The notes under the pieces are model-generated. The model was given only the letters and a program-made list of their open reading frames with translations. It did no database searches and had not been told where the DNA came from. Shown piece after piece: positions 1 to 64,000 of a DNA stretch of 64,000 nt; the first letter of the stretch is position 1, and every line of letters begins with the position of its first letter. This stretch comes from Dyella sp. RRB7 (GTDB lineage Bacteria > Pseudomonadota > Gammaproteobacteria > Xanthomonadales > Rhodanobacteraceae): NCBI RefSeq assembly GCF_022761115.1, contig NZ_JAKWJS010000004.1, positions 124,001 to 188,000 on the forward strand, given 5' to 3'. The translations under genes and the position numbers were made by a program.

Positions 1-26
1 GTAATGCGTCGCCACGTGGTCGCGTC

Positions 27-1022
27 ATGTTCACTCTCACGCCATCGATGACATTGCCGCTTGCCGTGCGGAGCCTGCAAGGCGAGACCATGGGCACCAC
101 CTGGTCCGTGCGTGTGGTGCTGTCCAGCGATGCCTTGCTGCACGCCCTGCACGATGGCATCCAGGCGCGGCTGGATCGGGTGGACGAGCAGATGAGCACC
201 TACAAGCCGCAGTCGGTGTTGTCGCGCTTCAACCGCGCACCCGCCGGTACCTGGCAGGTGCTGCCCGCCGAGTGTTTCGAGGTGGTGGCCCATGCGCTGC
301 AGGTGGCGCGCAACAGCGGCGGCGCGTATGACCCGACGGTGGGGCCGCTGGTGAACCTGTGGGGCTTCGGCCCGGAAGCGGCCCGGCGCGAGCCGCCTTC
401 GGACGATGCCATTGCCGTGGCGCGCGCACGCATCGGCTGGTGGAAGCTCAAGCTCGATGCCGCCACCCAGAGCCTGTATCAGCCCGGCGGCGTGTACCTG
501 GATCTTTCCTCGGTGGCCAAGGGCTACAGCGTGGATCTGGTGGGGCGCTACCTGGATAGCCTCGGCATCGGCGCGTGGCTGGTCGAGGTCGGCGGCGAGA
601 TGAAAGGGCAGGGGATGAAGCCCGATGGCCGCCCCTGGCGCATCGGCATCGAACGTCCGGGCGCCGCGACGGGCACGGTGGAGCGCATGGACCAGCTGAG
701 CCAGGTGGTGACGTTGAGCGGTCGCGCCATCGCCACCTCCGGCGACTATCGCCGGCACTTCGAAGCGGCGGGCAGGTCTTTCTCGCATCACATCGATCCG
801 CGCACCGGACGGCCGGTGCCGCATGGGGTCGCTTCCGTCAGCGTGCTGGCCGGCAGTGCGATGCAGGCCGATCCGATGGGCACGCTGATGACTGTGTTGG
901 GCCCCGAGCACGGCCTTGCCTACGCGCGCGAACGCGGGCTGGCGGTGCTGTTTATCCTGCATGGCGAGCACGGCCTGGAAGAACGTCTTTCGCCGGCCTT
1001 CGCCGCAGCGCTCGCCGCGTGA
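27..1022 (+). CDS. apbE: FAD:protein FMN transferase (ApbE)
   Basis: ApbE-family enzymes use FAD to attach FMN covalently to Ser/Thr of redox proteins, usually on the periplasmic side. The 331-aa product has the family signature GETMGTTWSV (res 19-28), the LDLSSVAKGYSVD segment near 158, HIDPRTGRPV near 255 and ADPMGT, the probable Mg2+ site, near 280. No lipoprotein or Sec signal is visible. The frame is open back to the window edge, so the true start may lie upstream of the ATG at 27. The stop overlaps the GTG start of the next gene, so the two are probably translationally coupled in a flavin-electron-transfer operon. Full length for the family. Confidence 0.93.
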   Translation: MFTLTPSMTLPLAVRSLQGETMGTTWSVRVVLSSDALLHALHDGIQARLDRVDEQMSTYKPQSVLSRFNRAPAGTWQVLPAECFEVVAHALQVARNSGGAYDPTVGPLVNLWGFGPEAARREPPSDDAIAVARARIGWWKLKLDAATQSLYQPGGVYLDLSSVAKGYSVDLVGRYLDSLGIGAWLVEVGGEMKGQGMKPDGRPWRIGIERPGAATGTVERMDQLSQVVTLSGRAIATSGDYRRHFEAAGRSFSHHIDPRTGRPVPHGVASVSVLAGSAMQADPMGTLMTVLGPEHGLAYARERGLAVLFILHGEHGLEERLSPAFAAALAA

Positions 1023-2665
1023 GCCAGCCGGGCGCATCGTCGACGCGCATGGCGTGGGGCAACCCGCTGCTGTGCGCCATGTTGGCGATCATCGCTGGTG
1101 GGCTGGCCACCCTGCATGCGGGCGAGTGGGAATGGCACGATCCGGGCGCCGCATGCTGGCTGGCGGCTGGTGCGGTGCTGCTGGCGTGGCTCGGTTTCAC
1201 CGCATGGCTGGGGTGGTGGCGTGGCCGCCAGGCAAGGCATTTATCGATGCCGGCGATGGCCCCGGGTGCGTCCTTCGAACGTGATCCCCTGTGGGTCGCC
1301 TACGCCAGCCAGACCGGCACGGCCGAGCAGCTGGCGCGGCAAACCGTGCAGAGTCTGCAGCTGGCCGGCATGGATGCGCGCCTGATCGATCTGGGCGTAC
1401 TCGATGCCGATGCGCTGGTACAGGCGCGTCGCATGCTGTTCGTGGTCAGCACCACCGGTGAAGGCGATGCGCCCGATGGCGCCATGCGCTTCGTCACTCG
1501 CTGCATGCGCGCGCCGTTGCCGCTGGCGCACCTGCACTACGGGCTGCTGGCGCTGGGCGATCACGATTACGACGACTTCTGCGGTTTCGGCCGGCAGCTG
1601 CGGCATTGGCTGCAGCAGGGCGGCGCACTGACGCTGTTCGATGCCGTCGAAGTGGACAACGGCGATCCGGCAGCGCTACGCCACTGGCAACATCATCTCT
1701 CGCTGCTGTCGGGCGCCACCGAGTTGCCGGACTGGCAGCGCCCCGACTACCAGCGCTGGCAACTGCTCGAACGCCGCTTGCTCAACCCCGGCAGCCTGGG
1801 CGGCCCGTGTTTCCACCTGGCCCTGCGCCCGCTGGAAGGCAGCCCGGCGTGGCAGGCCGGTGACCTGGTGGAGATCGGGCCGCGGCACGCGCCTGCCGAG
1901 GTGGCACGCTGGCTGACGCAAAGTTCGCTCGATGGTGAGGCATGGGTGGAGCATGAAGGCCGCCGCGCTAGCTTGCGGGAATGGCTGGCGGGCAGCCATC
2001 TGCCAGCCGTCGAAGATGCGCGAGGTCTATCCGTAACCGAGCTCGTAGCCAGCCTGCAGGCCTTGCCGCATCGCGAATACTCCATTGCGTCGCTGCCCGC
2101 CGATGGCTCGCTGCAATTGCTGGTGCGCCGCATGCAGCGCGCGGACGGTACGCCGGGCGTGGGTTCGGGCTGGCTGACCGAATATGCGGCAACGGGCGCG
2201 GAGATTGCGCTGCGCATTCGTGCGAACGCCGGCTTCCACATGCCGGCGGATGGACGGCCATTGATCCTGGTCGGCAACGGCACCGGCCTGGCCGGTTTGC
2301 GCGCCTTGCTCAAGGCGCGCATCGCGGCGGGCCACTCGCGCAACTGGCTGCTGTTCGGCGAGCGCCAGGCAGCGCACGACTTCTACCATCGCGACGACAT
2401 CACGCAATGGCAGCGCAATGGCCAGCTCGCGCGCCTGGATCTTGCCTGGTCGCGTGACGGCGCCGTGCGCGTCTATGTGCAGGATCGCCTGCGCGAAGCC
2501 GCCGCCGAGCTGCGTTCCTGGGTGGACGCGGGCGCCGCCATCTATGTGTGCGGCAGCCTTGACGGCATGGCGCCGGGTGTCGATGCGGTACTTCGCGAGG
2601 TGCTTGGCGACGCCATGGTGGAGCGCCTGCGCGACGACGGCCGCTACCGCCGCGACGTGTACTGA
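1019..2665 (+). CDS. membrane-anchored flavodoxin/FAD/NADPH reductase (sulfite reductase flavoprotein-like)
   Basis: A CysJ/cytochrome P450 reductase-type diflavin reductase of 548 aa. Two hydrophobic stretches (about res 10-30 and 43-65) precede an FMN flavodoxin domain starting at YASQTGTAEQ (near 95). An FAD domain follows with the REYS motif (near 355) and GVGSGWL, then an NADPH domain with GNGTGLAGLR and YVCGSLDGM, ending in the usual RYRRDVY tail. The GTG at 1019 overlaps the apbE stop; the ATG at 1049 is an alternative. The membrane anchor and the apbE neighbour argue against assimilatory sulfite reduction and for electron transfer from cytosolic NADPH to a membrane or periplasmic flavoprotein, possibly for metal reduction. 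The acceptor is not in the window. Confidence 0.85.
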   Translation: MSQPGASSTRMAWGNPLLCAMLAIIAGGLATLHAGEWEWHDPGAACWLAAGAVLLAWLGFTAWLGWWRGRQARHLSMPAMAPGASFERDPLWVAYASQTGTAEQLARQTVQSLQLAGMDARLIDLGVLDADALVQARRMLFVVSTTGEGDAPDGAMRFVTRCMRAPLPLAHLHYGLLALGDHDYDDFCGFGRQLRHWLQQGGALTLFDAVEVDNGDPAALRHWQHHLSLLSGATELPDWQRPDYQRWQLLERRLLNPGSLGGPCFHLALRPLEGSPAWQAGDLVEIGPRHAPAEVARWLTQSSLDGEAWVEHEGRRASLREWLAGSHLPAVEDARGLSVTELVASLQALPHREYSIASLPADGSLQLLVRRMQRADGTPGVGSGWLTEYAATGAEIALRIRANAGFHMPADGRPLILVGNGTGLAGLRALLKARIAAGHSRNWLLFGERQAAHDFYHRDDITQWQRNGQLARLDLAWSRDGAVRVYVQDRLREAAAELRSWVDAGAAIYVCGSLDGMAPGVDAVLREVLGDAMVERLRDDGRYRRDVY

Positions 2666-2794
2666 GCAGCCTGCCGCCTTGCGTTTTCGTCGCTCCCGGA
2701 GCGAGGGCAGGTGCACGGAAAACCATGACCTTTGGCCTATAGGAGCGCGGCGCGCTGATGCCTCACGCTGGGCGTTCCTTCGGGGGAGGGCATC

Positions 2795-5020
2795 ATGGGG
2801 AAAGCGATGGGAAGCCGGGTGGGCCGCTGGCCGGCCCTGGTGTGGTGTCTGGCGTTTTCGTGGGCCGCGTTCGCGCAGGATGCCCCCTCTTCGGCGGCGT
2901 CGACGGCGGCGCCTGCCGCCGCGCCGGAACCGATTGCGCTGGCCAGGCCGCATGCCGACGCACCGCGCCAGGCCAGTGCCGTCGATGCCTGGGGTGGCGA
3001 GCGCACCGGCCATGAGCCGACCTTGTCCGATCGCGTAGTGAGTTACCGCATCGATGCCGAACTGGATGCGGCCAGGCATAGCGTCAAGGGCAACGAGCAG
3101 TTGAGCTGGCGCAACCGCAGCGATCGCGCCGTCGACAAGATCTATCTGCACCTGTATCTCAACGCATTCCAGAACGAGGGCAGCACGTTCTTTACCGAGC
3201 GCAGCGTGCTCACCGCGCACGGCCACTCGCGTGGCGCGGCGGCGCTGAAAAAGAACGAATGGGGCTGGATCGACCTCAACAGCGTGCAGCAGGGAGCCAC
3301 CGCGCTGAAATGGACCTTCGTGCATCCCGACGATGGCCCGGCCACCGACCAGACCGTGGTGCGCGTGGACCTGGCCCAGCCGGTGCCGGCCGGCGGTACG
3401 CTCACGCTGGATATCGACTTTGTCAGCCAGCTGCCGCGCGTGGTCGAGCGCACCGGCTGGTTCGGGAATTTCAACCTGGTGGCGCAGTGGTTCCCCAAGA
3501 TCGGCGTGCTGGAACTGCCCGGTGAGCGTGGCGCCACCCAGGTGCAGTGGAACGTGCACGAGTTCCACTTCAACAGTGAGTTCTACGCCGACTTCGGCAA
3601 CTTCGACGTGCGCCTGACGGTGCCCTCCGACTACACCGTCGGCGCCGTGGGCGCCTTGCAGGAGGAGCCCGAGGACGCCGGTGGCAAGACCACCTATCAC
3701 TTCGTGCAGGGCGACGTGCACGACTTCGCCTGGGTGGCCGCCAAGGACTACAAGGTGCTGCAGGGCAGCTGGCAGGGGCCGGGCAGCCCCAAGGTGGCCG
3801 TGCAGGTGATCTATCCGCCCGAATACGCGGCGAGCGCGGCACCTGTGCTCAAGGCCACCATCGACTCGCTCGGCTACTTCTCGCGCACGCTGGGCGCCTA
3901 TCCATATCGCACCGTCACCGCGGTGGTGCCGCCCTTCAACGCGGATGAAGCCGGCGGCATGGAGTACCCGACGTTCTTCACCGCCGAGGGTTATTCGAAG
4001 ATCGATCCGGCGACCTATGACCAGTGGGACATCGACTTTGTCACCATCCGCGAATTCGGCCATGGCTACTTCTATGGCCTGCTGGCCTCGAACGAGTTCG
4101 AGGAGCCGATGCTCGACGAGGGCATCAACGAGTACTGGGACGAGCGCATGCTGCGCGAGCGCAACCAGCGCATCCTGGTGCCCAGTTCATGGCTGCGCCG
4201 CGCGGGCATCACGCCATCGATGGATGTGTTTGCGTTCGAGCGCCTGAGCGCCGGACTGGCGCGACCGTACGATCCGCTGGGCCAGAACAGCTGGGATCGC
4301 TATTCCAGCTCCAGCTACGGCACGGTGTATTCGCGCACGGCCACCGCCATGCATGACCTGGAAGAGCGCCTGGGCAAGGATGTGATGGAGCGCGCCTTCC
4401 GCGAGTACTACCGGCGCTGGCATTTCCGGCACCCGTCGGTGGCCGACCTGCGTGCGGTGCTGATCGACGTCTCCGGCAATGCCCGCGCCGTCAACGAGGT
4501 CTTTGACCAGTACGTGTATGGCACCGCGCGTATCGACGATCGCGTCGACGCCATCGATACCCAGGAAGTGGTGCCGCTGGCGGGCAGCTGGGTGAAGCGG
4601 GGCGAGCGTAGCGAAGTGGTGGCTGACGATCGTGACACGGCGGTCGACAAGCAACGCGAAGCCTGGAAAACATCCCATCCCGATGCCGGCAAGGGCGGCG
4701 CGGGGCCGTTCCCGTGGCGCAGCATCGTCACCGTGGTACGCGATGGTGCGCCGGTGCCGCAGGTGCTGCGCGTGACCTTCGCCGATGGCAGCCACGAAGA
4801 CCTGCACTGGGATGACGACCGCCGCTGGGCCCGCTTCGTGTTCACGCGCCCGGCCAAGGTGGTATCGGCCGAGCTGGATCCCGAGCGGAAGCTCCTGCTC
4901 GATGCGAACAAGCTCAACGACAGCCGCACGGTAAAGCCGGATACCTCCGCCTCGCGGCGCTGGACGGCCGACGTGGCCGCCGTGCTGCAGGCTTTCTACG
5001 CATTCCTGGTGACCCTGTGA
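2795..5020 (+). CDS. M1-family (gluzincin) peptidase with altered zinc motif
   Basis: A secreted M1/aminopeptidase N-like protein of 741 aa with signal peptide (cleavage near FAQ-DAP, res 25-30). The N-terminal beta domain is followed by a GGMEY segment standing for GxMEN. The zinc site reads REFGH (res 419-423) then 18 residues and Glu442 (DEGINEYWD), the exact M1 spacing, but the first ligand His is Arg419 (CGC, 4049-4051). Glu420, His423 and Glu442 remain. Normal zinc binding is therefore unlikely unless another residue substitutes, so activity is doubtful. The start is supported by a GGGAGGG ribosome site. The stop overlaps the next membrane-protein gene, suggesting they are made together. 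Family assignment is firm; catalytic competence is not. Confidence 0.88.
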   Translation: MGKAMGSRVGRWPALVWCLAFSWAAFAQDAPSSAASTAAPAAAPEPIALARPHADAPRQASAVDAWGGERTGHEPTLSDRVVSYRIDAELDAARHSVKGNEQLSWRNRSDRAVDKIYLHLYLNAFQNEGSTFFTERSVLTAHGHSRGAAALKKNEWGWIDLNSVQQGATALKWTFVHPDDGPATDQTVVRVDLAQPVPAGGTLTLDIDFVSQLPRVVERTGWFGNFNLVAQWFPKIGVLELPGERGATQVQWNVHEFHFNSEFYADFGNFDVRLTVPSDYTVGAVGALQEEPEDAGGKTTYHFVQGDVHDFAWVAAKDYKVLQGSWQGPGSPKVAVQVIYPPEYAASAAPVLKATIDSLGYFSRTLGAYPYRTVTAVVPPFNADEAGGMEYPTFFTAEGYSKIDPATYDQWDIDFVTIREFGHGYFYGLLASNEFEEPMLDEGINEYWDERMLRERNQRILVPSSWLRRAGITPSMDVFAFERLSAGLARPYDPLGQNSWDRYSSSSYGTVYSRTATAMHDLEERLGKDVMERAFREYYRRWHFRHPSVADLRAVLIDVSGNARAVNEVFDQYVYGTARIDDRVDAIDTQEVVPLAGSWVKRGERSEVVADDRDTAVDKQREAWKTSHPDAGKGGAGPFPWRSIVTVVRDGAPVPQVLRVTFADGSHEDLHWDDDRRWARFVFTRPAKVVSAELDPERKLLLDANKLNDSRTVKPDTSASRRWTADVAAVLQAFYAFLVTL

Positions 5021-5931
5021 TGGCCTACAAGAGTTCACGACGTGTCGACTTGGCGGCGGTGGCGAGTGCGCCGTTTGCCGCATTGCAGTGGCGGCTGCTG
5101 TTGCTGTGGGTAGTGCTGTTGTTATTGCCGGTGGCGGTGGCCGCGTTGCCCTTGATGCAGGCCCTGGGTGGGTTGCTCGACCACTCCACGCATGCGCACG
5201 ATTGGGCGCGCCAGTTCGACGCGCTGATGTTCAGCGATGTCATACCCGCGCTTGGCCAGCAGCACGCCACGCTGCATGGTGCGTTGATGGCCAGCCTGTT
5301 GCTGGCGTTGCTGTTGCTGCCCTGGCTCAACGGCATGGTGGTGGCAAGCGGCAGGACGGGGCGCGCACTCGGCTTCGCACAGCTGCTGCAGGGTGGGCTG
5401 CTGGAATACGGCCGCATGTTTCGCCTGCTGCTGTGGTCGCTGCCGCCTTATGCCGCGGCGTTCGGGCTGGTGCAGCTGTGCCTGGACAAGGCCGATGACC
5501 GGGTCGATCTGGCCACGCTGGAATCGCAGGCCATGCTGGCCCAGCACATCGCGTGGTGGCTGTCCGGCGCGGCGGTTGTCATCGCGCAGGCATGGGTGGA
5601 GTCGGCTCGTGCGGCATTCATTGCCGATGGCGGCCTGCGCTCGGCCACGCTGGCCATGCTGCGTGGATTGGGGCAGCTGTTGCGGCGCCCCTTTTCCACG
5701 CTGTCGAGCTATCTGCTGATCACGCTGCTCGGTTTTGTGATCGCCATGCTGTTGGGATGGGCCCGCGTGCATACGCTCGCCGTGGGCACCCACGGCTTGC
5801 TGCTCGGCTTCCTGCTGAGCCAGCTGGTGGTGGCGACGCTGGGGTGGATGCGCACGGCGCGGTTGTTCGCACTGGCGGATGTCGCGCGCTCGCTCGGCGG
5901 TCCGTCGCGGCGTTCGGGGCTGATGAGTTGA
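5020..5931 (+). CDS. polytopic inner-membrane protein of unknown function
   Basis: I do not recognise a named family. The 303-aa product has about six hydrophobic segments (near res 24-48, 90-110, 135-155, 178-198, 228-250 and 257-280) and almost no long soluble loop. The start ATG overlaps the stop of the upstream M1-like gene as TGATG; a GTG at 5017 is an alternative. The overlap implies translational coupling, so the protein may help membrane placement or function of the M1-like protein. That is inference from position only. Confidence 0.8.
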   Translation: MAYKSSRRVDLAAVASAPFAALQWRLLLLWVVLLLLPVAVAALPLMQALGGLLDHSTHAHDWARQFDALMFSDVIPALGQQHATLHGALMASLLLALLLLPWLNGMVVASGRTGRALGFAQLLQGGLLEYGRMFRLLLWSLPPYAAAFGLVQLCLDKADDRVDLATLESQAMLAQHIAWWLSGAAVVIAQAWVESARAAFIADGGLRSATLAMLRGLGQLLRRPFSTLSSYLLITLLGFVIAMLLGWARVHTLAVGTHGLLLGFLLSQLVVATLGWMRTARLFALADVARSLGGPSRRSGLMS

Positions 5932-5988
5932 CCGGGTGTCCGCTGCAGGGGCGGACCCATACGCGGCTTTTTTGTTGGACTGCGAGAT

Positions 5989-6561
5989 TCAGTCGACGGG
6001 AAGGCGCGCCAACACCAATTCGCCACCGCCCTCGATACGTATCGGCTGGCCGGGGATCGGGTCGATCCACAGCATGTCATTGGCTGAGAGGGCCTGCGAG
6101 TGGTGATCGGCGATCACGTTGGCCTGACCGGAAAGCAGCAGCACGAACCAGCGCCAGCCGGTGGGTGCGAGCAGCACCATCGCGCCGTTGAGGGGACGTG
6201 CCATCAGCTCGCCCTGGGTATCGCCGCGCAGCTTCAGGTTGAAAGTACGGGTAGGCGATGCCGGTAGGCAGCTTGCTGGATCATTGAGATGATCGAAGTG
6301 CGCAATCGCGAACCTGTCCAGGTGTTGCGTGCGCCCATCGGGAAAGGTGACGTCCACGGGGGCATCCAGCGGCACAAATTGCCGGCGCATGTCGTCATGT
6401 GCCGGAAATGCCACGTCATGCGGCCCCAGGCCGATCATGCTCAGTCGCCAGCGCCAGTCATCGCCACCGTGGCTGCGGGCGATCTCCGTGATGACGGCGC
6501 TGCCATCGGAGCAGGGCGCGCCATGCAGTGCGTCGCTGGGCAGGCGCTGCAACAGGCTCAT
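5989..6561 (-). CDS. HutD/Ves family cupin-like protein
   Basis: A 190-aa protein resembling HutD/Ves, a double-stranded beta-helix (cupin-type) family linked to histidine utilisation and cold-inducible Ves in enterics. Typical segments are GDDWRWRLSMIGL near the N-terminus, TFPDGRTQHLDRF in the middle and a C-terminal DMLWIDP strand. No hut genes are nearby, so a role in histidine degradation cannot be inferred. The ATG overlaps the stop of the upstream GNAT gene (ATGA), making it the third gene of a coupled SET-GNAT-HutD operon. Confidence 0.78.
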   Translation of the reverse strand: MSLLQRLPSDALHGAPCSDGSAVITEIARSHGGDDWRWRLSMIGLGPHDVAFPAHDDMRRQFVPLDAPVDVTFPDGRTQHLDRFAIAHFDHLNDPASCLPASPTRTFNLKLRGDTQGELMARPLNGAMVLLAPTGWRWFVLLLSGQANVIADHHSQALSANDMLWIDPIPGQPIRIEGGGELVLARLPVD

Positions 6562-7103
6562 GCCCAGGCGCGGCGTTGTTCGGGGTAGGGCGGGTAATAG
6601 GCGAACACGTGGTTGTGGGCGCCGAAGAAATCCATGTCCTCGATGTGCTCGCCGCCCAGGCGCTCGGCCACGCGGTCGGACGCTTCGTTGCCGATCTTCA
6701 CCAGGCTGATGACGCGTGGCGCGTTGAGCGTGCGCCAGGCGAAGTCGAGGATGGCATTGCCGGCCTCGGTGGCATAGCCGTGGTGGCGGAAGTCCGGCTT
6801 GAGCATCCAGCCCAGCTCCAGGTCGGGCCAGCCTTCGGGGCGCATCAGGCCGGCACGGCCAATGAACTCGCCGGTGGCCTGCAATTCCAGCGCCCACATG
6901 CCAAAGCCGCGCAGTTGCCAGTGGCCGATCAGCATGGCCAGCGAGCGCCAGGCATTGGTGCGGTCCAGTGGCTGGCCATCGCCCACCCAGCGGGTGCTGG
7001 CCGGGTCGGCCAGCATGGCGGCGTAGTCGTCGAAATGCCGTTCGGCAAGGGCGGTCAGGCGCAGGCGCGCCGTTTCAATCACGGGTATGTCGATCATGGT
7101 CAT
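6558..7103 (-). CDS. GNAT family N-acetyltransferase (RimJ/RimL type)
   Basis: A 181-aa acetyltransferase like those that modify ribosomal protein N-termini or small amines. It starts with the ETARLRL strand (near res 10), has an AMLADPASTRWVG helix, an ELGWMLKPDFRHHGYATEA acetyl-CoA-binding loop (near 107-125) and the RVISLVKIGNEASDRVAERLG strand-helix. The start shares one base with the stop of the upstream SET gene (TGATG) and its stop overlaps the HutD start. The substrate cannot be read from sequence. Confidence 0.87.
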   Translation of the reverse strand: MTMIDIPVIETARLRLTALAERHFDDYAAMLADPASTRWVGDGQPLDRTNAWRSLAMLIGHWQLRGFGMWALELQATGEFIGRAGLMRPEGWPDLELGWMLKPDFRHHGYATEAGNAILDFAWRTLNAPRVISLVKIGNEASDRVAERLGGEHIEDMDFFGAHNHVFAYYPPYPEQRRAWA

Positions 7104-7582
7104 CAGCAAGCAAGTCGGGTGCCATCGAGCAAGGCAGCCAGGGCATGGGTGCTCGCGGTCAGGCTTTCGATCCAGGGCAGGCCGACGATCTTCTGGCCTG
7201 TCGCGGTGTCGACAAACGCCTCCTCCTCGCCGGGCGGCAGCAGGTGGCGGTAATCCACGGTGATCTCGGTGCCGGCGGGGAGGTCGCGTGTGGCGAACAC
7301 GAAACCCAGATGCCACAACCCGGTGGGCGTAAAACTGTGGTTGATGTAGCACTCGTCCGGCCAATCCGGGGACACCGTGTAGCGGTCCTCGAACCAGCGA
7401 GCGCTTGCGTACAGCTGCGCTGCCAGCTCGGGCGAGCCAGTCAGCTCGTCGTAGCGGTACGTGCGCTCGATTGCGTCCGGTGCCGTGACGATCTGCCCGG
7501 CAGCGACGTCTTGTTCGAGAAACAGCCCCTGGCCAGCGCCGGTGATGCCGGACGCGGCAATACGGTAACGCGGAACGATCAT
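7103..7582 (-). CDS. SET domain-containing protein
   Basis: A small 159-aa SET-domain protein, the SAM-dependent lysine methyltransferase fold more common in eukaryotes but also found in bacteria. The signature parts are GITGAGQGLFLEQDVAAGQ near res 11-29, the YINHSFTPTG segment near 88 (pseudoknot motif NHSxxPN-like) and DLPAGTEITVDY near 108-119, where the Tyr is expected at the active site. It begins the minus-strand operon SET-GNAT-HutD. The methylation target is unknown; pairing with an acetyltransferase may mean modification of the same protein, which is speculation. Confidence 0.85.
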   Translation of the reverse strand: MIVPRYRIAASGITGAGQGLFLEQDVAAGQIVTAPDAIERTYRYDELTGSPELAAQLYASARWFEDRYTVSPDWPDECYINHSFTPTGLWHLGFVFATRDLPAGTEITVDYRHLLPPGEEEAFVDTATGQKIVGLPWIESLTASTHALAALLDGTRLAC

Positions 7583-7688
7583 GACGGCCCGAACGGATAG
7601 CAAGGCGGGCGAGTGTAGGCTCAACCGGCCGGCGTCGCCAGGGCCGGCCGGCGGCCTGTTTCTAAACGCAACTAGCTGATGGGTTTGA

Positions 7689-8018
7689 TTATTCACCGGC
7701 GGGCTTGGCTGCCTTGGGCTTGGCCTTGGCCGGGGCTGGCTTGCTGTCGGCGGCGGTGTCGCTGAGCAGGATGGCGTCACGGTTGCGTTCCAGTGTGGCC
7801 GCGCCGATACCCTTCACTTGGGTCAGCTCGTCGACGCTCTTGAACGGCCCGTGCTCTTCGCGCCAGGCCACGATGGCTTCGGCCTTGGTATGCCCGATAC
7901 CGTCCAGCGACTTAGCCAGGGTGGCGGCATCGGCCTTGTTGACGTTCACCGGCGTAGCGGCGAAGACCGGCAGGGCCAGGGCCAGACTGACGAGCAAGGC
8001 AGCGATCTTGTTGCGCAT
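7689..8018 (-). CDS. ComEA-like helix-hairpin-helix exported protein
   Basis: A 109-aa protein with signal peptide (MRNKIAALLVSLALALPVFA) followed by VNVNKADAATLAKSLDGIG and VDELTQVKGIGAATLERN, a tandem helix-hairpin-helix domain of the ComEA type that binds DNA non-specifically in the periplasm during natural transformation. A lysine/alanine/proline-rich tail (AKAKPKAAKPAGE) follows. GGGGAG upstream of the ATG supports the start. Type IV pilus genes about 12 kb away would fit DNA uptake, but no other com gene is in the window. Confidence 0.88.
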   Translation of the reverse strand: MRNKIAALLVSLALALPVFAATPVNVNKADAATLAKSLDGIGHTKAEAIVAWREEHGPFKSVDELTQVKGIGAATLERNRDAILLSDTAADSKPAPAKAKPKAAKPAGE

Positions 8019-8238
8019 GGTGGTACTCCCCGTTGAGTGAAAGCGGCCTCCCCAATGCTGGGCCGCGGCCCCGACTCTGCCCCGGGAGGCGGGCCGTAGC
8101 AGTCGGCCGGCAGGGCAGATCAGGGTGAGGTTTGCCGCGAGCGCGTTGTGCGCGTGCATGCGCTGGCCTGTGGGCTGCGGCGGGCTTCGCGCCGGCACTG
8201 ATACAATCGCCGCTTTCCCCCGCTGCAGGAGTTGCCCC

Positions 8239-9663
<1,425 letters not shown>

Positions 9664-9674
9664 CCCCACCCGAC

Positions 9675-9736
9675 TTCCCCCTGCGAGCAGGGGGAGGGGC
9701 CGTCATCTACGCCCTCCCCTGCTTGCAGGGGAGGGC
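9675..9736. repeat. pair of GC-rich palindromes between genes
   Basis: Two inverted repeats lie between the M20 peptidase and yggS. The first pairs CCCCCTG with CAGGGGG around a CGAG loop (9677-9694). The second pairs 12-bp arms GCCCTCCCCTGC/GCAGGGGAGGGC around TT (9711-9736). No T-run follows, so they look like REP-type repeats or a weak terminator rather than a classic rho-independent terminator. Confidence 0.6.
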
Positions 9737-9790
9737 TGGGGAGGGGTGACGCTTTTCGCTTCCACCAGCCCGACACTGCAGGGGCAGCCC

Positions 9791-10531
9791 ATGCATAGCG
9801 ATTCCAACGACTACGCCTACCTCGCGGCCAACTGGGCTGCCGTGCGAGCGCGCGTCGATGCCGCCTGCCGTGCGGCAGGCCGTGATGTTGCCGAGGTTTC
9901 CATCCTGCCGGTCAGCAAGACCTTCGGCCCGGAGGTCGTACGCGCGGCGATGGCGCTGGGCTTGAAACGCTTCGGCGAGAACAAGGTGCAGGAGATCCGC
10001 AGCAAGGCGGCGGCGCTGGCTGGCGCCGATATCGAATGGGTGGTCATCGGGCATCTGCAGACCAACAAGGCCAAGGATGTCGCACGCCTTGCCAGCGAAG
10101 TGCAGTCGCTGGACCGGCTGGAGCTGGCCGACGCGTTGCATCGCCGGCTGCAGCTCGAAGGGCGTGTCATCGACGTGCTGGTCGAGGTGAAGACCTCGCC
10201 CGAGGAAAGCAAGCACGGCCTGCCGCCGGCGCAGCTGCCGGCCTTTCTCGATGCGTTGCGTGGCTACGACACGTTGCGCGTGCGCGGCCTGATGACGTTG
10301 GCGGTGCCATCGGACGACCCGGAAGCGGTGCGCGCCTGCTTTCGCCAATTGCGCCGGCTGCGGGACGCTTCTCGCACCCAAGGCCATGATTTGCCGCGGC
10401 TTTCCATGGGCATGAGCGGCGACTTTCCGCTGGCCATTGCCGAGGGTGCGACGGAGATACGCATCGGTACGGCGATCTTCGGTGGTCGTTCAGGCAAACC
10501 TGAAACATACGGTACCGAACGTAATAATTAG
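9791..10531 (+). CDS. yggS: YggS family pyridoxal-phosphate homeostasis protein
   Basis: A 246-aa PLP-binding TIM-barrel protein (YggS/PLPBP/ProSC) that buffers free PLP and influences amino-acid and keto-acid balance. The PLP lysine is in ILPVSKTFG (Lys43), followed by FGENKVQEI, WVVIGHLQTNKAK, and a C-terminal LSMGMSGDFPLAIAEGATEIRIGTAIFG split into phosphate-binding GMSGD and GTAIFG. The start ATG is preceded by a weak GGGGCAG site. In many gammaproteobacteria yggS lies next to pilT or proC; neither is seen here. Confidence 0.95.
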   Translation: MHSDSNDYAYLAANWAAVRARVDAACRAAGRDVAEVSILPVSKTFGPEVVRAAMALGLKRFGENKVQEIRSKAAALAGADIEWVVIGHLQTNKAKDVARLASEVQSLDRLELADALHRRLQLEGRVIDVLVEVKTSPEESKHGLPPAQLPAFLDALRGYDTLRVRGLMTLAVPSDDPEAVRACFRQLRRLRDASRTQGHDLPRLSMGMSGDFPLAIAEGATEIRIGTAIFGGRSGKPETYGTERNN

Positions 10532-10751
10532 TTCACTAATTGATCAAAAAATAATCACGTTAGGTATATTTATTCTTATAAATCATGTAGTTGATGTAAA
10601 TGCATAGGCCGTGCCAAGTTTCGAAACGACAGGGTACAGTTAACCCCAATCGAACATACGACCCGCAACCCTTTGCTAAGTTCACGTCTCCATCACGGCC
10701 AGCGGCTCCGCCGACGGCTTAAACCATGAACTGCAAAGGGAATTGTCCCAG
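10532..10751. other. AT-rich leader region of the NlpC/P60 gene
   Basis: The 220 bp before the NlpC/P60 gene are unusually AT-rich for this genome, especially 10528-10605. A TTGATC (10540-10545) and TATATT (10565-10570) could be sigma-70 hexamers but are 19 bp apart, so I do not assign a promoter exactly. The rest is an untranslated leader of roughly 150 bp with no ORF that I can support. Confidence 0.4.
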
Positions 10752-11474
10752 ATGCCAACAAAGCGATTGATTGCTGCTGCTGCGCTTGCTGGTGCACTGC
10801 TCGTATCCCTTCCGCTCTTCGCTGAACCCCTCGCCGGCAACGCCAATGTGCCGGCTCCCGTGAATGTCTCTTCCAGCCTGATGGGGCAGATGGCGGTGTT
10901 CGCACCGGCTGCCGCGCTGGCACAGGCCGCGATTCCCACCCAGCCGGGCGCCAATGCGCCGGCGGCCAAGGCGGCCGCTTCGGGCTGGGGCACGGAAGAC
11001 GACGATCTCGATGCCGACGGCATGCCCAACGCGGGCGTGGCCGCGGTTACCGCGCTGGCCAATGACACCTCCGCGCTGCGCAAGACGCTTATCGGCCTGG
11101 CCATGCAACTGCGTGATATCCGTTATGTGCGCGGCGGCCACGATCCCTCCACCGGTTTCGATTGCAGCGGCTTTGTCCGCTACGTGTTCGCCCATGCCGT
11201 GGGCCTGGAGCTGCCGACCAATTCGGCCTCGCAGTTCCTGGCCGGCCTGAAGGTCGATCGTGGCGACATGCAGCCGGGCGACCTGGTGTTCTTCCGCACC
11301 GCTGGCCGTCGTGGCCAGGGTCGCATCTCGCACGTGGGCATCTACATCGCCAACGGCCAGTTCATTCATTCGCCCTCGCGCGGCAAGACGGTGCGCGTGG
11401 ACAGCCTGGACGAGTCGTACTGGGCGCAGCGTTTCGCCGGCGCCAAGCGCCCGGGCGGACTCGCCCGCAGCTGA
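10752..11474 (+). CDS. secreted NlpC/P60 (C40) cell-wall peptidase
   Basis: A 240-aa exported endopeptidase that cleaves peptidoglycan stem peptides. A signal peptide (cleavage near LFA-EP) is followed by an Ala/Pro-rich low-complexity linker to about res 90. The C40 domain has catalytic Cys138 in GFDCSGFVRYVF, GDLVFFRT and His194 in RISHVGIYI. I prefer the ATG at 10752 over the TTG at 10743 because an AAAGGG site lies 11 bp upstream of the ATG. It is monocistronic, with a strong terminator after it. It probably acts in wall remodelling or division; the exact cleavage site is unknown. Confidence 0.92.
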   Translation: MPTKRLIAAAALAGALLVSLPLFAEPLAGNANVPAPVNVSSSLMGQMAVFAPAAALAQAAIPTQPGANAPAAKAAASGWGTEDDDLDADGMPNAGVAAVTALANDTSALRKTLIGLAMQLRDIRYVRGGHDPSTGFDCSGFVRYVFAHAVGLELPTNSASQFLAGLKVDRGDMQPGDLVFFRTAGRRGQGRISHVGIYIANGQFIHSPSRGKTVRVDSLDESYWAQRFAGAKRPGGLARS

Positions 11475-11497
11475 CCACCGGCTTGCTTCGTCAGTCG

Positions 11498-11526
11498 AAG
11501 GCCGCCCATTGGGCGGCCTTTTTTTA
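11498..11526 (+). terminator. rho-independent terminator after the NlpC/P60 gene
   Basis: An 11-bp stem AAGGCCGCCCA/TGGGCGGCCTT with a minimal loop is followed by six or more T residues. It ends the plus-strand NlpC/P60 transcript 24 bp after its stop. The oppositely oriented NAD(P)-binding gene ends just beyond it. Confidence 0.9.
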
Positions 11527-11540
11527 TGCGCTGAAGAAGC

Positions 11541-12182
11541 TCAGTCGCCGAGTTCGCGCAGCTCGTCTGATTCGACGATGCGCAGGCCGCTTCCTGGCGT
11601 GCAGGCGAGCCGCCACATGGCGCGCGCCACCGTGGCGGCCTCGATGCCTCGCCAGCGCCCTGGGAGAACGCGCGAAAGGGGCGCGGCCAGCACTTCGCCC
11701 AGTCGAAACTCACGACGGGCACCAAGCAGCAGTGAGGGGCGCACGATAGTCAGGCGTGGCCAGCCCTGCTTTTGCAGTGCCACTTCCAGCTCACCCTTGG
11801 TGCGGTTGTAGAACACCCGCGACGATGTATCCGCGCCCAGGGCGCTGATCGCCACATAGTGGTTGGCGCCCAGCGCAAGCGCGTGACGTCCCAGCGACAG
11901 TGGCAGGTCGTAGTCGATCATGCGGAAGGCTTCGCGTGATCCGGCCTGGCGGATGGTGGTGCCCAGGCAGCAGAACACCGCTTCGACCGGGCCATGCAGC
12001 TGGGAGGCCAGATGGCTGACCACGCCCACCGGATTCTCCAGCTTGGGATGCGCTGGCAGTGCGTGTCGCGTGGGCGCGATGACGTGCGCGACGCCAGCAT
12101 CGTTGAGCAGCAGCGCAAGCAGCTCCTGGCCGGTCAGGCCGGTGGCACCCGCGAGCAGTACATGGCGTGGCGTGTCGCTCAT
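11541..12182 (-). CDS. NAD(P)-binding Rossmann protein (atypical short-chain reductase, TIP30/HIM1-like)
   Basis: A 213-aa protein with an N-terminal nucleotide motif [14 protein letters not shown] (GxxGxxG, near res 9-22), [15 protein letters not shown] (near 70), and [25 protein letters not shown] split around the YxxxK motif (Tyr124-Lys128 region), followed by [11 protein letters not shown]. This matches the NAD(P)H-binding TIP30/YbjT-like branch of extended short-chain reductases. The substrate is unknown. It converges on the NlpC/P60 gene and is 39 bp from the M28 peptidase gene on the same strand, so the two could share a transcript, the peptidase being downstream. Confidence 0.85.
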
Positions 12183-12221
12183 GGGATCATTCTACGCGGG
12201 TGGTGCAGGTGCGCGTGGTGC

Positions 12222-13868
12222 CTACAGTCCCTGCATGCTTACCGGGCGCTGGTAGTCGCTGCCGGGCTTCCATTGCGGGAAGTGCTCCTCCATCGACAAC
12301 CGGCTGCCGACCATGAACAGCGCGCGGGTGTCTTCCACGGCGCCGCTGAGATTCCAGCGCGGATCGAAGCGGTCGTCCTTCGGCGGCAGATCGCCGCCGG
12401 TGGGTGCTGCATCCGGTCGGGTGGCGGCGGAGCGCGCATACAGCACCGGCACGCCGGCGCGGGCGAAGCTCAACTGGTCCGAGCGGAAGAAGAAGCCTTG
12501 CTCCGGCTGAAGATCGGGCAGCACGTCGCGGCGCTGCGCACGGGCCGCCGCGGCGAGGTAGTCGTCCAGTTGCGATTGCCCGAAGCCGATGACCGACAGG
12601 GCACTGGCCGGGCCATCCACCGGCAGCATGTCCAGGTTGATGTCGGCCACGGTGTGGGACAGCGGCACCACCGGATGCGCCACGTAGTAGCGCGAGCCGA
12701 GCAGTCCGGATTCGTCCAGCGTAGTGGCGATGAACAGCAGCGATCGATGTGGCTTGGGAGCGCGATGCGCGAAGGCTTCGGCGATCTCCAGCAAGCCGGC
12801 CACGCCGGTCGCGTTGTCGACAGTGCCTTGTCGCGCATCGCTGGCGCCGGCGACGTGGTCCCAGTGCGCCGAATAGACGATGGCCTGGTCGGCATGCGTG
12901 GTGCCGTTGAGACGTGCGACCACGTTGTGGGATTCGCCGTGGCTGATCGTGCTGTCGATGGTGACGCTCAACGTCGCCTGCAGCGGCACGGCGGTGAAGC
13001 CACGCTGCGCGGCTTGCCGTTTCAGCGTATCGAAATCAGCGCCCGCGCGGGCGAACAGTTGGCGCGCGGCGTCGGTGGTGAGCCACCCGGCCACGGCCAA
13101 CCGCGGCGTGCCTTCCTCGCCCTTGGGAAGATCCAGGCGGGCGGTGCTCCAGCTGCGTTGCACCACGCTCCATGGATAACCGGCGGCATCCGTATCGTGC
13201 ACGATGAAGGCGGCGGTGGCGCCCTGGCGCGCCGCCTCCTCGAACTTGTAGGTCCAGCGGCCGAAATAGGTATATTCGCGCCCCTTGAACAGCTTCGGGT
13301 CCTGGTTCGCCCAGCCGGGATCGTTGACCAGCACGATCACCGTCTTGCCCTTCAGGTCGGTACCGGTGTAGTCGTTCCACTGCTCGCCCGGCGCATCGAT
13401 GCCATAGCCGACGAAGACCACCGGCGAGGCGGCGAGCGCGGCGTGTGCCTGCTCGTCGAGCGTGCCCACCACCATGTCCTTGCCGAAGTCGAGTGTCGAC
13501 CGCCCATCGCTGGCGTCGATGCTGAGTTGCGTCTGCTCGGCATGCTGCAGGGTCGCTGCCACATAGGGCACGGACTGCAACCAGCTGCCGTTGTTGCCGG
13601 GTGCCAACCCCATGCGGGTGAATTGCTGGATCAGGTAATCGGTGGTGCGCTGTTCGGCTTCGCCGGTGGTGGTGCGGCCAAGCAAGGCATCGGAAGAGAG
13701 CGCTTTCACGTGCTGGGTCATGTCGTCGATGACGATGCCCGGAGAGAAATCGTTATACGCCGGCAGCGCGCCGACCCCAGCGCTGCTATCGGTACCGGTA
13801 TTGGTCTGATGATGCTGGCAAGCGCAGAGCGCGAAGCTCAACACGACGATCGACCACAGCTGGCGCAT
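12222..13868 (-). CDS. M28 family zinc peptidase, lipoprotein
   Basis: A 548-aa exported aminopeptidase-type protein. The N-terminus ends in a lipobox-like LCAC (Cys17). A PA-type insert domain (near res 150-270) precedes the M28 catalytic domain, with zinc ligands in AHWDHVAG (His335, Asp337) and VDNATGVAGLLE (Asp351). The canonical Glu-Glu pair is replaced by Asp-Glu in TLDESGLLGS (Asp385-Glu386), so the general base is Asp instead of Glu. NLDMLP supplies a later Asp ligand. The ATG at 13868 gives the lipoprotein signal; the longer frame lacks support. Peptide or amino-acid release in the periplasm is likely, with the residue change making rate or specificity uncertain. Confidence 0.9.
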   Translation of the reverse strand: MRQLWSIVVLSFALCACQHHQTNTGTDSSAGVGALPAYNDFSPGIVIDDMTQHVKALSSDALLGRTTTGEAEQRTTDYLIQQFTRMGLAPGNNGSWLQSVPYVAATLQHAEQTQLSIDASDGRSTLDFGKDMVVGTLDEQAHAALAASPVVFVGYGIDAPGEQWNDYTGTDLKGKTVIVLVNDPGWANQDPKLFKGREYTYFGRWTYKFEEAARQGATAAFIVHDTDAAGYPWSVVQRSWSTARLDLPKGEEGTPRLAVAGWLTTDAARQLFARAGADFDTLKRQAAQRGFTAVPLQATLSVTIDSTISHGESHNVVARLNGTTHADQAIVYSAHWDHVAGASDARQGTVDNATGVAGLLEIAEAFAHRAPKPHRSLLFIATTLDESGLLGSRYYVAHPVVPLSHTVADINLDMLPVDGPASALSVIGFGQSQLDDYLAAAARAQRRDVLPDLQPEQGFFFRSDQLSFARAGVPVLYARSAATRPDAAPTGGDLPPKDDRFDPRWNLSGAVEDTRALFMVGSRLSMEEHFPQWKPGSDYQRPVSMQGL

Positions 13869-14109
13869 AGCCCTTCCACAACGACATGGAGCACGGAATA
13901 TTGTTGTCGATGTTGCCAGCAAACGCGTCGAAAGGGCATGCCTGCCGAGGCGTCGCGTACCGCAGGAAATTACCGGCAGACCAGAGCTTGTCCTCGACGC
14001 CAAGGGCTGCCGGGCGTCCGCGTGGATCGGCTTGGGGGCGGCGCAAACATGGCGGCGCCGGGCCGGTGCAGCTACGCTTGGGCGGATTGCCTTATGGAAT
14101 GGCCCCGAC

Positions 14110-14760
14110 ATGCCGTTTGATCTCCCTACTGTCACCCGCAATCTGTTGATCGCCAACGTGCTGGTGTTCCTGTTGCAGCAGGTGATGGGTGAAACCCTGC
14201 TGATGCACTTTGCCCTGTGGCCGTGGGGGCCCGATCAGATCGCCCAAAGCAGCGAAGGCCTGGTATCGGTGGGCTTTCGCCCCTGGCAGCTGGTGACCTA
14301 CGCCTTCATGCACGGCGGCACGCTGCACCTGTTCTCCAACATGCTCGCCTTGTTCATGTTTGGCGGGCAGATCGAGCGCGTGTTCGGCCCACGCAATTTC
14401 ACCGTGTACTACTTCGTCTGCCTGGTGATGGCGGCGCTGGCCCAGCTGGTGGTGGTGAAGTGGTTTACCGGCGGGTTCTATCCGACGCTGGGCGCCTCGG
14501 GCGCCATCTTCGGCATCCTGCTGGCGTTCGGCATGCTGTTCCCGCACGAGAAGATGATGCTGATCTTCCTGCCCATTCCCATCTCGGCCTGGCTGTTCGT
14601 CACGCTCTACGCGCTGTTCGAGCTGGTGCTGGGCGTGACCGGCACGCAGGCCGGCATTGCGCATTTCGCCCACCTGGGCGGCATGCTGGGCGGCTTTATC
14701 CTTATCCAGTACTGGCGGGGCAAATTGCCCATCAAGCCGCAGCGCCGCCTCTGGCGCTGA
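14110..14760 (+). CDS. rhomboid family intramembrane serine protease
   Basis: A 216-aa six-helix rhomboid. Features are the HGGTLHLFSNMLALFMFG segment (His68 onward, helix 2), catalytic Ser130 in TLGASGAIFG and the second catalytic residue His188 in AHFAHLGGMLGG. The short N-terminus (NLLIANVLVFLLQ directly after ten residues) and an RRLWR tail are typical of GlpG-like bacterial forms lacking a cytosolic domain. It is 30 bp upstream of an amino-acid permease and may be cotranscribed with it. Its substrate is unknown. Confidence 0.94.
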   Translation: MPFDLPTVTRNLLIANVLVFLLQQVMGETLLMHFALWPWGPDQIAQSSEGLVSVGFRPWQLVTYAFMHGGTLHLFSNMLALFMFGGQIERVFGPRNFTVYYFVCLVMAALAQLVVVKWFTGGFYPTLGASGAIFGILLAFGMLFPHEKMMLIFLPIPISAWLFVTLYALFELVLGVTGTQAGIAHFAHLGGMLGGFILIQYWRGKLPIKPQRRLWR

Positions 14761-14790
14761 GCGTACGTTCGCAATCACTCGGCAGTTTCC

Positions 14791-16173
14791 ATGACGCAGC
14801 ATCTCCAGCGCCGGCTCACGCCGCGCCATATCACTTTCATGGCGCTTGGCATGGCCATTGGCGCGGGCCTGTTCCTCGGCTCGGCCGATGCGATCAAGCT
14901 GGCAGGGCCTTCGGTGCTGTTCGCTTACCTGTTTGGCGGCGTGATGATCTTCATCATCATGCGTGCGCTGGGCGAGATGACCGTGCGCGATCCGGTGGCC
15001 GGCTCGTTCAGCGTGTATGCGCGGCGTTATCTGGGACCGTTCGCCGGTTTCGTCACCGGCTGGAACTATTGGCTGCTGATGGTCGGCGTGGGCATGGCCG
15101 AAGCCACCGCCGTGGGCGCCTATATGCACGAGTGGTTTCCCGACTGGCCGCGCTGGATATGGGTGCTGGGCAGCGTGCTGATGATCGGCGGGTTGAACCT
15201 GCTCACCGTGAAGATCTACGGCGAGATGGAATTCTGGTTCACCCTGATCAAGGTGCTGACGGTGCTGGCGATGATCGCCGGCGGCCTGTGCATCATCTTC
15301 CTGGGCTGGGGCAATGGCGGCCAGCCGACCGGCCTGTCCAACCTGTGGTCGCACGGCGGCTGGTTCCCGCATGGGCTCACCGGCATGGTGCTGGCGCTGC
15401 CGGTGGTGGTGTTTTCGTTCGGCGGCGTGGAAACCGTGGGTATCGCCGCGGGCGAGGCGGAGCAGCCCGAGCGCACCATTCCGCGGGCGGTGAATTCGGT
15501 GCTGTGGCGCATCCTGATCTTCTACGTGGGCGCGCTGTTCGTGATCATGGCGATCTATCCCTGGACCGGCCTGGGCGAGCACGGCAGTCCGTTCGTGACC
15601 ACGTTCGCCAAGCTGGGTATTCCGCAGGCGGCGGGGCTGATCAATTTCGTGGTGATCACGGCGGCGTTGTCCGGTTTCAACAGCACCACCTTCAGTGGCA
15701 GCCGCATGTTATATAGCCTGGCCAGCAAGGGGCAGGCGCCGGCGGTGCTGGCGAAGGTGAACACGCATGGCGTGCCGATGCGCGCGATCCTGATCACGCT
15801 GATGGTGCTGCTGCTGGCGGTACTGCTGAACTACCTGCTGCCGGCCAAGGTGTTCGGCATCATGATGTCCATCCTGTCGTTCAACACCGTATGGACCTGG
15901 TCCATGGTGCTGCTGGCGCACTACAGCTTCCGCCGGCAGCTGCGCCAGCGAGGCGAGGCCCCGGCGGCGTTCCGGCTGCGCTGCTGGCCGTTCACCGGCG
16001 TGCTGTGCCTGGCTTTCCTGGGCTTCGTGGTGGTGATGCTGGGGGTGAGCCCGGATACGCGCGTGGCGCTTTACGTGGGCGCGGCGTGGATTGCACTGCT
16101 GAGCGTGACCTACAAGGTGTTTGGTGTGCGCCAGCGCATCGTGATGCAGGATGCGTTACCGGCCGCCGCCTGA
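14791..16173 (+). CDS. APC superfamily amino-acid permease (ProY/GabP-like)
   Basis: A 460-aa inner-membrane proton symporter of the amino-acid transporter (AAT) branch. The first helix reads ITFMALGMAIGAGLFLGS with the unwound GAGLF substrate site, followed by an IKLAGPSVL loop and the RALGEMTVRDPVAGSF signature near res 58-73, characteristic of proline, GABA and aromatic amino-acid permeases. Twelve hydrophobic segments can be placed. The conserved ERTIPRAVNSVLWRIL is at 230-245. Substrate is not decidable; ProY-like proline or cryptic permease is closest by eye. Confidence 0.9.
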   Translation: MTQHLQRRLTPRHITFMALGMAIGAGLFLGSADAIKLAGPSVLFAYLFGGVMIFIIMRALGEMTVRDPVAGSFSVYARRYLGPFAGFVTGWNYWLLMVGVGMAEATAVGAYMHEWFPDWPRWIWVLGSVLMIGGLNLLTVKIYGEMEFWFTLIKVLTVLAMIAGGLCIIFLGWGNGGQPTGLSNLWSHGGWFPHGLTGMVLALPVVVFSFGGVETVGIAAGEAEQPERTIPRAVNSVLWRILIFYVGALFVIMAIYPWTGLGEHGSPFVTTFAKLGIPQAAGLINFVVITAALSGFNSTTFSGSRMLYSLASKGQAPAVLAKVNTHGVPMRAILITLMVLLLAVLLNYLLPAKVFGIMMSILSFNTVWTWSMVLLAHYSFRRQLRQRGEAPAAFRLRCWPFTGVLCLAFLGFVVVMLGVSPDTRVALYVGAAWIALLSVTYKVFGVRQRIVMQDALPAAA

Positions 16174-16191
16174 GTGCGAGGCAATCTCCCT

Positions 16192-16280
16192 GTAGGAGCG
16201 CACCCTGTGCGCGACCCCGCTCGCCTTGCGTCTTGATAGAGTCGCAAAAGTTGCTGGTTGCGCACAGAGTGCGTTCCTAC
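16192..16280. repeat. REP-like inverted repeat
   Basis: A 25-bp left arm (GTAGGAGCGCACCCTGTGCG onward, 16192-16216) and a nearly complementary right arm ending GTTCCTAC (16256-16280) enclose a 39-bp spacer. This is the GTAGGAGCG-type intergenic palindrome scattered through xanthomonad and pseudomonad genomes. It lies between the converging permease and rapA genes. Confidence 0.8.
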
Positions 16281-16295
16281 CCATGGCTGGCAGAA

Positions 16296-19136
16296 TCAGC
16301 GCAGCGCCAGGAAATCCGCGCTGACCACGAAGCGCACCGCATCCAGGCGCAGGCGCGATGCCGGCAATGCCTTGAGCAACGCCGTGCGTTCATCGGCAAC
16401 GGCGCCGATTTCGGTTTCGCTGATGGCCGGATTCACCGCGCGCAAGGCCAGCAGGCGCGACAGTTCCGCATCCAGTGTCTCCGTCGCCTGCGCCAGCGCC
16501 CCGTCGATGCTCGCCTGCGCGCGTTCGCTGGCCAGCGACTCGGCCTTCTCCAGCATCGGCGGCACCAGCTTGTTGAGGAACTTGCGGTAGCGCGGCACTT
16601 CGATGCTGCGGTCCGCCGCCTTGCGCAGGGCGATATCGCTGGGACGGAAGTCGGGACGTTCGGTGAGCCGGGTATCGATGGTGACGACGATCGGTTGCAT
16701 CGGCAGGAAGCGCTCCGCATCGAGCTTGCGGTCGGCTACGCATTCGAGCACGAACACCGCCTGCAGCAGCGCGCTGCGCGGCGGCAGGACGTCATCGACC
16801 AGGAAGGCGGCATTGCCCTGCTCGCTGGTGAGCGCGAGGTCGAGCGCGCCCAGCACGATCGGATGATCCAGCCGCAGCAGCGGCAGCTCTTCGCGGGCCA
16901 GCGCCACCTCGCGGGCAAAGGTGACGGCCTGCGGACCTTCGGTGAAGCCGGGCAGGGCGTCGGTGGACAGATACTGCGGGTCGAGCAGCAGCACCTGGCC
17001 ACCCAGTTCCTCGGCATGGATGCCGAAGCGCTCCAGCAGGCCCTGGATGAAGGCGTCGCGGCCCGGGTCATGTTCTTCGCGGGTGAAGGCCTGCTGCAAT
17101 TCGTCCGCATGCAGGTCGCGGCTGGCGGCGAGTTCCAGCAGGTGATCGCGGCCATCGCGGATGAGCGCGGCCATTTCCTCGTGGCCGGCGCGCGTTTCGG
17201 CCAGCAGCACGTCCAGTTCCTGGTCGCGGTTGTCGTCGCCGCGCGCGTGCTGGTCGGCCAGCCGCGCGATCGAATCGCCGAAGCGGCGCAGCAGTTCGCG
17301 GCCATCGGCAGGGCTGGAGCGGAATGCGTCCACGCCCTCGTCGTACCAGCGGGCCAGCATGTGCTGCGCGCTGTCGGCAACAGCGAGGATATGGATGCTG
17401 ATGTCGTGCTTCTGGCCGATGCGGTCCAGGCGACCGATGCGCTGTTCCAGCAGGTCCGGATCGAGCGGCAGGTCCCACAGCACCAGGCGATGGGCGAACT
17501 GGAAGTTGCGGCCTTCCGAGCCGATCTCCGAGCACAGCAGCAGGCGCGCGCCATCGGGCTGCGCGAAGTAGGCCGCGTTGCGGTCGCGCTGCACGATGCC
17601 TAGGCCTTCGTGGAAGCGCGCGATGCCGACGCCACTCTTCGTGCGCAGGGCCTCTTCCAACGCCAGCACCTTGGCCTGGCTGCGGCAGATCAACAGGAAC
17701 TTGTCCTGCGGATGGGCTTCGAGCAGGCTGACCAGCGCGTCGATGCGCCGGTCGGCGCTGTAGTCGATCTCCATGGCCGGCGACGGCTGCTGGATGTCCG
17801 CATGGAACTCGGCCAGCAGGCTCTGGCGCCCGGCGTCACTGAGCGTATCGGCGTCGAGCAGGTGCCACACCGGCAGGCGCTTGGGAAACCCGCCTATGCT
17901 GGCGCGGCGATTGCGGAACATGGCGCGGCCGGTGCCGTGACGGTCGATCAGCGCGGCGAGGATGTCGCGCGCATGCTCCGGCTTGGTGGTGTCGGCCAGC
18001 GGGGCCTGCAGGGCTTCATCACCGGCGAACGCGTCGCGCAAGGTATTGCGCTGGACGTCGTCGAGCGGTTCGCCGGCGAGCAGGCGATCAGCGATCTTCG
18101 ACAGGTTCTGGAACGTGTCGGATTCGGACAGATAGACGTCCAAATCGTGATAACGCTGCGGATCGAGCAGGCGCAGGCGCGCGAAGTGGCCGCTGCGGCC
18201 CAGTTGCTCGGGCGTGGCCGTGAGCAGGATCACGCCTGGCGTGGCGGCGGCGAGCTGTTCCACCAGCGTGTAGCGCGGGCTGGCGGCCTCGGGGCTCCAG
18301 GCCAGGTGATGGGCTTCGTCCACCACCAGCAAGTCCCACGAGGCTTCCAGCAACTGCTGGGCGCGCTTGGGCGATTGCTCGAGAAAACCGAAGTCGGCGA
18401 TGACCAGTTGCTCATCCTCGAACGGATTGCTGCCGTCGCCGGATTGCTCCAGCGCTTCGCAGCGTTCTTCGTCGTAGATGGCAAAGCTGAGGTTGAAGCG
18501 GCGCAGCAGCTCCACGAACCACTGGTAGACCAGGGTGTCCGGCAATAGCACCAGCACGCGGCCGGCGCGGCCGGTGGCCAGCTGGCGGGCAATGATCATG
18601 CCTGCCTCGATGGTCTTGCCCAGGCCCACTTCATCGGCCAGCAGCACGCGGGGCGGCCGGCGTGCGGAAGCAATGCCGGCCACGCGCAGCTGGTGCGGCA
18701 CCAGGCCAATGCGCGCGGCACCCAGGCCCCAGGCAGGCGAGCGGCGCGCATCGGCGCGGCGCTTGAGGCCTTCCAGGCGCAGCTCGAAGTGCGCGACGGG
18801 GTCGGTACGGCCGCCGATCAGGCGGTCATCGGCCTGGCTGACGCTTTGCTCGTCATCGAGCTGGCCTTCCTCCAGCTCGCGGCCCTCGCCACGGTAAACC
18901 AGCAGCTCCTCGCGAACCTCCACGCGCTCGACCAAGAAGGCGATGCCCTTGCCAGCCACGCGCTGGCCCGGCCGGAACTCTGCGCGCACCAGCGGCGCCG
19001 AGTCGATGGCGTAGGGCCGCAATACCCCCGCCTTGGCAAACAGCACCTGCACCCCCCGTCCTTCGACGCGCAGCACAGTGCCGAGGCCGAGCTCAGGCTC
19101 GGCGGTGGAGATCCATCGTTGACCGGGTACGAACAT
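16296..19136 (-). CDS. rapA: RNA polymerase-associated protein RapA (HepA)
   Basis: A 946-aa Swi2/Snf2 ATPase that binds RNA polymerase and helps recycle it after termination. The N-terminal Tudor-like part begins MFVPGQRWISTAEPELGLG. Helicase motifs follow: Walker A DEVGLGKTIEAGMI (near res 165), Walker B VVDEAHHL (near 275), LLTATPEQLG (near 305), and the second lobe with IGSEGRNFQFAHRLVLWDLP and RIGRLDRIGQ near 540-570. Length matches E. coli RapA (968 aa). No frame damage. Confidence 0.96.
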   Translation of the reverse strand: MFVPGQRWISTAEPELGLGTVLRVEGRGVQVLFAKAGVLRPYAIDSAPLVRAEFRPGQRVAGKGIAFLVERVEVREELLVYRGEGRELEEGQLDDEQSVSQADDRLIGGRTDPVAHFELRLEGLKRRADARRSPAWGLGAARIGLVPHQLRVAGIASARRPPRVLLADEVGLGKTIEAGMIIARQLATGRAGRVLVLLPDTLVYQWFVELLRRFNLSFAIYDEERCEALEQSGDGSNPFEDEQLVIADFGFLEQSPKRAQQLLEASWDLLVVDEAHHLAWSPEAASPRYTLVEQLAAATPGVILLTATPEQLGRSGHFARLRLLDPQRYHDLDVYLSESDTFQNLSKIADRLLAGEPLDDVQRNTLRDAFAGDEALQAPLADTTKPEHARDILAALIDRHGTGRAMFRNRRASIGGFPKRLPVWHLLDADTLSDAGRQSLLAEFHADIQQPSPAMEIDYSADRRIDALVSLLEAHPQDKFLLICRSQAKVLALEEALRTKSGVGIARFHEGLGIVQRDRNAAYFAQPDGARLLLCSEIGSEGRNFQFAHRLVLWDLPLDPDLLEQRIGRLDRIGQKHDISIHILAVADSAQHMLARWYDEGVDAFRSSPADGRELLRRFGDSIARLADQHARGDDNRDQELDVLLAETRAGHEEMAALIRDGRDHLLELAASRDLHADELQQAFTREEHDPGRDAFIQGLLERFGIHAEELGGQVLLLDPQYLSTDALPGFTEGPQAVTFAREVALAREELPLLRLDHPIVLGALDLALTSEQGNAAFLVDDVLPPRSALLQAVFVLECVADRKLDAERFLPMQPIVVTIDTRLTERPDFRPSDIALRKAADRSIEVPRYRKFLNKLVPPMLEKAESLASERAQASIDGALAQATETLDAELSRLLALRAVNPAISETEIGAVADERTALLKALPASRLRLDAVRFVVSADFLALR

Positions 19137-19201
19137 GAGGGGCTACAGCTGGGTACAGAGAGCGCGATTATCCGCTGTGTGGCCGGCATTGACCATGCCT
19201 T

Positions 19202-19235
19202 AACGAAAATGGGCTCCTCGCCGCCGGGGAGCCCA
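19202..19235 (-). terminator. terminator of the minor pilin operon
   Basis: On the minus strand TGGGCTCC pairs with GGAGCCCA around a ten-base loop and is followed by TTTTCGTT. It lies 45 bp after the pilE stop and closes the fimT-pilV-pilW-pilX-pilY1-pilE transcript. Confidence 0.8.
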
Positions 19236-19279
19236 CGTGTCGAAGTGCGCTGCGTGACCACTGCAGCTTCATGGATACA

Positions 19280-19846
19280 TCACCAGCAATTGGTATCCGT
19301 ATTACCCGTGTTGCCCTGGATGCCCAGGTCGGTGAGGGTGTAGGTGCCACATGTATCCTGATTTTGGCCACCCAGCGCCTGGGGCGTGGCGGTCACCAGA
19401 AAACTCGCATTCGCGCCGGTCACCTGTGAGTTGGGGTCGGGCAGCGTGATGGTGACGTTGTAGTAGTCCTGGTTGCTACTCGGTGCCGGAATCGAGCCGC
19501 CGACCAGGCCGGAATAGCCCAATTTGTCCAGCGTCGTGTAGCTGTTGTTGGTGGAGTAGTACGCTTCCTCGCGCCGTGCCACATCGAGCAATGTGGTCTT
19601 GGCGGCAGTGCGTCGCGATCGCCGAACGTATGACTGATAGGTCGGCAAGGCAATGGCCGCGAGGATGGCCATGATGGCCACCACGATCAGTGCTTCGATC
19701 AGCGTGAAGCCGCCGGGTTTGCCGCTGAACAGGCGTCGTTTGCCGGAGGGCGATTGGCGTAGACGCAACGCGCCTTTTGCCACTTGGAGAGCCGCAGTCC
19801 CAGACTGGGGCGTATGACAGGTCGACATGGTTGCTGGCCTATTCAT
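19280..19846 (-). CDS. pilE: type IV pilin-like minor pilin PilE
   Basis: A class IVa pilin with the prepilin cleavage and helix motif GG/FTLIEALIVVAIMAIL (Glu5 present), a conserved TYQSYVRRSRR stretch and AYYSTNNSYTTLDKLG, which are typical of PilE in minor pilin operons. Two cysteines near the C-terminus (QDTCGTY and the final NCW) can form the D-loop disulfide. The frame starts with an ATG overlapping the pilY1 stop (TAATG), which would give an unusually long 46-residue leader. An ATG at 19828 or a TTG nearer the helix with AAAGG before it are alternatives giving 40 or about 20 residues. It is last in the operon. Confidence 0.9.
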   Translation of the reverse strand: MNRPATMSTCHTPQSGTAALQVAKGALRLRQSPSGKRRLFSGKPGGFTLIEALIVVAIMAILAAIALPTYQSYVRRSRRTAAKTTLLDVARREEAYYSTNNSYTTLDKLGYSGLVGGSIPAPSSNQDYYNVTITLPDPNSQVTGANASFLVTATPQALGGQNQDTCGTYTLTDLGIQGNTGNTDTNCW

Positions 19847-22800
19847 TAGTGGATCTGGAGCCAGGTAAGGCGTTTGGTATAGAGCGTGCCGGGCGGATGG
19901 ATCTCGTTGACTACGCCAGCACCGTTCACCGTCTGGCTCACCAGGTAGTACTGGTTGTTGTAGGTCACCACGGAAGGCGAACCCGTGCCATTGAGTGCCA
20001 CGCCGCTGACTGGCTGGCCATTCACGTTGACGAAGCTACCCGCGCTGTCGGCAAAGAAGGAAGTGAGGAAGGCGCCGCCAGTGGCGGGATTCAGTGCCAT
20101 TGTCCAGCCCTGTGCGCTGGTGCTGGTGCACGTCAGTGGTGAGCTGTTGGAAGGCACGACGGTATTCACAATGAAGGCGCCATCCGTCTCGAGCGGACTA
20201 TAGATGACCTGCTCTGTCTGGTTGGCGCCGCCCACGCCGGACACGCCATTGAAGCCTGGAAGGTTCAGGTACCACCCAAGCATCGTGCCGGCCGCCGTCG
20301 TGGTGGTGCCATTGGAGCTGGTCGTCGCGCAGGTCATGCCAACAAAGCAGACGGCATTGTTGCTGACCGTGCGCGCACCCTGGCCGATACCGGACTGGGC
20401 AGCGCTATACGTGCCAGTCACCGTCTGCTGCTGCAGTTGGGACAGCGTGATCTGCGAGGTGGGGGCGCCAGTGGATCCGATTAAGCCGCCGAACTGTGCG
20501 TTTACCTTGCCCGTTTGTCCCATGTACCAGTCCCATATGCCATAAAGGGCCTGCTGTCCGGGGGCATACTGGACCGCTGCGGAGGATGACTGTGGCACCG
20601 TGGATCCCGTACCGAACTCGATCATGATTCGGGGCTGACCGGTCGAGGTGGGAGACACGGCCAGCACCGTCAGCTGCGTGGTGATTGGCTGGTTGGTAAC
20701 CGTCGTCGTCTTGTTGCCACTGGTCGTCGAGCCATCAGGCGTAGTGGGCTGGCTGGCAACCGTCACCGGAGCGCTGGTCACTGTGCTGGTCGGCGAACCG
20801 GAGCTTGGCGTCGTAGTCACTGTTTTGGTGGTTGGTGTCGTGAACAGCGGCGTAGGCGCCGTCTGTCCATAAGTGGAGACAATCCAGTTCGAGGGGTTGG
20901 AGTCGGTCAGTTCGAAGCGCCAAACATTGCCGTAGGCGTCACCCGCATAGACGTAGTCGGTGATGTGGTCGCCATCAAGGTCCACCGGTGTCACGTAAGC
21001 AATGCCGTCGGGGTTGGATGCCGTGCCGCTCACACCGGTATCGAGGAAGTAGACCTTATCCAGCGTGCCAGTGCCGCTGATGGTCATGATGTAGATGCCA
21101 GCGTGGCCCGTGCTGCTGCTGAGGCCATTGCCGAAGATGATGCCCCATTCGCCATTGTGCAGTCGACGGATCTGCGGCGTACCCCAGGTCTGTCCAAGGT
21201 TATTGCCACAATTGGTGACATTGGCACAGGTCAGCGTGGTGCTGTTCCACTCGCCGAGGATCACGCTGGTATTGGTGCTGCTGAACTGGGTCGGATCGGT
21301 GATATCCATCGCGAAGATCGCGCTACCACCGGCCCCAAGTCCGCTGACCAGCCAGGTGTGCCAGCTATTGTTGTAGAAAAGGTCGCCGGTGCCGGGCGTG
21401 GCATCCGTAAAGTAGTTGTGCGCGTAGCTGTAATAGCTGAAATCGGTGTTTGTGCTGGCATTGGCGGCGTTGTGCATGCTCTCCATCACCGTGGCCGGCA
21501 TATAAGCGATGACTTCGGCACCGTCATTGTACGTATTGACGTAGTTGCCGTTGTCATCATACGAGCCAGCCTCAAAGCCATGCATGAAGCCATCGTTCGA
21601 TCCGTCATAGACCACGTTGAGGCGTGTGGCATTGTTGCTGGCGAAAGTCGGATAGGTGACGGCGTTCGTGGCGTTTTCGCTCATTGATGCAGTCGGGTAC
21701 AACAGGTCCTTCCATACTGCCGGATAAGGCGCGCTTGGGGGGCCAACCCAGGTCGGACTGGAGTCGATGATGTCGCCTAGCACGCTGGTGCGATCGCGGA
21801 AGATCTGGGTGCCGGTGGCCTGGCCGGTGGCAACGGGAATCTCGTTGCTGCGATCGCCCATCAAGTAGGCGAGGCGGTTCTGACCCTGGCTATCACCGGC
21901 GTTGAGAGCACTCTTTTCAGTGGAGCTGAGATTGTCCCAGGCCATCTGTACGGCGGCGCCGGTGGCATCGTTCCAGGTGAGCAAGTTGCGTGTGGCCTGG
22001 GCCGTGTTCGTGCCGTTGGTCGCGCTGCACGCGCCTCCGGTGAGCACGCATGATGCATCCCAGTTGATGTTTGGGCTGATCGAAAGCGTGTTGCCGTTGA
22101 CAACTAGGTTCTGCGACGTGAGTTCGCCCCACCAGCCATTGGTGTGGTAGGAAGCCAAGTAAACTTGAGTGGTGGTTTTCCACTCGCCTGCCTGTTGCAC
22201 ATTGAGGCCGGCTGAACTGGCCGACTGGTCGGCCGGTGTCACTTCGAAGCAAGTGATCTCATGCACGTTGTTGCTGCCGCCGGTGGATCCGCCAAAGCCG
22301 AAATACAGGCTCGTCGGTACGCTCGCGTTCGAATTAGTGATAGGTGTCGGCTGAAGTACTGTGGTGTAGTTGCCACCGTTGTAGCTGTATTTCAGGCTCA
22401 GGTTGCCATCGGACGTGATCTTTAGCTGGTACGTGATGGGTACTGCCTGTGATCGTGTTGAGGCGGTTTCCGAGGCGATAGGCTTGTTGTTGGGAAGAAT
22501 GGCGAAAGCGCCAGGAATAGCCGCGTAATCCGCAAGGGTGGAGCTGTTCCTATAGCCCGTGTTGCTCGTCAGCTGAACGTAGTTATTGCCAGATTTGCCA
22601 TAGCAGGTTCCGTCGCAGTTGGCCGAGTTGCCGTTGTATTGAGTGTACGAGTAATTGTAGTAATAACCGCTTTTGGTATAGAGCGTGCCCGTGTAGCTGG
22701 CGCCGGTGCTGGACACTGTGTAGTAAGTGTAGGGGTTGTAATAATACGTGCCACCATTGGCGCAGGTGGCCTTCACATCGTTATCCGTGGCTGATGCATT

Positions 22801-23556
22801 GATTGCGGTTAACGCCGCCTTGGTTATATTGCCGTAGCCACGCAGGCCGATGCGGCCGGGCTGATACTCAGGACCAGAGCCGGAGGCAATGCTGCCCGTG
22901 GTGCTGTTACCGTTGGTGCCGTTACCCTGGTCACCGGTGCCGGTGTTGTCGCCTGCATTCAGGAAGTTGCCAAATTCATCCATACCAAGGCCAAGATAGG
23001 CGTTGGCGAGGCCATCGTAGCCGGTACCGGTGGCAGTGTTGTTGTTGACGTTGGAGCAACTGTAGCCAAGGCTTCCGCCGAACGCGCCCACATGCCATGT
23101 GGACGATGGCTGACTCTTGGTGGCATCGATCAGGTAGAAGCCGATGCCATCCGCGCCGTCAGCGTTGTTGCCGCCTGAATTGCCGCCGTAGGTGTACGTA
23201 GTGAACGTGACCTCCAGGCCCTGGCTGGGCTGGTAGGCGGTGGTGTCGATGACCGCACCGGCTTCATTGTTGGCGGCGTCGGTGAGGCGCAGCGCGCCGT
23301 AGCCAGCGTTGTCAGTGATGGTCGTACAGGCTGGGATCTGCCCAACGCCGCTGCTGGAACTGCTGCCTGCTGTCAGGCACGCATTACCCAATGGCTGCCA
23401 AGGCAGCTGAGCCTGTCCACCAGTGAAGCTATCCTGGATGACGTTGCCCGATGTCGACGTCTGCGCTAATGCGGGAGATATCCCCGATGCGGCGATGGTA
23501 ATGACCGCGCCAAGCAGCAGTACAAACCGGTTCGAAGTGGAATACCTGAGCTTCAT
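19846..23556 (-). CDS. pilY1: PilY1 pilus-tip adhesin with N-terminal lectin-like domain
   Basis: A 1236-aa secreted tip protein that works with the minor pilins to prime pilus assembly and bind surfaces. After a signal peptide (near ALA-QTS) comes a domain at about res 45-441 with GADGIGFYLIDA, LGMDEFGNF and SLYFGFGGSTGGSNNVHEI, the pattern of bacterial L-type (legume-like) lectin domains, in place of the von Willebrand A domain of P. aeruginosa PilY1. It carries a Tyr/Asn/Gly-rich insert (about 270-335). The C-terminal PilY1 beta-propeller starts near VYLASYHTNGWWG. Its calcium loop DLDGDHITD (Asp859, 861, 863, 867) precedes YVYAGD. ATG at 23556 overlaps the pilX stop and follows AGGGGGG. 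Ser/Thr/Asn-rich and lower in GC than neighbours. Confidence 0.92.
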   Translation of the reverse strand: MKLRYSTSNRFVLLLGAVITIAASGISPALAQTSTSGNVIQDSFTGGQAQLPWQPLGNACLTAGSSSSSGVGQIPACTTITDNAGYGALRLTDAANNEAGAVIDTTAYQPSQGLEVTFTTYTYGGNSGGNNADGADGIGFYLIDATKSQPSSTWHVGAFGGSLGYSCSNVNNNTATGTGYDGLANAYLGLGMDEFGNFLNAGDNTGTGDQGNGTNGNSTTGSIASGSGPEYQPGRIGLRGYGNITKAALTAINASATDNDVKATCANGGTYYYNPYTYYTVSSTGASYTGTLYTKSGYYYNYSYTQYNGNSANCDGTCYGKSGNNYVQLTSNTGYRNSSTLADYAAIPGAFAILPNNKPIASETASTRSQAVPITYQLKITSDGNLSLKYSYNGGNYTTVLQPTPITNSNASVPTSLYFGFGGSTGGSNNVHEITCFEVTPADQSASSAGLNVQQAGEWKTTTQVYLASYHTNGWWGELTSQNLVVNGNTLSISPNINWDASCVLTGGACSATNGTNTAQATRNLLTWNDATGAAVQMAWDNLSSTEKSALNAGDSQGQNRLAYLMGDRSNEIPVATGQATGTQIFRDRTSVLGDIIDSSPTWVGPPSAPYPAVWKDLLYPTASMSENATNAVTYPTFASNNATRLNVVYDGSNDGFMHGFEAGSYDDNGNYVNTYNDGAEVIAYMPATVMESMHNAANASTNTDFSYYSYAHNYFTDATPGTGDLFYNNSWHTWLVSGLGAGGSAIFAMDITDPTQFSSTNTSVILGEWNSTTLTCANVTNCGNNLGQTWGTPQIRRLHNGEWGIIFGNGLSSSTGHAGIYIMTISGTGTLDKVYFLDTGVSGTASNPDGIAYVTPVDLDGDHITDYVYAGDAYGNVWRFELTDSNPSNWIVSTYGQTAPTPLFTTPTTKTVTTTPSSGSPTSTVTSAPVTVASQPTTPDGSTTSGNKTTTVTNQPITTQLTVLAVSPTSTGQPRIMIEFGTGSTVPQSSSAAVQYAPGQQALYGIWDWYMGQTGKVNAQFGGLIGSTGAPTSQITLSQLQQQTVTGTYSAAQSGIGQGARTVSNNAVCFVGMTCATTSSNGTTTTAAGTMLGWYLNLPGFNGVSGVGGANQTEQVIYSPLETDGAFIVNTVVPSNSSPLTCTSTSAQGWTMALNPATGGAFLTSFFADSAGSFVNVNGQPVSGVALNGTGSPSVVTYNNQYYLVSQTVNGAGVVNEIHPPGTLYTKRLTWLQIH

Positions 23557-24152
23557 CACAGCCCCCCTAGGTTATGGACGCCGGTGGATGTCTCAAACGT
23601 GCTTTGCACCACGGCCACGGCATTCTGATTGCCACCGTAGGCCAGCGCTGTGATCTGATAAAGCTGGCCCGTTGCATCCGGCGCAACACCGAGGAATTGA
23701 ATGTAGAGCTGCGGGTACGCGTAGTACGTATTGGGCGCGCCTCCGCTGGTGCTGATGGTGAGCGCGGGCGACATGGTTGTGTACGGCAGTCCGTTGGATA
23801 GCGTCATCGGCGTGCTGGCCGTCGCAGGCAAGATGTTCACTGCGTTGGTGCAAATCGTCGGCGTCGTTAGCGGGGTCGTCGTAGCACAGCTATTGCCCTG
23901 CACGAATGAGGCGTTTCCGGCGAGCAGGTATTCACCGTATTGAAGCGTGCTCTGCGCGATCTGGAATGCGCGCGATTTCTCCTTGCTGTTCGCCGCCATG
24001 TTCTCCTGCGCGTTGAAGCTGTGGTACATGCTGACGGCCAGAAAGGTTAGCACCAGCAACATCACGAGACTGGCGATCAACACATAGCCGCGCTGCTGAG
24101 AATGAGGGGGGCATTGAATGGAATTCATGGGAGGGCTCGCTGGCTTCGTCAT
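23556..24152 (-). CDS. pilX: minor pilin assembly protein PilX
   Basis: A 198-aa minor pilin. The N-terminus QQRG/YVLIASLVMLLVLTFLAVS is the PilX/GspK-type prepilin helix, which lacks Glu5 as these tip pilins usually do. The NMAANSKEKSRAFQIAQ segment after the helix is the conserved PilX ENMAGN-like motif. I chose the ATG at 24152, 17 bp after the pilW stop; an ATG at 24128 would also leave the helix intact. Neither has a good Shine-Dalgarno site, so reinitiation from pilW is likely. It is expected to cap the pilus with PilV, PilW and PilY1. Confidence 0.88.
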   Translation of the reverse strand: MTKPASPPMNSIQCPPHSQQRGYVLIASLVMLLVLTFLAVSMYHSFNAQENMAANSKEKSRAFQIAQSTLQYGEYLLAGNASFVQGNSCATTTPLTTPTICTNAVNILPATASTPMTLSNGLPYTTMSPALTISTSGGAPNTYYAYPQLYIQFLGVAPDATGQLYQITALAYGGNQNAVAVVQSTFETSTGVHNLGGL

Positions 24153-24169
24153 GTTGTGGGTGGCGAGGC

Positions 24170-24931
24170 TTATTGCTGTGTCTGGTTGATAGCGACGATG
24201 CGGTTGATGGGCAGTAGCTGTGGATTGAGCTGGGCCTGCTGTCCCGGTTGTCCGTACAGCGGGTTGTTGAAGGTGAGCTGGACGTTGACCGATACCACCT
24301 TGGTCCAGTCGCTGGTGGTCATGTTGTCGGCGGTGAGGTACTCCATTTGGGTCTGATCGCCGAGCGTGTCCACGCAATAGACGATTTCCATGTTGTAGAT
24401 ACCGTCACCGATAATCGGTTGCCAGGTCGTTCCGTTATCGGTGGAGCACTGCAGCTGACCACTTCTGACCTGATAGATGTTGGTAACGATCGTGCCCGTG
24501 GTTTCGGTTTGTCCCTGGCAGTCGAGGGTGGTGTTGTTGCTGTTTGTACTAGTGCTGTCGGCAATGAATCGCACGTACAGGGTGTCACCCGGCGGCGTGG
24601 TGGAGTGTGTTCCGTAAAGGAACTGCCCGGATGCAGCGGCAAAAACACCGGTGTTGGTAAACGAGGATGACGTATAGGGCGTTGCGGGTGGCGTGGCCGA
24701 GTAGTTCAGGTAGACAGGGTAATAGCCGCCGGTCTGGATGGTGTTGGCCATGGTAGTCAGCACCATGCGCTCGTCGTCTTGCAGTTTCGCCAGCTGGCCC
24801 TGTGCCCCGAACGTTTGGCGCGTCTGCAACCAGATTTGAAACAGGCCAGCGAGAAGGAACAAGCCGATCGTCAGTGCGACCAGCAAAGTGATCAGGCCTA
24901 CACCGCGTTGATGATGGGTATGGGTTCGCAT
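24170..24931 (-). CDS. pilW: minor pilin assembly protein PilW
   Basis: A 253-aa minor pilin. The prepilin region is QRG/VGLITLLVALTIGLFLLAG, followed by QTFGAQGQLAKLQDDERMVL, typical of PilW. The residue at mature position 5 is Thr, where PilW proteins normally have Glu; this Glu5 neutralises the N-terminus of the neighbouring subunit during assembly. The C-terminus VSVNVQLTFNNPL matches the PilW end domain. The start is five bases after the pilV stop, with tight spacing in the operon. Confidence 0.88.
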   Translation of the reverse strand: MRTHTHHQRGVGLITLLVALTIGLFLLAGLFQIWLQTRQTFGAQGQLAKLQDDERMVLTTMANTIQTGGYYPVYLNYSATPPATPYTSSSFTNTGVFAAASGQFLYGTHSTTPPGDTLYVRFIADSTSTNSNNTTLDCQGQTETTGTIVTNIYQVRSGQLQCSTDNGTTWQPIIGDGIYNMEIVYCVDTLGDQTQMEYLTADNMTTSDWTKVVSVNVQLTFNNPLYGQPGQQAQLNPQLLPINRIVAINQTQQ

Positions 24932-24936
24932 AGCAA

Positions 24937-25473
24937 TCAAAACTGGTTGACCAGCGTGTAGGTGAGGTTGGTTGCCGTAGTCGGAACCGTGCTCTGCGTA
25001 CCCTGGCTTATGGCCACGGCCGTCTTTGGCTGCCAGGTGATCTTGATGGTGCATTCGGAGGGCGAGGCGATTGCGCACGCTATATTCGCTGTCGCGCCTG
25101 GTACCTGCGCAGACAATTGGCTACCCCAGGCCTTCAGGTCGTAGGCAGCCAACTGGGCCGGCGAACATGCCACCGCGCCGCAATTGTAAGTTGATGCATA
25201 ACCCGCGAGCGTGCTGTCGCTAATGACGGAACTGCTGACAGCGACATTGGCAACCGCGTTGGTATTCCAATAGGCCTGGTTGGCTTGCATGGCGTCAGCC
25301 ATGCTGCGCGCCTCGATGGCAACCAGTGATTCCATCTGTGACGCATGTGTGTTCGTAATGGCGGAAGCCTGCATGGCTGCGATGCCGAGCAGGCCAACGG
25401 AAATCACGACTAGCGCCACGAGTACTTCCAGTAGGGTGAAGCCGCGGTTCGTGGATCGAGAGATCAGGATCAT
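24937..25473 (-). CDS. pilV: type IV pilus modification/minor pilin PilV
   Basis: A 178-aa minor pilin with the canonical prepilin motif NRG/FTLLEVLVALVVISVGLLG and the IAAMQASAITNTHASQMESLVA segment conserved in PilV. A Cys pair in YNCGAVACS may stabilise the head domain. The ATG at 25473 overlaps the fimT stop as ATGA and has AGGGG eight bases upstream; an ATG two codons earlier is too close to that site. Confidence 0.92.
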   Translation of the reverse strand: MILISRSTNRGFTLLEVLVALVVISVGLLGIAAMQASAITNTHASQMESLVAIEARSMADAMQANQAYWNTNAVANVAVSSSVISDSTLAGYASTYNCGAVACSPAQLAAYDLKAWGSQLSAQVPGATANIACAIASPSECTIKITWQPKTAVAISQGTQSTVPTTATNLTYTLVNQF

Positions 25474-26069
25474 GGGCATACCCCTGAGGTTTGATCTGCG
25501 TTCAGCGTGGCGGTTCCGACCAGGGAAACCACCAAGCAGCGGCGCCAGCCCGCCGTGTTGCTGGCATCGTGGATGCTTATGGCTGCAAAATTCGAAGCAT
25601 CGGCGATCGATGCCGCACCCATACGATTAAACGAGAGATAGGTGAGCGTGCCTGCAAAAGGGCCGGTCGCTTTCGAGCCGACGGTACCGGTCATGGTGTC
25701 ACCCATTTGAAGAGCAGCATGCGCTCGCAGCAGGGTATCGCCGGACGAGGTGGCGAAGGTTTGGTTCTGTGCGATATCGGTGAACACGATCCAGCCCGTG
25801 CCCCAGCTGGCACTTCCGCTGCAGCCGGGCGTTGCAGCCGTAGGATTGCTCGAGGGACAGATCACGACAGGCACGCCCTGTTTGATGGCCGCCGACCGGC
25901 TTTGCTCAACGTCGTTGAGGAGATCATTGATCTCGCTGCTCATCCGGTTTTCGGCCAGCAGGCTTTTGTAGGCGGGAATGGCATAGGCGAGGATGATGGC
26001 GGCGATGACTACCACCACGGCCATTTCGATGAGCGTGTACCCGGCTGCCTGCCCGCGACGCTTACGCAT
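25470..26069 (-). CDS. fimT: GspH/FimT family minor pseudopilin
   Basis: A 199-aa minor pilin of the FimT/FimU/GspH family, first gene of the minor pilin operon. The prepilin motif is AAG/YTLIEMAVVVVIAAIILA with Glu5. It is followed by NDLLNDVEQSRSAAIKQGVPVVIC, the usual FimT helix and strand, with the Cys pair PSSN..GCSG that often forms a disulfide. C-terminal WRRCLVVSLVG and GVCP carry further cysteines. Some FimT proteins bind DNA in natural transformation; I cannot tell here whether this is the FimT or FimU type. Confidence 0.9.
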   Translation of the reverse strand: MRKRRGQAAGYTLIEMAVVVVIAAIILAYAIPAYKSLLAENRMSSEINDLLNDVEQSRSAAIKQGVPVVICPSSNPTAATPGCSGSASWGTGWIVFTDIAQNQTFATSSGDTLLRAHAALQMGDTMTGTVGSKATGPFAGTLTYLSFNRMGAASIADASNFAAISIHDASNTAGWRRCLVVSLVGTATLNADQTSGVCP

Positions 26070-26372
26070 CGTGTCCCCCGTAAGGCATCAATAAAGCCGT
26101 TATGTGTTTTCGCTGGACGACGTCCCGCGACCCCTTGGATTCCCCACGCATCACATCAAAGGTGCTGCCAGTGATGGATCGGCAGCAGTCTCTAAACTGA
26201 CGAGCGCGTTATTATTTTGGGCAAGCGGGGCGAGTAATTGAATGGCCGTCCGTCGGAAAATTGGCGCCTTCCGTCAGCGACAAGTGATTGAGTTCAAAGA
26301 ATGGCGTGCAAGTTTTTGCGCATCGACTCGTCTTTTCTTGCGTCGCGGTGTGTGCGGCCTGGTCGCCGGGCT
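26070..26372. other. intergenic region upstream of the minor pilin operon
   Basis: This 303-bp gap separates the fimT start from the end of piuC, both on the minus strand. It must hold the promoter of the pilin operon. It is more AT-rich than surrounding genes (for example 26200-26240). I see no convincing sigma-70 pair, coding frame or terminator. A partial sigma-54-like sequence at 26155-26170 was considered and not accepted. Confidence 0.5.
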
Positions 26373-27050
26373 TCAGCTCTCAGCCCACTGCCTCAGCAGG
26401 TTGTGATAAACCCCCGTCAGCTGCACCACCGCCTGCGCGTCGGCACCGGTGCGCGTAAGCGTCTGGATGGCTGTATCCAGTTCAAACAACATGCGCCGCC
26501 TGCTGTCATCGCGCACCAGGCTTTGCACCCAGAAGAACGCCGCGATGCGTGCGCCGCGCGTGACGGGCGTGACGCGATGCAGGCTGCTGGAGGGGTAGAT
26601 GATGATGTCGCCGGCGGGCAGTTTGACTTCGTGCTCGCCGTAGGTGTCGCTGATGACCAGCTCGCCGCCGTCGTATTCCTCCGGCTCGGCGAGGAACAGC
26701 GTGCAGGAGATGTCGCTGCGCAGTTGTTCGCCGCTGGGTAGTGCCATCACCGCGCCGTCGACATGGAAGCCATATTGCCCGCCGCCTTCGTAGCGGTTGA
26801 AGCGCGGTGTCAGTGTGCGCAGCGGCAAGGTGGCGGCGTGGTAGAGCGGATGGCGGGCGAGGGCGTCGAGTACTTCACGGCCGAGTTGTTCGCGCAGTGG
26901 CGAAGCGTCCGGCAGCTGCAGGTTGCGCTTCACCTTGGCGCCCTGGGGGCCGACGGTTTCGCGGCCGTCCGTCCAGTTCGCCTGGTCCAGCGCCTGGCGA
27001 AAGCGGGCTACCTGTTCGCGGTCGAGGATGTTGGGGACGTGCAGCAGCAT
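26373..27050 (-). CDS. piuC: Fe(II)/2-oxoglutarate dioxygenase, PKHD-type hydroxylase (PiuC/YbiX)
   Basis: A 225-aa iron-regulated prolyl-4-hydroxylase-like dioxygenase. The metal triad is His96 and Asp98 in [10 protein letters not shown] and His158 in [15 protein letters not shown], with Arg168 for 2-oxoglutarate. The C-terminal [15 protein letters not shown] is the YbiX-specific tail. It follows a siderophore receptor on the same strand, the same arrangement as fiu-ybiX in E. coli and piuA-piuC in Pseudomonas, so iron-starvation control by the upstream Fur-type promoter is expected. The reaction of this family is not well established. Confidence 0.94.
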
Positions 27051-27071
27051 GGTGACCTCTGTGAAACAGGA

Positions 27072-27097
27072 AAGCCTTCCCCGTAAGGGGAAGGCTT
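27072..27097 (-). terminator. intercistronic hairpin between receptor and piuC
   Basis: A perfect 11-bp stem AAGCCTTCCCC/GGGGAAGGCTT with a four-base loop sits between the receptor stop and piuC start. On the minus strand it is followed by TTCCTGTTTC, only loosely T-rich. It may be a partial terminator or an RNA-stability element lowering piuC expression relative to the receptor. Confidence 0.55.
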
Positions 27098-27122
27098 CCG
27101 TGATCTGCCGGTGGCCTGTCGA

Positions 27123-29450
27123 TCAGAACCGGATATTGGCCGTGATCATCGCCGAACGCGGAGCGCCAGGGGTGTAACGGTAGCCGCTCTTGTTGATGGC
27201 GGCGACATAGTCCTTGTCGAACAGGTTGTACAGGTTCAAGCGCAGGTCGAAGTGCTTGTTGATCGGGTAGGAGGCCATGGCGTCGACCACCCAGTAGGCC
27301 TGGGTATACGCCGGTGTGCCGATGGCGCTGTCGGTGCCGCGCTGCATTTCGCCGGAGTAGCGCGCGCCGCCGCCGATGGTGAGGCCGAACGGCAACAGGT
27401 AGCTGGTCCAGCTGGTGAAGGCCTTCTTCGGCGTATAGGCCAGGTCGGACGAACCGTCCTCGGCCACCGCGGTGCCGCTGACCACGCTGGCGTTCATGGT
27501 GGTGAAGCCGGCGGTCACCGACCAGTTGTCGGTGAGCTTGCCCACGGCGCTCAGTTCCACGCCTTGCACGCGCTTCTTGCCGATCTGGTAGTACAGCAGG
27601 GTGACCGGGTCTTGCACGAGGTCGTTGGTGACGGTGGTCTGGTACAGCGCGCCGGTGAGCAGCACGCGGCTGTCGAGCACTTCCCATTTGGTGCCCAGCT
27701 CGGTGGTGCGTGCGCGCTCCGGCTGCAGGTTCGGGTTGTCCAGGCTGTTGGCGGAGCTGCTCAGTGCCAGCGTGCTGCCGCCCGGCGGTTCGGCCGACAC
27801 GGCGAAGTTGGCATAGATGGTGCCGTTGGGGGCCGGCTTGTACAGCACGCCGAGCTTCCAGTTGAACAGGTTGTCGCCCGTTTTCGCGTCGAGGCCCGGC
27901 ACGATGCTGCCGGTAGGCAGGGGGCCGCACGCGGGGTTGCCCCTGGCGCCGCACTGCACGGTGCTGTAGTAGTCGGTGTCGTAGTGGTCCAGGCGGATGC
28001 CGGCGTTCACCTGCCAGCGTTCGGCGAATTTCAACGTGTCGAATACATACGCCGATGCGGTGTTGGTCTTGGCATTGCTGTAGGCGCCGGTCTGGCCATA
28101 GATCAGGCCGCTGACGTTTTCGTTCGGGTCGTACAGGCTGGCCGCCGGCCAGGCGCTGCCGTTGAGGGCCGCCAGGCCTACCGTGGTGGCCTTCTCCTGG
28201 GTCAGCTCGATGCCGGTGCTGAGGTTGTGGGTGACGGCGCCGGTGTCGAAATTCGCGGTGACGTTGGCCTGGTCCGTGATGATGCGGTTGTCCTGGTGCT
28301 TGAACGTCGGGTTGCTGCGCGCGATGGTCCAGGTGGACGGATCACTGGGGTTGGGCGTCAGCAGGTTGGCGGCGCTGCCCATGAACGAGGTGAGCAGATA
28401 ATCCTCGGCGGTGCGGCCCCAGCGCAGCGTGTTGTGCAAGGCGACGTCGCTGGTGAAATCGTGTTCCACGCGGGCGGTGAACATGTCGGCGGTGACATGG
28501 TCGTGGTCGGCGGTGGTGCCGTAGAAATTGGACGAGTCGACTTCGGGCGCGCTGGCGAGGAAGGGGCGCGTCGGATCCGGGCTGCTGTAGCCGGGCAGGC
28601 CGATGGTCGGCACGCCGCCATCGGGCACGTTGTTTTGCTTCACGTGCAGGTAGTCGAGGTAAACGCGGGTGGCGGTACCCAGGCCGAACGCCAGGCTCGG
28701 GGCGACGCCCCAGCGGTTGTTTTCCACCTCGTCGCGGCCGGGCACGCCGCTGTCCTGGCCCATCACATTGAGTCGAAAGGCCGAGGTGTTGCTGATCGCC
28801 TGGTTCCAGTCGGCGGTCGTGCGGCGCTGGTCGGCGCTGCCGTAGGAGAACGAGGCGGTGACGCCGCTGCCCAGCTCCGGCTGCTTGCTGACCATGTTGA
28901 TCGCGCCGGTCGGCGCGGTGCGGCCGTTGTCGGTGCTGGCAGGACCCTTGATCACTTCCACCTGCTCGGTGTTGAACACGTCGCGCGAAATGCTGCCCAG
29001 GTCGCGCACGCCGTCGACGAAGATGCTGCTGGAGGTATCGAAGCCGCGCATGTAGATGGCGTCACCGGTGGAGGTGGTGCCGTTCTCGCCGACGTAGAAG
29101 GTACCCACGCCGGGACTGTTGCGCAGCGCTTCGGTCAGCGTGGTGGCGCCCTGTTCCAGGAACAGGTCCTTGCTGATCACGTTGATGGTCTGCGTGGTAT
29201 CGAGGATCGGCTGGGTGAATTTGGGCGAGGCGACCTTGTCGACCTTGTAATCGTTCACCGCTGTTGCCTCGACCTGCACGCCGGGCAGGTTCTTGGTATC
29301 CGTCGTGGTGGTGGTCGTGGTGCTATCCGGTGTCGTGTCCGCGGCCCGTACAGGCTGCGCCATCGCCAAGCCAGTCATCAGGGTGGCGGCGGTAGCTGCG
29401 CTCAGGGCAGTGCGGGTGACGGGATGCTTGCGACTCTTGATATGGGCCAT
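27123..29450 (-). CDS. TonB-dependent siderophore receptor (Fiu-like, catecholate type)
   Basis: A 775-aa outer-membrane receptor. After the signal peptide comes a Thr-rich run (TTTTTTTDT) and LPGVQVEATAVNDY. The plug domain has TQTINVISKDLFLEQGATTLTEALRNSPGV in two conserved blocks and IYMRGFDTSSSIFVDGVRD and EVIKGPAS. A 22-strand barrel follows, ending in the terminal strand PRSAMITANIRF with C-terminal Phe, as in FhuA/Fiu-type receptors. The neighbour piuC and the Fur-type promoter support ferric catecholate uptake; the exact siderophore is unknown. ATG at 29450 chosen because it gives a good signal peptide. Confidence 0.93.
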   Translation of the reverse strand: MAHIKSRKHPVTRTALSAATAATLMTGLAMAQPVRAADTTPDSTTTTTTTDTKNLPGVQVEATAVNDYKVDKVASPKFTQPILDTTQTINVISKDLFLEQGATTLTEALRNSPGVGTFYVGENGTTSTGDAIYMRGFDTSSSIFVDGVRDLGSISRDVFNTEQVEVIKGPASTDNGRTAPTGAINMVSKQPELGSGVTASFSYGSADQRRTTADWNQAISNTSAFRLNVMGQDSGVPGRDEVENNRWGVAPSLAFGLGTATRVYLDYLHVKQNNVPDGGVPTIGLPGYSSPDPTRPFLASAPEVDSSNFYGTTADHDHVTADMFTARVEHDFTSDVALHNTLRWGRTAEDYLLTSFMGSAANLLTPNPSDPSTWTIARSNPTFKHQDNRIITDQANVTANFDTGAVTHNLSTGIELTQEKATTVGLAALNGSAWPAASLYDPNENVSGLIYGQTGAYSNAKTNTASAYVFDTLKFAERWQVNAGIRLDHYDTDYYSTVQCGARGNPACGPLPTGSIVPGLDAKTGDNLFNWKLGVLYKPAPNGTIYANFAVSAEPPGGSTLALSSSANSLDNPNLQPERARTTELGTKWEVLDSRVLLTGALYQTTVTNDLVQDPVTLLYYQIGKKRVQGVELSAVGKLTDNWSVTAGFTTMNASVVSGTAVAEDGSSDLAYTPKKAFTSWTSYLLPFGLTIGGGARYSGEMQRGTDSAIGTPAYTQAYWVVDAMASYPINKHFDLRLNLYNLFDKDYVAAINKSGYRYTPGAPRSAMITANIRF

Positions 29451-29641
29451 GGAAAGCTCGTGGAAAAAGGGATGGAGCCGTCGGCGACCATCCGCTGACG
29501 GCCGGCATGACGAGCTGGCGATAGCGGGCTTCGTCCGGATGGGTTCGTGGGTGGTGCTTGGCGGCGCGCGGTGTGCTGCATGGCGGGTGCCGTGCAACGG
29601 TCGCGTGTGGGCGCCCCCTGACGCCGCCAATCATTTAGCAA

Positions 29642-29670
29642 ATGTTATTTTTAATGAGAATGATTTGCAA
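29642..29670 (-). promoter_or_regulatory. Fur-box promoter of the siderophore receptor
   Basis: On the minus strand TTGCAA (29665-29670) and TAACAT (29642-29647) are 17 bp apart, a plausible sigma-70 pair. A Fur-like 7-1-7 dyad (TGCAAAT-C-ATTCTCA, 29655-29669; 12 of 14 positions fit TGATAAT-N-ATTATCA) covers the -35 and spacer. Transcription would start near 29635, leaving about 185 nt of leader before the receptor ATG. The rest of the 309-bp divergent gap shows no gene. Confidence 0.78.
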
Positions 29671-29759
29671 CACCTTTCCTGGGCATGGCCCGTGGCAGGG
29701 AGGGCGGGGCACGGCGGTTGAGGTAGCCTTGATCGCCTGGTGTCAGGGAGAACCGTGCG

Positions 29760-30689
29760 ATGAGAATTCTGGTGATCGGCGCTGGCGCGACCGGCGGTTA
29801 TTTTGGCGGGCGCCTGCTGGAAAGCGGCCAGGACGTGACCTTCCTGGTACGCGCGGGCCGCGCGGCACAACTGGCACAACACGGCCTGGTCATCCGCAGC
29901 AGCCTGGGCGATGCGGTTTTGCCAGCACCGCCCACCGTGCAGGCCGGCGAGGTGGGTGGGCCTTATGACCTGATCCTGCTCAGCTGCAAGGCGTATCACC
30001 TGTCGCAGGTGATGGAGGACATGGCGCCGGCGGTGGGGACGAACACGGCGATCGTGCCCTTGCTCAACGGCATGCGGCACCTGGATCTGCTCGACGCCCG
30101 TTTCGGCGCGCATCGTGTGCTGGGCGGCCAATGCGTGATCGCCGCCACGCTGGACGCGCAGGGTACGGTGCGGCATCTCAACCAGTCGCACGGCCTCACT
30201 TTCGGCGAGCGCGACGGATCGCGTTCACCGCGTGCAGAGACCATTTTCAACGCGATGTCGGGGGCCCGCTTCGAGCCGCGCCTGAGCACCACCATCCTGC
30301 AGGACATGTGGGACAAGTGGGTCTTCCTCGCCTCGCTGGCGGGCATCACTTGCCTGATGCGCGCACCGGTGGGCGATATCCTGGAAGCCCCTGGCGGGTT
30401 GCAGGCAACGCTGCGGCTGCTCGATGACTGCCGTGCGGTCGCCGCGCACAACGGTCACGAGCCGAGCGATTCGGTGCTCTCCCGCGCGTTGGGCGTGTTG
30501 ACGGAAACCGGCTCGACACTGAGCGCATCGATGATGCGCGACCTTGAGCAGGGGGCTCCCATCGAGGCGGATCACGTGGTGGGTGATCTGCTGGCGCGAT
30601 CGGGTGCTGCGCCGGATGAATTGGCCATGCTGCGCCTGGCCTATGCGCATTTGAAGGCGTATGAGGCGAGGCGCGCGCGTAGCGGTTGA
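29760..30689 (+). CDS. panE: 2-dehydropantoate 2-reductase family (ApbA/PanE)
   Basis: A 309-aa NADPH-dependent ketopantoate reductase-like enzyme of the pantothenate/CoA pathway. The Rossmann motif is VIGAGATGGYFGG (res 5-17); SCKAYHLSQV (near 75) carries a conserved Lys, and DKWVFLASLAGITCLMR near 185 contains the catalytic Lys. EADHVVGDLLARSG near 265 matches the substrate-binding helix. The genome may carry several paralogues of this family, so a role on another 2-oxo acid is possible. AGGGAG about ten bases upstream supports the ATG. Divergent from the Fur-type promoter, 90 bp away. Confidence 0.85.
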   Translation: MRILVIGAGATGGYFGGRLLESGQDVTFLVRAGRAAQLAQHGLVIRSSLGDAVLPAPPTVQAGEVGGPYDLILLSCKAYHLSQVMEDMAPAVGTNTAIVPLLNGMRHLDLLDARFGAHRVLGGQCVIAATLDAQGTVRHLNQSHGLTFGERDGSRSPRAETIFNAMSGARFEPRLSTTILQDMWDKWVFLASLAGITCLMRAPVGDILEAPGGLQATLRLLDDCRAVAAHNGHEPSDSVLSRALGVLTETGSTLSASMMRDLEQGAPIEADHVVGDLLARSGAAPDELAMLRLAYAHLKAYEARRARSG

Positions 30690-30760
30690 TCGCTCTGGCT
30701 TCCTCTTCCCTCCGGGCCTGATTGGCGTTGACTCTCGGCTGCGAATCCTTCGGGCACGTC

Positions 30761-30786
30761 GTCATCACCGCTTTCGCGGGGATGCC
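30761..30786. repeat. GTCATCCCCGCG-type palindrome (degenerate copy)
   Basis: The sequence reads GTCATCACCGCTTTCGCGGG and continues GATGCC, a diverged copy of the repeat seen better preserved at 38763-38782. It lies between the converging panE and M13 peptidase genes. Confidence 0.6.
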
Positions 30787-30825
30787 GGGTCATAGGGCGT
30801 TCGCAAAGCAGGTTCAAAGGGGAGG

Positions 30826-30872
30826 AGGCAACAGGCAAAAGAAAAGGCGCCGCGCTTGCGCGCGACGCCTTC
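30826..30872 (-). terminator. terminator of the M13 peptidase gene
   Basis: On the minus strand a stem of AAGGCG and CGCGC blocks paired with GCGCG and CGCCTT is followed by TTTCTTTTG. It lies 29 bp after the stop of the M13 peptidase gene. Confidence 0.8.
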
Positions 30873-30900
30873 TCAAGCAACCGCTGTGGCGGTCAGTGGC

Positions 30901-33027
30901 TTACCAGATCTTCACCTGCTTGTCGGTCGGGCGCACCATGGCGTCGCCCGGCTTGCACTGGTATGCCGAGGCAAACGCTTCCATGTTGGACGGCGCGCCG
31001 ATCGCACGCAGCGAGGCCGGTGCATGCGGGTCGGTGTTGAGGCGCAGCAAGGCCTCCTTCTCACGCACGCTGCCGCGCCACACGCGGGCCCAGCTGAGGA
31101 AGAAGCGCTGGTCTTCGGAGTAGCCGTCGATCTTCTCGCCGGCTTCCTGCGGGTTCTTCTTCAACGCTTCCTGCAGCGCGTCGTAGGCCACGTTCAGGCC
31201 GCCCAGGTCGGCGATGTTCTCGCCCAGGGTCAGCTCGCCGTTGACGTGCGCATCCGGCTTGTCCTTGATCGGCGTGTAGTCGTTGAACTGCTGCACGAGC
31301 TTGGCGGTGCGGGCCTCGAACTTGGCCTTGTCGTCCTTGGTCCACCAGTTGACATTGTTGCCTTCGCCGTCGAACTGGCTGCCCTCGTCGTCGAAGCCAT
31401 GGCTGGCTTCGTGGCCGATCACCGCACCGATGCCGCCGTAGTTGATCGCGTCGTCGCCGTTGGCATAGAAGAACGGCGGCTGCAGGATCGCGGCCGGGAA
31501 GTTGATGGTGTTGTCGGTCGGGTTGTAATAGGCGTTGACCGTCTGCGGGGTCATGCCCCACTCGAGGCGGTCGGTCGGCTTGCCGATCTTGGCCAGGTCG
31601 TACTGGTAGTTGAACTTGGCGGCGGCTTCCACGTTGCCGTAGTAGTCGCCCGGCTTGACGTCCAGGCCCGACCAGTCACGCCACTTGTCCGGGTAGCCGA
31701 TCTTGGGCAGGAAGGTATCCCACTTGGCGATGGCCTTGGCCTTGGTCTCGTCGCTCATCCAGTCGAGGTTCTGGATGCGCGCCTTCAGCGCGTTGCGCAC
31801 GTTGTCGACCAGTTCCTTGGCACGGTCCTTGGCTTCGGGCGTGAACACCTTGGCCACGTACAGCTGGCCCAGCGCTTCACCCATCGACTCGTTGACGCCG
31901 CCGAGCACGCGCTTCCAGCGCGGCTTCTGCTCCGGCTGGCCGGCGAGGGTCTTGCCGTAGAAGTCGAACTTGTTGTCCTGGAATGCCTTGCTGAGGAACG
32001 GCGAGGCGTCGTCGATGGTGTGGTAGCGCAGGTAGGCCTGCCACTGGTCGATCGGGCCGCTGGCCAGCAGCTTGTCGAACTCGGCGAAGAACTTCGGCTG
32101 CGACAGCGAGAAGCCCTTGTCGATGGTCACGCCCTGGGCCTTGAAGAAATCATCCCAGTTGAAGTGCGGGGTGACCTTGTCGGCGTCCTTGACGCTGACG
32201 AAGTGGTACTGGTTCTCCGGCTTGCGCAGCTCCACCGGGGCCAGCGAGGCCTTGGCCAGCTCGGTTTCGAACGCCAGCACCTGGCCGGCCTGCTTCTTCG
32301 CGTCGGCCTCGGACACGCCGGTCAGCTGCAGCGCCTGGGCGATGTGCGCGACGTAGGCGTCGCGGATTTCCTGGTACTTCGGATCGAGGTAGTAATCCTT
32401 GGTCGGCAGGCCCAGGCCGTTCTGGTAGACGTAGCCGATCTGCATCTTGGCGTCCTTGAAATCGGCGCCGGAGCCGAACTGGAACACCTGCATGTCGCCA
32501 TCGGCGAAGCTCTTGGTGATGTAGTCGGCGACGTCCTTGCCGCTCTTGAGCGCGGCGATGGCGTCGAGCTTGGGCTTGATCGGGTCGAAGCCGGCCTTCT
32601 CAATGGCGGCGTCGTCCATGCCCGCGGCATACAGATAGCCGATCTTCTGCTCGATGGAGCCGGCCTTGGCGTTGGCGGCATCCTTGGCGGCGGCGTCGAC
32701 GATCTCGTGCTGCGTGTTGAGGCTGTCGTCGGCCAGCTTGTCGAACGCGCCCCAGCGGCTGCGGTCGTTCGGGATCGGGTTGGCGGCGACCCACTTGGCG
32801 TTGACGAAGCCGTTGAAGTCCTGGCAGGCCTGGATGCCGTTGTCCAGCTCGCTGATGTCGAACACGCTCTTGGGCGCGGCCGGGGCGGCGGCGGTGGTGC
32901 TGGCAGCGGCCGGTGCGGTGCTGCTGGCGGCCGGGGCCTGTTCGGCCTGCTCATGCTTGCCACAGGCGCTGAGCGACAAGGCAAGGCTCACTGCGAGCGC
33001 AATGGGCTTCATATACGGCTTGGTCAT
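30901..33027 (-). CDS. M13 family zinc endopeptidase, lipoprotein (PepO/neprilysin type)
   Basis: A 708-aa envelope endopeptidase. The start at 33027 follows AGAGGGA and gives a lipoprotein signal ending LSLSAC (Cys22), then an Ala/Pro-rich linker. The neprilysin fold has VNAYYNP, the zinc motif GHEASHGFDDEG (near res 536-547, HExxH) and the third ligand motif ENIADLGGLNVAYDA (near 601). The protein ends in the canonical short tail with one Cys and Trp. All catalytic residues are intact, in contrast to the M1-like protein at 2.8-5.0 kb. Probably degrades peptides up to about 30-40 residues. Confidence 0.95.
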   Translation of the reverse strand: MTKPYMKPIALAVSLALSLSACGKHEQAEQAPAASSTAPAAASTTAAAPAAPKSVFDISELDNGIQACQDFNGFVNAKWVAANPIPNDRSRWGAFDKLADDSLNTQHEIVDAAAKDAANAKAGSIEQKIGYLYAAGMDDAAIEKAGFDPIKPKLDAIAALKSGKDVADYITKSFADGDMQVFQFGSGADFKDAKMQIGYVYQNGLGLPTKDYYLDPKYQEIRDAYVAHIAQALQLTGVSEADAKKQAGQVLAFETELAKASLAPVELRKPENQYHFVSVKDADKVTPHFNWDDFFKAQGVTIDKGFSLSQPKFFAEFDKLLASGPIDQWQAYLRYHTIDDASPFLSKAFQDNKFDFYGKTLAGQPEQKPRWKRVLGGVNESMGEALGQLYVAKVFTPEAKDRAKELVDNVRNALKARIQNLDWMSDETKAKAIAKWDTFLPKIGYPDKWRDWSGLDVKPGDYYGNVEAAAKFNYQYDLAKIGKPTDRLEWGMTPQTVNAYYNPTDNTINFPAAILQPPFFYANGDDAINYGGIGAVIGHEASHGFDDEGSQFDGEGNNVNWWTKDDKAKFEARTAKLVQQFNDYTPIKDKPDAHVNGELTLGENIADLGGLNVAYDALQEALKKNPQEAGEKIDGYSEDQRFFLSWARVWRGSVREKEALLRLNTDPHAPASLRAIGAPSNMEAFASAYQCKPGDAMVRPTDKQVKIW

Positions 33028-33161
33028 GGATTTCCCTCTGTTGTGCTGCGCCCGCATGGGCGGCCGATGGTGAACGCGATCGCGAAGCCCCCGTGACCAC
33101 GGGATCGCAAGAACGACTTTTCAGGCTATGCCGCAAGTCATGCCCGGGACAGTGTCAAAGG

Positions 33162-34046
33162 TCAGGGGCGCGGTGCAACCCCTGCCACCAGATCCAGCCA
33201 GGCGCGGGCGGCCGGAGAGAGGGTGGTGCCCTGGCGCCAGGCCAGCACCAATTTCCAGCGCAGGTCGCTGGCGGCCAGCGGCAACGCCACCAGGCCGCTG
33301 AGGGAGCGCTCCTTGATGGTCAGCCGCGGCAGCAGGGCGATGCCGGCGCCGGCCGCCACCAGCGCCAGGATGAAGTCGACCTGGGCGCTGCGCACGGTTT
33401 CCCTTGGCACCACGCCATGGCGGGCACAGGCTTCGCGGATCAGCCGGTTGAGCGCAAAGCCTTCCTCGAACAGGATCAGCGGCGTCTCGCGCAACCATGC
33501 CAGGCGGAAGCGCTTGGCCTGTGCGCGCGAATGTGTCCGCGGCAGCAGCGCGTACATCGGCTCGTTGCATACCGACTGATGGTCGAGTCCTTCGCCGACG
33601 GGCAGCAGGGTGGCGGCTACTTCCAGTTCACCTGCCAGCACCGCTTGTTCCAGCCGTCGGCTGCCCTGTTCCCGCAGGTGGATGTCGATATGCGGATGCT
33701 GCTGGCGATAGCGTGCCAGCAGGGGCGCGAACAGCACGCTGCTGCCCAGCTGCGGAAGGCCCAGCCGAAGTTCGCCACGCTTGAGGCCGCGCAGCGCGTC
33801 CAGTTCTTCGTGCAGGCGCGCCGATTCGGCCAGCATCGCCAGCGCATGGCGGTGCACCACCTCGCCCGCGGCAGTGAGGCGCACGCCACCCCGGCCGCGC
33901 TCCAGCAGGCGCGTACCCAGTTCGTCCTCAAGCTGGGCCATGGACTTGCTCAAGGTGGGCTGGCTGGCATGGGCATGCCCGGCCGCGCGGGCGAAGCCGC
34001 CGTGCCTCACCACCTCGACCAGATAGCGCAGGCTGCGCAAGTCCAT
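33162..34046 (-). CDS. LysR-type transcriptional regulator, probable regulator of the adjacent lrg/cid pair
   Basis: A 294-aa LysR regulator. The winged HTH (res 3-62) starts MDLRSLRYLVEVVRHGGFARAA and includes SQPTLSKSMAQLEDELGTRL in two helices. The effector domain shows LRLGLPQLGSSVLFAPLL and AGAGIALLPRLTI. It resembles CidR-type regulators, which respond to acetate/pyruvate overflow and control cidAB. It is divergent from the cid/lrg-like pair over 76 bp that contain a perfect 9-bp dyad, so it probably controls both itself and the pair. The ATG at 34046 puts the HTH at the usual position; the upstream ATG would add 12 residues. Confidence 0.9.
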   Translation of the reverse strand: MDLRSLRYLVEVVRHGGFARAAGHAHASQPTLSKSMAQLEDELGTRLLERGRGGVRLTAAGEVVHRHALAMLAESARLHEELDALRGLKRGELRLGLPQLGSSVLFAPLLARYRQQHPHIDIHLREQGSRRLEQAVLAGELEVAATLLPVGEGLDHQSVCNEPMYALLPRTHSRAQAKRFRLAWLRETPLILFEEGFALNRLIREACARHGVVPRETVRSAQVDFILALVAAGAGIALLPRLTIKERSLSGLVALPLAASDLRWKLVLAWRQGTTLSPAARAWLDLVAGVAPRP

Positions 34047-34070
34047 GGGTATGCCTATTGGGAATGGAAG

Positions 34071-34095
34071 TGATGGAAACAATTCATTTCCATCA
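34071..34095. promoter_or_regulatory. probable LysR operator between regulator and lrg/cid genes
   Basis: A perfect inverted repeat of 9-bp arms TGATGGAAA (34071-34079) and TTTCCATCA (34087-34095), with a seven-base centre, fills the middle of the 76-bp divergent gap. Length and position suit a LysR recognition site. Confidence 0.75.
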
Positions 34096-34122
34096 TAGTT
34101 TGGCCGGGACTAGCCTTGCCAC

Positions 34123-34533
34123 ATGACTACCCTGCATGTCCGACTGCGCTGGCTCAGCTGGCACCGGCCCCGGCTGGCCCGCTGGAGCCAGGTGGGGTTG
34201 ATCGTGCTGCTCTGGTTTGCCTGCGACCAATGCGTGCGCCGGCTGCATGTGCCGGTGCCCGGCAGCGTGCTGGCGCTGGGTTTGTTGCTGCTCCTGCTGC
34301 TCAGCGGTGTGGTGCCGGCCGTGGGGCTGCGTCGCGGCGCGGACTGGTTGCTGGCGGAGATGCTGTTGTTCTTCATTCCCGCCGTGATGGCGGTATGGCA
34401 GCACCTGCCTTTGCTGCGGCAGCAGGGTGTGCGCATTTTCGTGGTGATCGTGGTGGGTACGGTGCTGGTGATGGGCACTACCGCGTTGCTGGTCGACCTG
34501 ATGTTCCGCTGGAGGCAGCGGCATGCGCGCTGA
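34123..34533 (+). CDS. CidA/LrgA family holin-like membrane protein
   Basis: A 136-aa inner-membrane protein with four hydrophobic helices. GLIVLLWFACDQCVRRLHVPVPGSVLALGL contains the family motif VPVPGSVLGL-like, and AEMLLFFIPAVMAVWQH matches the conserved FFIPAGVG segment. CidA/LrgA proteins act with CidB/LrgB in controlled lysis, or in export of acetate or pyruvate as later work suggests. The N-terminus is longer and more basic (about 20 residues) than in staphylococcal LrgA. It overlaps the partner gene by 11 bp. Confidence 0.9.
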   Translation: MTTLHVRLRWLSWHRPRLARWSQVGLIVLLWFACDQCVRRLHVPVPGSVLALGLLLLLLLSGVVPAVGLRRGADWLLAEMLLFFIPAVMAVWQHLPLLRQQGVRIFVVIVVGTVLVMGTTALLVDLMFRWRQRHAR

Positions 34534-35212
34534 GCTGCTCTCGCTGGTCTGGCTGGCCGTCACCGTGGGCGGCTATTACGCGCTGAAGCCGGTCTATCGC
34601 CGCCATCCGCGCTGGTGGACCTCGCCCCTGCTCACCGTGCCCTTGTTGCTGGCGCTGCTCGGCCTGCCGTTGGGCATGAACTATCCGGTCTATATCCAGG
34701 ACACGCACTGGCTGGTGCTGATGCTCGGGCCGGCCACGGCGGCGTTCGCGTTGCCCATCTTCCGCTACCGCGCGTTGATCCGCGCCCACTGGCCCGCGCT
34801 GATGGCGGGTGTGCTGGGCGGTAGCGCCATGGCGATTGCCAGCGCCTGGGTGTTGGCCACGTGGTGCGGGCTGGATGATTCGGTAAGGCGCAGCCTGCTG
34901 GCACGCTCCATCACCACGCCGCTGGCCATGCTGGTATCGGCGGATATCGGTGGCGTGCCGGAACTCACCGCCTTGTTCGTGGTGATCACCGGCGTGGCGG
35001 GCATTGCCCTGGGCGAGTTGTTGCTGCGTTGCCTGCCGCTGCGTTCGGCGCTGGCGCGTGGCGCGCTGTTCGGTGTGGGCGCGCATGGTGCCGGCACTGC
35101 CAAGGCCTATGACGTGGGCACGGAAGAGGGCAGCGTGGCGAGCCTGGCGATGGTGTTGGCGGGACTTCTCAACGTATTGCTGGCGCCGACCCTGGCGAGC
35201 CTGCTGCGCTAA
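34523..35212 (+). CDS. CidB/LrgB family membrane protein
   Basis: A 229-aa polytopic partner of the preceding holin-like protein. Conserved segments are LGPATAAFALPIFRYR (near res 68), RSLLARSITTPLAM with the SxTTPxA motif (near 126), DIGGVPELTALFVVITG (near 146) and GVGAHGAGTAKAYDVG (near 189), all diagnostic of LrgB/YohK. Most bacterial lrg/cid loci carry this gene order, here under a divergent LysR regulator. Confidence 0.94.
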   Translation: MRAELLSLVWLAVTVGGYYALKPVYRRHPRWWTSPLLTVPLLLALLGLPLGMNYPVYIQDTHWLVLMLGPATAAFALPIFRYRALIRAHWPALMAGVLGGSAMAIASAWVLATWCGLDDSVRRSLLARSITTPLAMLVSADIGGVPELTALFVVITGVAGIALGELLLRCLPLRSALARGALFGVGAHGAGTAKAYDVGTEEGSVASLAMVLAGLLNVLLAPTLASLLR

Positions 35213-35343
35213 GCCGCAAAGCAGTGAAGGGCGCAGGAAAATGCGCCTGCCGGCTGTTATTCGCCTGTCACCTTGGCCGCCTATCGTCCGGGCTTCCAGC
35301 GCTTGAGGGGAAGCGCACAACCCGCGACCGTAGGGAGCCTTCC

Positions 35344-37035
35344 ATGCGACACCAACTCGCAGTCTGTCTTGCCGCGTGTATTCTGAGCCTTTCCGCTATT
35401 TCGCTTGCGCAGATCCCCGTTCATGCCGAAACCGCATCCGATGCGGCGGGCTGGCCCGGCAAGGACGGTCGAACGGCCACCCCGATCAAGCACCTGGTGG
35501 TGATCTTCCAGGAGAACGTCTCCTTCGATCACTACTTCGGCACTTATCCCAACGCCGCCAACCTTCCGGGTGAGCCGGCCTTCTATGCACGTCCGTTCAC
35601 GCCGCACGTGAATGGCCTGAGCGCCAGCCTGCTTACCAGCAACCCGACCAAGGCCAACAGCGCCAACGGCAGCGCTGCGATCAATCCGTTCCGCCTGGAT
35701 CGCACGCAGGCGGCCACCGCCGACCAGGATCATGCCTATGGCCCGGAGCAGCAGGCGTTCGACGGCGGCGCGATGGATCTGTTCCCCAAGTTCACCGGTT
35801 CGGGTGAAACGTTGCCGGGCGCGCCCGCGGACGAGGACGGCGCCGGCCAGGTGATGGGGTATTACGACGGCAACACCGTCACCGCGATGTGGAACTACGC
35901 GCAGTGGTTTGCGCTGAACGACAACAGCTACGGTACTACCTTCGGTCCGTCGACGCCGGGCGCGATCAACCTGGTTTCCGGCCAGACCAATGGCGTGACG
36001 CAAACGCTCAACGGCACCGCCAACGAGGTCAACGATGGCCAGGGCGGCCTGACCCTGTTCGGCGATGCCGATCCGATCGGTGACGTGTGCTCCTCGCCCA
36101 CCGGCAACCAGGTGCAGTTCGGCGGCCGCAATATCGGTGACCTGCTGAATGATGCGGGCGTAACCTGGGGCTTCTTCGAGGGTGGCTTCGATCTCACCCA
36201 GGTGAACACCAACGGCAGCACGGGCTGCAAGCGCAAGACGCTTTCCACGGTGACCCAGGTGAGCGAGAGCGATTACATCCCGCACCACCAGCCGTTCCAG
36301 TACTACCCGTCCACCGCCAACCCCACCCACGTGCGGCCGACCTCGGTGGCAACCATTGGCCACCAGGGCGATGCGGCCAATCACCAGTACGACATCAACG
36401 ATTTCTACGCGGCGGTGAGCGCGGGCAACTTCCCGGCGGTGAGCTTCCTCAAGGCGCCGGGCTACCAGGATGGGCATGCCGGCTATTCCGATCCGCTGGA
36501 CGAGCAGCAGTTCGTGGTGCACGTGATCAACTTCCTGCAGCAGCAGCCGGAGTGGCGCGATACCGCGGTGGTGATCGCCTATGACGACTCCGACGGTTGG
36601 TACGACCACCAGGCCGCGCCGCGCATCAATGCGTCGGCGACCGCTTCCGATGCGTTGGATGGCGCGGGGGTGTGCAAGGCGCCGAGCACGCTGCCCGGCA
36701 TCGCCAGCAATGGCAAGCCGGTGCAGGGCCGTTGCGGCCACGGTCCGCGCCTGCCGCTGCTGGTGGTTTCGCCGTGGGCACGCAGCAACTTCGTCGACCA
36801 CACGCTGACCGACCAGTCGTCCATCACGCGCTTCGTCGAGGACAACTGGCTGCACGGCAAGCGCATCGGCGGTGGTTCGTTCGATGCCATCGCCGGCTCG
36901 CTGGAACATATGTTCGACTTCTTCCAGCCGCTACCGGCGCGCCGCAAGCTGATCCTGGACGAACAGACCGGCCAGCCGCAGCAGCAGCCGTCGCCCTGGC
37001 CGTGGGCCAGCCAGCCGCATACGCCGCACGGCTGA
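35344..37035 (+). CDS. secreted phosphoesterase (phospholipase C / acid phosphatase AcpA family)
   Basis: A 563-aa exported enzyme with a Sec signal (cleavage near VHA-ETA). The catalytic start IKHLVVIFQENVSFDHYFGTYP (split around ENVSFDHYFG) is the family hallmark, with Asn/Glu metal ligands and the nucleophile region. AYDDSDGWYDHQAAPR near res 415-430 and RLPLLVVSPWARSNFVDHTLTDQSS near 480-500 supply further metal-binding Asp and His residues. It may release phosphate from phospholipids or phosphoesters; substrate is not predictable. A strong hairpin separates it from the multicopper oxidase downstream. Confidence 0.88.
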   Translation: MRHQLAVCLAACILSLSAISLAQIPVHAETASDAAGWPGKDGRTATPIKHLVVIFQENVSFDHYFGTYPNAANLPGEPAFYARPFTPHVNGLSASLLTSNPTKANSANGSAAINPFRLDRTQAATADQDHAYGPEQQAFDGGAMDLFPKFTGSGETLPGAPADEDGAGQVMGYYDGNTVTAMWNYAQWFALNDNSYGTTFGPSTPGAINLVSGQTNGVTQTLNGTANEVNDGQGGLTLFGDADPIGDVCSSPTGNQVQFGGRNIGDLLNDAGVTWGFFEGGFDLTQVNTNGSTGCKRKTLSTVTQVSESDYIPHHQPFQYYPSTANPTHVRPTSVATIGHQGDAANHQYDINDFYAAVSAGNFPAVSFLKAPGYQDGHAGYSDPLDEQQFVVHVINFLQQQPEWRDTAVVIAYDDSDGWYDHQAAPRINASATASDALDGAGVCKAPSTLPGIASNGKPVQGRCGHGPRLPLLVVSPWARSNFVDHTLTDQSSITRFVEDNWLHGKRIGGGSFDAIAGSLEHMFDFFQPLPARRKLILDEQTGQPQQQPSPWPWASQPHTPHG

Positions 37036-37055
37036 GCGAACCACTGGCATTTCGC

Positions 37056-37080
37056 ACGCCCCGGACAGTGTCCGGGGCGT
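37056..37080 (+). terminator. strong hairpin after the phosphoesterase gene
   Basis: A 12-bp perfect stem ACGCCCCGGACA/TGTCCGGGGCGT lies 20 bp after the stop. No T-run follows, so termination may be partial. The next gene starts 36 bp later. Confidence 0.55.
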
Positions 37081-37115
37081 TGTCGTCAGGATTCACGCGA
37101 AAGGAGCTGCCGAGC

Positions 37116-38741
37116 TTGCATCCCGCACGTCGACGTTTTCTCAAGGGCATGGCCTGGGGTGTCAGCGCCGGCGTGTTGCCGCTCGGTTGGCGTGCCTATG
37201 CCGGACAGATGCCCATGGCGATGCCTTCGGGCACGGGTGGCGGCGCACTCTGCAAGCATCCGGTCGCTGATCAGACCAGCGTGCCGCGCCTGCTCGATCC
37301 CACGCGGCTGACTCCGTTCGTCGACCCCCTGCCGGTGCCGCCGGTGTTGCGTGCCGACCCTAGCGCGACGCTGCGCATCGCGATGCGCGAAAGCGAACAA
37401 CGCCTGCATCGCCAATTGCCGCCCACGCGGCTATGGACATACGGCGGCTGCATGCCCGGGCCGACCATCGAGGCGCGCAGCGGCCAGCCGTTGCATGTCG
37501 AATGGATCAACCGCCTGCCGGACAGGCACTTCCTGCCGATCGATCACCATATCTGCGGCGCCGAGGCCGATCAGCCGGAGGTGCGTGGCGTGGTCCATGT
37601 GCACGGCGCGCGCGTGCCCGCGGCCGACGACGGTTATCCCACGGACTGGCTGGTGCCCGGACAGTCGCGGCGGCAGACTTATCCCAACCGCCAGGACGCG
37701 GCGACGCTGTGGTATCACGACCACACCATGGGCATCGAGCGGCTCAATCTCTACGCCGGCCTGTTTGGCATGTTCCTGCTGCGCGACGAGCACGAACTGT
37801 CGCTGGGCCTGCCCGATGGCGAACACGAACTGCCGCTGGTGTTGAGCGATCGCCTGCTGACCGAGGATGGCCAGCTCTATTACCCGACGTCGGGCGTAAG
37901 CGATGCGCCGTGGGTGCCCGAAGTATTCGGCAACGCGATGCTGGTCAACGGCGCGCTGTTGCCGCGGCATGACGTGCAGCCGCGCCGCTACCGTTTCCGC
38001 GTGCTCAACGCCGCCAACGGACGCTTCTTCCACCTGAGCCTGCGCGGGCAGCGGCCGTTCCTGCAGATCGGCAGCGACCAGGGCCTGCTGGCGGCGCCGG
38101 CGAGCCAGACCAGCCTGTTCCTTGCGCCGGGCGAGCGGGCCGACCTCGTGATCGATTTTGCCGCGCTGGCCGGTGGCGCCATCGAGCTGATGAACGACAG
38201 CCTGCCGCTGATGCGCTTCCAGGTGGCCGCCGGCACGGTGAGCGACGCCAGCCGCGTGCCGGCGGTGTTGCGCGACGTGCCGCGCATAGCGGAGTCCAAG
38301 GCAACGCAGACCCGCGTGCTGACCATCGACGAATACGCCAATTGCGTGTCCGATCCGATGCTGATGCTGTTGGATGGCAAGCATTGGCACGATCCGGTGA
38401 GCGAGAAGCCACGCCTGGGCACCACCGAAATCTGGAGCCTGGTGAACCTGACCGAGGACACCCATCCGATTCATCTGCACCTGGTGCGCTTCCAGATCCT
38501 CGATCGCCGGCCGTTCGACGTGGACCTGTACGTGGCATCGAAGACCCTGCGCTACCTCGGGCCGGCGCAGCCACCGCCGCCGCACGAGGCCGGCTGGAAG
38601 GACACGGCGCAGGTGTATCCGGGCATGGTCACGCGCTACATCATCACCTTCGAAGGTTATGCCGGGCGCTATGTGTGGCACTGCCACCTGCTGGAGCACG
38701 CGTCCAACGAGATGATGCGGCCGTTTGAAGTCGTGGCCTGA
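37116..38741 (+). CDS. Tat-exported multicopper oxidase (CotA/laccase type)
   Basis: A 541-aa three-domain multicopper oxidase. TTG start at 37116 is supported by AAGGAG nine bases upstream and by the twin-arginine motif immediately after it (ARRRFLKGMAWG). Copper ligands are complete: HVH (161, 163) in VVHVHGARVPAADDGYP, HDH (201, 203) in LWYHDHTMGIERLNLYAG, HPIHLH (450, 453, 455), and HCHLLEHASNEMM (522, 524, 528, with Cys523 for T1 and Met533 as axial candidate). The layout is that of CotA/bilirubin oxidase rather than CueO: no Met-rich insert is seen. Substrate may be phenolics or metal ions. Confidence 0.92.
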   Translation: MHPARRRFLKGMAWGVSAGVLPLGWRAYAGQMPMAMPSGTGGGALCKHPVADQTSVPRLLDPTRLTPFVDPLPVPPVLRADPSATLRIAMRESEQRLHRQLPPTRLWTYGGCMPGPTIEARSGQPLHVEWINRLPDRHFLPIDHHICGAEADQPEVRGVVHVHGARVPAADDGYPTDWLVPGQSRRQTYPNRQDAATLWYHDHTMGIERLNLYAGLFGMFLLRDEHELSLGLPDGEHELPLVLSDRLLTEDGQLYYPTSGVSDAPWVPEVFGNAMLVNGALLPRHDVQPRRYRFRVLNAANGRFFHLSLRGQRPFLQIGSDQGLLAAPASQTSLFLAPGERADLVIDFAALAGGAIELMNDSLPLMRFQVAAGTVSDASRVPAVLRDVPRIAESKATQTRVLTIDEYANCVSDPMLMLLDGKHWHDPVSEKPRLGTTEIWSLVNLTEDTHPIHLHLVRFQILDRRPFDVDLYVASKTLRYLGPAQPPPPHEAGWKDTAQVYPGMVTRYIITFEGYAGRYVWHCHLLEHASNEMMRPFEVVA

Positions 38742-38762
38742 CGTACCTCGACCTCCCTCGTC

Positions 38763-38782
38763 ATCCCCGCGAATGCGGGGAT
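38763..38782. repeat. GTCATCCCCGCGAA-type palindrome
   Basis: Arms ATCCCCGC and GCGGGGAT around GAAT, within GTCATCCCCGCGAATGCGGG and continuing GATCCAGAGG. This is a widespread intergenic palindrome in this group of bacteria. It lies between converging genes and could also act as a bidirectional RNA end. Confidence 0.75.
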
Positions 38783-38805
38783 CCAGAGGCGTTCGTTACC
38801 TTGTG

Positions 38806-40593
38806 TTATTGCTGGGCTTGCTTCAACGCGTCGGCATCCAGCTTCAACACCGGATACTCGCCCACGTGCTGCGAGCTGTACCACGGCGAACGTTCGAAGA
38901 AGAACATCAGTCGCGCCTCCGGGCTGGCGGCGAACGCGGCATCGTCATGCAGTTTCTGCTCGAATGCGGCCTTCAGCGCCGGGTCCTTGGCCATCATCTC
39001 GCGCGCCAGCTTTTCCACCACGCGCGGTTCGCCGTATTCCTTCGCCTCGAAGATCGCGTTGAGGAAACCCCAGCGCAGCAATGAGTCGGGCGCCTGCGGT
39101 TCCAGCAGCTGGATGGCGACGTTGGCGTCGCGCTGGTCCAGCGGCACGATCACCGAGCCGGCCGGCAGCACCACGTCGCGCGTGGTTTCGCTGAGCGTGA
39201 AGTCGCGCAGCATCAGGTGGCCTTCGAACGGCTTGGAGGCCCACTGGGGGTTGTCCAACTGGTAGGCACCCGCATGCATCGTCAGCGGCCGGGTGGTGCG
39301 CTGGTATGCGATGCCGTGCGCGTCGAGCTTGCCGATGATCGCCGTCCATTGCACCGGAATCGCGTACGCCGCCGGCGGCGTGATCGACAGGTCCGGCAGC
39401 AGCCCGTTCCAGTTCGGGATGGTGTAGCTCTGCTTGTGGCTCGGGTCGTACTGGATCCAGTCGCTGCCGGAGACATCGCTGTGCGTGATGCTGAAGCGGT
39501 AGCTCTTGAACTCGTAAGGCGTGGACGCGGGATCGGCCTTGAAGGTGAGCGGCACGCTGGCGTGCGCATCGGCGGCGCGGGCGATTACATCGGCATTGGC
39601 CTTGCGGTTGGCGGCGAGCAGCGTGTCCGCGTTCCGCGCCACCTGTTCCAGCGTCAGTTCCACCAGGTCGTAGGTGCTACGCACGCGGTTCTCGTACGAC
39701 TTCAGCATATGCGTCTCGACCAGCAGCGCCGGGCGGTTCTGCAGCGCCGCGTAGCCGGTGGAAAAGCGCGGGCCCGAACCGAAGTTCTCGATGCCCTTGC
39801 GCGGGTCGCGGCCGTCCTTCAGTTCCAGGTAGATCGACGGCAGGTGGCCGCGCCGCTCGAACGCCGGCATCACCTTGTTGACGAACAGGTCCTGCTGCCA
39901 TGCGCTCACCGCCGGGTCGAGCTTGTGCGGGTCTTCCAGGTACCAGGTCAGGTCGTACTGGTAGTCCGCGCCGTCGGTGGTATGGATGTCCATCAACAGG
40001 TCGGGCTGCCAGCGCTGCCACAGCTTCAACCAGTCGAGCATTTCCGGCGCATCGGCTTTGATGTAGTCGCGGTTGAGGTTGAGGTATTGCGACTGCCCGC
40101 GAAAACCCATGCTTTCGGGCCCGTTCTGGTTGATGCGGTGATAGGGCGACGAATTCTCATGGCCATCCACGCTGAACACCGGGATGTAGACCAGCACCAC
40201 CTTGTCCAGCAGGTGCGGCAGCTTGCCGGTAACGGCGAAGTCGCGCAGCAGCATCAGGCCCGCGTCCTTGCCCTCGATCTCGCCCGGATGGATGCCGGCC
40301 TGCAGCAGCACCACCGGCTTGCCCTTGGCGTGCGCGGCGGCGGGGTCGAAGCTGCCGTCGCCGCTGGCGATCACCACCGTCATCGGACGCCCTTCGGGCG
40401 AGGTGCCGTAGGTCTCCAGCTTGATCTTGCCTGGCGCGGCTTGGGCCAATCGCTGCAGGTAGTCCAGCGTGGTGACCATGTCCGGCGTGGTGCGAAAGTG
40501 CGCGGCTTCGGCGGGCGTGGTCCAGTCGGTTGCGTGCGAGCCCATGGCGGCAAGTCCCAGCAGGGTCGAAAGGAAAAGCTGACGTGGCTTCAT
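38806..40593 (-). CDS. M14 family zinc carboxypeptidase
   Basis: A 595-aa secreted metallocarboxypeptidase with signal peptide (MKPRQLFLSTLLGLAAMGSHA). Zinc ligands are His102 and Glu105 in GIHPGEIEGKD and His204 in DIHTTDGAD. VETHMLKSYENRVRSTYD (near res 300) provides the catalytic Glu region. About 250 C-terminal residues form an extra beta-rich domain. The start overlaps the stop of the upstream DUF502 gene (ATGA), an unexpected partner. Confidence 0.9.
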   Translation of the reverse strand: MKPRQLFLSTLLGLAAMGSHATDWTTPAEAAHFRTTPDMVTTLDYLQRLAQAAPGKIKLETYGTSPEGRPMTVVIASGDGSFDPAAAHAKGKPVVLLQAGIHPGEIEGKDAGLMLLRDFAVTGKLPHLLDKVVLVYIPVFSVDGHENSSPYHRINQNGPESMGFRGQSQYLNLNRDYIKADAPEMLDWLKLWQRWQPDLLMDIHTTDGADYQYDLTWYLEDPHKLDPAVSAWQQDLFVNKVMPAFERRGHLPSIYLELKDGRDPRKGIENFGSGPRFSTGYAALQNRPALLVETHMLKSYENRVRSTYDLVELTLEQVARNADTLLAANRKANADVIARAADAHASVPLTFKADPASTPYEFKSYRFSITHSDVSGSDWIQYDPSHKQSYTIPNWNGLLPDLSITPPAAYAIPVQWTAIIGKLDAHGIAYQRTTRPLTMHAGAYQLDNPQWASKPFEGHLMLRDFTLSETTRDVVLPAGSVIVPLDQRDANVAIQLLEPQAPDSLLRWGFLNAIFEAKEYGEPRVVEKLAREMMAKDPALKAAFEQKLHDDAAFAASPEARLMFFFERSPWYSSQHVGEYPVLKLDADALKQAQQ

Positions 40594-41264
40594 GCAGGGT
40601 CCTGGTCGTGGTCGCGCAGCCTGGCAGGCGAAGCCGGCAAGGTATCAGGCGCGACGGCGCCACCGGAAATGATGAATGCCATGGCCTGGTCCATGGTCCA
40701 GTCGGTGGGGGTGAGTTCGTCCACCGGCACCACTTCCAGGTAGCCGCCCGTCGGGTTGGGCGTGGTGGGGATATACACCGCCGCCATCTCGCGGCCGCTG
40801 CCTTCCTCCACCATCACGCGGGTGACGAAGCCGACCACCTTCATGCCGCGACGTGGAAAGTCGATCAACACCACGCGCTGCACGCCCGAGGGTTTCTGTT
40901 GCAGCACCGCCATCAACTTCTTGGTGCCGCCATAGATGGTCTGCACCACCGGGATGCGTGCCAGCACCGCGTCGAACCCATCGATAAGACGCTTGCCGAT
41001 CATGCGGTTGGCCAGCCAACCGATACCGTAGAGCACCACCAGGGTCAGCAGCAGGGCCAGCACGAACAGGATCACGTCGCTGTTGAGCGCGGCCGCGGCC
41101 TTGGGTGAGCTGGGCGAGAACGTCGCCAGCAGGGCCGTGACCAGCGGTGCGCCGACGCCGGCGAACATGCCCAGCACGAACTTGAACACCACCCAGGTCA
41201 CCCATAGCGGGATGACGGTGAGCAGGCCGGTGAACAGATAACGTTTGAGGCGCAGGCGCGGCAT
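40590..41264 (-). CDS. DUF502 family membrane protein
   Basis: A 224-aa inner-membrane protein with two membrane helices (about res 9-33 and 60-85). RYLFTGLLTVIPLWVTWVVF, PVVQTIYGGTKKLM and VVLIDFPRRGMKVVGFVT are conserved blocks of DUF502. GYLEVVPVDELTPTDWTMDQAMAFIISGG is the C-terminal signature, in two parts. The function of the family is not established to my knowledge. It is translationally coupled to the downstream M14 peptidase and divergent from an ECF sigma gene. Confidence 0.9.
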   Translation of the reverse strand: MPRLRLKRYLFTGLLTVIPLWVTWVVFKFVLGMFAGVGAPLVTALLATFSPSSPKAAAALNSDVILFVLALLLTLVVLYGIGWLANRMIGKRLIDGFDAVLARIPVVQTIYGGTKKLMAVLQQKPSGVQRVVLIDFPRRGMKVVGFVTRVMVEEGSGREMAAVYIPTTPNPTGGYLEVVPVDELTPTDWTMDQAMAFIISGGAVAPDTLPASPARLRDHDQDPA

Positions 41265-41395
41265 GGCTTGGGGGAACCGGGGGAAGGAGGGCGCATTGTA
41301 GGCGAGACGCTGACCGGGGCTGGGTGGCCCTTGCCGGGGACGGGCTGTGATTTTCCCCGGCGTGGCGCGAATCATCGGTTAGCGACAAGGTGCGG

Positions 41396-41926
41396 ATGGT
41401 CATGACGGACAGGCAATACCAACAACGGTTCGAGGCGCTGTTGCGCGAACACCAGGGCATCGTGCTCAAGGTGGCGGGTGCCTATGCCCGCGACAGAGAG
41501 GAGCGCAATGACCTGGCCCAGGAGATCTGCACCCAGCTCTGGCGTGCCTTCTCCAGCTTCGACGAGCGGCTTGGGCGCTTTTCCACCTGGATGTACCGCA
41601 TCGCGTTGAACGTGGCGATCTCGCAGCGTCGACGCGTCCGCAGCGCCCAGGTGTACTTCGAACCGTTGGAGGCACACCACCTGGACAGCATCGGCGGTCA
41701 TGCCATCGATGAGCCGGACGAGCGCCTTGCCGCGCTGTACCGCTTCATCGGCCAGCTCGATCCGCTCAACCGGGCGCTGATCCTGTTGTACCTGGAAGAC
41801 CGCAGCTATGCCGAGATCGCCTACGTGCTCGGCATCAGCGAGACCAACGTGGCGACCAAGATCAGCCGTGTGAAACAGAAGCTGCGCGAGCAGGCGGCGC
41901 AGATGGCGCTTAGCGAGGAGACCTGA
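41396..41926 (+). CDS. ECF-type RNA polymerase sigma factor
   Basis: A 176-aa sigma-70 family protein. Region 2 is AGAYARDREERNDLAQEICTQLWRAFSSFD, with GRFSTWMYRIALNVA near res 63-77. Region 4 is IGQLDPLNRALILLYLEDRSYAEIAYVLGISETNVATKISRVKQKLRE in the standard helix-turn-helix order. AAGG five bases before the ATG at 41396 supports this start; ATG 41402 is possible. The next gene follows after two bases and encodes a four-helix membrane protein that may act as its anti-sigma factor. Confidence 0.9.
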   Translation: MVMTDRQYQQRFEALLREHQGIVLKVAGAYARDREERNDLAQEICTQLWRAFSSFDERLGRFSTWMYRIALNVAISQRRRVRSAQVYFEPLEAHHLDSIGGHAIDEPDERLAALYRFIGQLDPLNRALILLYLEDRSYAEIAYVLGISETNVATKISRVKQKLREQAAQMALSEET

Positions 41927-41928
41927 CC

Positions 41929-42591
41929 ATGGAACTCGATGACTTCAAACTGGCCTGGCAACAGATCGATCGCCGGCTCGAACAGCAACATGCGCTCAAC
42001 CTGCAGTGGCTGCAGACCACGGCCGCGACGCGCGCGCGGCGGCGCTTGCGTCCGCTGTGGTTCGGCCAGCTTCTGCAGATGGCTGGCGGGGTGGCGTTGA
42101 TCGTATTGGCCGCGGGCTTCTGGAGCGCCCGCCGCGACAACCCGCACCTGCTGGCGTGCGGGCTGATGCTGCATGGTTATGGCCTCATGCTCGTGCTGGC
42201 AGGGGCACGCAACCTCTACCTGATCGGTCGCGTCGACTATGGCTTGCCGGTGCTGGTCATCCAGAAGCGCCTGGCGGCTTTGCGGGCATGGCGGGTGGGC
42301 GTGGAGGCGCCGGTGTTCGGCGCGCTCGGCTGCTTTGTCTGGATTCCGCTGGCACTGGTGTCGTTCGACCACTGGTGGGGCGTGGACCTGTGGGTGCGCG
42401 CGCCGGTGGTGGTCTGGAGCTTCATCGCCAGCGGCGTGGCCTGCCTGCTGGTGTTCGGCGGAATCATCGCCTGGTCGCGCCGTCCCGGGCATGAGCGGAT
42501 GGCCAATGTCTTGAGCCGTCAGGCCGCCGGCGGCAGCGTACAGCGTGCGCAGGCCGAGCTGCAGGAGCTGGCGCGCTTCGAGCAGGATTGA
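41929..42591 (+). CDS. four-helix membrane protein, possible anti-sigma partner
   Basis: I do not recognise a characterised family. The 220-aa product has a charged N-terminal segment (MELDDFKLAWQQIDRRLEQQ, res 1-45), four hydrophobic helices (about 46-66, 74-98, 126-146, 157-182) and a short soluble tail ending LQELARFEQD. The FKxxWQxxD type N-terminus is seen in proteins encoded after ECF sigma genes in this bacterial group. Cotranscription two bases after the sigma stop is the only evidence for an anti-sigma role. Confidence 0.75.
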   Translation: MELDDFKLAWQQIDRRLEQQHALNLQWLQTTAATRARRRLRPLWFGQLLQMAGGVALIVLAAGFWSARRDNPHLLACGLMLHGYGLMLVLAGARNLYLIGRVDYGLPVLVIQKRLAALRAWRVGVEAPVFGALGCFVWIPLALVSFDHWWGVDLWVRAPVVVWSFIASGVACLLVFGGIIAWSRRPGHERMANVLSRQAAGGSVQRAQAELQELARFEQD

Positions 42592-42601
42592 GGCGGGTGC
42601 A

Positions 42602-43063
42602 TCAGGCGCCCGCCCGCGCCTTGGGCTTCAGCCGCACATAGAGTTGCTTGCGGACCAGCGCCACCACGTCGCCGCCGGCGGTTTTCACCGCGACCTCGAA
42701 CCAGCGCAGGACTTTTTCGCCTCCCGCCGCCGCGGCGCGCAGCTCATCCACCACGGCCGGCTCGAGCTTGAAGCGGGCGTACACGTCCTGCTTGCCCGGC
42801 GACACGAAGTCGATGGCGCCCGCCTTGTCCCACACATAGTAGTCATCGCCCAACTGGTGCATGGCCAGCAGCATCCAGAACGGATCGGTCATCGCAAACA
42901 GGTTGCCGCCGAACTGGGTGCGTACGTAGTTGCGGTTCCACGGCCGCAGGCGCAGCACGACGTGGACTTCGGACCAGTCCTCCGCAACGTATTGCACACG
43001 GATGCTGTTGAAGAAAAACGGCGGCCACAGGTTCATCAGCCGGCGGAAGGTGGATGCGCGCAT
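42602..43063 (-). CDS. DUF4442 hot-dog-fold thioesterase-like protein
   Basis: A 153-aa protein of the DUF4442/YiiD-C type, related to acyl-CoA thioesterases. RLMNLWPPFFFNSIRVQYV is the N-terminal signature; RNYVRTQFGGNLFAMTDPFWMLLAMHQLG is the hot-dog helix with the conserved GGNLFAMTDP. The C-terminus carries VVALVRKQLYVRLK. The ATG at 43063 is used; an ATG at 43105 would add 14 residues. It is convergent with the upstream sigma-membrane gene pair. Confidence 0.85.
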   Translation of the reverse strand: MRASTFRRLMNLWPPFFFNSIRVQYVAEDWSEVHVVLRLRPWNRNYVRTQFGGNLFAMTDPFWMLLAMHQLGDDYYVWDKAGAIDFVSPGKQDVYARFKLEPAVVDELRAAAAGGEKVLRWFEVAVKTAGGDVVALVRKQLYVRLKPKARAGA

Positions 43064-43269
43064 GACGGATTTCTTGAGGAGAGGCGGCCAGCATAACCCA
43101 GACATACTGCCGCGTATGGATGGTGCGCCTAAGTCGGCCGGGCATCGCTAGATTCCTACGGAGCCCACTCGCAGGGTCGGCCAGTGCTCATTATGGAACG
43201 CAAAATTTCGCGGCTATACTCCTGCGCAAACGACGGCGCGAGGGACGCCGCGTCCAAACGGGGGAGTTC

Positions 43270-45264
43270 ATGAAAAAGCTGCTTAGGCGCGCAGTGGGCT
43301 GCGTGCTTTGTCTTTTGACGTGTTCCGCGTTCGCGGAACAGGTGCCGCTTGCCGACCTCGCGCGCCATGAGCAATACGGTGCGGTGAAGATTTCCGATGA
43401 TGGTCGCTATCTTGCCGCGACGACCGTTGTCGACGGCAAGCCACTTCTTGCCTTGATCGACCTGATCAACAAGAAAGGCGGGATGATTCATCCACGCGAA
43501 GGCAACCAGATCGTCGATTTCTGGTGGGTGAACGATCACCGGGTGCTTTACACCGAAGGCACCGAGGTCTCCGGTTTCGATCGGCCGTTCTCCACCGGCG
43601 AGATCTTCGGCGTGAATGCCGATGGAAGCGGCGCCGACATACTGTTTGGTTACCGGGCAGGGGGAGCAGGCTCGACCGGCTCGCACATCCAGCGTACGGA
43701 ATCCGAGCGCGCGAGCGCCGAGCTGATCTCCACGCTGCGCGACGACCCCAACCACGTGCTGATTGGCGTCAGTCCCTGGGACAGCGGTGCGGATGGTGCC
43801 TTCACCAAGGTTTACCTGATGGACGTCCGTGACGGCACCAAGCACCAGGTCGCCACGGCGCCTGTGCGCAACGCTTCATTGCTGGCCGATCATCACGGCG
43901 TGGTGCGGTTCGCCTCGGGCGTGGACAGCCATGACTACGAGCAGGTCTATTACCGCGAGGGAGACGGCAAGCCGTGGACGCTGCTGTTCCAGGGTGACGG
44001 AGAGCGCGGCGTCGCCTACCCGATGACGTTCAATCAAGACGACACCCTCGTGTACATGTCATGCGCGGATGCCGGCAAGGTCAGCGCGCTATGTCCTTGG
44101 GATGCGGCGACCAAGACGATGCAGTCGCCCGTGTGGAGCAGCGCCAGCACCGACATGACCGGATTGGTTCATAGCCTGGACCGGCGGGACGTCGTTGGCG
44201 TGTACTCGATGCCTTCGACCCCGGCGGTCGAGGCCATCGTTGCCGGTGCGGACTCAATCAAGGCGATCGCTACGTTGTCGCACGCCTTGCCCGGCGAAAG
44301 CGTGCACATCGTCTCCACCACCAAGGACGGCAGCAAAGCCGTGGCGCTGGCGTCGTCGGACATGGACCCGGGAACGTTCTACCTGTGGGACGCGGCGACC
44401 GGGAAAGCCACGCCCCTGTTGCAGCGCGCCTCGTGGATCAAGCCGAGCCAGATGGCGGCGATGCAGCCGGTCGAGTTCAAGGCTCGCGATGGCCTCGCCC
44501 TGCATGGCTACCTGAGCATGCCGCCGGGCAAGGAGCAGGCGAAACACCTGCCGTTGGTGATGTATATCCACGGCGGTCCATTCGGCGTGCGTGACGAATG
44601 GCAGTTCGATCCTTACGTGCAGATGTTGGCCACGCGTGGCTATGCCGTACTGCAGGTCAACTACCGCGGATCGGGCGGGTACGGACACGACTTTGAGCAT
44701 GCCGGTTTCCGCCAATGGGGCGGCAAAATGCAGGACGACGTTACCGATGCGACGCATTGGGCGATTGAACAAGGCATTGCCACGCCAGGCCACATCTGCA
44801 TTTTTGGCGGCAGCTATGGCGGCTACGCCGCGCTGGAAGGGGCCGTGAAGGAGCCTGACCTTTATCGCTGCGCGATCGGCTACGTGGGTGTCTACGACCT
44901 GTCCATGATGTATACCGATGGCGATATTTCCGATCGCACCGTCGGCAAGAGTTATCTACGCATGGCGCTCGGCACCGATCCGGCCGAGTTGGCCTCGCAC
45001 TCGCCAGTCAACCAGCTCGACAAGCTCAAGGCCAGCGTGATGCTGGTCGTGGGTGGCGCGGATGTGCGTGTGCCGCCCAGGCAGGGGCAGAGCCTGCATG
45101 CCGCCCTGCAAAGCCGTGGGATCGCGCACGAATGGGTGTACAAGCCCAACGAGGGGCATGGCTTCTACGACGAGGCCAATACCGCCGAGTTGTTCCAGCG
45201 GGTGACGCAGTTCCTGGATCGCAATATCGGGCAGGGTGCCGGCCCTGCCATCGGCTCGCCTTGA
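43270..45264 (+). CDS. S9 family prolyl oligopeptidase-type serine peptidase
   Basis: A 664-aa secreted alpha/beta-hydrolase peptidase. GGGGAG before the ATG and signal peptide ending SAFA support the start. An N-terminal beta-propeller is followed by MYIHGGPFGVRDEW, VNYRGSGGYGHDFEHAG and nucleophile Ser515 in FGGSYGGYAALEG. Asp is in VGGADVRVPPRQG and His in NEGHGFYDEAN. It is the dipeptidyl-peptidase/acylaminoacyl peptidase branch. CKRK... no lipobox is seen, so it is probably soluble in the periplasm or secreted. Complete and apparently active. Confidence 0.93.
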   Translation: MKKLLRRAVGCVLCLLTCSAFAEQVPLADLARHEQYGAVKISDDGRYLAATTVVDGKPLLALIDLINKKGGMIHPREGNQIVDFWWVNDHRVLYTEGTEVSGFDRPFSTGEIFGVNADGSGADILFGYRAGGAGSTGSHIQRTESERASAELISTLRDDPNHVLIGVSPWDSGADGAFTKVYLMDVRDGTKHQVATAPVRNASLLADHHGVVRFASGVDSHDYEQVYYREGDGKPWTLLFQGDGERGVAYPMTFNQDDTLVYMSCADAGKVSALCPWDAATKTMQSPVWSSASTDMTGLVHSLDRRDVVGVYSMPSTPAVEAIVAGADSIKAIATLSHALPGESVHIVSTTKDGSKAVALASSDMDPGTFYLWDAATGKATPLLQRASWIKPSQMAAMQPVEFKARDGLALHGYLSMPPGKEQAKHLPLVMYIHGGPFGVRDEWQFDPYVQMLATRGYAVLQVNYRGSGGYGHDFEHAGFRQWGGKMQDDVTDATHWAIEQGIATPGHICIFGGSYGGYAALEGAVKEPDLYRCAIGYVGVYDLSMMYTDGDISDRTVGKSYLRMALGTDPAELASHSPVNQLDKLKASVMLVVGGADVRVPPRQGQSLHAALQSRGIAHEWVYKPNEGHGFYDEANTAELFQRVTQFLDRNIGQGAGPAIGSP

Positions 45265-45290
45265 GCCTCCTGCGGTGAACTGACGTTTTG

Positions 45291-45319
45291 ACACGGCCCC
45301 ACCCATGGGGGGGCCGTGT
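45291..45319. terminator. hairpin between converging S9 peptidase and cnoX
   Basis: ACACGGCCCC (45291-45300) pairs with GGGGCCGTGT (45310-45319). There is no T-run on either side, so this is at most a weak, bidirectional transcript end. Confidence 0.5.
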
Positions 45320-45338
45320 CGTGTCCGCATTGCGGACT

Positions 45339-46205
45339 TCAGAACAGCAGCGACGCCATCCGTCGGCGATACCGCCCCACCAGTTCGCCATCATCCAGCG
45401 TGGTGAATGCAGCAAGCAGGCGCTTCTTGGCCTGGCCGTCGTTCCAGTCGCGGGCGCGTTCCAGGATCGCCAGGAATTGATCCAGGCCGGCGGCGGCATC
45501 GCCTTCCAGCAACAGGCGCACGCCGAGCAGGTCGCGGGCGGCCCAGTCGGTGCCATCGGCCTGTACGCGCTGCTGCAGTTCCGCCAGCGACGGCGCACCC
45601 TTGAGGGCACGGGCCAGGTCCAACTGGCTGCGCAGGCGCACGGCGCGAGCCTCGGTGGCGAGGTTGGCGGGAAGCGCGGTGAGTTCGGCCTCGGCAGCCT
45701 CGACGTGACCGGCCTGCATCAGGGCCAGCGCCAGGTCCAGTTTCAGTTCGGAACGGTCCGGTTCGGCGGCGATGGCTTGTTGCAGGCGGTTGATGGCTTC
45801 CTCGGGGGATTCGGCCACCGCAGGCTCAGCCTCGGCATCGCCCGCGCCGTCCAGCGGCTGGATATGGCGCGTGAGGAATTCGCGCAGCTGTCCCTCCGGC
45901 AGGGCGCCGGCAAAGCCGTCCAGCACCTGTCCGTCCTTGACCAGCATCACCGTGGGAATGCTGCGGATGCCGAACATGGCGGCCAGCTGCTGCGACTTGT
46001 CCACGTCGACCTTGGCCAGGCGGAACGCGCCGTTGAACTCCGCGGCAAGCTTTTCCAGCATGGGGCCAAGCGTCTTGCAGGGGCCGCACCAGGTTGCCCA
46101 GAAGTCCACCAGGATCGGCGTGGTCAGTGAGGCTTGCAGCACCTCGGCTTCGAAATTGTCCTCGCGCACCTCAAAAACGTGCGCCTGGGCGGTCGTGGCA
46201 CTCAC
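45339..46205 (-). CDS. cnoX: thioredoxin-TPR chaperedoxin CnoX (YbbN)
   Basis: A 288-aa protein with an N-terminal thioredoxin domain (res 10-110; DFWATWCGPCKTLGP, Cys40 and Cys43) and a C-terminal TPR domain (near 125-285, including EAINRLQQAIAAEPDRSELKLDLA). CnoX binds unfolding proteins under hypochlorous-acid stress and passes them to chaperones. E. coli CnoX lacks the WCGPC pair, whereas this one keeps it, so it may also be an active thiol reductase, as in Caulobacter. GTG start, with GGGAG seven bases upstream. Confidence 0.92.
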   Translation of the reverse strand: MSATTAQAHVFEVREDNFEAEVLQASLTTPILVDFWATWCGPCKTLGPMLEKLAAEFNGAFRLAKVDVDKSQQLAAMFGIRSIPTVMLVKDGQVLDGFAGALPEGQLREFLTRHIQPLDGAGDAEAEPAVAESPEEAINRLQQAIAAEPDRSELKLDLALALMQAGHVEAAEAELTALPANLATEARAVRLRSQLDLARALKGAPSLAELQQRVQADGTDWAARDLLGVRLLLEGDAAAGLDQFLAILERARDWNDGQAKKRLLAAFTTLDDGELVGRYRRRMASLLF

Positions 46206-46362
46206 TGGGAACTCCCGTTGACGAATGGCCCACAGATCAGGGCGTTGCCCAGCATATCAAGGGCGTCGAGGTCATCGGCCAGAACAGCGGGGGGCCGAAC
46301 GCAAGATGTCTGTGCCGAAAGACCGATCAGCGCTTGGCGGCGATATTTGCGAAAATCCCCCG

Positions 46363-47004
46363 ATGACCATGCCAGCCCCAGGCATCAAACCCGACATCGC
46401 TCCTCCCATGCTGTGGATCTGCGAGCACTGCGACACGGTTTATCACCGGCGCGTGCTGGCGTGGGGTGAAGTGGCCCGGTGTGCCCGCTGCGACGCCATC
46501 CTGGCACGTCATCATGCGCTGGGTGTGCGGGGCATGCTGGCGCTGGTGCTGACGGCCATGATCGCCTTCCTGCAGGCCAACATCTGGCCGATCGTCACGC
46601 TGGGGCTCAATGGCCAGCTGATCAGCACCACGCTGTGGGGCTGCATCGTGATGATGTGGCGGGAGCATTCGCAGGTGGTGGCGGTGATCGCCGCCTGCAC
46701 GCTGTTCTTCTTTCCGATCGGCAAGATGCTGTTGTTGGGCTGGGTGCTGCTCTATGCGCGCAAGGGTGAGCGTGCGCCGGGGTTCCGGCTGGCCATGGTG
46801 ACGCTATACCACATTGGTCCCTGGACGATGAGCGAGGTGTTCGTGCTGGGCACGCTGGTGGCCATCGTCAAGGCGCACATGTATTTCGAGGTGATCGCCA
46901 ATCCCGGCATCTTTGCCTATGGCGTGCTGATGCTGGTCATCACGGCGTTCGCCAGCATCGACGTGCGCGGGCTGTGGGATCTCACCCGGGAGCGTGGGGC
47001 ATGA
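46363..47004 (+). CDS. pqiA: PqiA domain protein, first half
   Basis: A 213-aa inner-membrane protein corresponding to one PqiA domain. Two CxxC pairs (Cys20/23 in WICEHCDTVYHR and Cys40/43 in RCARCDAIL), probably a zinc ribbon, are followed by four helices. FPIGKMLLLGWVLLYA and IGPWTMSEVFVLGTLVAIVK are conserved PqiA segments. E. coli PqiA is one protein with two such domains; here they are separate genes. The next gene starts inside its stop codon (ATGA). It is expected to act in the PqiABC lipid-transport bridge. Confidence 0.9.
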   Translation: MTMPAPGIKPDIAPPMLWICEHCDTVYHRRVLAWGEVARCARCDAILARHHALGVRGMLALVLTAMIAFLQANIWPIVTLGLNGQLISTTLWGCIVMMWREHSQVVAVIAACTLFFFPIGKMLLLGWVLLYARKGERAPGFRLAMVTLYHIGPWTMSEVFVLGTLVAIVKAHMYFEVIANPGIFAYGVLMLVITAFASIDVRGLWDLTRERGA

Positions 47005-47624
47005 ATCCGCTGCCGCGCGCCGGCGAGCTCGGCCTGATCGGCTGCCATGTCTGCGGATTGGTGTGCCGTGACATCAAGGTGCCAGACGCCGCCTGTCCGC
47101 GCTGCGGTTCGGCGCTGCACAGGCGCAAGGCGGCCAGTTACACCAGGACCTGGGCGTTGCTGCTGGCGGCGTTCTTTTTCTATATACCCGCCAATGTGCT
47201 GCCTATCATGCGCACGGTGAGCGTGGGCGACGTGGACGACAACACCATCCTCAGCGGCATCATCGAGCTGTGGGTGAAGGGGTCGCCCGACCTGGCGATC
47301 ATCGTGTTCACCGCCAGCATCGTGGTGCCCGTGCTGAAGTTCTTCGCGCTGGGGCTGCTGCTGATCAGTTCGCAGCGCGGCAGCCAGTGGGCGCAGCGCC
47401 AACGCGGCAGGCTGTACCGGCTGGTGGAGTTCATCGGCTACTGGTCGATGCTGGATGTGTTCGTGGTGGCGCTGCTGACGGCGCTGGTGCAGTTCGGTTT
47501 CTTCAGCCAGGTGGAACCGCTGCCTGGCGTGGTGTTCTTCGGCCTCACGGTGGTGATCACCATGGTGGCCTCGATGACGTTCGACCCTCGACTGATTTGG
47601 GATGGCAGGGACTTCGATGACTGA
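47001..47624 (+). CDS. pqiA: PqiA domain protein, second half
   Basis: A 207-aa membrane protein, the second PqiA domain. CxxC pairs are at Cys15/18 (GCHVCGLVC) and Cys32/35 (CPRCGSAL), then four helices with FFFYIPANVLPIMRTV and EFIGYWSMLDVFVVALLTALVQ. The latter is the counterpart of the WSMSEVF segment in the first half. It overlaps the first half by four bases and the pqiB gene by eight, so a fixed ratio of the three products is likely. Confidence 0.9.
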   Translation: MNPLPRAGELGLIGCHVCGLVCRDIKVPDAACPRCGSALHRRKAASYTRTWALLLAAFFFYIPANVLPIMRTVSVGDVDDNTILSGIIELWVKGSPDLAIIVFTASIVVPVLKFFALGLLLISSQRGSQWAQRQRGRLYRLVEFIGYWSMLDVFVVALLTALVQFGFFSQVEPLPGVVFFGLTVVITMVASMTFDPRLIWDGRDFDD

Positions 47625-49308
47625 CGAAAACAAGCCGATCACCGACGCCGACCTGCCCGAGCCGGTGGTGCAGCGCCCGCGCATCAATGCGTCGCTGGTG
47701 TGGCTGGTGCCGATCCTGGCCGCGTTGGTGGGCCTCTCGCTGGTGATCCATGCCTGGATCCAGGCCGGTCCCACCATCAGCATCAGCTTCCAGAGCGCCG
47801 AGGGGCTGGACCCGGGCAAGACGCCGGTGAAGTACAAGAACGTGGTGATCGGCCGCGTGACCGCCGTGCGCCTGAGCGAGGACCGCTCCCGCGTGGTCGC
47901 CAAGGTGGCGCTGGAGAAGAGTGCCGAGGGCTTCGCCACGGCCGATACGCGCTTCTGGGTGGTGCGTCCGCGCATCGGCCTGGGCGGCGTGTCGGGCATC
48001 GATACGTTGCTGTCGGGTGCCTTCATCGGGGCCGACGTGGGCGAGTCGCAGGAGCCGAAGGACAATTTCACCGGCCTGGAGGCTCCGCCCACGGTGACGC
48101 ATGGCGCGCCGGGCAAGACCTACGAGCTGCATGCGGATGACCTGGGCTCGCTCGATATCGGTTCGCCCATCTACTACCGCCGCATCCAGGTGGGGCGGGT
48201 GTCGTCCTATCACCTGGACAGCGACGGCAAGAGTGTCTCGGTGCAGATCTTCGTGGATGCCCCCAACGACCAGTTCGTCACCAAGTCGACGCGCTTCTGG
48301 AACGCCAGCGGCGTGGACGTGTCGCTGGGCGCCGATGGCCTGAAGGTCAACACGCAGTCGCTGGCCACGGTGCTGGCCGGTGGCGTGGCGTTCCAGGATC
48401 CACCGGGCCCGCACGACGCGACGCCTGCCGACGAGAACGCCGCCTACACCTTGTTCAACGACCGTGGCACCGCGATGGCGCCGCCCGATGGCGAGCCGCA
48501 CTACATCCGCATGCGTTTCGACCAGTCCATGCGTGGGCTGGCGGTGGATGCGCCGGTGGAGTTCCTCGGCGTGCCGTTTGGGCGGGTGGTGTCGGTCAAC
48601 CTCGATTTCGATGAAAAGACCCAGGCGTTCTCCACCGTGGTGGGCGCCGTGGTCTATCCGGCCCGCCTGGGCAAGGCGCACGACAAGCTGGTGGCCCTGG
48701 CCAAGTCGCGTGGCGACGACGAGCGGATGTCGCAGATGATGGGGCGGCTGGTGGAGCATGGCCTGCGTGCGCAGGCGCGTACCGGCAACCTGTTGACCGG
48801 GCAGCTGTATATCGCCATGGACTTCCTGCCCAAGGCGCCCAAGGTGGCCTTCGACGGCACTGCCAAGCCGCTGGAAATTCCCACCGCGCCAGGCAGCTTC
48901 GACAAGCTGCAGGAGCAGCTGGCCGATATCGTGGGCAAGGTCCAGAAGATCCCGTTCGACAGCATCGGCAAGAACCTCGACCAGTCGCTGGCCGAGCTCA
49001 ACCGCACGCTCAAGCAGGTCAACACCGACGTGCTGCCGGAAATGAAGAGCACCCTGCAGGGGGCGCAGCAGACGCTGGGCAGCGCCAACAACGCGCTGTC
49101 GCCCGACTCCCCGCTGCAGCAGAACCTGGGCGGCACCCTGCAGGAACTGCAGCGCGCCGCGCGTTCGCTGCGTGTGCTGACCGATTACCTGGGCGACCAT
49201 CCGGACGCGCTGTTGCGCGGCCGCCGTGCCGATGCCAAGCCAGTGGAGCAGGCGCCGCCCGTTTCCACCCCACCAGCCAGCCAGCCGCCACAAGGGAGCA
49301 AGCCATGA
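47617..49308 (+). CDS. pqiB: MCE-domain lipid transport protein PqiB
   Basis: A 563-aa protein anchored by one N-terminal helix (about res 30-50) that spans the periplasm. Three MCE domains are visible, each with a GxxVxxxGxxVGxV-like core: LDPGKTPVKYKNVVIGRVTAV (near 70, split), GSPIYYRRIQVGRVSSYHL (near 190) and APVEFLGVPFGRVVSVNL (near 320). A long C-terminal helical region (res 430-530, NRTLKQVNTDVLPEMKS) forms the tunnel needle. In E. coli PqiB hexamers bridge inner and outer membranes. Confidence 0.93.
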   Translation: MTDENKPITDADLPEPVVQRPRINASLVWLVPILAALVGLSLVIHAWIQAGPTISISFQSAEGLDPGKTPVKYKNVVIGRVTAVRLSEDRSRVVAKVALEKSAEGFATADTRFWVVRPRIGLGGVSGIDTLLSGAFIGADVGESQEPKDNFTGLEAPPTVTHGAPGKTYELHADDLGSLDIGSPIYYRRIQVGRVSSYHLDSDGKSVSVQIFVDAPNDQFVTKSTRFWNASGVDVSLGADGLKVNTQSLATVLAGGVAFQDPPGPHDATPADENAAYTLFNDRGTAMAPPDGEPHYIRMRFDQSMRGLAVDAPVEFLGVPFGRVVSVNLDFDEKTQAFSTVVGAVVYPARLGKAHDKLVALAKSRGDDERMSQMMGRLVEHGLRAQARTGNLLTGQLYIAMDFLPKAPKVAFDGTAKPLEIPTAPGSFDKLQEQLADIVGKVQKIPFDSIGKNLDQSLAELNRTLKQVNTDVLPEMKSTLQGAQQTLGSANNALSPDSPLQQNLGGTLQELQRAARSLRVLTDYLGDHPDALLRGRRADAKPVEQAPPVSTPPASQPPQGSKP

Positions 49309-49910
49309 TTCGCGCGGGATACCTGATCGTGGCCGCTTGCGTCGCCGCCCTGGCCCTGGGCGCTTGCGGGTCCAAGCCGCCGACGCACTTCTACACGCTG
49401 GTGCCGCCGGCGGGTGAAGTGGTGGAGCCGGCCACGCCAGCCGGCTTCCTGTTCGAGCTGCTGCCCGTTTCCGTGCCGGCCCAGGTCGACCAGCCGGCCC
49501 TGGTCGTGCGCCAGGGCGGGCAGGGCGTGGCCGTGCTGCAGGGCGAGCGTTGGATCGCCCCCCTGGGCGATGAGCTGCGTGGGGCGTTGTCGGCCGACCT
49601 GATGCGCGGCTTCCATGCCCAGGATGTCACCGGCTTGCCGAGCAGTGGCAAGGACTCGCTGCGGATCAAGCTGGACGTGCGCCGGTTCGATTCGGTGCCG
49701 GGCGGCTACGCTTTCGTCGATGCCGCCTGGAGCGTGCGTCCGCTCAAGGGCGGCGATGCGCTGACCTGCACCAGCCGCATCAGCGAGCCGGTAAGCGGCG
49801 GCTACGACAGCCTGGTCGAGGGACATCAGCGTGCCATGGCGCAGCTGGCCGGGCAGATCGGTGCGGTGGCCCAGGCGCTGGCGGCCGGCCAGCATCCGGC
49901 CTGCCCCTGA
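49305..49910 (+). CDS. pqiC: outer-membrane lipoprotein PqiC
   Basis: A 201-aa lipoprotein with lipobox LALGAC (Cys21) followed by GSKPPTHFYTL, the start of the PqiC/ABC-transporter auxiliary fold (DUF330). ALVVRQGGQGVAVLQGERWIAPL and VRRFDSVPGGYAFVDAAW match the family core. It docks PqiB at the outer membrane. The ATG overlaps the pqiB stop, completing pqiA1-pqiA2-pqiB-pqiC. Confidence 0.92.
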   Translation: MIRAGYLIVAACVAALALGACGSKPPTHFYTLVPPAGEVVEPATPAGFLFELLPVSVPAQVDQPALVVRQGGQGVAVLQGERWIAPLGDELRGALSADLMRGFHAQDVTGLPSSGKDSLRIKLDVRRFDSVPGGYAFVDAAWSVRPLKGGDALTCTSRISEPVSGGYDSLVEGHQRAMAQLAGQIGAVAQALAAGQHPACP

Positions 49911-50028
49911 CCTTCGTGGCGCGGCGCCCCGTGCGCGATCGCGGCGTTGTCGTTCCACGGGCTGTTCGCGCGCCGCGTTAGATCGGCTGGACCGGCTTTT
50001 TGCGCTGGCCCAGCCTCAATTCTGCTAG

Positions 50029-52902
<2,874 letters not shown>

Positions 52903-52907
52903 AATCC

Positions 52908-53483
52908 ATGAGTCGTGTGTTCAAAGCTTCGCTGTTGTTGATGTCCACCCTCGCGCTGGTGGCGTGCGGATTCCATTTGCGCCAGAGCGTGGCGCTGCCG
53001 CCGGGCATGCAGAGCGTCCATGTGACCGTGGCTGGCGGCAACAACGACTTGCAGCGCATGCTTTCGCGCACGCTGGCGGCCTCGGGCACCACCGTGGAAG
53101 AACACGCGGCCACCGGCGTCGCCGAGTTGAATGTGCCGGTGGCGGCGTTCAGCACCGATACGCTGTCGGTGAACGGAGCGGCGGCAGTGACCGAATACAC
53201 GGTGCGCTACCAGGTGCAGTTCGAAGTGCATGACGGAACCGGCCAGCCGATCGTGCCGCGCCAGCGCATCGACCTGCAGCGCGAATTCAGCTACGACGCG
53301 ACCAATACGATCGGTACGCAGGCACAGATCGATGCGATCCACGCCAGCCTGAACGACGATGCGGTGCAGGCCATCATGTTCCGCCTGCAGGCCGCCGGCC
53401 GGCATCCGGCAAAGACGGCGCAGTCCGCAGTCGAACAGGCGGCGCAGGAAACACAGCCGGCGCCGGCGTCCAGCACGCACTGA
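52908..53483 (+). CDS. lptE: LPS assembly lipoprotein LptE
   Basis: A 191-aa outer-membrane lipoprotein that plugs the LptD barrel and receives lipopolysaccharide. The lipobox is LVAC (Cys20), followed by GFHLRQSVALPPGMQSVHV, the standard LptE start. RQRIDLQREFSYDATNTIG and MFRLQAAGR are conserved. The ATG at 52908 has AGGA eight bases upstream; an ATG at 52899 overlapping the leuS stop (ATGA) would add three residues. The C-terminal tail is Ala/Gln/Pro-rich. Confidence 0.93.
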   Translation: MSRVFKASLLLMSTLALVACGFHLRQSVALPPGMQSVHVTVAGGNNDLQRMLSRTLAASGTTVEEHAATGVAELNVPVAAFSTDTLSVNGAAAVTEYTVRYQVQFEVHDGTGQPIVPRQRIDLQREFSYDATNTIGTQAQIDAIHASLNDDAVQAIMFRLQAAGRHPAKTAQSAVEQAAQETQPAPASSTH

Positions 53484-53499
53484 TCGAGCACGCTGCGAG

Positions 53500-54510
53500 A
53501 TGCCGCTCAATGCCATGCAATGGCAGAAGTCGCTGACGGCCGACCAGCTTCGCCCGGTCTACCTGCTGGCCGGTGAAGAACTGCTGGTGCTGGAGGCGGC
53601 CGATGCCTTGCGCGCGCAGGCCCGCAAGCTCGGTTATGCCGAACGCGAAGTGCTCGACGTCGGCAACCATTTCGACTGGGATGATCTGGCGCGCGCGGCC
53701 GCCGGCATGTCGCTGTTCGCCACGCGACGCTTGCTGGACCTGCGCCTGCCCACCGGGCGGCCCGGTACCGAAGGCGCCAAGGCCATCAACGAGTTCTGCG
53801 CCAACCCGCCACCGGATGTGACCTTGCTGATCACCGCCACCGAGTGGAGCAGCAAGCACGAAGGCGCCTGGACCAGGAACCTCGACGCCGCCGGCACACT
53901 GGTGGTGTTCAATGCGCCGCGTCCCAATGAGTGGGCCGGCTGGATCGGCGCGCGTCTCGCGTCGCGTGGTCTTTCCGCCACGCCCGATGCCGCGGCTCTG
54001 TTGGCCGAACGCGTGGAAGGCAATCTGCTGGCCGCTGCGCAGGAGATCGACAAGCTGGTCGTGTTGCACGGCCAGGGCAAGATCGACGCGGCGGAAATGG
54101 AAAACCTGGTCGCCGACAGCGCACGCTACGACGCCTTCAAGCTCACCGATGCCGCCTTCGCCGGCGATGGCGGCCGTGCCCTGCACATCCTGCATGGCCT
54201 GCATGCGGAAGGCGACGAACTCATCGCGCTGATGGGCTGGCTGGTCAATCAGCTGCAACTGGCGCTGCGCCTGGCCAATGCGCGTGACTTTGCCGCGCAG
54301 GCGCGCGCCGAACGCCTGTGGCCGGCGCGCGAGCAACTTTTCCGCAAGGCGCTGCGTCGCGCGCCACGCGAACACTGGCTGCAATGCCTGGCCCGCGCCG
54401 CGCGAATCGATCGCATGGCCAAGGGCCGCGAGCAGGGCGATCCGTGGCTGGAGGCCGAGCGCCTGATTGCCGCCATGGCCGAGCCGCGCGCCGCGCAAGC
54501 CCTTTCATGA
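53500..54510 (+). CDS. holA: DNA polymerase III delta subunit
   Basis: A 336-aa clamp-loader subunit that opens the beta sliding clamp. The N-terminal QLRPVYLLAGEELLVLEAADALR (split) is the delta signature, with the clamp-contacting MSLFATRRLLDLRLP near res 68-82. NLLAAAQEIDKLVVL near 175 and the C-terminal collar LRLANARDF complete the fold. Length is close to E. coli HolA (343 aa). It overlaps nadD by four bases. Confidence 0.95.
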   Translation: MPLNAMQWQKSLTADQLRPVYLLAGEELLVLEAADALRAQARKLGYAEREVLDVGNHFDWDDLARAAAGMSLFATRRLLDLRLPTGRPGTEGAKAINEFCANPPPDVTLLITATEWSSKHEGAWTRNLDAAGTLVVFNAPRPNEWAGWIGARLASRGLSATPDAAALLAERVEGNLLAAAQEIDKLVVLHGQGKIDAAEMENLVADSARYDAFKLTDAAFAGDGGRALHILHGLHAEGDELIALMGWLVNQLQLALRLANARDFAAQARAERLWPAREQLFRKALRRAPREHWLQCLARAARIDRMAKGREQGDPWLEAERLIAAMAEPRAAQALS

Positions 54511-55145
54511 CGCGTCCCCTCGCCATTTTCGGCGGCACCTTCGACCCCGTGCACCTGGGTCACCTCAGCGTGGCGTGGGAAGCCTCCGAGCTGCTCGACG
54601 CGGAAGTGCGCCTGATGCCGGCCAGCGTGCCGCCGCATCGCCCGGCACCGATCGCCAGCGCGGCGCAGCGCGTGGCCATGTTGCGCGCCGCGCTGCAGAA
54701 GCAATCGCGGCTTTCGCTGGATACACGTGAATTGGCGCGCACCGGCCCGTCCTACACCATCGATACCTTGCTCGAACTGCGCGCGGAGCAGGGCGATCGG
54801 CCCCTGTTGCTATTGATCGGCGCCGATGCCTTCGCCGGCCTGCCGTCATGGCATCGCTGGCGCGAGCTGTTCGATGTGGCGCATATCGGCGTGCTCAGTC
54901 GTCCCGGCGTCGACGCAGCCCTGCCTGAAGTGCTTGAACAGGAAGCGGCGTCGCGCCGCGTCGTGGACCCCGCCATGCTGCATGCGCTGCCGGCCGGCAA
55001 GGTGATCGAGCTGGCGGTGACGCCGCTGGAGATTTCCGCCACGCGCGTGCGCGAATTGCTGGCCGAGGGACGCGACCCTCGCTACCTGTTGCCTTGCGGC
55101 CTGTTTGACGACCCGGCGGTGCTGGCGCCGTACCGAAACGCCTGA
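54507..55145 (+). CDS. nadD: nicotinate-nucleotide adenylyltransferase
   Basis: A 212-aa NaMN adenylyltransferase of NAD synthesis. The nucleotidyl-transferase motif is FGGTFDPVHLGHL (res 8-20), with MPASVPPHRP near 37-46 for substrate binding and the ISATRVREL motif (ISxTxxR, near 177) for ATP phosphates. The ATG overlaps the holA stop. In most gammaproteobacteria rsfS follows directly; here 5.8 kb of other genes intervene. Confidence 0.96.
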   Translation: MTRPLAIFGGTFDPVHLGHLSVAWEASELLDAEVRLMPASVPPHRPAPIASAAQRVAMLRAALQKQSRLSLDTRELARTGPSYTIDTLLELRAEQGDRPLLLLIGADAFAGLPSWHRWRELFDVAHIGVLSRPGVDAALPEVLEQEAASRRVVDPAMLHALPAGKVIELAVTPLEISATRVRELLAEGRDPRYLLPCGLFDDPAVLAPYRNA

Positions 55146-55167
55146 GCGCCCTCGGCCATGGCGTCGC

Positions 55168-55797
55168 TCAGGACCGGTGCGGCACGAAACGCAGCGCCAC
55201 CGAGTTCATGCAATAGCGCAGGCCCGTCGGCGGCGGGCCATCGTCGAACACATGGCCGAGGTGACTGTCGCAGCCGGCACAGCTCACCGCCGTGCGTTCC
55301 CAGCCGAAACTGGTATCGAGCTTCTCGATCACATTGGTCTTGGCGATGGGCTGCCAGAAGCTGGGCCAGCCGGTGCCCGAGTCGAACTGGGTGGCGGCAT
55401 CGAACAACGCGGTATCGCAGCCCGGGCAGCGGTACAGGCCTGGCACCGCGGGTTTTTCGTGCTGTCCGCTGAAAGCGCGCTCGGTGCCGTCGCGGCGCAT
55501 GACATAGAAAGCGTCATCCGACAGCCGCTGATGCCACTGCGCCTCGGTGAGTACCAGCTTGCGCACATGGCATGACCCCAGGTGACGGCCATCGTCGGCG
55601 AAGCACTCCAGCAACACGTCCTGACCTTGCGCGGCGAGTGTCGTTGGCGCCGCCGCCATGGCATCGCCAATCCATGGCGCGCGCCCGAACAGGCGTGGCA
55701 GCAGCAAGCCACCCACGGCCGCCATGGCGCCTCCGGTGATCGCCGCACGCAGAAAGCGGCGGCGTTCCAGCCTTACGATGTCCTGGGTACGGGACAT
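55168..55797 (-). CDS. msrB: Tat-exported peptide-methionine (R)-S-oxide reductase MsrB
   Basis: A 209-aa methionine-R-sulfoxide reductase. A twin-arginine signal (RLERRRFLRAAITGG, res 10-24) gives periplasmic location, unlike cytosolic MsrB. The domain has zinc Cys pairs 124/127 (YRCPGCD) and 173/176 (SCAGCDSHLGHVF), the GTGWPSFW motif and catalytic Cys196 in RYCMNSV. It lies 30 bp downstream of dipZ on the same strand. DipZ probably supplies the reductant it needs outside the cytoplasm. Expression is likely controlled by the promoter-like element before dipZ. Confidence 0.94.
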   Translation of the reverse strand: MSRTQDIVRLERRRFLRAAITGGAMAAVGGLLLPRLFGRAPWIGDAMAAAPTTLAAQGQDVLLECFADDGRHLGSCHVRKLVLTEAQWHQRLSDDAFYVMRRDGTERAFSGQHEKPAVPGLYRCPGCDTALFDAATQFDSGTGWPSFWQPIAKTNVIEKLDTSFGWERTAVSCAGCDSHLGHVFDDGPPPTGLRYCMNSVALRFVPHRS

Positions 55798-55827
55798 GGC
55801 AAACCTCCAACACGTAGGATGCGTGGA

Positions 55828-57549
55828 TCAACCAAAGGTGAAGGCGTAGGCCTGTACGCCCGGGTCGAGGAAGGTGATTTCAAAGGTGCGTTCGCCGGTG
55901 CCATGGGCCTGGCGCACCAGCTGGTACAGGCGCTGCGCCGTAACGGTGCCGTTACCGTCGGCATCGGTGTCCATGCCGTGATCGGCGCCGGGCGCCTTGC
56001 CGTCGATCGACACGCGGAAGCGCACCGGCTTGCCGTCGTTGCCAGGGCCCAGCACCAAATGCAGGTCGCGTCCGCGGAAGCGATAGACGATGCGGCCGTT
56101 GGCGCGTTCGAGCACGGCGTTCTCGTCGCGCACCGTCCAGCGGCCGTCCAGCGCCCACTGGTTGGTCATCAGCGTGGCCGGCGCGTGATAAGTCCACGCG
56201 TCATCGTGGGCCACCCGGCCACCGGCGAAGTTCTCCGCGCGGGCATAGCCCACGTAGGTTTCCGGTGAGCGTGTCGCATCGCCGGAGCCCGCCGCTTCGG
56301 CACCCTGCGCACCCGGCTGCACATAACCGCCCGGCAGGTTCTTCTGGCCGGCCTCGGTGAGCAGCTGGCGGATCACGTCCTCGCTCTGCGCGTAGTCGCC
56401 TTCGCCGAAATGGTGGTGACGGATACGGCCTTGCGTGTCGATGAAGTAATGCGCGGGCCAGTACTCGTTGTTGAAGCCCTTCCAGATGGCGTAGTCGTTG
56501 TCGAGCGCGACCGGATAGTCGACGCCCAGATCCTTCACGGCCTTGATGACGTTCTGCGGTTCTTTCTCGAAGGCGAACTCCGGCGCATGCACGCCGATCA
56601 CCACCAGGCCGTGGTCCTTGTACTTGTCGGCCCAGGCGTGCACGTAGGGCAGCGCGCGGATGCAGTTGATGCAGGAGTAGGTCCAGAAATCGACCAGCAC
56701 CACCTTGCCGCGCAGCGACTGCACCGTCAGTGGCGGGCTGTTGAGCCATTGCGTGGCACCCGCCAGCGACGGCAGCTCGCCCTCGATCGGCAGCGGTTCG
56801 CCAGCCTGCACCACCGGCTGCGCTGCCGGTGCGGGACGTGTGGCGTCGATCAGCTTCTGCTCGATACCGCCCGTGCTGGCCAGCGACACGCGCGTCAGCA
56901 AGCCGGTATCGACACCTAGCGCGATCATCGCCACACCAGCCAGCACCAGCACGCCAAGCGCACGCCGCAGCCACTCGCCGGCACCCAGCGAGCGCTTCAT
57001 CAAGGCGAACACCCGTCCGCCGATGATCAGCGCCAGCGCCAGCGAGGTTGCCGAGCCAGCGGCATAGGTGAGCAGCAGCAAGGTGGTCTGCACGCTGGCG
57101 CCATTGAGCGCTGCGCCGGTCAGCAATAGCCCGAGGATCGGTCCCGCGCACGGCGCCCACAGCAGGCCGGTAGCGACGCCAAGGCCCGCGGCGGACCACA
57201 CCGAATCGCCCTCGGCATCCGAGCGTTGCGTGAGCTTGTTGCCCAGCGCCACGAACGGGCGGCTGATCCATTCCGCCAGATGGCTGGAGAGCAGGGTGAG
57301 GCCGAGGATGGCCAGTACCACCATGGCGACGATGCGGCCGTACTGGTTCGCGCGGATGGCCCAGCCGCCGCCCACCGCCGCCAATGTGGCGACCAGGGCG
57401 AAGGTCAGCGCCATGCCCAGCAGCATGGGCAGGCCATTGCGCGCGAACGGACGGTCGGCCCGGGCGAACACAAAGGGCAATACCGGCAGGATGCACGGGC
57501 TGAGGATGGTCAGCACACCACCGAGGTAGGCGAGGATCAGCACAAGCAT
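55828..57549 (-). CDS. dipZ: DipZ-type thiol-disulfide transporter (CcdA + TlpA-like + C-terminal domain)
   Basis: A 573-aa three-part protein. Res 1-220 form a CcdA-like membrane electron transporter with its two cysteines in LSPCILP (Cys19) and WAPCAGP (Cys134). Res 265-400 are a periplasmic TlpA/AhpC-type thioredoxin domain with CINC (Cys293, Cys296) in DFWTYSCINCIR. Res 430-573 form a beta-rich C-terminal domain as in DipZ. It moves electrons from cytosolic thioredoxin to periplasmic targets. AAAGGA stands nine bases before the ATG. A GTAACC-N16-CGAA element lies just upstream, and msrB follows in the operon. Confidence 0.93.
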   Translation of the reverse strand: MLVLILAYLGGVLTILSPCILPVLPFVFARADRPFARNGLPMLLGMALTFALVATLAAVGGGWAIRANQYGRIVAMVVLAILGLTLLSSHLAEWISRPFVALGNKLTQRSDAEGDSVWSAAGLGVATGLLWAPCAGPILGLLLTGAALNGASVQTTLLLLTYAAGSATSLALALIIGGRVFALMKRSLGAGEWLRRALGVLVLAGVAMIALGVDTGLLTRVSLASTGGIEQKLIDATRPAPAAQPVVQAGEPLPIEGELPSLAGATQWLNSPPLTVQSLRGKVVLVDFWTYSCINCIRALPYVHAWADKYKDHGLVVIGVHAPEFAFEKEPQNVIKAVKDLGVDYPVALDNDYAIWKGFNNEYWPAHYFIDTQGRIRHHHFGEGDYAQSEDVIRQLLTEAGQKNLPGGYVQPGAQGAEAAGSGDATRSPETYVGYARAENFAGGRVAHDDAWTYHAPATLMTNQWALDGRWTVRDENAVLERANGRIVYRFRGRDLHLVLGPGNDGKPVRFRVSIDGKAPGADHGMDTDADGNGTVTAQRLYQLVRQAHGTGERTFEITFLDPGVQAYAFTFG

Positions 57550-57581
57550 GCAGCAACATCCTTTGAGGGTTCGTGGGCTTA

Positions 57582-57607
57582 TTCGATGGCTACCGGCTGG
57601 CGGTTAC
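57582..57607 (-). promoter_or_regulatory. ECF (SigF-type) promoter of dipZ-msrB
   Basis: On the minus strand GTAACC (57602-57607), 16 bases, then CGAA (57582-57585). The start point would be near 57575, about 26 nt before the dipZ ATG, an ideal position. The same element with one mismatch occurs on the opposite strand 13 bp away. It matches the motif I recall for Caulobacter SigF (GTAACC and CGAA, 16-bp spacing). Confidence 0.75.
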
Positions 57608-57620
57608 CTGTCTGGCGGAA

Positions 57621-57646
57621 GTAACGCATGGGCCGACCGGCGCGAA
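57621..57646 (+). promoter_or_regulatory. ECF (SigF-type) promoter of the sigma-nrsF pair
   Basis: On the plus strand GTAACG (57621-57626), 16 bases, then CGAA (57643-57646), followed by TA as in the divergent copy. It would drive the sigma factor gene itself, giving autoregulation. The leader to the GTG at 57755 would be about 100 nt, or shorter if an upstream ATG is used. Confidence 0.7.
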
Positions 57647-57754
57647 TACCAGGAAGACCCGCCAACACCTGCGCCCATGCCTCCCAGCTTGACCACTACC
57701 GGCACAATGGTTCTAGATAGCGTCTTTCCCGTATGGGCAAGGACCGATGCTGCC

Positions 57755-58336
57755 GTGAGCGACGTCACCACCAGCGCCAGCGATTCGCCGGAACGACGAC
57801 GCGCAGCGTGGATGGCGGAGGCGCAAGCGGGCGACCGGCGCGCCTACGAGCGGGTGCTGGCCGAGTCCGTGCCGTTGATTCGTGCTGCCGCGCGGCGCCA
57901 GGGCGTGCCGATCGATCATGTGGATGATGTGGTGCAGGAAACCCTGCTCGCCGTGCATCGCGTCCGTCACACCTATGATCCGGCCCGTTCCTACGATGCC
58001 TGGCTCAGCGCCATCGCCAGCCGGCGCGCGGTCGACGCCTTGCGCAGCCAGGGGCGGCGGGGGCGGCGCGAACTGCATGACGAGCATGCGTTCGATACGC
58101 ATGCCGACGTGGATGACGCCACCGCGTCGACCGAGCGGGAACAAGACGCACGCCGCCTGCGCGAGGCCATTGCGGCACTGCCGCCAGGACAGCGCGAGGC
58201 CGTCGAACAACTAGGCCTCAAGGAGCGCTCGCTGGCCGAAGCCGCTGCCATTACCGGGCGCCAGTCGGGTGCCTTGAAAGTGAACCTGCATCGCGCCCTG
58301 AAGGCGCTGCGCACCCGTTTCCATGGAGATCCCTGA
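57755..58336 (+). CDS. ECF sigma factor (SigF/EcfF-like)
   Basis: A 193-aa ECF sigma factor. Region 2 has AGDRRAYERVLAESVPLIRAAARRQ, DHVDDVVQETLLAVHRVRHTYDP and YDAWLSAIASRRAVDALR. Region 4 reads ALPPGQREAVEQLGLKERSLAEAAAITGRQSGALKVNLHRALKAL in helix-turn-helix order. The GTG at 57755 is preferred (AAGGA 11 bases upstream); ATGs at 57677 and 57707 would add N-terminal residues without recognisable domain content. The next gene, five bases on, is its NrsF-family anti-sigma factor. Divergent dipZ-msrB is the likely target. Confidence 0.92.
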   Translation: MSDVTTSASDSPERRRAAWMAEAQAGDRRAYERVLAESVPLIRAAARRQGVPIDHVDDVVQETLLAVHRVRHTYDPARSYDAWLSAIASRRAVDALRSQGRRGRRELHDEHAFDTHADVDDATASTEREQDARRLREAIAALPPGQREAVEQLGLKERSLAEAAAITGRQSGALKVNLHRALKALRTRFHGDP

Positions 58337-58341
58337 GCATC

Positions 58342-58995
58342 ATGTCCGAGCCGCGACTCACCGAGTCACTGATCCAGTCGCTGGGCGAACAGCTCACGCC
58401 GGTGCGGCGGTTGCCGCCACCGTGGCTGCGCACGGCGGGCTGGCTGCTGGCCGTCGCGGCGATTGCGACCTGGCTGCTGGCGCACTATGGCATCGCCGGC
58501 ATGCTCCGGCGCTGGAGCGGCACGCCGGACCTGGCCATGGCCGGCATCGGCGCCGTGATCACCGCCGTGTGCGCCGCCTGGGCTGCTTTCGCGCTTGGCG
58601 TGCCGGGGCGTTCGGCACGCTGGGCCTGGCTGCCTCTGCCGGGCCTGTTGCTTTGGGTGAGCGCCAGCGGCATGGGCTGCCTGCGCCAATGGGTGGCACC
58701 GGCCACGCACGTGGCCAGCCTGCCCGAAGCGAACGACTGCCTGGTCTTTATCATCAGTTTCTCGATACCGCTGTCGGCGCTGCTGATCCTGTTGCTGCGT
58801 CGGGCTTGTCCGCTGCGGCCGGTGCTTACGGCGGTGATGATCGGTTTGGCCAGCGCGGCCGCATCGGCCGGGTTGCTGGAGATCTGTCATTCCTTCGACT
58901 CGACTGCCACCGATTTGATGATGCATGCGCTGGCCGTCGCCATCGTGGTTGCCGTCAATGCCGCCATGGGCGGCCGCCTGCTGCAGCCCAGGTGA
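58342..58995 (+). CDS. nrsF: NrsF family anti-sigma factor (DUF1109)
   Basis: A 217-aa membrane protein with six helices (about res 29-49, 64-86, 94-114, 133-153, 160-181, 192-212), the DUF1109/NrsF layout. Cysteines include Cys133 (EANDCLVF) and Cys182 (LEICHSFDSTATDLMMH), placed like the two conserved Cys reported as needed for sensing in Caulobacter NrsF (about 131 and 181, from memory). It should hold the ECF sigma factor at the membrane and release it when the cysteines are oxidised or bind metal. Cotranscribed with the sigma gene. Confidence 0.9.
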   Translation: MSEPRLTESLIQSLGEQLTPVRRLPPPWLRTAGWLLAVAAIATWLLAHYGIAGMLRRWSGTPDLAMAGIGAVITAVCAAWAAFALGVPGRSARWAWLPLPGLLLWVSASGMGCLRQWVAPATHVASLPEANDCLVFIISFSIPLSALLILLLRRACPLRPVLTAVMIGLASAAASAGLLEICHSFDSTATDLMMHALAVAIVVAVNAAMGGRLLQPR

Positions 58996-59461
58996 TGGGC
59001 TTGGATGAGCTGTTGCGACGCAACACGCTGATGTCGGCGAGCCATCGCGCGGCGATCATGACGATGATCGTTCGAACTCAATCAGGCCATGGGATGGGCT
59101 ATTCCAAGTCGCGGCTGATGAGCGGTACGGCGGCGCTTGAAGCAGCGCAGCAATCCTTCCGGCTTGCCGATATTGATGCTGAATGAGCATTGCGGCATGA
59201 CACATTCCCGTGCCGTGCACGGGTATACGCTTGCCCCGATGAGGGGCGCGATTGAGCAGTGAGCCGCACGCGCCCGGGTCGTGGTTTCACGGATCAGGGA
59301 CGACCCGTTCGCATCGGGCAGGACTGCTGATGTGGCATGGCCGGCGCTGGCGCAAGCCGGTGCCGGATCGCCGGAGCCGCCCGGGAAGGGCGGCCACGGT
59401 TGCTCCATGGAAGTGCGGCCTTGCCGCACGGTTACCCTACCGCTTCAGGAGATACGTACCT
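58996..59461. other. intergenic region without recognisable gene
   Basis: These 466 bp follow nrsF. Short frames exist on both strands but none has a supported start, codon pattern or family resemblance. A seven-base inverted repeat GTGCGGC/GCCGCAC (59413-59429) lies 32 bp before the next gene. The only GTAACC here (minus strand, 59430-59435) lacks CGAA at 16 bp, so I assign no SigF-type promoter. Confidence 0.5.
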
Positions 59462-59740
59462 ATGAAAGTTTCCCGTTACGCCGTACTCGCTCTTGCGACC
59501 GCCGTCGTCTTCGGTGTGGCCATGTCGCCGGTCATGGCGCAGAGCGCGACCCCGCCGCAGTCCGCCCAGGACGCCAGCCAGAACGCCATGAAGTCCAGCT
59601 CGGACGCCATGAAGTCCAGCAGCGATGCGATGAAGAGCGACGCCAAGGGCACGACCAGCGACGCCACCAAGAGCACCACGCATCACAAGAAGCACAGCAC
59701 CACCAGCAAGCCTGCGGAAGCTTCATCCAGCGGCCACTGA
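59462..59740 (+). CDS. small secreted protein with AMKSSSD repeats
   Basis: A 92-aa exported protein. The signal peptide ends in SPVMA before QSAT. The mature 66 residues are low-complexity: three heptad-like units NAMKSSSD, AMKSSSD and AMKSDAK, then a Thr/Ser/Lys/His-rich tail (STTHHKKHSTTSK). It recalls the MxKDx-type repeat peptides often found near ECF sigma genes, though the mature part has only three Met. AGGAG nine bases before the ATG supports the start. Function unknown; a sacrificial-methionine or metal-binding role is conceivable but unproven. Confidence 0.82.
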   Translation: MKVSRYAVLALATAVVFGVAMSPVMAQSATPPQSAQDASQNAMKSSSDAMKSSSDAMKSDAKGTTSDATKSTTHHKKHSTTSKPAEASSSGH

Positions 59741-59752
59741 GCGCCTCTGATC

Positions 59753-59784
59753 GGCAAGGCTCTCCCTGCCAGGAGAGCCTTGCC
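59753..59784 (+). terminator. hairpin after the small secreted protein gene
   Basis: A 13-bp perfect stem GGCAAGGCTCTCC/GGAGAGCCTTGCC with a six-base loop lies 12 bp after the stop. No T-run follows. It is probably the end of the transcript or a stabiliser of its 3' end. Confidence 0.65.
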
Positions 59785-59830
59785 GTGGGACGTGGTGTAA
59801 TGCGCTGCGATGCGTAGCGGACCTGACACC

Positions 59831-60898
59831 ATGTCCTCCCTGTTCCTCGAGCGCCTGGGCGTGACCCAGCCGCTGGTTCTCGCGCCCATGTCGGGCGCAT
59901 CCACGCCTGCGCTGGTGGCCGCCGTATCGAGTGCGGGCGGACTCGGTTCGCATGGCGCGGGTTATCTCGCACCGCAGGCGATCCTGGACGACGCCGCAAA
60001 AATCCGCGCGCTGACCGACCGGCCGTTCGCGCTGAACCTGTTCGTGCTGCCCGATGACTTCCACGAAGACGAGCCGGCGATCGACTTCGCCCGCGCCACG
60101 CTCGACACGCTGATGGAGCGCGAAGGGCTGGCCATACGCAGCAGCCTTCCCGAACGCTGGGCGCCGCGCTTTTCCGACCAGTTTGCCGCGCTATGCGAGG
60201 CGCGCCCGGCGGTGGCCAGTTTCACCTTCAACCTGCTGACGCCAGCGCAGCTGCGTGAACTCAAGCGACGGGGCATCACCGTGGTCGGCACCGCCACCTC
60301 GGTGGCGGAAGCGCGCGCCTGGGCCGAGCTGGGCGCCGATGCGGTGAGCCTGCAGGGCGCCGAGGCCGGTGGCCATCGCGGTACCTTCCTGCACGAGCCG
60401 GAGGAGGCCATGATCGGCCTGTTCGCCCTGCTGCCGCTGGCCGCGCGCGCCGTGGATATTCCGCTGATCGCCGGGGGCGGCATCATGGATGGCCGCGGCA
60501 TGCTGGCGGCCGAACTGCTGGGCGCCACGGTGAGCCAGCTCGGCACGGCCTTCCTGGCCTGCCCGGAATCGTCGGCGGCCCAGGCCTGGAAACAGGATCT
60601 GGCGCAGGCCGACGACGTACGCATCACCACTATTCGCAGCTTCTCCGGGCGCGCGGCGCGCGGCCTGCGCAACCACTATGTCGAGGCCATGAAGCCTTAC
60701 GAGGCAAGGCTTCCGGCCTATCCGGTGATGAATGCCCTGACCGCCCCGCTGCGCCGTGCCGCCGCTGCCGCAGGGCGGGGCGACCTGATCTCGGAATGGT
60801 GCGGGCAGGCCGCCACCCTGTCGCGCCCCATGCCGGCCGCCGCGCTGGTGACGACCCTGTTACAGGAGTATGCCCAGGCCCGTCACCGCCTCGCTTGA
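59831..60898 (+). CDS. nitronate monooxygenase family flavoenzyme (NMO/2-nitropropane dioxygenase)
   Basis: A 355-aa FMN-dependent TIM-barrel enzyme of class I nitronate monooxygenases, which detoxify nitronates such as propionate-3-nitronate. LVLAPMSGASTPALVAAVSSAGGLG (split) is the N-terminal FMN loop, GADAVSLQGAEAGGHRGTF (near res 175) holds the catalytic His, and IAGGGIMDGRGMLAAELLGA the phosphate-binding GGG. FSGRAARGLRNHYVE is the C-terminal signature. It is the last gene of the redox segment between nadD and rsfS. Confidence 0.92.
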   Translation: MSSLFLERLGVTQPLVLAPMSGASTPALVAAVSSAGGLGSHGAGYLAPQAILDDAAKIRALTDRPFALNLFVLPDDFHEDEPAIDFARATLDTLMEREGLAIRSSLPERWAPRFSDQFAALCEARPAVASFTFNLLTPAQLRELKRRGITVVGTATSVAEARAWAELGADAVSLQGAEAGGHRGTFLHEPEEAMIGLFALLPLAARAVDIPLIAGGGIMDGRGMLAAELLGATVSQLGTAFLACPESSAAQAWKQDLAQADDVRITTIRSFSGRAARGLRNHYVEAMKPYEARLPAYPVMNALTAPLRRAAAAAGRGDLISEWCGQAATLSRPMPAAALVTTLLQEYAQARHRLA

Positions 60899-60973
60899 CG
60901 TGGGCTTCAAGCCAGGGCGTTATACTGCGCCCGCGCCATCCCGCGTATCGATCCCGCATCGAGGCAACCGCAC

Positions 60974-61366
60974 TTGAGTCAGATCTCCCAGCGCAGCACC
61001 AAACCCGCCACCACGGCGGTCGTTCGCAAGCATGTCATCGACGCGCTCGACGAACTGAAGGCCAAGGATGTTCGTGAAATCGACGTCCGTGGCAAAACCT
61101 CCATCGCCGATCTGCTGGTCATCGCTTCCGGCACCTCCGCGCGCCACGTCAAATCCATCGCCGACGAAGTCGTCAAGTTCGCCAAGAAGGCGGGCGTGAT
61201 GCCGCTCGGCGTGGAAGGCGAGCAGGAAGCCGAATGGGTGCTGGTGGACCTGGGTGACGTGATCGTGCACGTCATGCTGCCGCGCATCCGCGAGTTCTAC
61301 GGCCTGGAAAGGCTGTGGACGGTGGGCGACCGCGACATCGACGCCGAAGCCGTTAGCGTGGGCTGA
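60974..61366 (+). CDS. rsfS: ribosomal silencing factor RsfS
   Basis: A 130-aa protein that binds ribosomal protein L14 (uL14) and blocks subunit joining in starvation. [44 protein letters not shown] (in order, res 20-63) and [34 protein letters not shown] are the complete family domain. No ATG or GTG exists near the N-terminus; TTG at 60974 is the best start, with GAGG ten bases upstream. A TATACT hexamer at 60921-60926 with a distant TTGACG suggests its own promoter. It is cut off from nadD, its usual neighbour. Confidence 0.95.
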
Positions 61367-61454
61367 TGGCCCGTGTGCTGGCGGTACCCGTCACGCGCGC
61401 CATTGGCGCGCGCGTGAACGTGTCGGTTGTTTCCCTACTCACCCGTTTTCCTTC

Positions 61455-61925
61455 ATGCGTGCACGCCTGATCGCCGTCGGTGAACGCATGCCCGCGTGGG
61501 TGGCGGAGGGCTTTGCCGAGTATCGCAAGCGGCTCTCGCACGAGCTGCCGCTGGAGCTGGTCGAGCTCAAGCCCGGCGTGCGCGGCAAGGGCCGTGACGA
61601 TGCGCGCGCCATCCTGGACGAAGGTGCGGCGATTCTTGCCGCGCTGCCGCGCGACATCCACGTCGTGGCGCTGGATGGACGCGGCAAGACCTGGTCGAGC
61701 GAAGAGCTGGCCGGACAGCTGGCGAAGTGGCGCATGTCCGGGCGCGACCTGGCCTTTCTTATTGGCGGACCGGACGGTCACGCGCCCGACGTGCTCGCGC
61801 GCGCCGACCAGACATGGTCGCTGGGGCCGCTCACGCTGCCGCACATGCTGGTGCGGCTGGTGCTGGCCGAACAGCTGTATCGCGCCACCACCTTGCTGGC
61901 CGGTCACCCGTACCACCGCGCCTGA
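61455..61925 (+). CDS. rlmH: 23S rRNA pseudouridine-1915 N3-methyltransferase RlmH
   Basis: A 156-aa SPOUT methyltransferase that methylates pseudouridine 1915 in 23S rRNA helix 69. MRARLIAVGERMPAWVAEGFAEYRKRL (split) is the family start; LIGGPDGHAPDV (near res 102) and LTLPHMLVRLVLAEQLYRATT (near 126) form the trefoil-knot SAM site, ending HPYHRA. It follows rsfS by 88 bp, as in most gammaproteobacteria. Confidence 0.97.
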   Translation: MRARLIAVGERMPAWVAEGFAEYRKRLSHELPLELVELKPGVRGKGRDDARAILDEGAAILAALPRDIHVVALDGRGKTWSSEELAGQLAKWRMSGRDLAFLIGGPDGHAPDVLARADQTWSLGPLTLPHMLVRLVLAEQLYRATTLLAGHPYHRA

Positions 61926-62043
61926 GGGGTTCTCCCGTGGTCGCGCACGGGATGCAGTTCGGCAACAAACAAAGTGGTCATGTGCCCGCATGCCACTGCT
62001 GCCGCATACTCGCCGCATCTTCGCCAATCCCAAGGAACCGGGC

Positions 62044-62493
62044 ATGTCCATCACGGTGCGCCAGGCCACCATCCATGATCTCGACCTTATTGCGCCGCTG
62101 TTCGACGGCTATCGGCAGTTCTACGGCCAGCCGGCTGATATTGGCGCGGCGCAACGCTTTTTGCGTGAGCGTTTCCAGCATCACGAATCGGTGGTGCTGC
62201 TGGCCGTGAACGAGACAGGCGAGGGGGCTGGCTTCGTCCAGCTTTATCCGTTGTTCTCCTCGGTGCGCGCGGCGCGTACCTATCTGCTCAATGATCTTTT
62301 TGTCGCACCTGCGTCGCGTCGGCGTGGAGTGGCTGCGGCATTGATGCATGAAGCCGTGGATTACGCGCGCGCGGTCGGCGCGGTGGGGATGTCGCTGTCC
62401 ACCGCCCACACCAACGCAGCGGCGCAGCGGCTGTACGAATCGCTGGGCTGGAAGCGTGACGAGCAGTTCCGCGGGTACAGCCTCGCGTTTTAG
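62044..62493 (+). CDS. GNAT family N-acetyltransferase
   Basis: A 149-aa acetyltransferase. It starts MSITVRQATIHDLDLIAPLF, has YLLNDLFVAPASRRRGVAAALMHEAVDYA (strand 4 with the acetyl-CoA RRRGVA pyrophosphate loop, near res 80-108) and LSTAHTNAAAQRLYESLGWKRD (near 118-139). AAGGA eight bases before the ATG supports the start. Substrate unknown. Confidence 0.9.
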   Translation: MSITVRQATIHDLDLIAPLFDGYRQFYGQPADIGAAQRFLRERFQHHESVVLLAVNETGEGAGFVQLYPLFSSVRAARTYLLNDLFVAPASRRRGVAAALMHEAVDYARAVGAVGMSLSTAHTNAAAQRLYESLGWKRDEQFRGYSLAF

Positions 62494-62586
62494 GCCGGTT
62501 CCCGCATCAGACCATCGTCTAGCTTGCCAAGAGTTTGACGTGGCACGGCGTTACCATGGTGGGATTGTCACGCACGAGAAACCACC

Positions 62587-64000
62587 ATGGACAAGCGTAT
62601 CCGCCACGCGGGCCTCGCCAGCAAGGTCATGACGTCGGCACAGGCGGCCGAACTGATTGAACCGGGCATGACGATCGGCATGAGCGGTTTTACCGGTGCC
62701 GGCTACCCCAAGGCGGTACCGCAGTCGCTCGCCGCGAGGATGGTGGCGACCCATGAGCGCGGCGAGCCGTTCCGCGTACGCGTGCTTACCGGCGCCTCGA
62801 CCGCCCCCGAACTGGATGGTGCGCTGGCGCGCGCCAATGGCATCGACCTGCGCCTGCCGTACCAGTCCGATCCGGAGCTGCGCGCCCGCATCAATCGCGG
62901 CGAGATGGATTACCTGGACATCCATCTCAGCCACGTCGCGCAATACGCCTGGTTCGGCTTCTTCGGCAAGCTCGACCTCGCCATCGTCGAGGCCACCGCC
63001 ATCATGCCCGATGGCAGCCTGCTGCCGTCCTCCTCGGTGGGCAACAACAAGACCTGGCTGGATCTGGCCGACAAGGTGATCGTCGAGGTCAATCATTGGC
63101 AGCCGATCGAAATGGACGGCATGCATGACGTGTACTACGGCACCGCGTTGCCGCCGCATCGCAAGCCCATTCCATTGCTCAAGCCCGACGACCGCATCGG
63201 CGAGCCCTACTTGCGACTGGACCCCAACAAGGTCATCGCGGTGGTGGAAACCAACGCGCCCGATCGCAACAGCGCGTTTGCCCCGCTCGACGACACCTCG
63301 CGCGATATTGCCGGGAACCTGATCGAGTTTTTCCGCCATGAGATCGCCAAGGGCCGCCTCAGTCCGCAACTGCTGCCGTTGCAGTCGGGCGTGGGCAATA
63401 TCGCCAACGCGGTGCTGGCGGGCCTGCGCGACGGCGGTTTCAGCGGCTTGACCGCGTTCACCGAGGTGATCCAGGACGGCATGCTCGACCTGCTCGCCAA
63501 CGAGGTGCTGACGGTGGCCTCGGCCACCTCGTTCTCGCTCAGCCCGGCCGGCATCGAACGCTTCCTGGCCAATATCGATTTCTTCCGCAAGCGCATCATC
63601 CTGCGCACGCAGGAGATCTCCAACCATCCGGAGCTGGTGCGCCGGCTCGGCTGCATCGCCATGAACGGCATGGTCGAGGCCGACATCTACGGCAACATCA
63701 ACTCCACCCATGTCGCTGGCACCAGCATCATCAACGGCATCGGTGGCTCGGGCGATTTCGCGCGCAATGGTTTCCTGTCGTGTTTCCTCACCCCCAGCAC
63801 GGCCAAGAATGGCGCGGTGTCGTGCATCGTGCCGATGGTCAGCCATGTGGACCACACCGAGCACGATGTTGCCGTGGTGGTCACCGAACGTGGACTGGCC
63901 GACCTGCGCGGCCTGTCGCCGCGCCAGCGCGCCAAGGTGGTGATCGAGCGCTGCGCGCATCCCAGCTACCAGCCGCTGCTGCAGGATTATTTCGACCGCG
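62587..64000 (+). CDS. succinyl-CoA:acetate CoA-transferase / acetyl-CoA hydrolase family (3' end outside window)
   Basis: At least 471 codons, running off the window. The product starts MDKRIRHAGLASKVMTSAQA and contains MSGFTGAGYPKAVPQSLA, a glutamate in FTEVIQDGML at residue 293, matching the catalytic Glu294 of Acetobacter AarC, and NGIGGSGDFARNGFLS for CoA binding. HTEHDVAVVVTERGLADLRG near 420 is also diagnostic. Enzymes of this family move CoA between succinate and acetate, so it can serve acetate handling or a modified TCA cycle. Start ATG is clear; no damage in the visible part. Confidence 0.94.
   Translation, partial: MDKRIRHAGLASKVMTSAQAAELIEPGMTIGMSGFTGAGYPKAVPQSLAARMVATHERGEPFRVRVLTGASTAPELDGALARANGIDLRLPYQSDPELRARINRGEMDYLDIHLSHVAQYAWFGFFGKLDLAIVEATAIMPDGSLLPSSSVGNNKTWLDLADKVIVEVNHWQPIEMDGMHDVYYGTALPPHRKPIPLLKPDDRIGEPYLRLDPNKVIAVVETNAPDRNSAFAPLDDTSRDIAGNLIEFFRHEIAKGRLSPQLLPLQSGVGNIANAVLAGLRDGGFSGLTAFTEVIQDGMLDLLANEVLTVASATSFSLSPAGIERFLANIDFFRKRIILRTQEISNHPELVRRLGCIAMNGMVEADIYGNINSTHVAGTSIINGIGGSGDFARNGFLSCFLTPSTAKNGAVSCIVPMVSHVDHTEHDVAVVVTERGLADLRGLSPRQRAKVVIERCAHPSYQPLLQDYFDR

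Follow-up and report, generated by a model that had tools for sequence, protein, structure and literature searches.

Paired ECF16-type promoter boxes between a sigma factor-nrsF operon and dipZ-msrB point to a predicted periplasmic methionine sulfoxide repair regulon in Rhodanobacteraceae

Sigma factors of ECF group 16 have been described in several alphaproteobacteria. In the available text of these reports, they autoregulate from a characteristic promoter and are restrained by a DUF1109 protein whose cysteines are needed for its normal function (PMC3511200, PMC3420878, PMC8315932). The regulon of one such factor, in Bradyrhizobium japonicum, is described in the part of PMC3420878 consulted as including Msr proteins together with a DsbD-like/thioredoxin pair proposed to donate electrons to periplasmic Msr. 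The sigma group, its promoter and its Msr and DsbD-like targets are thus already known from alphaproteobacteria. Among the papers listed by searches of the openly licensed literature, none concerned this system in Rhodanobacteraceae, and none combined Dyella with a sigma factor and methionine sulfoxide reductase. Here, we describe a related locus in a 64-kb stretch of the Dyella sp. RRB7 genome, hereafter the window.

On the plus strand, the window carries an ECF sigma gene which, in its shorter reading, starts at GTG 57755 and extends over 57755..58336 (193 aa), and, in its longer reading, starts at ATG 57677 (219 aa). The protein contains sigma-70 regions 2 and 4 only (Sigma70_r2 and Sigma70_r4_2 matched, Sigma70_r4 falling below cut-off). 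Beginning 5 nt after it, nrsF (58342..58995, plus strand) encodes a membrane anti-sigma factor of the DUF1109/NrsF type (PF06532, 72.9 bits against a cut-off of 26.8), for which simple hydropathy gave six hydrophobic segments at two thresholds and five at a third, set against the six transmembrane segments of group 16 anti-sigma factors. Regions 2 and 4 only, an adjoining DUF1109/NrsF gene and two conserved NrsF cysteines approximately 50 residues apart (C133 and C182) are all features of ECF group 16, as is the tGTAACc-N16-CGAA promoter, by the consensus quoted in the accessible part of PMC3420878, that is present before the sigma operon. Among 80 aligned NrsF proteins, C113, C133 and C182 are conserved in 80, 80 and 77, respectively. 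C133 and C182 were matched by position, rather than by alignment, to the C131/C181 and C129/C179 pairs given in the available text of the reports on relatives, and by position C182 is likely a sensor cysteine. All of five more distant NrsF proteins retain C133, three retain C113, and none has a cysteine at the position of C182. We also observed that C113 constitutes a third cysteine as conserved (80/80) as the pair reported for relatives.

Divergently, on the minus strand, lies dipZ (55828..57549), followed after 30 nt by msrB (55168..55797). DipZ has a CcdA/DsbD-type membrane domain fused to a CxxC thioredoxin-like domain (CINC, at 293) and a C-terminal domain, the architecture that defines its class; its profile matches are DsbD_TM, Redoxin and Thioredoxin_10, and it also matches the solved DipZ chains 5cyy (E 2.8e-68) and 2hyx (E 1.1e-67). 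MsrB is a peptide-methionine (R)-S-oxide reductase (TIGR00357, 160 bits against a cut-off of 113.05; SelR) that contains RYCMN and, near its N-terminus, RRRFLRA, which we take to be a Tat-like export signal. Profile matches to the sigma-70 regions, NrsF, DsbD_TM and SelR bear out the gene context given by the initial annotation, which was made from the sequence alone.

That annotation had also proposed two back-to-back SigF-type promoters between the operons, and exact matches were found for both: GTAACC-N16-CGAA on the minus strand before dipZ-msrB (57607-57582; GTAACC 57607-57602, CGAA 57585-57582) and GTAACG-N16-CGAA on the plus strand before sigma-nrsF (57621-57646; GTAACG 57621-57626, CGAA 57643-57646), each a predicted ECF16-type promoter. 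Their -35 hexamers are 13 bp apart, and in both TA directly follows CGAA. Across the 64-kb window these are the sole matches to GTAACS-N15..17-CGAA, for which 0.18 were expected, and only 1 of 100 shuffles of the window contained at least two. The genome-wide search that had been suggested as a check was run in the RRB7 genome, where the motif is not enriched over a reversed control: the N16 form has 10 matches (7 forward, 3 reverse) compared to 10 for the control, and the looser GTAACN-N15..17-CGAA has 34 compared to 69. Counting the motif genome-wide was therefore dropped as a means of finding the regulon, being uninformative alone, and conservation across genomes was used instead. Because motif and control matches are equally frequent, a single match carries no weight, but the pair does: by arithmetic from the match counts, approximately 0.0005 back-to-back pairs within 100 bp are expected per genome, in line with the annotation's view that two coordinated copies are unlikely by chance. 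The case consequently rests on position and conservation, both of which are strong.

To assess conservation, a scan of the genome collection recovered 85 relatives (those with names being chiefly Dyella, Rhodanobacter and Frateuria); the 80 best of these, together with the window, make up 81 loci. In 71 of these dipZ is directly divergent from the sigma gene and in 4 msrB is; of the rest, 3 have dipZ 1.1-2.1 kb off, and in the last 3 the stretch examined gave no match to dipZ or msrB. The sigma-side box, with a spacer of 16, is present in all 81. Loss of the paired boxes from relatives that keep the gene order had been named as evidence against the proposal, and in the 75 loci with divergent dipZ or msrB (window included) both the sigma-side box and the partner-side box are found in 75/75, compared to no locus with both boxes in 200 shuffles of these regions; being relatives retrieved by way of the sigma gene, these loci are not independent. 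The partner-side spacer is 16 in 71 loci, at the usual place in 70 and 198 bp from the assigned dipZ start in one (L117), and 15 in 4 (L063, L088, L094 and L097); any other spacer from 8 to 25 occurs in at most one locus per strand. The TA after CGAA, although present in both boxes of the window, did not hold as a general feature: T follows CGAA in 97% of 72 partner-side boxes but only 65% of 75 sigma-side boxes, and A occupies the next position in 79% and 40%, respectively. The gap between the boxes ranges from 12 to 294 bp across loci, implying that the surrounding DNA has changed while the boxes have not. An apparent helical phasing of the -35 gap (raw R 0.51 at 10.5 bp, 75 loci) did not survive when repeated gap values were collapsed (31 values, R 0.14, p about 0.56), and was set aside.

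Between the plus-strand box and the sigma gene lies a second conserved element, TTGACC-N18-CTAGAT (57689-57718, plus strand), which is present as a single copy in the RRB7 genome. In an 80-locus analysis of start codons, from which the distant locus L115, lacking dipZ, was left out, TTGAC is found in 80/80, 63-69 nt before a likely start codon that is GTG in 70, ATG in 6 and TTG in 4, and CTAGAT is found in 53/80. A sigma-70 scan gave no match to the element. It may serve as a basal promoter, encode part of an extended sigma protein, or do both, and its conservation suggests that the box is not the only driver of the sigma operon. Taken further, the sigma-side box could be minor and the operon read mainly from TTGACC-N18-CTAGAT, leaving only dipZ-msrB and msrA (see below) dependent on the sigma factor. 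The presence of TTGAC in all 80 loci, 63-69 nt ahead of the likely start, counts in favor of this explanation, but we consider it distinctly unlikely, given that the sigma-side box is itself in 81/81 loci, that the element does not fit the sigma-70 scan, and that relatives, in the available text of the reports on them, autoregulate from a box-type promoter.

The same element bears on where the sigma protein begins. The longest open reading frame in the sigma frame starts at ATG 57548, upstream of both boxes, and was discarded for that reason, and an RNA hairpin between TTGACC and GGGTC, considered by eye, was dropped since the window sequence breaks it. The reading frame is open through the second element in 80/80 loci, and the interval running from 12 nt ahead of TTGAC down to the short start is free of in-frame stops in 80/80, while shuffles of these two stretches placed a stop in about 31 and 18 loci; further upstream, in-frame stops are about as common as expected (13 compared to 15.7). 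These observations, together with the GTG, ATG or TTG at the short start of every locus (GTG making up only 72% of Val codons in the gene bodies), speak for an arrangement of two nested promoters. The stress promoter at 57621-57646 would yield a long form from near ATG 57677, whereas the short form from GTG 57755 would come from a constant promoter at 57689-57718, and the sigma factor made in the feedback loop would then differ at its N-terminus from that of resting cells. Opposing this arrangement, changes before the short start show no third-position excess (77, 75 and 69), the ATG at the long start is missing from some loci, and ribosome-site matches before the short start, in 15/80 loci, are at control level (1 to 25 at control offsets), although these matches are uninformative in that dipZ, too, has one in only 8/70 loci. 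On balance we regard two N-terminal forms as unlikely. Extra sigma-strand boxes were also seen near the likely short start, at -14 from the position of the window GTG in L081, L095 and L116, and with one mismatch in L112.

Outside the sigma locus, the pattern in its CGAATA form recurs in 20 genomes of the genus, and the gene behind the recurrent site is msrA. In the RRB7 genome, msrA lies at 202490-201786 of contig G000:C16, on the minus strand, with its box at G000:C16:202583-202558, and by our own reading of the sequence its product has a lipoprotein-like N-terminus. The sigma gene is borne by 90 genomes, including one (G058) in which it is split over two contigs, and 87 of these were examined at msrA; the other three (G069, G128 and G174) have no msrA match listed. 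An exact box is present upstream of msrA in 87/87 sigma-bearing genomes (54/54 and 33/33), compared to 0/43 sigma-less genomes (0/16 and 0/27), a part of the sigma-less genomes with an msrA match that includes one stretch of 160 bases (L245) and some incomplete genomes. The association also holds inside a single genus (g24), with the box in 4/4 genomes that have the sigma gene and 0/7 that do not. A search for NrsF in 22 sigma-less genomes, including the first 16 msrA controls, found it in none, and in one sigma-less genome (G183) the usual position before msrA is taken by a near match, GTAACC-N16-CGTA. These comparisons bear on whether another ECF sigma factor in the same genome might use the boxes. 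Other such factors do exist, as six sequences in the RRB7 genome match the sigma query at E <=0.001, but sigma-less genomes hold other ECF sigma factors as well and nonetheless lack the msrA box, and the promoter matches that reported for the NrsF-paired group in the published text consulted, making recognition by a different factor highly improbable.

A gene for a secreted beta-propeller-like protein has the same box upstream in 6/20 genomes of the genus (L170, L183, L184, L276, L277 and L278). One such protein was tested and gave a weak Lactonase match. This gene is a possible further regulon member, and among the sites listed for the RRB7 genome none lies before it.

Seven loci in which dipZ lies 1-2 kb from the sigma gene (L040, L086, L096, L020, L022, L024 and L026, with L022 repeating L040) speak to whether the two boxes function together or apart; L010-L038 were not counted with L039-L118 because of species overlap. 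In 7/7, the sigma gene keeps the sigma-side box next to it, and dipZ is preceded, at 58-59 bp, by the other. In G134, the box likewise precedes dipZ even though that gene is on a different contig. The box was present before dipZ in 0/7 sigma-less genomes, six of which (all but G184) were searched for NrsF, and before the second dipZ copies of sigma-bearing genomes in 0/9 cases. In most of the seven loci with genes intervening between dipZ and the sigma gene, these include an ORF of 215-277 aa starting MKK, which by eye resembles a secreted outer-membrane-type protein. In two sigma-less genomes, msrA adjoins dipZ on the same strand (G057:C8:35206-37694 and G072:C17:3699-6313), with no box before either gene.

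The best reading of this comparison is that the two boxes are separate promoters, not one element. It would otherwise be possible to see GGTTAC-N13-GTAACG as an inverted repeat that serves as the lone operator of a dimeric regulator, with CGAA incidental, as roughly 40% of the loci carry the two GTAAC words in inverted orientation with 13-14 bp between them. However, the variable gap of 12 to 294 bp, the parting of the halves where genes intervene, the CGAA that accompanies each GTAAC at a spacer of 16 (or 15), and the single box of msrA together render this explanation extremely improbable. Chance resemblance, for which the 10 genomic matches and the equal control could be cited, is refuted by conservation at the sigma locus and msrA, leaving it a negligible probability.

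Based on the data presented above, it is very probable that an ECF16-type sigma factor, paired with an NrsF anti-sigma factor, activates its own operon and a regulon for periplasmic methionine sulfoxide repair comprising DipZ, MsrB and MsrA. While sequence comparison shows that the boxes exist, that they are conserved and that they go with the sigma gene, activation of the sigma operon and of dipZ-msrB by the sigma factor is a prediction. In unstressed cells, membrane-bound NrsF would hold the sigma factor; by analogy with relatives, an oxidant outside the cytoplasmic membrane, probably sensed via the NrsF cysteines, would lead to its release. The freed sigma factor could then direct RNA polymerase to three targets, namely the sigma-nrsF operon, the oppositely oriented dipZ-msrB operon and the unlinked msrA, with transcription, as well as the electron flow and export that follow, modeled on relatives. 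Exported MsrB and MsrA would repair oxidized methionines with electrons that DipZ would convey across the membrane. This interpretation is favored by the boxes staying with their own operons, by the restriction of the exact msrA box to sigma-bearing genomes, and by the same promoter and autoregulation in relatives, as given in the available text of PMC3511200, PMC3420878 and PMC8315932. It is weakened by the lack of genome-wide enrichment of the motif, the non-independence of the loci, the second conserved element, and the replacement of C182 in the five distant NrsF proteins. If correct, a small regulon would tie an oxidant-type sigma factor to the whole periplasmic methionine repair chain in Rhodanobacteraceae, namely, an electron shuttle and both stereospecific reductases.

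Compared with described systems, as presented in the portions of the cited papers available, a close parallel is EcfF-OsrA of B. japonicum, an autoregulated ECF group 16 factor that also has a DUF1109 anti-sigma factor and whose targets, like those predicted here, include methionine sulfoxide reductases and a DsbD-like shuttle (PMC3420878). It differs in its box, GTAAC(g,a)-N14-15-(c,t)CG(t,a), and in its shuttle, which consists of two proteins (bll1027-26) rather than one fused DipZ; in addition, here dipZ lies back to back with the sigma operon and is followed by msrB. SigF-NrsF of Caulobacter crescentus shares the exact GTAACC-N16-CGAA, as the initial annotation had stated, along with the autoregulation of sigma-nrsF predicted here, and a neighboring operon, CC3254-3257, has a very similar promoter (PMC3511200); from the gene numbers, we infer that sigF and CC3254-3257 are divergent. 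The SigF targets differ, in that they include operons for DUF2063 proteins, and msrA homologs are described in that part of the paper as unchanged in arrays. BcrS-AbcS of Brucella melitensis is an autoregulated ECF16 factor that also has a DUF1109 anti-sigma factor and similar elements (TGTAAC and GCGAAT/GCGAAA), and it responds to hypochlorous acid, but its main target is bcrXQP and its regulon is larger, at 36 genes (PMC8315932). Perchlorate islands, as here, place sigF/nrsF beside periplasmic methionine repair, and some also carry exported MsrA and MsrB, but they employ a methionine-rich peptide (MrpX) and YedYZ instead of DipZ-MsrB (PMC4623255). Finally, other gammaproteobacterial NrsF loci (L141-L145, L147 and L148) also have ECF16-type boxes, on both strands in L141-L145, with the outward box facing, by eye, bufferin-like small secreted ORFs or a cytochrome-b-like ORF. 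The paired layout is therefore not special to Rhodanobacteraceae, while the attached module differs, which suggests that different lineages have attached different protective modules to ECF16 sigma factors as a reusable switch.
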